This document shows, in pieces, positions 1 through 26,919 of a stretch of DNA of 26,919 nt. The DNA comes from Coemansia sp. RSA 487 (Eukaryota; Kickxellomycota; Kickxellomycetes; Kickxellales; Kickxellaceae), in contig JANBRJ010000144.1 in NCBI GenBank assembly GCA_027577595.1, forward strand, positions 1 through 26,919, given 5' to 3'. How positions within the stretch are numbered: the stretch's first letter is position 1; each line of letters starts with the position of its first letter. The notes beneath the pieces were generated by a model. That model saw only the letters and a list, made by a program, of their open reading frames with translations. It searched no databases and had not been told where the DNA came from. The position numbers were made by a program, and so were the translations under genes.

Positions 1-2
1 TT

Positions 3-1650
3 TGGAAACCTGGACGAGAGTTGAAAGAGGCGATAAAGCACCGCAACACTGTTCTTCCAGTTATCACTGTGGGCGACAGGAACATCGGGGACATGCTTGA
101 ACCTGTGCTGACAGCATACGACAGCAACTACAAGCTTGAAGAGGAAGGCATTTATTACGATATCAAGGCTCATCCAAAAAAGCACTTCAAAGCATTCTAT
201 CGCTTGGCAGTGCTTCTTGAGACCAACGACAGTAGATCTTTCCAGTGTTTCCCGTTGCGGAAGTCGTTTGTGCCAATGCACATCGAAATTGACACCATGG
301 TATTATGTCGAAGCATAATGAACTGGAATTATAACGCAAAATTTCCCATTGAAATCTATTGGTATAGATTTCTCAACGAAAAATCGAGGGTACTACGGGC
401 AAAAAACGACTTCAGATTCTATGGCACGATACAGACTGATGGTGTGTCAGTGTCAGTGATCAAAAAGACTGCAAAGGCCAAAGAAAAAAGCAGCCGGAAA
501 GCAAAGAAAAGGGAGACTGAAGCAAATGCTGCCATTGAGACCAGCGGAAGGGGGCTGACAGCTCTAGCTGAGAGCACAGCTACTGGCTTACTGCCAGAGG
601 ACCAGCCCAAGAAGCGCAAGAAGCCCAGGAAGTGAGAAAAGCTAGGCGAAAAGAAGTCGGGTGAGTTCACATATATCCACGAGCTTTCGCCAGAGCAGCT
701 GGCCAACATGGAAAATCCGATTTTTGTGGATCCAGGTCGCCAGGACCTCGCCTTTGGCATGACACTTGAGAGCACCTCTGAAGAGAAAGCTCTTTTCCGA
801 TACACACGGAGCCAGAAAGCTAAAGAAACCCGGACAACCCGCTACCGCAAGCTGAGGGAAAAGGTCAAGAAAGAGCATCCAGACAGCAACGAGATCAAGG
901 CTACTGAAGCTAGATTGGCTGCTTTTTCGTGCACATCGATATTTCCAGGCAAATATGAGCAATATGTCAGGACGCGTGCTGCTGTTTGGCCAGTGCTGAG
1001 TAAATTCTACACGAACACCATGACCACCAGCAGGAATAGCAATAACCCTCAGCCAATTCATCGCAAGCTTCGGCAATCCGCCCACATCAAGCAGCAACAA
1101 GCCGATGAGAAGCTAGCAAAGAGCATTCGGGTGACATGCGACGATGAAAAGCCCACTGTGATCTTAGGCAACTGGAGTGCGCCAGTGGCTCACTACCATG
1201 AGCCTATACGGGGGGTCGGATTCCGGCGGATGCTGAGGAAGAAAGGGTGCCGAGTCTATCTTATTGACGAATTCAGAACATCAAAGGCTTGCCCGAACTG
1301 CCTCACTGGTACTCTCAAGCAGTTCCTGAAAGTGCCCACCCCGCTCCTACCAACGAAAGAAGATGAAAGAAGTCCTCTGCCACGGTCTCCTTAAGTGCAC
1401 CAACGAACTATGTATGGGGCCCGTGGAAGTGGATGGTGTTTTGACTCCTCGTTCACGCCTGTACAACCGAGATCTCGCAGCTGTTCTCAATTTCAGGCAT
1501 ATTTTCCATGGCCCTCGCGATCACGGTGATGCTCCAGAGCGCTTTTGTCGCAGTCAGTCTGCAGCCGTTGCCACCACCGATGAACAGCAGCCCAAGAAGA
1601 AAAGGAAGATGACAGCGGCAAAGAAAGCGGTGAGGACGAACAAATAACAA
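3..1650 (+). pseudogene. Fanzor-type (eukaryotic TnpB-like) RNA-guided endonuclease, 5'-truncated by window edge and decayed
   Basis: The reading frame is already open at the window edge, so the N-terminus lies outside. Visible Fanzor hallmarks, in order: a FPLRKSFVP...IDT stretch (about 252-297), FYGTIQTDGVSVSVIKK (417-467), a RuvC-I aspartate in FVDPGRQD (about 723-746), an IDEFRTS motif directly before a CPNC zinc knuckle (about 1264-1303), a second knuckle CTNELC (1396-1413), and the RuvC-III aspartate in NRDLAAVLN (1465-1491). The glutamate in DEFRTS fits the relocated catalytic Glu described for Fanzors. Basic NLS-like runs occur at 607-632 (KKRKKPRK) and near 1590 (PKKKRKM). The same frame carries an internal TGA at 633-635. 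Between the two zinc knuckles, around 1335-1345, coding potential moves to another frame. I therefore call it a pseudogene, although the catalytic motifs are all still recognisable. Such nucleases are known in fungi, often carried by DNA transposons. No transposase or terminal repeat is visible here. Confidence 0.85.
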
Positions 1651-1689
1651 CCATCACGACATTCAGCCAAGGTTATAGCCGCGGCAAAT

Positions 1690-1715
1690 CCTAGTTCTAG
1701 GACAGGATGCTGTCC
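1690..1715 (+). ncRNA. Two adjacent hairpins 3' of the Fanzor gene, candidate omega-RNA scaffold
   Basis: Forty bases after the Fanzor stop, CCTAG-TT-CTAGG (1690-1701) and GGACA-GGATGC-TGTCC (1700-1715) are perfect inverted repeats of 5 bp each. Fanzor and TnpB guide RNAs are known to be encoded at or just past the 3' end of the nuclease gene. Position and foldability are all that supports this call. Stems of 5 bp can occur by chance. Confidence 0.25.
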
Positions 1716-2030
1716 CTTTTGCAGGTAAGTGCTCGAATGAGAGCTGAAGAGATAAATACCCGTGGCTGCTTTTTGACAATGGTACTAATAATTTGTGTTT
1801 TCTCTTGTGTTTTCCTGTTTTGCACTGACGCATATGCTGCGCCAACCGACGCAAACGACTTGCTACGCCTGCGCAAACGACCTTTTCCTGGAACGCAAAA
1901 TGCATTATTGCTACCGCAAACCGTTCACCATTCGATGCGTATACATCCTTCTTATTCGATGCAACTGGTTTTGTACAGCACAGCAGATTCCCAACCGAAA
2001 ACCAAAATCTTCCATCCAATGCATCAGCCA

Positions 2031-2038
2031 ATCACGTG
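2031..2038. promoter_or_regulatory. ATCACGTG E-box-like site upstream of THOC1
   Basis: The palindromic core CACGTG is a known bHLH binding site (Cbf1/Pho4/USF type in fungi). It lies about 280 bp before the THOC1 start. The same ATCACGTG octamer recurs upstream of the NIPA-like gene (5456-5463) and in the AT-rich island (13705-13712). Function is inferred from the motif only. Confidence 0.35.
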
Positions 2039-2316
2039 GACCTGCACCCATACTCTCAGGCCATTTACGAGAGCTGAACCCGATCAATGGCCCAGATTTG
2101 TGTGCGTGTGTTTTTTTTGGGGGGCAGGATGCAAATGAAGGAAGCAGGTGTTTTATTTTTGTATTTGGCTTTTTTTTTATTTTGAAGTTGAAACTCTGGT
2201 CAGTTTATCCTTTTCTTAGTATTGCATCAAGCACAACCAGTTCTAAAAATACACACTCCACAGCATATCATATGCACAACCATTCTCTCTAATCCTTTTA
2301 TATCACAAAAAAAGAG

Positions 2317-4026
2317 ATGGATGGTCAGCAACACCAGAATTTAAGCTCAGCACAGCAGACGCGTATTCAGCAAGCAATCGTCAATACGCTCGAGGAGGAA
2401 CTGATATACGACCAGCAGCTAAACATCGAGGCCGTTGGGCGCATCACAAAGGAAATGGCCGATACCCAGTCTCAGACAAACGATGCGGGCCGACGGGACT
2501 TTGAATACGTGTTACATACGTATATGTTTGATCTCACACAGCAGCTGATACCTGCAGAACCCGTACCCACGACCCATTCTTCCGATGAGACCGCCAATGA
2601 TGGCAGCAATTCGGTGATATGCCAGATTCTGGCACTGATCGACATAATGTGTGTTCTAAGCGACAACGGAACAGTCGACGGTGCGCTTGCGTTCAATTTG
2701 GTTGAGGAGGCGATGGACATGGTCAGCATAACTGTTGCGCAGGAAATATTTGGCCACCTTGAGCGGCGCGCGCCGCTCATGCGCCGCAACATCATTGCCA
2801 CAGGCGGCAAAGGGATCGTGATGCTGAAGATGTGCAACAACTTGCTGCGACGTATCCCACACTCGACGATGAGCCAGTTTGCGGGGCGTGTGCAAACGTA
2901 TGTTGCAAACAGCTTCCCGTTATCCGAGCGCTCGGGTGTCAATTTACGTGGCGATTTTGACCAAAGCAACCTCCCGGCGCTAGCAGCCCCTGTACAGGAA
3001 GATGATCGCGACCTGTACCAAGCGTTTTGGTCGCTCCAGGAGTACTTTGCGAATCCGCAGAAGCTTGTAACTTTGGAACACCAGGAAAGCGGCGAGTACT
3101 CGATGGAAAGGTTTATCAAGGCAGCCACAACGACCATTGACGAGTTCCGCAAAACCAACACGACCAAATCGCAGCCGTTGGAGCTAGACTCGACGGGTGC
3201 AGAGACGCTAAAGTACTTGACAGCGCCAACGCTTTTGCGCATGCAGTTCTCGGACACTCTGTTCAAATGCCAAATCCTTTTCCAGCTCCTCATTTTCATA
3301 AAGTACGTTCTATCGATGTCGGGGGACCGCTTGCAAATGCTGAAGAAGACAGCAACAAACAAATTTGTCGTCAACGAGATTGTGATTTCGAGCGCAGACG
3401 ATGAGGCACTGCGCGAGCTGAGGAAGCGCGCAAACGGGCAGCTGGTTGTGGCGGCCAATAACCGTGGGCTGTTTAGCCGCACGTCACAGTTTGTGCTGTT
3501 CCACGACAACATTTGGTCCCGGTGGAAAGCCGAGTCGTGCAAACCGTTTGAGAAAGCATTGGACGAACAACAAGAGCAGGCTCTGGCTGAGGAGCTGCGT
3601 GCGTCGGGGCAGATGTTCCTGGACGCGCGTGAAGCAAGGTATGCAAATGCGTCAGGCTCGGATGTGGCACCCATGGGGTCGAGGCAGCTGGCAGACCTGT
3701 GGACAGTCAAGACCGAGGCGGCGGATCTGGTGGGGCTTGGGCGCGAGGTGTGTGCAATCGATGTTCTGGCGGCAATGAACAGACTTGATCTCTACTGTCG
3801 CGACGACGCGGACTACGACATGCTGACCACAAGCGAGCAGGAAAGAGCTGATGTGCTGCAATGGCGTGCGTTGCGATCGTCTGTGTTTGACAACATGTTC
3901 CGCACACTCGATCCGGCGTCAAAGTCGCTTGCAGTGCTTCGTGAAGAGGTCTTTCCAAAGGACGACGCTAGCAACCAGCATGACGATGGCAACGATCCAA
4001 ACTCCCCGATGGATGTAGAGAGCTAG
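2317..4026 (+). CDS. THOC1: THO complex subunit 1 (THOC1/Hpr1 family)
   Basis: The 569-residue product matches the THOC1 family along its length. Signals include an EEAMD...QEIFGHLE segment (residues ~129-148), a LLKMCNNLLRR-like core (~169-180), the highly typical SERSGVNLRGDFD (~203-215), and NIWSRWKAESC...F near 400-415. A WRALR motif lies near residue 516, as in the human protein. THOC1 is a helical scaffold of the THO/TREX complex, coupling RNA polymerase II elongation with mRNP packaging and nuclear export. The start is the first ATG after an A-rich leader. The acidic tail (NQHDDGNDPNSPMDVES) is low-complexity. It resembles metazoan and basal fungal THOC1 more than the divergent budding-yeast Hpr1. 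The gene converges on the NIPA-like gene with only ~135 bp between stops. No intron is evident. Confidence 0.9.
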   Translation: MDGQQHQNLSSAQQTRIQQAIVNTLEEELIYDQQLNIEAVGRITKEMADTQSQTNDAGRRDFEYVLHTYMFDLTQQLIPAEPVPTTHSSDETANDGSNSVICQILALIDIMCVLSDNGTVDGALAFNLVEEAMDMVSITVAQEIFGHLERRAPLMRRNIIATGGKGIVMLKMCNNLLRRIPHSTMSQFAGRVQTYVANSFPLSERSGVNLRGDFDQSNLPALAAPVQEDDRDLYQAFWSLQEYFANPQKLVTLEHQESGEYSMERFIKAATTTIDEFRKTNTTKSQPLELDSTGAETLKYLTAPTLLRMQFSDTLFKCQILFQLLIFIKYVLSMSGDRLQMLKKTATNKFVVNEIVISSADDEALRELRKRANGQLVVAANNRGLFSRTSQFVLFHDNIWSRWKAESCKPFEKALDEQQEQALAEELRASGQMFLDAREARYANASGSDVAPMGSRQLADLWTVKTEAADLVGLGREVCAIDVLAAMNRLDLYCRDDADYDMLTTSEQERADVLQWRALRSSVFDNMFRTLDPASKSLAVLREEVFPKDDASNQHDDGNDPNSPMDVES

Positions 4027-4161
4027 TCAGACAGTGGTTCCCGGAGCAAGATAGCGGGCTATTGTGCCTTATCTGTATTAAGTGTAGAAAATAAGAAGTA
4101 GAAAACATTTGTCATGGTGCACAAGGGAAGAGAGAAGGAAAGGCCGGCCAGTTTTGATTTG

Positions 4162-5328
4162 CTACAAAGTCTTCAGGCCAAGGTTTTCCTTGTGGAGCTT
4201 GATATGCGACGGCAGAACAACGGGCCGAGCCTTCTGCAGAAACCTTGAACCATAGAGAATAAGCGCAATGCCGACAGAAAAGACCGAGAAGAAGAGCACG
4301 GCGTGGGCCAATCCGTCAAGCTCCTTAAACAGAAAAAGCCCCGCCAGCGTAGCCACAACATTGAACGTGGCAAAGAACACTGGCTGGAACTGCATGACCG
4401 AGTACCTGCCCAGCGCCTGCTGCCGGAACGACTCTTGCCCGACAATAGAGATCCCCATGACGACGCCTGCGAGGATCTGGGGCCCTGTCAGGAACAGAAC
4501 TAGCGGCCGCGCCAACTGCGCTTGCATTGCGCCGTAGAACACAATGTCGGCCGGGTTCGGAATGGCAGAGAACGTCATCTTCAGCCGCATAAATGTGGTC
4601 AGGATCTTTGACACCATCACATTCATCGCCCCGAACAGCGACGCAACCACCACGAACAGAAACAGCGACTGGCGTCCAGAGCGGATCATCGATATCAGCA
4701 CCGCCTGTACAATGTACAGCGTGCCAAAGAGCCCGAGGATCCCCGACATCGACACGAGCTCGACAAACTGCAGCACGTCAGCGGCAGCAGACTTGCGCGG
4801 CGCAACCAGCAAGATCAGTCCAACGCCGGCCATGATCACGCTGAACCCGTACCGCTGGTTGCGCGTGATCCGCTCACCAATGAACCGCTCAGCCAGCACA
4901 AGGTTAACAAGCACAGAGATAATACCCAGTGGCGCAACCACCGATGCCGACAGATACGAAAGCGCCACCGAGTTCCCGAATATCTCGCCAGCGTAGTTCA
5001 GCAACAGCCCAAGGACCCACGTCTTGCTAGTGTATCGCGCCCTAGGCCCCTCCTGTGCTGCGTGGGTGTTTGCACGGCTGCCAATACGAGCGGATGCCGA
5101 TGTGGACCCGCTTCGCGACCGCATATCCAAGGCGCTTGTATGTCTCAATGCCGCATTACCTGTGCTGGTGCTGCTCCCTGTGAACATGTCTCCTCCCTCG
5201 AGCCCTAGCTCACGCTGTGCTTCCCACTCGCGCTCCAGCTTGTTCAACGCATACTTTTGCATGCACTGCCCGCCACCAATCACCACATTGCCCAGAAGCG
5301 CTGCACTGAATCCGATAAGGTAGCTCAT
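4162..5328 (-). CDS. NIPA-type magnesium transporter (DUF803/Mg_trans_NIPA), multi-pass membrane protein
   Basis: From the ATG at 5328 the product has 388 residues, opening MSYLIGFSAALLGNVVIGGGQCMQKYA. That matches the first transmembrane helix and QKY motif of NIPA proteins. Later helices include KTWVLGLLLNYAGEIFGNSVAL, ASVVAPLGIISVLVNLVLAERF and a C-terminal FFSVFSVGIALILYGSRF. The sequence order (helix 1, long loop, GE.gN..A.., APLG..sv..n..l.) is diagnostic. A Ser/Thr/Arg-rich insert of about 80 residues separates helices 1 and 2 and is longer than in animal NIPAs. The frame stays open 47 codons upstream to 5469, but that extension (MSHVIYLFLKGYRIL...) precedes the family's normal start, so I chose 5328. 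NIPA proteins move Mg2+ in endosomal or plasma membranes. The gene shares a 415-bp divergent promoter with NOG1. Confidence 0.85.
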   Translation of the reverse strand: MSYLIGFSAALLGNVVIGGGQCMQKYALNKLEREWEAQRELGLEGGDMFTGSSTSTGNAALRHTSALDMRSRSGSTSASARIGSRANTHAAQEGPRARYTSKTWVLGLLLNYAGEIFGNSVALSYLSASVVAPLGIISVLVNLVLAERFIGERITRNQRYGFSVIMAGVGLILLVAPRKSAAADVLQFVELVSMSGILGLFGTLYIVQAVLISMIRSGRQSLFLFVVVASLFGAMNVMVSKILTTFMRLKMTFSAIPNPADIVFYGAMQAQLARPLVLFLTGPQILAGVVMGISIVGQESFRQQALGRYSVMQFQPVFFATFNVVATLAGLFLFKELDGLAHAVLFFSVFSVGIALILYGSRFLQKARPVVLPSHIKLHKENLGLKTL

Positions 5329-5743
5329 CTCGACAAGGTGAATATTAAGAATGCTAGTACTAACAAAGCTTGTTGCTGTGAAATTAGAATAGACTCCGAA
5401 GGGAAAAGGTTGTTCAAAAGATGGGAGGATGCGATATCCCTTCAGAAATAGGTAAATCACGTGCGACAAATCACACGGCTTTGCAGATATTGGAACCTAC
5501 TGCGTGATCGGCATGGCTTGATCCAGAGCCCTCAGTATATCAAATCTACTCAAGCAAGGAAAAAAATTTTAAAACCTTTTTGGATCATGAAAAAAAAAAT
5601 GAAAACCACAGATTCCAAGTGTCTCTCTATCACTTTGCCTCTTCTGTAACCTAAAAAATATTTCCTCTCCACCTTTTTTTTTTTAGCCTTGTTTCTATAC
5701 AACCTCTATTTTTTTTTAAAAAAAGGTATAGTTTGTTTTAATC
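5329..5743. promoter_or_regulatory. Divergent promoter between NIPA-like gene and NOG1
   Basis: This 415-bp spacer holds a CACGTG site (GGTAAATCACGTG, 5451-5463) about 125 bp from the NIPA-like start. On the NOG1 side are A/T homopolymer tracts, including AAAAAAATTTTAAAA (about 5560-5574). That A-run/T-run junction resembles the RRPE element of ribosome-biogenesis genes, which would suit NOG1, but the sequence is so A/T-skewed that the match may be fortuitous. Long T-runs at 5674-5685 and 5710-5717 precede the NOG1 ATG. Confidence 0.5.
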
Positions 5744-7669
5744 ATGGCATCCATATACAACTTTAAGCGCATTGCGCCGGTTCCCGATGCCAACGACTTC
5801 CTAGACATTGTGCTGTCGAAGACGCAGCGCAAGACGCCGACGGTAATACATCCAGGGTACAAGATCACACGTATCCGGCAGTTCTACATGCGCAAAGTGC
5901 GGTTCACGCAAGACACGTTTGATGAGAAGCTTCGGAGCATCTTAGAGGAGTTCCCCGTGCTTGACAATGTGCATCCGTTCTACGCCGACCTGATGAACGT
6001 CCTGTATGACAAGGACCACTACAAGCTGGCGCTGGGCCAAATTAACACGGCCAAGCACCTGATAGACGCTGTGGGTAAGGACTACGTGCGGCTGCTCAAG
6101 TTCGGCGACTCGCTGTACCGGTGCAAGCAGCTGAAGCGCGCAGCAATCGGTCGCATGGCAACCATAATGAAGCGCCAGAAGGACTCGCTGAGCTACCTGG
6201 AGCAAGTGAGGCAGCATTTGGGGCGTCTGCCTACCATTGACCCGAACACGCGCACGCTGATTGTGTGCGGGTACCCGAATGTCGGCAAATCGTCGTTTAT
6301 GAACAAGGTGACCAGAGCCGACGTCGACGTGCAGCCTTATGCGTTCACGACAAAGTCGCTGTTTGTCGGGCACATGGACTACAAGTACCTGCGCTGGCAG
6401 GTGATCGACACGCCGGGAATCCTGGACCACCCGCTTGAGGACCGCAACACCATCGAGATGCAGTCCATCACGGCACTGGCCCACCTGCGTGCCGCCGTGA
6501 TGTTCTTCATCGACCTGTCGGGCCAGTGCGGATACTCGATTCAAGAGCAGGTCAGCCTGTTCAATTCGATCAAGCCCCTGTTTGCCAACAAGCCGACGCT
6601 GCTGGTCATCTCAAAGACCGACGTATGCACGCTTGACGATGTCAGCGCCGAGGACCGTGCGCTGATCGAGGCCGTCAAGAACGAAGGAGGCGTTGACATT
6701 TCGCAGCTCAGCTCGTACCTGGACACGGGAATCATCGAGACGCGCAACCTTGCGTGCGACAAGCTTCTGCAGCAGCGTGTGGAGATGAAGCTGAAGGGCC
6801 AGAAGGTTGCCAACGTGCTCAACAAGCTGAATGTTGCGCAGCCAGGTCGTCGTGATACGGTTGAGCGGCCGGCGCATATCCCCGATGCCGTGGCCAAGCG
6901 CCGCAAGTACGATCCGATGGACCCGGATCGCCGGATACTGGAGCGCGATCTGGAAGCAGCCGGTGGCGGTGCTGGCGTGTACAGCATCGATCTGAACAAG
7001 AGGTACATGCTAGGCTCGGACGACTGGAAGTACGACGTCATCCCCGAGATCATGGATGGAAAGAACGTCGCCGACTTTGTGGACCCTGCCATAGACGAGA
7101 AGCTTGCGGAACTGGAGCGCGAGGAGGAGCGGCTCGAGGCTGAGGGCATGTATGACTCGCCCGATGACGAAGAAGAAGACAACGAGGAGGAGAAGCGCAT
7201 CCGCGACCTCGCGCGCCGCATCCGCGAGAAGAAGCAGCTTATTGCGCAAGACGCTCGCATCAACAACGTCAACCGTGCCACGCTCAACTCCAAGCAAAAG
7301 GCCGCTGCCTCGACCTCGGCGGAGTTTGCCGAGCATCTGCGTAAGCTGGGGCTCAACTCGAGTGACGCCGAGAGCACGGCTGAGCGCATTGGCAGGAAGC
7401 GCGGGAGGTCAGAGTCCCGCGATCCCGCCATGCTTCTTGCCAGGTCGTCGAGCTTGGCCGCTCGTGCCGTCTCGGTCATTCGCGACAGATCGACCCTGGG
7501 TTTCAGCGATGCACAGCAGCGTCTCAGCGCAAACAAGAAGCGCATCATTGCCCAGCGCCGCATGGCTCGTACCGGCAAGGCGGGCGAGGGCGACCGTTCA
7601 ATCAGCACCAAGATGCCCAAGCACTTGTTTTCTGGAAAGCGTGGCATTGGTACTGCCAGCCATCGCTGA
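5744..7669 (+). CDS. NOG1: Nucleolar GTP-binding protein 1 (Nog1), 60S ribosome assembly GTPase
   Basis: The 641-residue product is collinear with Nog1. The N-terminal helical domain carries LSKTQRKTPTVIHPGYKITRIR (residues 24-45). The GTPase domain has the P-loop GYPNVGKSS (176-184), switch I YAFTTKSLFVGH (199-210) and DTPGILD (222-228). The Nog1-specific tail ends KHLFSGKRGIG (about 625-635), as in yeast. Nog1 binds pre-60S particles in nucleolus and nucleoplasm and acts with Nog2 and Rlp24. Unusually, the G4 motif reads SKTD at 290-293 (codons from 6611) where yeast has NKTD; Asn in this motif normally contacts the guanine base. An acidic stretch (DDEEEDNEEE, ~474-483) and a basic coiled region follow. 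The start matches family length (yeast 647). No intron. It converges with the unknown gene at 7819-8580. Confidence 0.95.
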   Translation: MASIYNFKRIAPVPDANDFLDIVLSKTQRKTPTVIHPGYKITRIRQFYMRKVRFTQDTFDEKLRSILEEFPVLDNVHPFYADLMNVLYDKDHYKLALGQINTAKHLIDAVGKDYVRLLKFGDSLYRCKQLKRAAIGRMATIMKRQKDSLSYLEQVRQHLGRLPTIDPNTRTLIVCGYPNVGKSSFMNKVTRADVDVQPYAFTTKSLFVGHMDYKYLRWQVIDTPGILDHPLEDRNTIEMQSITALAHLRAAVMFFIDLSGQCGYSIQEQVSLFNSIKPLFANKPTLLVISKTDVCTLDDVSAEDRALIEAVKNEGGVDISQLSSYLDTGIIETRNLACDKLLQQRVEMKLKGQKVANVLNKLNVAQPGRRDTVERPAHIPDAVAKRRKYDPMDPDRRILERDLEAAGGGAGVYSIDLNKRYMLGSDDWKYDVIPEIMDGKNVADFVDPAIDEKLAELEREEERLEAEGMYDSPDDEEEDNEEEKRIRDLARRIREKKQLIAQDARINNVNRATLNSKQKAAASTSAEFAEHLRKLGLNSSDAESTAERIGRKRGRSESRDPAMLLARSSSLAARAVSVIRDRSTLGFSDAQQRLSANKKRIIAQRRMARTGKAGEGDRSISTKMPKHLFSGKRGIGTASHR

Positions 7670-7818
7670 AAACAGGAAAAAAAAGCTTTCTATTTTTCTT
7701 GTGCCAACCCTTTTCCCACTCCCTCTTTTCGATGGATATGAACTTTGGGAGGTTTCCTTTTCATTGTTTTTTTCTATTTACAAATTTCTACCTTTATGGA
7801 TTTATATAAAACCCATCC

Positions 7819-8580
7819 CTAGTCAATATCCATGGATGATGACGACGATGTGTCTTTTCCGTTGAGCTTTTGTGGTGTATAGAGCACCACCATTGCATTG
7901 TTGCTGTGTCTGTTGGGAGACGATTCGTTCTTGTGCTCTTCGTCCGATTCTTTCGTCAGTTCCTTTTTCATTTTGAGAGGATGAGGATATATCGCCGCGT
8001 TGCTGTAGCTGGGCAGAAACGCCTGTGCTCGCACGCTTAACGGGATATCAATTACGGAAAATATGGGCAAATCATTCGATCTGTCATCAATATGATCGCC
8101 ATCATGGCTGTCCCTGTTACCTTTGGAGCTATTTTGCTGATCGAAGATCTCCGGTTCCGATTGCGCTTGCAGCATTGTGGGGTCTGTGAGTGCCTGTGTT
8201 TCTGTTGGTATTTCAGCTTCTGCTGGTGGGTGCCGGTTTGTTCTCCGCGTCTTTGAAACCCTTGCTATTTCTCTAGCATCCTCTTCCATTTCTTGACTCT
8301 CACCATTGTCATAGTCCGCCATGCGCTTTTTGCCTCTTCTATCGCCGGGTGCGAAAATACTAGACTCCGTTTTGTTGGTTCGTCGTCTTCTTTTTGGCGG
8401 CTGCTGTAGTTGTAGCAGAGTGTCGTCATCAAATATTGTGTACCCATCATTGTCACTATGTCCGTCGGTACCAAGCGATAAAGCGCTTACCTGTTGTCCC
8501 GTTTGCTGCGAAAACGTAGGTGCGCTAGATAGGCAAGAAGAGCCGTGCTTGCGCTTTGGTCGTGTTTCTACGCCATGCAT
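7819..8580 (-). CDS. Uncharacterised low-complexity, probably nuclear protein
   Basis: The ATG-initiated frame of 253 codons is on the minus strand, convergent with NOG1 (149 bp between stops). I do not recognise the family. It is hydrophilic and rich in Ser, Asp, Glu, Gln and Arg. Basic clusters RPKRKH (residues 7-12) and PPKRRRRTNK (61-70) look like nuclear localisation signals. There is an acidic patch (ESQEMEEDAREI, ~94-105), and the C-terminus has a hydrophobic NNAMVVLYTPQ strand followed by SSSSSMDID. No membrane segment or catalytic motif is seen. The order basic N-terminus, disordered middle and short conserved-looking C-terminal strand would suit a nuclear adaptor or regulator, but this is guesswork. 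Length and base composition like its neighbours support a real gene. Confidence 0.6.
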   Translation of the reverse strand: MHGVETRPKRKHGSSCLSSAPTFSQQTGQQVSALSLGTDGHSDNDGYTIFDDDTLLQLQQPPKRRRRTNKTESSIFAPGDRRGKKRMADYDNGESQEMEEDAREIARVSKTRRTNRHPPAEAEIPTETQALTDPTMLQAQSEPEIFDQQNSSKGNRDSHDGDHIDDRSNDLPIFSVIDIPLSVRAQAFLPSYSNAAIYPHPLKMKKELTKESDEEHKNESSPNRHSNNAMVVLYTPQKLNGKDTSSSSSMDID

Positions 8581-10006
8581 CGCTTTAGCAGCCTTTTGCT
8601 TTTATCTATAGAGCTACTCAGTTTTTCAGGGAAGGCATAGGATTATACTTTTGACAGCTAAAGTGAAAATGATGGTATAAAAAAAGCTGAGAGGAGCGAA
8701 AAGAGATATAAAAAAGGTGCTTTTGAAAGAGCTTTTTTTTAAAAGCCAGTGCAATGAAACAAAAGAACCAAAGTTCTACAGAGTTCTTGATAAGTTTCGA
8801 TTTTTTTAAATCTTTTTAGCGAAAGTGACGTAATCTATTTGCCATCCACGAATTTAATTACCAGCATGTTTCATAAGTGGGTGAATAGATAGCATTATTT
8901 TTAAATAGTGTATGTGCAACCTTTTTACGTTCAAGTGCGCCTTGTAGTATATAGCTTAATGTGTTTATTTGAAAAGGTCATGAAGAAAAGCTAGGTCCAG
9001 CTCACGATACTCAATAGTGCTTTTGCCTTGTATAATAATGTTGCTCTAGTATAACGCTAAATATAAAAGCAGCATGGTTGGATATCGTGTTCAAATTATC
9101 CATTTAAAGCGTTATTAGATCTTTAGTGTTTACCACGGAATATTTCTTGTCAAGTTTCTTGCAAGCACCACACTTAGCTACTTTACCATAAACACACTTA
9201 CTCATTGGAGCTAAAAGCTTTAAACAACTTATTCCTTCAGTAGTAGTATGGTCACCACTAATACACCTATTTGAACACATAATTTCTTGCTGGTTGGTAA
9301 CGTGTTAATAATCAATCGATTCTTTAATTCGGTTGGCTGAGGAGTTGGTATTCCAAAGGCTAGATAAATATATTGGTTGTTAGTCGTGCTATGATAGTCT
9401 TATTTTTGGATGATGACAGAGAAATCCACCCTTTTTATATGTGAGAAATGTGTTGCTCTAAGACACATTTTTTAGTTTATTCTGATACATGATGTATCGG
9501 TACTTTTGTGGCATTGTTTCTTGCACTCTTAAAAATTAATGGCTATTGTTGGAAATTACCCACCCCCAAACAACAGCTATATCTCATTATACAACAAGCA
9601 TACATTTTATCTATTGGCTATCAAATAAACTGGATATTGGCATTTTCTGCTACTTAGTATACATTTCCTATTACATGCTCAGTTGTTTTCAATGCTAGTC
9701 GTCAATTTCCTTCTTTAAATATGGCATGTACATTATTAAATCGGCTTTTGCTATGTACATTTCTGATCTTAATAGCCTGTTCAGGACATGCAGTTGAATG
9801 TCTTTATCTGATTTTAATTTATGGTTTCAATGTTTGTTGAGCTCGACATTTTCCTGGAAACGGATTGATTAGTTCCAATTCGGCTCCCATGGCACTATTA
9901 TTCCTGTTACTCCCTATCCCTGTGTAATTCACGCACACAAAAGTACACAAAGGGAAAGCGATATAGATGCTGCCTTGTAGGCTTCGAAACCGATATCCAC
10001 ATCTAC
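8581..10006. other. AT-rich gene-free stretch, left part of the island
   Basis: About 1.4 kb without a credible coding region on either strand. The sequence is visibly AT-rich with scattered short A/T runs. I found no tRNA, transposon protein or tandem array. The last ~100 bases (from about 9902) lie in an open frame without ATG that runs into the left copy of the inverted repeat. This may be decayed coding DNA. Confidence 0.5.
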
Positions 10007-10143
10007 TGTGATACGAAATCTAATTACCGGATGTATGTTTACCACTATTTAATAGTATGCCATGTCATCGCAGGTAGACAGAGCTTTTTTTGGCTCGGGG
10101 GTTGCTTCTTCAGTTTTTTGATAATATACTTTTATTCATACTA
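10007..10143 (+). repeat. Left copy of a ~135-bp inverted repeat pair
   Basis: This segment recurs in reverse complement at 10926-11057. The first 46 bases are identical in both copies; similarity continues with scattered substitutions and a few small indels to a shared TTTATTCATA(C/T)TA end. Outside these limits similarity fades. No target-site duplication is evident at the outer ends. It could be a dispersed repeat, a remnant of terminal inverted repeats, or a fragment of a duplicated gene. In this orientation one frame reads CDTKSNYRMYVYHYL in both copies, and each lies in an open frame of about 80 codons lacking an ATG. Confidence 0.8.
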
Positions 10144-10925
10144 AATCTACCCTCAAGAGAGATGCAGTCAGATTCCTGTACGTTAATTGATATTGTCAAT
10201 CTGGAAGCAGATGACAAGACTTTGTTTAATTAGAAAACTGCACATCACATCAGCGCGTTGTCTTTGCCGGATATTCAAGCAAGCTTAGCGTGGCCGCCAA
10301 CGTCACAGCTTCTTAATTCAAGTGCTGGTTGTGCTGGATGGCACTGGTCATCCGAAGTAGCATACAGCGATAATGTTGGGTTGCAGATCTCTTGCTCTTT
10401 GCGCTGGATACGGCGCAATCGTATTAATAAACGTTGCTATATATTTACTCGCTGGCCTGTGGTTTACCTGCTTAGACATGAAGAGATGACTGACAACCCT
10501 CATATAGGGTGCTATTTATATGTGCTGACGAGTTTGCAAAACTTCAGCTGATTCACCTGTGTTTATGTGGGGGTAGTGTTCCTGATTGCTGTTTGTTTTT
10601 CGCAAGCAGACTTACGTAGCATATGAAAGACAGCAAGCCAGACGTCTTTGCTTACCTTGCATATTTCAACTTTTTCAAAACAGCGTAGCAAGCAATCACT
10701 TTTAGTAAATTATTATTCCAAAACTATAAGGGTGGTTCCCAAAGCGGGTTGCCTATGAATGCATCCAAAACATCGCACAACATGAATATTGCTAATGTCT
10801 GGCCAACACGCAGGCCAAGCAAAAATACTTTGGGCTGGCTGCAAATTATCCAAGCTTTCTTCTTTTTCGTCTCATAATAAGCATAATAGCTGTGGTAACA
10901 TACCCAACAGTACCTGTGATCCTTT
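10144..10925. other. Spacer between the two inverted repeat copies
   Basis: About 780 bases of AT-rich DNA with no recognised gene. A 97-codon frame at 10258-10551 has no ATG start and shows no family pattern. If the flanking repeats are terminal repeats of a small non-autonomous element, this would be its interior. No further internal repeat or RNA gene was seen. Confidence 0.45.
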
Positions 10926-11057
10926 TAATATGAATAAAAGTATATTATAAAAACTGAAGACCCAAAACCAGAGGAGAAAAGTCCATCTATCTGTGATGAC
11001 ATGGCATGCTGTTAAATAGTGGTAAACATACATCCGGTAATTAGATTTCGTATCACA
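10926..11057 (-). repeat. Right copy of the ~135-bp inverted repeat pair
   Basis: This is the reverse complement of 10007-10143, starting with the same 46-base identical block at its outer (right) end. It lies in a minus-strand open frame (10872-11114) whose only in-track start is TTG and whose C-terminal half is hydrophobic. That frame shares CDTKSNYRMYVYHYL with the left copy, then diverges through small indels. Confidence 0.8.
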
Positions 11058-11170
11058 ATCCTTGTCTCTATTGGCATCACTGCCAAGTATGTTTAGAATA
11101 TAAACACTTGCCAAGTAGCCACAGAATCGTATTATAATCTGTAAGCTTCTTTAGTATTAAAAATACTGTA

Positions 11171-12075
11171 TTGTTTTTTAGCGTGTTAGCTATTGTAATC
11201 ACAAAGGCGCCTGTAGTGGCAAAAGGCGCTGTCGTTCAGCTTCAGACAAGCACAGTTTTTGCTTGTAGCTCTGGATTCGAGTCAACGTTGCGCTCAAAAG
11301 TTGACGACCAAACTCGCAAAACAGGACACTGTGATACCAGCTACAACATAGAAGCAAGCGGATACGATGGAGCGCCATCAGAAGACCGACAATATCTAGA
11401 GCTTGGATACTGGTGTTAGGAAGCACAGCAAGCTAGAGAATACCGCCAACACCATTGCATACTACGCAGTTAAAAGCACACAAAGACCAATGAATATTTT
11501 CTTCCGCAACAAGTACCTCCACCAATCTGTCATGCTTGAGGCTGTTGCAGTGGTGCCAGGAATGGTCAGCGCTCTTATATACCACATAAAATCGCTCCAG
11601 GGAATGCACCATGACGGCGGCTGGATCGGAAATCTCCTCCACAATCCGGAGAACGGGCAATTGCACCTAATAACGTGGATGGAGGTTGGAAAGCCCGTGT
11701 TCTAAGAGCGAGCCCCGATTGTGACGGCCCAAATGGGCTTTTTTTTCAGACTTTTCTGTGCTCTACGTGGTCAGTCCGTGCACAGCACACTGTATTGTCG
11801 AATATCACGAGGAGGATGCAGTCACATCATACGCGCATTTCATCAAGGAGGTTGACGCTGGGAGAATCAAAAACTTTAAGGCTCCCGATATCGCTATCGC
11901 TTACTGGAACCTCGACGAAACAGTCACCCTTCGCGATGTTGTGCTTGCTGTGCTGGCAGGCGAGGCTCTCCACCGCGACACCAACCACCATTTCAGCAAC
12001 CGAATCCGTGCTGGCCGCGAAAGCCTTTTTGAAGACTTGGGACACACTGAAAACAAGTCGCGCATAAAGTACTGA
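11171..12075 (+). pseudogene. AOX: Alternative oxidase (AOX, mitochondrial ubiquinol oxidase) pseudogene
   Basis: Three adjacent frames together show AOX features. Frame 11171-11419 has no ATG and reads like a presequence region. Frame 11403-11705 carries TIAYYAVKSTQRP, MLEAVAVVPGMVSA and GGWIGNLL. Frame 11758-12075 carries YVVSPCTAHCIVEYHEEDAV, APDIAIAYWNL and GEALHRDTNHHF. AOX is a di-iron enzyme of the inner mitochondrial membrane that oxidises ubiquinol and bypasses complexes III and IV. Damage is clear: the HP-Y segment preceding AYYAV is missing, with a frame change near 11410. The ligand motif normally NERMH reads NGQLH (Gly codon at 11655-11657). A TAA at 11703-11705 is followed in frame by the AOX-like ERAPIVTAQMGFFF, and a further frame change occurs near 11745-11757. 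Introns would not explain an in-frame stop plus loss of an iron ligand, so I call it a pseudogene. An intact AOX may exist elsewhere in the genome. Confidence 0.85.
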
Positions 12076-12229
12076 TTTTCAGTTACACACAATAGGATAT
12101 TACAAGTTCGCTATTTCTCATAGATACATGTTTATTCATATAATCTAAAAATAAACATGAAATAAGGCTAACTGATATAACCAAAAACGCACGTGCTTGG
12201 TTTCATATAGCACAAGAAGGTACTAAAAC

Positions 12230-12457
12230 TTACTTGATGTAGAGGGTGGTTGCAGAATCGAACGTATTGTTTTTGGCGCTATAAGTACCAGTATTATCCG
12301 TGTAAATGGAGAGAGCAGTTACACTCCTATCGTCTTTCTTAAGCTGCTTAAGGATTTGCTCGCCAGTCCAGCCAGATATAGCGGTAACTGTCTTTATTTG
12401 ACTTGCCGTTGGAGCAGTGTTTCCAACAGGGTGAATTGTAATCTTGATGGTGACCAT
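12230..12457 (-). CDS. Small protein of an unrecognised two-member family (copy A, 75 residues)
   Basis: ATG-initiated frame of 75 codons, opening MVTIKITIHPVGNT and ending FDSATTLYIK. No known family recognised. A paralogue lies at 14565-14783: both begin with a strand-like ITI.P.GNT, have a central helix-like segment (GEQILKQL here, GSEILEKL there) and end in an alternating hydrophobic strand with TL. The order strand-strand-helix-strand-strand in about 75 residues is compatible with a ubiquitin-like beta-grasp fold, but there is no diglycine tail and sequence identity to ubiquitin is not evident. It has no signal peptide or Cys. The ~230 bp upstream is also similar between copies, with a TATA-like box at 12555-12562. 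The stop codon overlaps a GTAAGT (minus strand, about 12231-12236), which could be a 5' splice site; splicing would change only the last residue or so. Confidence 0.7.
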   Translation of the reverse strand: MVTIKITIHPVGNTAPTASQIKTVTAISGWTGEQILKQLKKDDRSVTALSIYTDNTGTYSAKNNTFDSATTLYIK

Positions 12458-12554
12458 TGTTGAAGTTGGTTGTTGCTCGAATTGATTGCTGTTTGAATTT
12501 GTCGCTGGATGGTGAGATGTTGTTTTTGAACTGGTTGAGTGGAATTTAGTTTAG

Positions 12555-12562
12555 ATTTTATA
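12555..12562 (-). promoter_or_regulatory. TATA box of small-protein gene A
   Basis: TATAAAAT on the minus strand, about 100 bp before the ATG at 12457. The equivalent site in copy B (14867-14874, TATAAAAG) is at a similar distance, which supports it. Confidence 0.55.
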
Positions 12563-12623
12563 TTGTAGCGAACTGCTAGGAAATTTTACTTGTCTCCAAA
12601 TATTAGACCCAGCCATTTCAGGT

Positions 12624-12641
12624 TTTAGTATTACATCAGCA
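12624..12641 (-). promoter_or_regulatory. 18-bp element conserved upstream of gene A
   Basis: TGCTGATGTAATACTAAA on the minus strand, about 165-185 bp before the ATG. Copy B has the same sequence with one substitution (TGCTGATGCAATACTAAA) at 14938-14955, about 155-170 bp before its ATG. A further shared TAAATCTG block lies about 20 bp upstream in each. The rest of the promoters has diverged more, so this may be a regulator site retained after duplication. Confidence 0.5.
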
Positions 12642-12670
12642 ATTTTACACATATAGCTGCTTCAGATTTA

Positions 12671-14564
12671 GAAAAATTTATATATTCCATTTATATAGTT
12701 GATAATACTATTTGTAGATATTTTCTGTTATACATACTCATTATACATAGATAGTTTGGATATTTTAGATTCAGATAGAATTCGACATATATGTAGTCAT
12801 ATATAATGGTACTATTTATAATATAAAAGTTGGTGTGCGTAATAATAACTGCTTTTATTTAATAGACCTATATAATTAGTTGGCACTTTATATTGGAAGA
12901 AATGCACACTTGTATTACATGAGCAGAATTAATAGCCAGTCTATTAGAGGAGCTTCAATAATATATTTTCATTTTCATTTTTATATAATTATATCTGTCT
13001 CTATAATATTACCTATTCAGAATAAGGCTACCTGCAACCACAATTACTGCAATTGACATAGCCAAAAATATAAAGACATGTCTCACAAATGTTTCCAAAA
13101 TGAATCTAAAATTTCTTTGCATTTTTACAATAAACCATGGCTTTTTATAGCTGCTACAATCAAACAAAACTATTTGGATAATTGGATAGTGTTGGCATTA
13201 TTTTGGTACATTTTGTATCTGGCCTAGACAGGCTTATATATATCTGTTAGTCAGTCGGCTCTGCGTACGGGGTCTGGTAATTTGATCGAGATATTTACCA
13301 AATCTGAATATACAATATCAACTATACTCGTTTTTTGTTTTTACATGAAATCTTAATAAATAAACTGTTTCAAAACTCGATGATCTCAACTACAATAAAA
13401 TGAATGACCAAGTCGTTTTATTTATAGGAATCGAGGTACAGCTTGATTCCTGTGAACGTTACTATATAAGAGTCTTTTCGCGAGTATGTTAATTTCCTTT
13501 ATCATGTGATATATTGTTAAAACATTCTAGTAACACTTCAGCACGGGCTCCAGAGTCTACCTGTTAGCTTACCATAGCTCTTATTATGACAAGTATATTT
13601 ACATGTCCGAATTCCATGAGCGGGAGCTTGTGCTATGGAATACGGAGGTCAGATCTTGAGATGCGGATAAACGATCATATTTCGTGTTCAGTATTGATCG
13701 GTAAATCACGTGACTTTACCGATCAATTGGCAGTCGTCGTTTGCTTGCTAGTTCCAGCTAACAGATAGTATATATCGCATGCTGTTCAACAATATGATTG
13801 ACTCAATACTAGTCAGTTATATTGGGACCCAGCTTGCGAGTCGCTGAACTGAGTCATTATCTCAACATGTGTCAAGCAGCGGCATTTTGGGCTAGAGGTT
13901 GAATTATTTTTGCTTTTCTTTTCTATCAATAGGAATAGCACCTAGTAAAAAGAGAGACAATGCAGCCAGTCTCCCACTGGAATTTTGAAATTGAATAGAA
14001 GACAAAATAGGCAGACACTAGTATCGGATATGTACAAATCTGGTAGAAGATTACATACTGTTAATGGACATCAGCTTGGTTGCACTGGAAATTAAATTGT
14101 TGCTAGGGAAACCAGACGATACAGCACTAGACATCATTCAGTAACAACAGCTGTGACGAATCGAGCATGGACCTGGGATGGATAACAAGGAGTATTCAGA
14201 TGATGTTTTATCTTTTATTTCCTTTCCATAAAAACCAATGAAATAAAAATAAATCCATGCCATTTTCTCAAAGGCAATGTCCAAGGAATGTTGCCCTTTT
14301 ATATGTAACAGAGAGAGCCGTTACATATAGTGCACTATTACAATGTCCACAACCAGTGGTTGCCCCAGCCCATCTGTATGGAAATCAGCCCTGCATATGA
14401 CAACACACTAGCGTGACAACAGCAATATATTTTCAATATTTAATGGTGTTGTTAATCTCTTTATTTATAAATTTATTTGCATTAGCTAAAATTGAAGCCC
14501 AGCTAAATGATAAATCCTAAATGATGCATGCTTGATTTTGTCTAATACATAAAGGGATGGAGGC
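12671..14564. other. AT-rich gene-free stretch between the two small-protein genes
   Basis: About 1.9 kb of strongly AT-rich DNA. The only notable structures are the CACGTG-centred palindrome (13693-13727) and a 10-bp inverted repeat, TATATGTAAC/GTTACATATA with a 10-base spacer (14300-14329). A 60-codon frame at 13586 has an ATG but no family signal and overlaps the palindrome. I see no RNA gene. Confidence 0.5.
13693..13727. promoter_or_regulatory. 35-bp palindrome centred on TCACGTGA
   Basis: Perfect 13-bp arms, ATTGATCGGTAAA and TTTACCGATCAAT, flank TCACGTGAC, whose core is itself palindromic. It could be a high-affinity site for a dimeric bHLH factor, a cruciform-forming sequence, or an insertion-site remnant. 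The half-element GGTAAATCACGTG (13700-13712) is identical to 5451-5463 upstream of the NIPA-like gene. No gene starts within 700 bp. Confidence 0.6.
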
Positions 14565-14783
14565 TTATGAGTAGAAGAGAGTGATACTAGCTTTGAAAAG
14601 TTTACCTGCAGCATCGTTACCACCAGTGGCATATCTACTAATTTGGGTAGCACTGATAGCCTGTGGTCCACCTGTTAGCTTTTCAAGAATCTCAGAGCCT
14701 TTACATGCACTATCAAGGGAGATAGAGTGGGAAATATCGGAAGGAGTATTGCCGGCAGGCCTGAGGGTGATAGTTATGGGCAT
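14565..14783 (-). CDS. Small protein of an unrecognised two-member family (copy B, 72 residues)
   Basis: ATG-initiated frame of 72 codons, opening MPITITLRPAGNT and ending FKASITLFYS. It is paralogous to the 75-residue protein at 12230-12457: the shared core is ITI.P.GNT, G.EIL..L, then F..(A/S).TL. Overall identity is low, about a third by eye. The leader is strikingly alike: both end TTCAACA before the ATG and both contain CCATCTCACCA-type or CATCTCACCA sequence 40-60 bp upstream. A good TATA box (14867-14874) and the 18-bp element (14938-14955) lie at matching distances. Both copies keep full frames, whereas the nearby AOX has decayed, suggesting that they are or were recently under selection. 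Function unknown; the predicted strand/helix pattern would allow a beta-grasp fold. Confidence 0.7.
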   Translation of the reverse strand: MPITITLRPAGNTPSDISHSISLDSACKGSEILEKLTGGPQAISATQISRYATGGNDAAGKLFKASITLFYS

Positions 14784-14866
14784 TGTTGAAATTGTTGGCT
14801 GCTTAGATGTACTAGGTGGTGGTGAGATGGTGTTTCTTGGATGGATTGAGTAGAAATTTTGCCTAG

Positions 14867-14874
14867 CTTTTATA
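14867..14874 (-). promoter_or_regulatory. TATA box of small-protein gene B
   Basis: GGTATAAAAGC context on the minus strand, about 85-90 bp before the ATG at 14783. It is a near-consensus TATA box at a position matching that of copy A. Confidence 0.6.
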
Positions 14875-14937
14875 CCCTGAAAAGATATTGTAGAAGTGAC
14901 TGGCCCATCAGGAATTTTAAAGTAGTTATTTCGGGAG

Positions 14938-14955
14938 TTTAGTATTGCATCAGCA
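14938..14955 (-). promoter_or_regulatory. 18-bp element conserved upstream of gene B
   Basis: TGCTGATGCAATACTAAA on the minus strand; 17 of 18 bases match the element at 12624-12641 upstream of copy A, at nearly the same distance from the start codon. Confidence 0.5.
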
Positions 14956-14985
14956 TTTCTATCGATATAGATGTTTCCAGATTTA

Positions 14986-15552
14986 AAACGTATCTAGATA
15001 CCCCCATTCCTTTATTAATAGATTTATTTACAAACATCGATTTATTTTATATACACTAGATAATTGAAACCAGTATTCAGATATAGTGATTACTTATGGA
15101 ATTGGACTGGAGCTTTCTGATTCAAGCACCATGCCACCACATGTTCAGAGATTCATCATATCAAGATTGCAAGTTTATAGCCATTTAGTCTAGAAAAATA
15201 AACCAATCAATGACAGCCAACCAGCGGTATTATTATATAAAGTATGCTATTTATAGAAGGATACAATAATATAAATACAAAGTTTCTTGTGAATTGAAAA
15301 CTATAAAAGGCAATATCATTTCTATAGCAATGCTAAGTATAACAGTTACTATGGAATACTTGCTTGATTGCGATCTACTGGGCAAAACAATTTTCCTGCT
15401 ACAAAAAGGATTGTACACAGTGGTATCAATAGAATCCAGAGACTTTAAGCAGCGCTTTAGGAATTTTATCTTTTACTTTACAAAAGGTTACTTTTCAAAA
15501 ATTGGAACATTTCAATTGGAAACATGTAATTCATCATTAGCAAGGAGTTCTG
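14986..15552. other. AT-rich stretch between gene B promoter and Faf1 3' end
   Basis: No supported gene. A frame running 15294-15629 overlaps the 3' end of the Faf1 gene on the other strand, is AT-driven and has no family pattern. I see nothing else here. Confidence 0.5.
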
Positions 15553-16215
15553 TTAACGGTGGTGTTTCTTTGGACCGGACCTGGGGTTATTTCCACCTTT
15601 CTTTGATTTTCCAGCACGCGCGCCACTGACGCGGTCAATGTGGTTTTTCGAGATATGCAGCACACCGTCCTTGAATTTGCCAGATCCAATCCTGAGCCCT
15701 CTGTCTGTGTCCTTCCTGGGCCGCGAATCCTTGGGTGCCGACGCCTTACCGGTATACATGATCTCGAGCTCGCGCTTCATCGACGCATTCAACACGCCTC
15801 TGTCTTTGGCATCCTTTATATGCTTATCAGCCTTTGCCTGGCGATTTCGTTGTACAGCAAAATACATATCGGCAGGCATTTTCTCTTTGCTTTTGACTTT
15901 CATGCCCAGCTTGGCCAGCTTTTGCGTGTTGTATTTGTGCCGTTCCCGACCCGTCAACTGCGACTCGTGGAGTTTTTCAATCATCAGCTTGCCTTCCAAG
16001 AGGTCTTGAAGCTCCTTGTCGTTCTTTTTATCTTGCTGCTCTTCCTTCCGTTCTTTCTTTGTTAGTGGCGCTGGTGGATTGTTTAGCTTGCTTATCTTGG
16101 ACGTCATGAATGATTTGTACTCGTGTTTGCTGGCGGTCGACTTGGCTTGCGTTGTGTCCTTGAATACCATCACTTCGGGGGCACGCTTCCTTTTAGGCTG
16201 TGTGTTGGCTGGCAT
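15553..16215 (-). CDS. FAF1: Faf1/C1orf131-family 40S ribosome biogenesis factor (DUF4602)
   Basis: The 220-residue product is highly basic and Lys-rich. Its C-terminal block, RGLRIGSGKFKDGVLHISKNHIDRV (residues ~173-197), matches the GKFK.G.L.LS..DI signature of yeast Faf1 and human C1orf131. Upstream there is a coiled, charged region (KKERKEEQQDKKNDKELQDLLEG, ~53-75). It ends with a Gly/Lys/His-rich tail. Faf1 is a small-subunit processome factor needed for early 18S pre-rRNA cleavages. The ATG at 16215 begins MPANTQPKRKRAPEVMVF, a probable nuclear or nucleolar signal. It is shorter than yeast Faf1 (346) but close to animal C1orf131. The family call rests mainly on the C-terminal motif. Confidence 0.75.
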   Translation of the reverse strand: MPANTQPKRKRAPEVMVFKDTTQAKSTASKHEYKSFMTSKISKLNNPPAPLTKKERKEEQQDKKNDKELQDLLEGKLMIEKLHESQLTGRERHKYNTQKLAKLGMKVKSKEKMPADMYFAVQRNRQAKADKHIKDAKDRGVLNASMKRELEIMYTGKASAPKDSRPRKDTDRGLRIGSGKFKDGVLHISKNHIDRVSGARAGKSKKGGNNPRSGPKKHHR

Positions 16216-16581
16216 CTTGTCGCAAAACGTTTACGGTATTTTTATATGTACAATAGTGAGAAGAATGAAAGGAGTAAAGGGTAAATTGCATTGGAAGCAA
16301 AGAGAGAAAGAGAAAATCCTTGGTGAATATTTTTTCAGTGCTTTTTTAGTAGTATGTGATTTGATCAGCTGTGATCAATTAGCGGGGAATGTAATAGCGC
16401 AAGTGCAATTGATTGAAAGAGACTTAAAAGCAAGAGTTCATGGTTGCATTTTAGCTTGCTCTTTTTCCCTTTCCACAGCTATCAAGCAGCAGTTTGTCCT
16501 TTATAACCTGTTAATTTATATTACTTTGCATTTTTTGTTGTAGAAATCCTTTTTGGATTAATTTTGTATAGTCAGTAGTAA
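16216..16581. promoter_or_regulatory. Divergent promoter between FAF1 and PTC5
   Basis: This 366-bp spacer has no gene. It contains AT-rich stretches, and a GATCAGCTGTGATCA near-palindrome around 16362-16376. No consensus TATA with clear placement was found. Confidence 0.4.
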
Positions 16582-18312
16582 ATGATCTTGCGTTTCAGAC
16601 CAATAGCCACAAGCATTCAGCAACAGTGTGGCAGAACAGCAACACAACAGCTATACGGGACAATCAACTTGGCAATGGGCACAAGACGGCGCGTAAAGAG
16701 AAACGCATACAGTACAAGCAAAGGGAGTGGAGATAAGGATGTCAAGAGTAAAGAGAAACCAGCACCAAGCAATACAGAAGAAAAGACACCTGCAAAGACG
16801 TCATCGGGAAGCAACAAGCGGTCTCTTACGTTTGCAATTGGTGGAGTGCTGACGTTGCTGGGGGTAGCAGGATACACATTTCTAAGACATCCTGGAAACA
16901 AAGGCATAGACGATGTAGGTATCGCTACAACGTTGCAGCAGCCGGCTACTCAGACACCACTCGAATCAGTAGCGGCCAAGCACCAGGACGCGCGCCAGAA
17001 ATTGGATGCCCTGAAACGCAGGGAGAGAAAAGAAGAGGCTAGACGTCTGGGGATGCTGACCGAGAAGGAAGTGGATGCGATCCTGACGGCCAAGGAGAAC
17101 TCGTGGGGCCTGAAAGGATCTCAAGGGATAAAGCTCCAGGTGGACACATGCCAAGTGTCGTCTAACGAGCCGATCGAGGATTACATGGTATGGAAGACTC
17201 TGGGCACAGAGAGCAGTGTGGACCAGCAGAGTGCAGCGCGCTACATGTTTGGGGTCTTTGACGGCCACGCAGGACACGTGTGTGCGGAGCAAATAGCGGG
17301 CCGTATTGGACCGATGCTCGACACATCGCTTGAGATTATTAAGCAGATGCCCGTGGCTGGCTCAGAGGAGAAGACCATTATAGCCAACAGCAACGGCAGC
17401 AGAAAGCTGCAGTCTACCATTAAGCAGCTGCGACGCGAGGCGGGGCTCGATTGGGACCACACGTCGCTGGCGCTCACAGCAACATTCATCAACATGGACT
17501 ACGAACTTGTAGATGGAGCGCTTGCACAGTACCGCAAGCTGCAAGACGCGTCAAAGATAGACGAGCTACTCGGCCCTGCGGTGGCCGGTAGCTGCGGACT
17601 AGTAGCGGTTGTCGACACGGAAAGCAACGAGGTGGTTGTGGCCAACACTGGCGACAGCAGAGCGCTTCTGGGCGTGCGTCTGAAGAACGGGACGTGGAAG
17701 GCAGTGCGTCTGAGCGAGGATCAGACGGGAAGGAACAAGAACGAGCTGGCGCGTATGCAGCGCGAACATCCAGGCGAAGAGCACGCGGTGATCTCTAGGG
17801 GCCGCGTGCTGGGGGCACTGATGCCGACGCGCGCGTTTGGCGACAGCAGGTACAAGTGGCCTCTAGAGGCGCAACAGGACCTATTCCCTATCATGCACTC
17901 CCGGGGCCACAAATACGCAACGACGCCGCCCAACTATATAACACCGCCCTACGTCACGGCCAAGCCGGTCATCGTTCGGCATCAGCTCAACGAGAACGAC
18001 AAGTTCATTGTCATTGCGTCGGACGGGCTCTACGACCAGCTGTCGGATGCAGAGGTCATTGACACTGTGGCCCAGTGGTACGAGGCAAACAGAAAGGCGG
18101 TAGACTCGGGAGGCACTAGCACGCTTATCACTCCCGATAAGAACGCCGCTACGCATCTAATCCGCACCGCCCTGTCGACCGATCACCAGGGCCGCCGCAA
18201 CGACACTGTCATCCGCACACTGCTGGCCATCCCGCCGCCCCATTCACGCAGGTTCCGCGACGATATTTCGGTCACCATTGTGACGCTGGACCGCGACAAC
18301 AACAAGGAGTAG
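16582..18312 (+). CDS. PTC5: Mitochondrial PP2C phosphatase, pyruvate dehydrogenase phosphatase type (Ptc5/PDP1)
   Basis: The 576-residue product starts with an Arg/Ser/Gln-rich, acid-free N-terminus typical of a mitochondrial presequence. A single transmembrane segment follows at ~81-101 (SLTFAIGGVLTLLGVAGYTFL). The PP2C domain spans ~185-572 with metal and phosphate motifs: ED (199-200), FGVFDGHAG (223-231), ANTGDSRALLG (354-364), ASDGLYDQLSD (479-489) and RDDISV (559-564). The order TM then PP2C, the NEPIED.. segment and the long inserts match fungal Ptc5 and animal PDP catalytic subunits. These dephosphorylate the E1-alpha subunit of pyruvate dehydrogenase in mitochondria and reactivate it. 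All metal-binding Asp residues I can identify are kept. No intron. Confidence 0.9.
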   Translation: MILRFRPIATSIQQQCGRTATQQLYGTINLAMGTRRRVKRNAYSTSKGSGDKDVKSKEKPAPSNTEEKTPAKTSSGSNKRSLTFAIGGVLTLLGVAGYTFLRHPGNKGIDDVGIATTLQQPATQTPLESVAAKHQDARQKLDALKRRERKEEARRLGMLTEKEVDAILTAKENSWGLKGSQGIKLQVDTCQVSSNEPIEDYMVWKTLGTESSVDQQSAARYMFGVFDGHAGHVCAEQIAGRIGPMLDTSLEIIKQMPVAGSEEKTIIANSNGSRKLQSTIKQLRREAGLDWDHTSLALTATFINMDYELVDGALAQYRKLQDASKIDELLGPAVAGSCGLVAVVDTESNEVVVANTGDSRALLGVRLKNGTWKAVRLSEDQTGRNKNELARMQREHPGEEHAVISRGRVLGALMPTRAFGDSRYKWPLEAQQDLFPIMHSRGHKYATTPPNYITPPYVTAKPVIVRHQLNENDKFIVIASDGLYDQLSDAEVIDTVAQWYEANRKAVDSGGTSTLITPDKNAATHLIRTALSTDHQGRRNDTVIRTLLAIPPPHSRRFRDDISVTIVTLDRDNNKE

Positions 18313-18587
18313 CTAAGCTCTCCTGTGGATAAAATTCCTCCTTTACTTTTGAGTGTCTTTTATGCATGGATACATTTTGCCAGTTTGGACCGAAAGTGCT
18401 GTGACACTCGATGTTCCCACGAGAATTCTGTGAATTCCGGGTAGAGCTGCTTCAGGGTTAGGGGGATGTGGGATCAAGAGAAACACAAGGGGCTGTGGAT
18501 TGCAATGCTTTTCTCTTTTCCCCGCAAACACAGATATTCTACCTTTAAGTATTATTTTGCATAGTTGCCAAGTACAGAGCTAGAAGA

Positions 18588-19367
18588 ATGTTTGCAAGGC
18601 TGCAGGGCAAGATCGTTCTGATAACCGGTGCCAGTTCAGGGATCGGCGAAGCGTGCGCATACAAGTTTGCCGAGGCTGGAGCCCACGTGGTACTTACGGC
18701 GCGACGCAAAGCACGACTTGACCAAGTGAAGCAAAGGATAAGTGCACAATGGCCTGCTGTCAAAGTGCATATGGCCGAACTAGACGTACGCGACGAAAAG
18801 GCTGTGCGCCAATGTATTGCGCAAATTCCTCAGGACCTGGCGGCTATAGACATTTTGGTGAACAATGCAGGACTGGCTTTAGGAACTGACCCAATAAGCT
18901 CGCTGACAGACGATTCTATCGATGCGATGATCGATACAAACGTCAAGGGGCTCTTGTACGTGACGCGTGCGGTTCTCGGTGGCATGAGGGAGCGCAAGAG
19001 GGGTCACATCATCATGATGGGTTCGATTGCCAGTCTTGTTGGGTACCCCAATGGGAGCGTCTATTGCGCAACCAAGAGTGCAGTGCATGCGATCACAGAG
19101 TCCCTGAGGGCTGAGACCATCTCGATCCCTATCAACGTCACGGAGATCAGGCCCGGGATGGTGGAGACTGAGTTCTCGGTTGTTCGCAACCATGGCGACA
19201 AAAGCAAAGCAGACTCGGTGTATCGTGGCATGGAACCCATGGTTGCTGAAGATGTTGCGGAGACCGTTGTGTTTGCGGCATCTCGTCACCCGAGATGCGT
19301 TCTTGCCGACGCCGTATTGCTGGCAGGTGGCCAGGCTTCAGCTACGCTAGTTCATCGGAACGAATAA
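18588..19367 (+). CDS. NADP-dependent short-chain dehydrogenase, YMR226C/YdfG-like 3-hydroxy acid dehydrogenase
   Basis: The 259-residue classical SDR has TGASSGIG at residues 13-20 (Rossmann glycine motif), ARR at 38-40 (basic residues favouring NADP), NNAG at 92-95, catalytic Ser146 in MGSIAS, and Tyr159/Lys163 in YCATK. The stretch IDILVNNAGLALGTD, the GLVETEFS-like PGMVETEFS (~184-192) and V.P...DVAE.VV.A.S closely follow yeast YMR226C and bacterial YdfG. Those enzymes oxidise L-serine, L-allo-threonine and other 3-hydroxy acids and also reduce aldehydes. It has no signal peptide, so probably cytosolic. Length is normal for the family (yeast 267). It follows PTC5 in the same direction with a 275-bp gap. 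Confidence 0.9.
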   Translation: MFARLQGKIVLITGASSGIGEACAYKFAEAGAHVVLTARRKARLDQVKQRISAQWPAVKVHMAELDVRDEKAVRQCIAQIPQDLAAIDILVNNAGLALGTDPISSLTDDSIDAMIDTNVKGLLYVTRAVLGGMRERKRGHIIMMGSIASLVGYPNGSVYCATKSAVHAITESLRAETISIPINVTEIRPGMVETEFSVVRNHGDKSKADSVYRGMEPMVAEDVAETVVFAASRHPRCVLADAVLLAGGQASATLVHRNE

Positions 19368-19765
19368 AAAACAAAAGAAAGGTTTTTTTTAGTATTTCTT
19401 GGCAATTCAAGCTTGCTTTTGTCAGGAATAAATAGATATTACGATAATGGATTGTGTGCAAAGCATTTGGGTGTGCGATAAACGCAAGGTGTTTTTTGTA
19501 GTCATTGCCCACCTCGGAGAAAGTTCGCATTGCAGCATTTTCCAAAGGTCCGAAGAAGATGGGGAGTAGTAAGATGTATAAAATTGCAAAACACCCAAAA
19601 ATGCCAAGAAATCCCAGAGTATTTATGTCGAAATTTACTCACCCAACTTTTCTCTGCCATTATTTTTTTCCTTCGGCCTACAAATAAAGACTCGCGCGAT
19701 CCCTCTCTCATAATACTTTCAAAGCTATACATTGCCAAGCACCTCAAGCGAAAGATAGACGCCAA
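19368..19765. other. Spacer between dehydrogenase and one-TM gene
   Basis: This 398-bp region holds the 3' flank of the dehydrogenase (GGAATAAATAG at about 19424 as a possible AATAAA signal) and the promoter of the next gene. Overlapping frames on both strands show no family pattern. Confidence 0.4.
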
Positions 19766-20521
19766 ATGCATCGGTTCTACCATCATTCCCACTGCTACGG
19801 CGGAAGCCGCAACATTAAAGGCAAGATTCTTCTTGTTGGCGTTACGCTCTGGCTAACATCCACAATCATTGCCGGCGTGCGCAGGTCAACAGGTCGCACG
19901 CACAACACCTACCCGCCGCCCAACACACCTCTTCCTCCCCTTCCTCCATCTCGTTTGCCAGAGGATAAGGAGCTTCAAGATCGCACTATCGAAAAACTCA
20001 ACGACACTCGAGCAACCGCAGAAGCCCAGCTCTCCTCACTCGAGTCCGAATACATCGAGTCTGCTCAAGACGCTTACACGCGTGAACAGCGCCTACGGTG
20101 GATCGAGACGAGGAGGCTCAATTTCGACCACCATTGGGGCACGCTGAGGAGAACCGTCAACGAAAGTTATATGCCTCACTACCACCACCACAGGTCGTGC
20201 GCGCATAATGGCGGGTTTGTCCGTTGGTACCTGGGTGTTGGTGAGCGTACATTTGACTGGATGGCACGCAAGTTCGCGGCCTCGCATAGGTTCCATTGGG
20301 AAGACCCAGCTATTAGTCATGGGGAGCTTGCTGCTCGAACAGAGTATTACCAGTATCACAGTGCTGAAAGATCCAGCCACTTGAACCGCCCACCATTCTA
20401 CCACAATCGCGATTACTATGATCGCAGCGATAGTACCAGAGAATATCCCCACCAATTTAATCGGGACAATGGCCAGCGTCATCATCAAGAACAAGCATCG
20501 GATGTCGATGCGCCCAAGTAA
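19766..20521 (+). CDS. Uncharacterised single-pass membrane protein, His/Tyr/Pro-rich
   Basis: ATG-initiated frame of 251 codons; family not recognised. One transmembrane segment lies at residues ~20-38 (KILLVGVTLWLTSTIIAGV) with basic residues on both sides. A proline-rich linker follows (PPPNTPLPPLPPSRLP, ~49-64), then a charged helical stretch (~65-110) and an aromatic/His-rich part with HYHHHRSC (~138-145). The C-terminus is hydrophilic (RHHQEQASDVDAPK). The layout suggests a tail of ~210 residues exposed on one side of a membrane, perhaps mitochondrial. The base composition resembles neighbouring genes, and an AATAAA lies 42 bases past the stop (20563-20568). No catalytic motif is visible. 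Confidence 0.6.
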   Translation: MHRFYHHSHCYGGSRNIKGKILLVGVTLWLTSTIIAGVRRSTGRTHNTYPPPNTPLPPLPPSRLPEDKELQDRTIEKLNDTRATAEAQLSSLESEYIESAQDAYTREQRLRWIETRRLNFDHHWGTLRRTVNESYMPHYHHHRSCAHNGGFVRWYLGVGERTFDWMARKFAASHRFHWEDPAISHGELAARTEYYQYHSAERSSHLNRPPFYHNRDYYDRSDSTREYPHQFNRDNGQRHHQEQASDVDAPK

Positions 20522-20767
20522 TTAAACGCACGACATAACATGACTTTTATTTCATCTATCGCAATAAACTAAAGCAGGACACATTTCACAAGCAAAGAAA
20601 TGCACAGCTTGTCAAGAGACAGGGGAGATGGGAGATGAGAGGGACATGAATTTGTTAGAGATGAAATATATGATTAAAAACGTAAGAAGAGGGGAAGGAA
20701 CCAAATGGAAGGGAAACGGCCATGGCACAGGCAAACAGACTTTAGTGACCAAGATCCTCTTGTTTTA

Positions 20768-21841
20768 TTAGTTGCGGTACAGCATGTAGTTGTTGACATA
20801 CTCGAGGATGCGGGGCGGGATGTCACGCACGCTACGGGTGCTGTCGCGCACCGCAACACGCACATCGGTTGAACTGATGTGGCGGACGCGCTTTGGCAGA
20901 CGCAGCTCATATATGTGCTCCAGATAATCCACAATATCTGTGCGTCCAAAGAACGCATCCACGTCGTCGTTCGGGAACCCCGTTCGCCGCGAAAACGCAA
21001 TCCGCCCTCCGTTGGCAAAAAACTGCTTGATCTCTTGCGGATAGTGCGTGTAGTACTTTGGATCAAAGAACCGGATCAGCGCATCCCACCCCATCGCAAA
21101 GTAGCTGAGGACCTCCAGCTGCTCAACATCGCTGTCCATGCCAGTGCCGCTGCGGCTCCACTCCTCGCGCACCATGTCTCTGACTGCCGTGCACTTATTG
21201 ACAAACAGCGGCGTGTTTACCATACCAATGGCCATGTTGTGCAGGTTGGTAGCCTCAAAGTCTTTCTTGTTTTTCCACATGTGCCATGTATCTGACGCTG
21301 TGTCCAGTGCTATTGTTGTTGCAAGCATGTCGACCATCCGCATGCGCTGCTCGAGCGTCGCCCCCACAAGCTCCTTGTCGGCGTTCTGCGACCCCAGCAG
21401 CAGCAGGTACGCGTCGATTCCGAGCAACCGCGACGCATCGGCATCGCCTTTGCTGCGCCCGCCGGCCATCCCGGTTGCCGGTGTCAGCTTCATGACCCCC
21501 ATACACTCTAAGTACGCAGCGTGGCAGTAGTGTGGCGGGTTGAAGGAGCTGTCCATAACGCCTATCCGAACTGTTTTGCTTGGGTAGTTCCCATTCAGAA
21601 GGTGCGGCTGTGGCTGCTGTGGGATTGGCCATGTCGGACACAGCTTGTGTGCCAGCTTTGCCGATGGTGCCATGCCTGCGCCAGTTCTCGTGTCGATAAA
21701 CTCTGTAACAAAGGCGTCGTATTTGGGCGTGTCGCACTGCAACATGCTCATGAGGTTGATGTTCTTTTGCTGTTGCTCCTTGTCTTTGGAGCTGACCATG
21801 GGCTCGCCATTTGTGCAAGCTGGCTCTACAATATTGGCCAT
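20768..21841 (-). CDS. POF1: Pof1-like nucleotidyltransferase (NMNAT/cytidylyltransferase superfamily)
   Basis: The 357-residue product has the HxGH-type nucleotidyltransferase motif near residue 95-107, reading MDSSFNPPHYCHAAY, and a C-terminal ISSTDVRVAVRD (about residue 328), the ISSTxxR motif of NMN adenylyltransferases. The DSSFNPP.. form rather than GSFNP is typical of fungal Pof1-type proteins (yeast YCL047C), not of canonical Nma1. Between the motifs are LLLLGSQNADKE, MVDMLA and FVNKCTAV.. segments. The role is probably nucleotide transfer to a mononucleotide or phosphorylated substrate. Yeast Pof1 has reported ATPase activity and links to protein quality control. The N-terminal ~85 residues look disordered. 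An AATAAA overlaps the stop codon on the minus strand (TAATAAAAC). It converges with the one-TM gene. Confidence 0.8.
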   Translation of the reverse strand: MANIVEPACTNGEPMVSSKDKEQQQKNINLMSMLQCDTPKYDAFVTEFIDTRTGAGMAPSAKLAHKLCPTWPIPQQPQPHLLNGNYPSKTVRIGVMDSSFNPPHYCHAAYLECMGVMKLTPATGMAGGRSKGDADASRLLGIDAYLLLLGSQNADKELVGATLEQRMRMVDMLATTIALDTASDTWHMWKNKKDFEATNLHNMAIGMVNTPLFVNKCTAVRDMVREEWSRSGTGMDSDVEQLEVLSYFAMGWDALIRFFDPKYYTHYPQEIKQFFANGGRIAFSRRTGFPNDDVDAFFGRTDIVDYLEHIYELRLPKRVRHISSTDVRVAVRDSTRSVRDIPPRILEYVNNYMLYRN

Positions 21842-23776
21842 TTGCGCTCTTTTTGTTGCTGGTGACGGAGGGTTTAAGCCAAAGGATAGAACGGTTAGAC
21901 AACGAGTATAGCGTTACTGTCGTGCCAACTAAGTATATAACAGGATAAAAAGAAATTAGACGTGAGAGAGAGAGAACGTTGAAGGAAATGGCCTTTTTCT
22001 ACAAAAAAGTAGCGAATTGCAAAAATATAATAAAAGAATAGAGATGAGGAACAACCACAGCAAATGAAAAAAATAAAGCGAACGATATAAATAGCTGAGC
22101 AAGTGGATAAACCTTTGTTCTTGCTTGGTTTAGGTTTTCAGGAACAAGCTTGAGGGTTTTGAAAAAGAAAAAATTGAAAGGGGGTGGAGTTTTCACTATT
22201 TTTAACCTCGGTATATGTGCAAAACAGGAAATGGAAAAAGTAAAAACCAGAAACTACAGCTGCCTTTTATTCATTTCTCGTTACAGCAGCAGAAAGTGAC
22301 GATGGACGTCAAGATAAAAAGATTGACGGACGATTACAGCAAACGATGACGACAATGTGCTTTTGCTGCAAAATGCCACTTTAATTATTTCGACAAACAA
22401 ACAAATCGGGCAGGTGTAAAAGTGGAAATATCGAGCAGTAAAAAAGGAAAGAAAGGAGAATTTCGGTAAACCATTTAAAGGGAAAGGATTGCCTGTCGGC
22501 CAAGGCAGATATTTATAGGATTCTCCGCAACCTTGAAGGAAATCTTCAGAGCCAGGAGGCACAAGCGCCAAAACAGGCTCCGTTCGATGGCTGGTGTTCG
22601 AGTTACAACAGCTGAATGGAGAATGCATCAACCACAGGCGTGGAGAGACAAAGCGTATGCGGATACTGCAGTGCAGGAAAGTCGTGCTGACTTTTTGGCG
22701 ACCTGAACACCCACACAAGCCGCACAAAGCATGCAGTTGCGCCTCTCCCTATTTTTCTTTTTGACTGTCACACCTGGAGTCAATCGCTCAATCGGTTTCT
22801 GCGACTTGTTTACAAACATGCCTGTTCGTCCTCCGTGAAGGGACCGTTCCACCCCCTCCCACGCGGTTGCTGTGGATCTGGGTATCTCTTTTACCCTCCT
22901 TCCCTCCGCGTGTTTTCTCTACAATCAAAACAAGACATATGTCCATCTTTGAACGCTTGTGTTTATTTTCGTTTCCTTTTTTCTTGCAAATGTCTTTTCC
23001 TATTCGGTTGTTGTGTGCAAACAGCGTGGAGCTTGCACGCGGCCACGCTACATTAATGAATCAATCAATTGAATGTACAACAATAATACAACAGAAGGCA
23101 AAGAATACCGCTTGAAACGCCATCTTCGGCTACTTTGGGGTTTCACACTCCCCTTTGGCTCGGGTATTTCTTTTCTTTTTTCATTTCCTGTGTTGCTGCT
23201 TCTGCATCAAGTCAAATTTGAAATTGACCGGGCATACATGCATTCATCTTTTTATTGTGAAATGAGCCGGGTGCTGTTTCAGCTTCAGATGATGACCCGA
23301 GTCAAAATAAAGAAAAGTAATAAAAGCCCTTCCTGTTATCTTCTAAAACCAACTTTGATCATTTATATTATTGTTTATCAGATAAAAGTCATGTTCTGTC
23401 TCATGATACTCGATATTTTAAATCAACAAACTGCGCAATGGGTGTAGAAAAATGGACATTGCAGCGTTATCTGTTTGATGTCGAATATCCAGTTCTATTG
23501 GCACCAGCACAAGTTTCAGTGAATACATAAATTGTAGAGCCACAGCTTCAGGACACTCCCCATTCCCCCTTATCCTGAACTTGATTGGACTGCAGGCTAA
23601 TCAGATCTGATCACTACTTATACGCGTATGATTTTATCACGCGTAAACAAAAAAATGCAGAGAAAAAGACTCGCTGGGACAAACAAAGGAAGAAAACCTT
23701 TTCTTTTGTTTCTTTTCTTTACATTTTTCTTCTTTCTTACCTCTTCTTTATTTTAAAAAACAATTTTTTCCAGAAA
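21842..23776. other. Large divergent intergenic region between POF1-like gene and POB3
   Basis: About 1.9 kb, several times longer than the other gaps among housekeeping genes. Frames at 22281-22727 (-) and 22835-23115 (+) lack ATG starts or family signal, and the region is not especially repetitive. The final ~75 bases before POB3 are an almost pure T/C tract ending TTTTTTCCAG. I see no tRNA, snRNA or transposon. It may hold promoters for both genes, an unrecognised noncoding RNA, or a gene with introns that I cannot resolve. Confidence 0.4.
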
Positions 23777-25444
23777 ATGAGCGATTCGAGGGTTCAATTC
23801 AGCGACATATACCTAGCCACCGAGCCATACATCAAATGTGTTGGCCAAGTGCGGATAGGCGCGTCAGGAATAGGATGGAAGGCAGCCGAAGGCGAGACTG
23901 AGGCACTCAAGGGACTAACAATTCCTAACCTGGTGGTAAACTCGGGTATGCTTGCCCTTCAGCGTGATGACTTGCGCCGCCTCCAATGGCAGCGCGTGGC
24001 GCGCGGCTACGGGCTGCGCATCCATACAAAGAATGGCACGCTCCATAAACTCGACGGATTTACAGCGGACGACTACGAGACACTTAGAGACGCGATTAAA
24101 CAATTGTTCCATGGGCTGACTCTCGAGGTCCGCGATATAAGTATCAAGGGCTGGAACTGGGGCAAAACCGATTTTGAGGGCACGCACATGAGCTTCCGCG
24201 TCGATAACCGCCCGATGTTTGACTTACCGATGGCGTGTGTGTCGAACACGAATTTGGCAAACAAGAACGAGGTGAGCCTGGAGTTCCAGGGCCCACGCGG
24301 GAAGGGTGTCAAGCGCAAGGGCGCGCCTGACGAGCTCGTCGAAATCAGGTTTTATGTGCCTGGAACTACTACCACGCCGGGAACTATCGCCGGTAATGGC
24401 GCAAAGAAGAGCAATAACGAGGAGGGGGATGGAAACGAAGAGGAAGAAGAGGAAGTTAGTGCAGCGTCAGTGTTCCATGACACGATCAAGGATCGCGCAG
24501 ATCTGGGCCAAGTCAGCGGCGACAGCATCGTGCAGTTCCCTGAAATCCTGTGCCTCACGCCACGCGGGCGATACAGCATCGACATGTTTTCGCACTTTCT
24601 GCGGCTTCGCGGCAAAACATACGACTACAAGATCCCATACGACAATATCCAGCGCATGTTTCTGGTATCAAAGCCCGATGAGCTGCACATGATGTTCGTA
24701 GTCGGGTTGAACCCACCGATCCGCCAGGGCCAAACGCGGTACCCGTACTTGGTACTCCAGTTTGTGCGAGATGAGGAAGTTGCCATCGACTTGAATCTCG
24801 AGGCTGACGAGTCGGCGCAACGGCTCGAGGGCAAGCTCCGTACGCACTACGACGAACCCCTTTACCGCATTGTTGCCAATGTGTTTAAGGGCGTCACAGA
24901 TAAGCGCTTGACTGAGGGCGGCTCGTTCCGTGCGTACCATGGTGCACAAGGGATCAAGGCGTCGCTCAAGGCAAACGAGGGCACGCTGTACCCTCTGGAC
25001 AAGGGCTTTCTGTTTGCGCCAAAGCCCACGCACTACATTGCACACACCGACATCGCCAGCATTGTGTTTTCGCGTGTTGGTGCTTCCAGCGCTACCGGAA
25101 AGATGCGCACATTTGACCTCAAGTTCAACATGCATGGCTCGCAGGACTACCAGTTCTCCAGTATCAATCGCGAGGAGCATGCGAGTCTTGAGGATTACAT
25201 GGAGGAACACGGTATCAAGATGCTTAGCGAGCTGAACGAGACTACTGCGGTGTCCTACAAGGGCATGGACAATGACTCGGACGGCGGTGTTTCCAAGGTC
25301 GCTGGCGCATTCAATGCGGCTGGGCTGGACGGCAGTGAAGATGAGTCGAGCGAGGACGAGGACTTTGTTGCTGAGAGCGATAGCGATGTCCCAGAGGAAT
25401 TCGACGACAAGTATGAGTCCTCGGCTGGTAGCGATGCAGAGTAG
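23777..25444 (+). CDS. POB3: FACT complex subunit Pob3 (SSRP1 family, no HMG box)
   Basis: From the ATG at 23777 the product has 555 residues, close to yeast Pob3 (552). The opening MSDSRVQFSDIYL and GQVRIGASGIGWKA match the N-terminal dimerisation domain. The GWNWGKTDFEG motif (about residues 115-125) and the tandem PH region with LRGKTYDYKIPYDNIQRMFLV (~277-297), YPYLVLQF (~322-329) and a second half up to EEHASLEDY (~476) are characteristic SSRP1/Pob3 features. A Gly/Glu-rich linker (residues ~210-235) and an acidic C-terminus (DGSEDESSEDEDF...) follow. The HMG box of animal SSRP1 is absent, as in fungi. With Spt16 it forms the FACT histone chaperone for transcription and replication. The frame is open 64 codons upstream (to 23585), but that part is a Phe/Leu/Ser-rich translation of the pyrimidine tract, so the later ATG is preferred. 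Confidence 0.95.
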   Translation: MSDSRVQFSDIYLATEPYIKCVGQVRIGASGIGWKAAEGETEALKGLTIPNLVVNSGMLALQRDDLRRLQWQRVARGYGLRIHTKNGTLHKLDGFTADDYETLRDAIKQLFHGLTLEVRDISIKGWNWGKTDFEGTHMSFRVDNRPMFDLPMACVSNTNLANKNEVSLEFQGPRGKGVKRKGAPDELVEIRFYVPGTTTTPGTIAGNGAKKSNNEEGDGNEEEEEEVSAASVFHDTIKDRADLGQVSGDSIVQFPEILCLTPRGRYSIDMFSHFLRLRGKTYDYKIPYDNIQRMFLVSKPDELHMMFVVGLNPPIRQGQTRYPYLVLQFVRDEEVAIDLNLEADESAQRLEGKLRTHYDEPLYRIVANVFKGVTDKRLTEGGSFRAYHGAQGIKASLKANEGTLYPLDKGFLFAPKPTHYIAHTDIASIVFSRVGASSATGKMRTFDLKFNMHGSQDYQFSSINREEHASLEDYMEEHGIKMLSELNETTAVSYKGMDNDSDGGVSKVAGAFNAAGLDGSEDESSEDEDFVAESDSDVPEEFDDKYESSAGSDAE

Positions 25445-25696
25445 TAGTTTATGGCTTTATCTCTTTATAATTGCAAATCGGAGCTTAAAGGTAAAGGGAT
25501 ATCAGGATTTTTTTAAAAGTTTCGAGTCACTTGGTAGAATGCATGAGGAAGAAACCCATACGCTGGATCCGGACACGCTTGACATATTGGACGGATGGCT
25601 CGTGAGAGATGGCGGACGCGGGGAGAGGAGGTAGGATGGAATACAAACTATTTCCATTAATCTTTCATTTAGTACTCGATCTCAATACAGCAAAAG

Positions 25697-26164
25697 ATGG
25701 CAATGAAGTTCCACTGCTTGGCCATTCTTAACCGCCAAGGAAACCCGCTGTACATGCGCACATTCGATGGCACACGTGAAACTGCCGAGCAACAGGACCA
25801 ATGTGTCAAGTACCATTATCTGGCACACACGTCATGCGATGTGGTCGAGGAGCGACTATCGCAGACTAAAACATCGTCGGACCTGTTCTTCGGGCTCTTG
25901 CAGACTATAGGCGATATGTCCGTATACGGATACGTATTGAACACGGGCAGTCGGTTCATCTTGGTCACTTCTGTGCCTGCAGAGTCATCGGCTGTGCGGA
26001 TCGCGGATATCAAAACGCTCTTCCAGCAGGTGCACGCGACCTACGTGTCTCTGATATGCAACCCATTTCATGATATGGCTGATGATGGCGAGCAGCCGCA
26101 TAGGATAACTAGCACCAAGTTTGACAGCATTGTAGACGAACTTATCAGCACATATGGAAAGTGA
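25697..26164 (+). CDS. TRAPPC2L: TRAPP complex subunit TRAPPC2L / Tca17 (sedlin-like longin fold)
   Basis: The 155-residue product matches TRAPPC2L along its length: ILNRQGNPLYMRTF (residues ~10-23), KYHYLAHTSCDVVEER (~38-53), LFFGLLQTIGDMSVYGYVLNTGSRFILV (~63-90), IKTLFQQVHATYVSLICNPFH (~105-125) and a C-terminal TSTKFDSIVDELI. Tca17/TRAPPC2L associates with TRAPP tethering complexes at the Golgi and helps assemble TRAPPII. The start could be Met1 (25697) or Met3 (25703). It is transcribed in the same direction as POB3, 252 bp downstream. No intron. Confidence 0.9.
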   Translation: MAMKFHCLAILNRQGNPLYMRTFDGTRETAEQQDQCVKYHYLAHTSCDVVEERLSQTKTSSDLFFGLLQTIGDMSVYGYVLNTGSRFILVTSVPAESSAVRIADIKTLFQQVHATYVSLICNPFHDMADDGEQPHRITSTKFDSIVDELISTYGK

Positions 26165-26502
26165 ATAGGTGACATTTAACAAAGTTAAACCGAACTCCCG
26201 AATATACATGTAACATTACATAAACCCTCCCCCATCCATCGGTCATGAGAGTATGTGGTGCTCTGGAGTGATACTCTTGTGATTTATGATCTAAATGAAC
26301 CCGATACACGAGGACATAAAACCCATGCCTGCCGAGCAACCAAATCGTTTCCCCTTAGTCTTATTCTTTCTTTATCAAATTAATATATCACAAACACAAC
26401 ATCTGGCTGCCCCAAGAGTGCTCCTACCAACCGACAGGTCAGATCAGTACGGAAATATGGATCGAAAAATAAAAGACCGAGCTGACACGCCACAGAGAGA
26501 TC
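26165..26502. other. Spacer between TRAPPC2L and small coiled-coil gene
   Basis: This 338-bp stretch carries no supported gene. A frame at 26295-26510 ends just inside the next gene and has no family signal. AAAATAAAAG occurs near 26465-26474, about 30 bp before the next ATG, and could be part of its leader. Confidence 0.4.
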
Positions 26503-26778
26503 ATGGCTGAAGAAGCGTCGCGTGCAAAGGTGCTGGATGGCAAGATCGTGGCTGCATTCAAGGAGTTTGATCAAGTGAAGGTTTATAGGCAGGCATTCAA
26601 TATGCTCTATGCATCTGAGCAAGCTGCAATCCCGGCCAGGATCGAAAAGGCACAAAACGAGCTACGCAAAGTGGAGACTTGCGAAGCACAGCTTCAGGCG
26701 GAATACCAAGAGCTGCTTGGTCGCAGGAACGCGTTGACTGCAGAAATCGGTGCTGAACAGAGCTTTCAGCAAAAGTAA
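26503..26778 (+). CDS. Small coiled-coil protein, uncharacterised
   Basis: ATG-initiated frame of 91 codons in a good context (GATCATGGC). The product is helical and charged, with a heptad-like coiled coil over residues ~50-85 (ARIEKAQNELRKVETCEAQLQAEYQELL). No family recognised with confidence; size and character resemble small subunits of tethering or chaperone complexes (prefoldin-like, BLOC-1-like or kinetochore-type helical proteins), but nothing decides between them. No membrane segment or signal peptide is present. Confidence 0.6.
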   Translation: MAEEASRAKVLDGKIVAAFKEFDQVKVYRQAFNMLYASEQAAIPARIEKAQNELRKVETCEAQLQAEYQELLGRRNALTAEIGAEQSFQQK

Positions 26779-26848
26779 TGCTCAATCTTTAATTTTTCTG
26801 TTTTTGAAATGTTACCATGGTCTTTATTCACAATTGCATCAGTCGCTC

Positions 26849-26919
26849 TTAGCTGGCGCTGCTGGTCAAACATTCTACTGGTATCCATTTCCTAGTAGCG
26901 GCATCGAGCTTGTATAGCT
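26849..26919 (-). CDS. 3' end of a gene running in from the right edge (partial)
   Basis: On the minus strand one frame is open from the window edge and ends KLDAATRKWIPVECLTSSAS then TAA at 26849-26851. An AATAAA signal follows 20-25 bases past the stop (minus strand, 26823-26828), and the adjacent plus-strand gene ends at 26778, giving a normal convergent arrangement. Only 22 codons are visible, so no family can be named. Confidence 0.4.
   Translation of the reverse strand, partial: LYKLDAATRKWIPVECLTSSAS

What the first reader, a model, noticed from the sequence alone, without database searches (positions are those of the whole stretch)
12230..14783. Two tiny paralogous genes of no recognised family with a shared promoter
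75- and 72-residue proteins, 2.1 kb apart on the same strand, share ITI.P.GNT, G.EIL..L and a terminal TL strand. About 230 bp upstream of each ATG is also similar, including TATA position, TTCAACA-ATG leader and an 18-bp block. Protein similarity is low while frames stay intact in an otherwise decaying AT-rich island, which argues for function rather than chance frames. This is the best candidate here for something undescribed.
Basis: seen in the sequence. Interest (0 to 1): 0.75.

Follow-up and report, generated by a model that had tools for sequence, protein, structure and literature searches.

The report
Fast-evolving tail-less ubiquitin-fold gene family
Two tiny neighbouring genes belong to a small scattered family of about ten copies in one fungus-like genome; one of them is predicted to fold like ubiquitin without its attachment tail, and in one pair of copies the proteins have changed far faster than the DNA around them, as genes caught in an arms race do.

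Summary
Two intact frames (12230-12457 and 14565-14783, both minus strand) are true paralogues (z 8.7, 0 of 3000 shuffles) with similar, TATA-bearing upstream regions. They are not a lone pair: own-genome searches found ten loci (7 intact, 1 frameshifted, 1 fragment, 1 cut at a repeat). No Pfam relative was found for the seven intact members; limited viral and prokaryotic scans found none; no fungal genome collection could be searched.

(1) The AlphaFold2 model of the 75-residue protein (pLDDT 91, but only 2 of 5 models confident) is a beta-grasp; ubiquitins and ubiquitin-like domains dominate the top Foldseek ranks (TM to 0.67, no E of 0.001 or better). The frames stop right after the last strand: no di-glycine tail. 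(2) In the most informative pair of copies the flanks are 87-92% identical but the coding sequence 68%, with 57.5 nonsynonymous against 7.5 synonymous changes (dN/dS about 3; 0 of 2000 neutral simulations).

Best reading: a family of stand-alone, non-conjugatable ubiquitin-fold binding proteins under diversifying selection, probably in a conflict. The partner is unknown, there are no transcript data, and the selection signal rests mainly on one pair.

The parts
12230..12457 (-). Gene 1 (W1): 75-aa frame incl. stop, predicted beta-grasp protein
   Evidence: AlphaFold2 model pLDDT 91.1, pTM 0.79, 2 of 5 models confident; Foldseek; 92% aa copy at C5:283458-283682
14565..14783 (-). Gene 2 (W2): 72-aa frame incl. 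stop, same family; same order of main predicted elements but low-confidence model
   Evidence: model pLDDT 54.4
12480..12688 (-). Upstream region of gene 1 that aligns with that of gene 2
   Evidence: alignment, converted to window coordinates by hand
14790..15002 (-). Upstream region of gene 2 that aligns with that of gene 1
   Evidence: alignment, converted to window coordinates by hand
12556..12562 (-). TATAAAA of gene 1 at -105
14868..14874 (-). TATAAAA of gene 2 at -91
12624..12641 (-). 18-bp block TGCTGATGTAATACTAAA upstream of gene 1 (also at the C5 copy, not clearly at the other five aligned members)
14938..14955 (-). 18-bp block TGCTGATGCAATACTAAA upstream of gene 2
11183..12075 (+). 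Broken alternative oxidase (AOX) copy, convergent with gene 1; intact counterpart beside the gene-1 copy on C5. Ends inferred from the alignment with the C5 gene
   Evidence: Pfam AOX 1.2e-18 for the frame 11490-11705; indels of 3, 2, 72 and 1 bases against the C5 coding sequence
14152..14418 (.). 267-bp repeat, reads as a solo LTR (TG...CA ends, 5-bp direct flank ACAGC); context, not part of the genes
   Evidence: 43 matches in the genome at E<=0.001 including itself, 40 of 130 candidates scored; sequence

Best explanation
The two genes belong to a dispersed family of about ten single-exon genes, so far seen only in this genome, that encode stand-alone ubiquitin-fold (beta-grasp) proteins of 70-76 residues without a di-glycine tail. 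Shown by computation: the family, the register of ATG and stop in seven members, the fold model of one member, the absence of a tail, and in one pair an excess of amino-acid changes over silent ones. Inferred: each gene is transcribed from its own TATA promoter; the protein works by non-covalent binding, with a conserved core carrying variable surface residues; and the changing surface follows a partner that itself changes (a parasite, a host, a selfish element, or a self/non-self partner). The likeliest single mechanism is a small binding or decoy protein that occupies a ubiquitin-fold-binding or other protein surface, in the way engineered ubiquitin variants do.
For: Ten loci, the union of seven single-protein queries and one consensus-like query that returned nine of the ten and nothing new. 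W1 against W2 z 8.7. Model of P0001: strand, strand, helix, short bridges, strand; pLDDT 91.1. Foldseek: 1224 matches at E<=10, of which the 50 listed are ubiquitin, ubiquitin-like or proteins I recall as holding a beta-grasp domain, TMq up to 0.67; giant-virus ubiquitins are among the viral matches. C38a against C113: upstream 660 bp 91.8% identical, downstream 130 bp 87.1%, coding 67.7%; dS 0.176, dN 0.535; 7.5 synonymous changes where 2000 neutral simulations give 18.8 +/- 2.9. In that pair 8 of 12 columns that are hydrophobic in other members are unchanged against 17 of 54 others, Fisher P 0.045. dS exceeds dN in 22 of 28 pairs, so the frame seems constrained in the long run.
Against: Only 2 of 5 AlphaFold2 models of P0001 are confident and the alignment had two rows; the P0002 model is poor (54.4); no Foldseek match reaches E 0.001, and the first match is a molybdopterin-synthase chain, the first two viral ones phage proteins of other names; profile comparison with recalled ubiquitin, Nedd8, Rad23 and Dsk2 sequences finds nothing (probability 0.5%). 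The selection signal rests chiefly on one pair, of which one copy is frameshifted. W1 against its C5 copy: 7 nonsynonymous, 1 synonymous, P 0.24. Fragment C38b against C38a: dS 0.285, dN 0.236; against C113: 0.138, 0.321. Six of 28 pairs have dN above dS, including distant ones where both are near saturation. Gene conversion is at work at some loci (AOX of C5/C16), so conserved flanks could be partly homogenised. No expression data, no partner, no second genome.
Confidence: 0.5

Rival explanations
1. Delivered or unconventionally secreted effectors: the family are free-standing relatives or analogues of the ubiquitin-like header domain that opens Crinkler (CRN) effectors, used against a host or prey.
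For: [quoted passage not shown] Small size, AT-rich repeat-bearing islands and the excess of amino-acid changes suit an effector.
Against: None of the seven intact members matches a Pfam family at its cut-off; the frame stops after the fold, so no effector domain follows; no signal peptide is evident by eye (no predictor was run).
Confidence: 0.2
2. Selfish or defence module inside the genome: killer or immunity proteins, or factors in a conflict with transposons or viruses, kept in repeat islands.
For: Dispersed copies; GC of the 3 kb around each of the ten loci is below that of its own stretch; the LTR-like repeat lies in 5 of the 9 member-bearing stretches compared; 3 of 10 copies are broken; fast change of the protein in one pair.
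Against: No partner gene common to the family: in comparisons of the window and nine fetched stretches at DNA and protein level, the shared neighbours are alternative oxidase at three of ten loci and a P-type ATPase-like gene at two (C38a, C38b). The repeat has at least 43 matches in the genome, so nearness to it is weak evidence. No common element boundary was seen, but none was searched for systematically.
Confidence: 0.15
3. Unconstrained remnants: old small genes now drifting in a decaying island, with no present function.
For: 3 of 10 loci are broken; W1 against C5 dN/dS cannot be told from 1; the neighbouring AOX is broken.
Against: 7 of 10 loci keep ATG, frame and stop in register; dS exceeds dN in 22 of 28 pairs; drift would not make the coding segment of C38a/C113 diverge about four times as much as its 5' flank and 2.5 times as much as its 3' flank, nor give dN/dS near 3.
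Confidence: 0.1
4. True conjugated ubiquitin-like modifiers.
For: Length and predicted fold.
Against: The seven intact frames end TLFYS, TLYIK, TLYVK, SLYIG, TLYYT, TLYYS and TLYYS; no di-glycine and no extension behind one.
Confidence: 0.02

Closest known systems
Ubiquitin and ubiquitin-like domains (beta-grasp fold)
   Same: Predicted fold, order of elements, about 75 residues
   Different: No detectable sequence similarity, no di-glycine tail, several divergent copies, fast change in one pair
Ubiquitin-like header domain of Crinkler (CRN) effectors and of Ssk1/Mcs4 (as described in passages of PMC5289972)
   Same: Predicted ubiquitin-like fold; many CRNs also lack a clear signal peptide
   Different: Here the domain stands alone; no Pfam match; no effector domain follows
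Engineered ubiquitin variants (seen only as titles, e.g. 6d4p, 8j0a)
   Same: Ubiquitin fold with an altered surface, acting by binding (function recalled)
   Different: Those are made in the laboratory; binding is not shown here
MoaD-type small subunit of molybdopterin synthase (6jc0_A, first Foldseek match)
   Same: beta-grasp (recalled), similar length
   Different: MoaD works through a C-terminal di-glycine (recalled), which is absent here

Membership tests
Ubiquitin-like (beta-grasp) fold | beta-beta-alpha-beta...beta topology in about 75 residues | tested here: met
   Model of P0001, pLDDT 91.1, 2 of 5 models confident; P0002 shows the same order of main elements at low confidence; no other member was modelled
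Ubiquitin-like (beta-grasp) fold | Structural match to solved members | tested here: met
   TMq about 0.6-0.67 and probability 0.99-1.00 for most listed ubiquitins; best E-value of the search 0.015
Ubiquitin family (sequence) | Detectable sequence homology | tested here: not met
   Pfam: best E 0.05 and 0.079, unrelated names; hhalign probability 0.5%; PDB profile searches gave no ubiquitin, best E 0.19 and 0.39
Ubiquitin-like modifiers, MoaD/ThiS | C-terminal Gly-Gly | tested here: not met
   None of the 7 intact members has it
Crinkler (CRN) effectors | LxLFLAK-type header followed by an effector domain | tested here: not met
   No Pfam match at cut-off; stop codon directly after the fold in all 7 intact members
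Classical secreted fungal effectors | N-terminal signal peptide | tested here: inconclusive
   N-terminus is the first strand in the model; no predictor was run, judged by eye
Classical secreted fungal effectors | Diversifying selection | tested here: inconclusive
   Clear in one pair, C38a/C113; W1/C5 not significant; C38b/C38a below 1
Mobile element cargo | Copies share element ends or target-site duplications | tested here: inconclusive
   DNA homology between loci is patchy with differing ends; not searched systematically

The most novel reading that the evidence does not exclude
A natural counterpart of engineered ubiquitin variants: a genome-encoded repertoire of free, tail-less ubiquitin folds whose surfaces diversify under selection so that each copy binds and blocks a different partner in a molecular conflict.
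Probability: 0.12. Interest if true: 0.8.

Novelty: new variant of a known kind. Interest (0 to 1): 0.5.

Why it matters
Ubiquitin itself is a byword for slow evolution. A family of free-standing, tail-less ubiquitin folds in which flanks stay alike while the proteins change about three times faster than silent sites would be a ready-made set for finding which surface is under pressure, and would show the fold serving as a recognition scaffold in a little-studied eukaryote. It also shows how a family can escape annotation: each member is under 80 residues and, apart from one close pair, intact members share only 22-39% identity.

Tried and rejected
Chance frames: rejected by shuffles and by eight further loci. 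Part of a larger spliced gene: not testable without transcripts; ATG and stop align in all seven intact members, so single-exon genes are likelier. Known family: Pfam for all seven intact members and the C113 frame; PDB sequence profiles; Rfam over 11000-16000 at gathering scores: nothing. Phages by tblastn with P0001 only: two chance-level matches. Viral contigs with P0001 and P0002 and genome contigs with P0001 only: none confirmed; these scans reach close relatives only and hold no fungal genomes. The weak Pfam names DIPSY (E 0.079) and CitF (E 0.05) were dropped. Cargo of the 267-bp repeat: at least 43 matches in the genome, so its presence near several members says little. Gene conversion as sole cause of the flank/coding contrast: the coding dS of C38a/C113 (0.176) is not far above the flank divergence (8-13% of sites), whereas other distant pairs have dS of 0.6 to over 3, so replacement by a distant copy is unlikely. 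A DNA search with the C38a upstream region found no further member, nor did a C-terminal DNA pattern (two known members; control pattern 3 matches). Literature: four searches on such families (the last returned no paper) and one about the host; no listed title or abstract opening described this family; only listings were read, plus passages of PMC6784888, PMC10386755 (host genome size; inconclusive), PMC6131194 and PMC5289972. The host could not be named.

Full report
Observation. Both frames are present as described, on the minus strand at 12230-12457 (75 aa, P0001, here W1) and 14565-14783 (72 aa, P0002, here W2). Their similarity (29-31% identity) is far beyond chance: z 8.7 and 0 of 3000 shuffles. 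The upstream regions align over about 210 bp (local score 106, background mean 22.8); they share the TATA position (-105 and -91), a leader ending TTCAACA-ATG, and the block TGCTGATGYAATACTAAA. The block is also at the C5 copy but not clearly at the other five members aligned.

Family. The window is contig C144 of an unnamed 17.8-Mb assembly with 184 contigs. Its neighbouring genes include THO complex subunit 1, NOG1 and a NIPA transporter, which I recall as eukaryotic; that it is a fungus is inferred, and no species could be named. Protein searches of that genome with W1, W2 and five other members give ten loci, and a consensus-like query returns nine of them and nothing new. Seven are intact: W1, W2, C5:283458, C7:19588, C31:947, C38:50797 (C38a) and C16:246226. 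Three are not: C113:14719 (frameshift near its start), C38:107665 (C38b, a fragment with an in-frame stop) and C152:61 (runs into the repeat at the contig end). Counts are lower bounds by the tool's own statement. ATG and stop fall in register in the seven intact members; the invariant positions are the first M, two I of strand 1, P, one I of the helix, F and the L of the last strand. Pairwise identity among them is 22-39% except W1/C5 at 92%.

Fold. With an alignment of only the two window proteins, the model of P0001 has pLDDT 91.1 and pTM 0.79 (two of five models at 90-91, three at 47-54). Foldseek against solved structures gives 1224 matches at E<=10, none at 0.001 or better; the first is a molybdopterin-synthase chain (E 0.015), and the 50 listed are ubiquitins, ubiquitin-like domains and others that I recall as holding a beta-grasp, TMq to 0.67, rmsd from 2.7. 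Among viral predictions the first two matches are phage proteins of other names and the third a giant-virus polyubiquitin; many further ones are named ubiquitin. P0002 gave a low-confidence model (54.4) with the same order of main elements. Sequence methods find no link to ubiquitin. No intact member ends in Gly-Gly.

Evolution. C38a and C113 are the most telling pair. Upstream 660 bp: 597 of 650 aligned positions identical (91.8%); downstream 130 bp: 108 of 124 (87.1%); coding: 149 of 220 (67.7%), with 39 transversions to 32 transitions there, while the flanks together show 53 transitions to 16 transversions. Over 66 codons behind the C113 frameshift there are 57.5 nonsynonymous and 7.5 synonymous changes, dN 0.535, dS 0.176; a simple Fisher test on rounded counts gives P 0.0024, and none of 2000 neutral simulations with the flanks' transition bias had so few synonymous changes (mean 18.8, sd 2.9). 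Columns that are hydrophobic in other members are kept more than the rest (8 of 12 against 17 of 54, P 0.045). Against this: W1 and its C5 copy differ by 7 nonsynonymous and 1 synonymous change, P 0.24, and the C38b fragment (38 codons) gives dS 0.285, dN 0.236 with C38a but 0.138, 0.321 with C113. The frameshift of C113 means that its later changes may be unconstrained, but relaxed constraint alone leads towards a ratio of 1, not 3, and not to a coding rate far above the flank rate. Among all 28 pairs dS exceeds dN in 22; the six exceptions are the two close pairs and C5/C113, W2/C16, C31/C113 and C16/C7.

Neighbourhood. W1, its C5 copy and the C16 member each lie about 150-190 bp behind, and convergent with, an alternative oxidase gene; that of the window is broken (indels of 3, 2, 72 and 1 bases against C5). 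Identity between window and C5 is 93-98% from about 12000 to 12480, over W1 and the stretch behind it, and falls to 70-85% upstream of W1 and, by way of 90-92%, to 76-87% in the oxidase, which may be a conversion tract. The C5 and C16 oxidases show dS falling from 2.7 at the 5' end to 0.11 at the 3' end, a sign of conversion; their DNA similarity ends about 30 bp behind the stop, and the small genes beyond share only 22% identity (16 of 73). Comparing the window and nine fetched stretches, the only neighbouring genes found shared are that oxidase (three loci) and a P-type ATPase-like frame near C38a and C38b (40% over 502 aa). Between the two window genes lies a 267-bp repeat with TG...CA ends and ACAGC on both sides, read here as a solo LTR; it appears in 5 of the 9 member-bearing stretches.

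Interpretation. I take these as functional, single-exon genes for small ubiquitin-fold proteins that cannot be conjugated, evolving under diversifying selection on at least part of the family's tree. Binding to a changing partner is the simplest mechanism; whether the conflict is with a host, a parasite or a genomic element is open. The nearest described analogue is the ubiquitin-like header of Crinkler effectors (passages of PMC5289972 and PMC6131194), but no Pfam match was found and the following effector domain is missing, so membership is not claimed.

Noticed in passing
window 708-1647: Piece of a Fanzor (eukaryotic TnpB-like nuclease) gene: the frame 708-1394 matches Parasitella parasitica Fanzor 1 (E 1.3e-27) and Spizellomyces punctatus Fanzor (4.4e-13) in the PDB; Pfam gave nothing at 0.001 for it or for the next frame 1363-1647, which looks like its continuation by eye only.
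   Followed up: partly
window 14152-14418: 267-bp repeat, TG...CA ends with ACAGC direct flanks; 13 other near-full copies are 96-99% alike, and 10 of the 43 matches begin at base 1 of a contig: reads as solo LTRs of a recently active retrotransposon that breaks the assembly.
   Followed up: partly
L018 4341-5303 and L016 278-1312: Two intact alternative oxidase genes whose synonymous divergence falls from 2.7 to 0.11 along the gene, a gene-conversion gradient that stops just behind the stop codon.
   Followed up: partly
window 11183-12075: Third, broken alternative oxidase copy.
   Followed up: yes
L022 6984-7706 and L023 4254-4976: 723-bp stretch 99.3% identical, inverted, between two places of contig C38 near two family members; not examined.
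   Followed up: no
L022 8207-10000 and L023 5967-9800: Related P-type ATPase frames (P5-type by Pfam for the longer one) beside both C38 members, 40% alike over 502 aa: perhaps an old segmental duplication.
   Followed up: partly
L008 1949-2422: 158-codon open frame with a hydrophobic stretch behind its first ATG, 0.8 kb from the C31 member; by eye like a small secreted protein.
   Followed up: no
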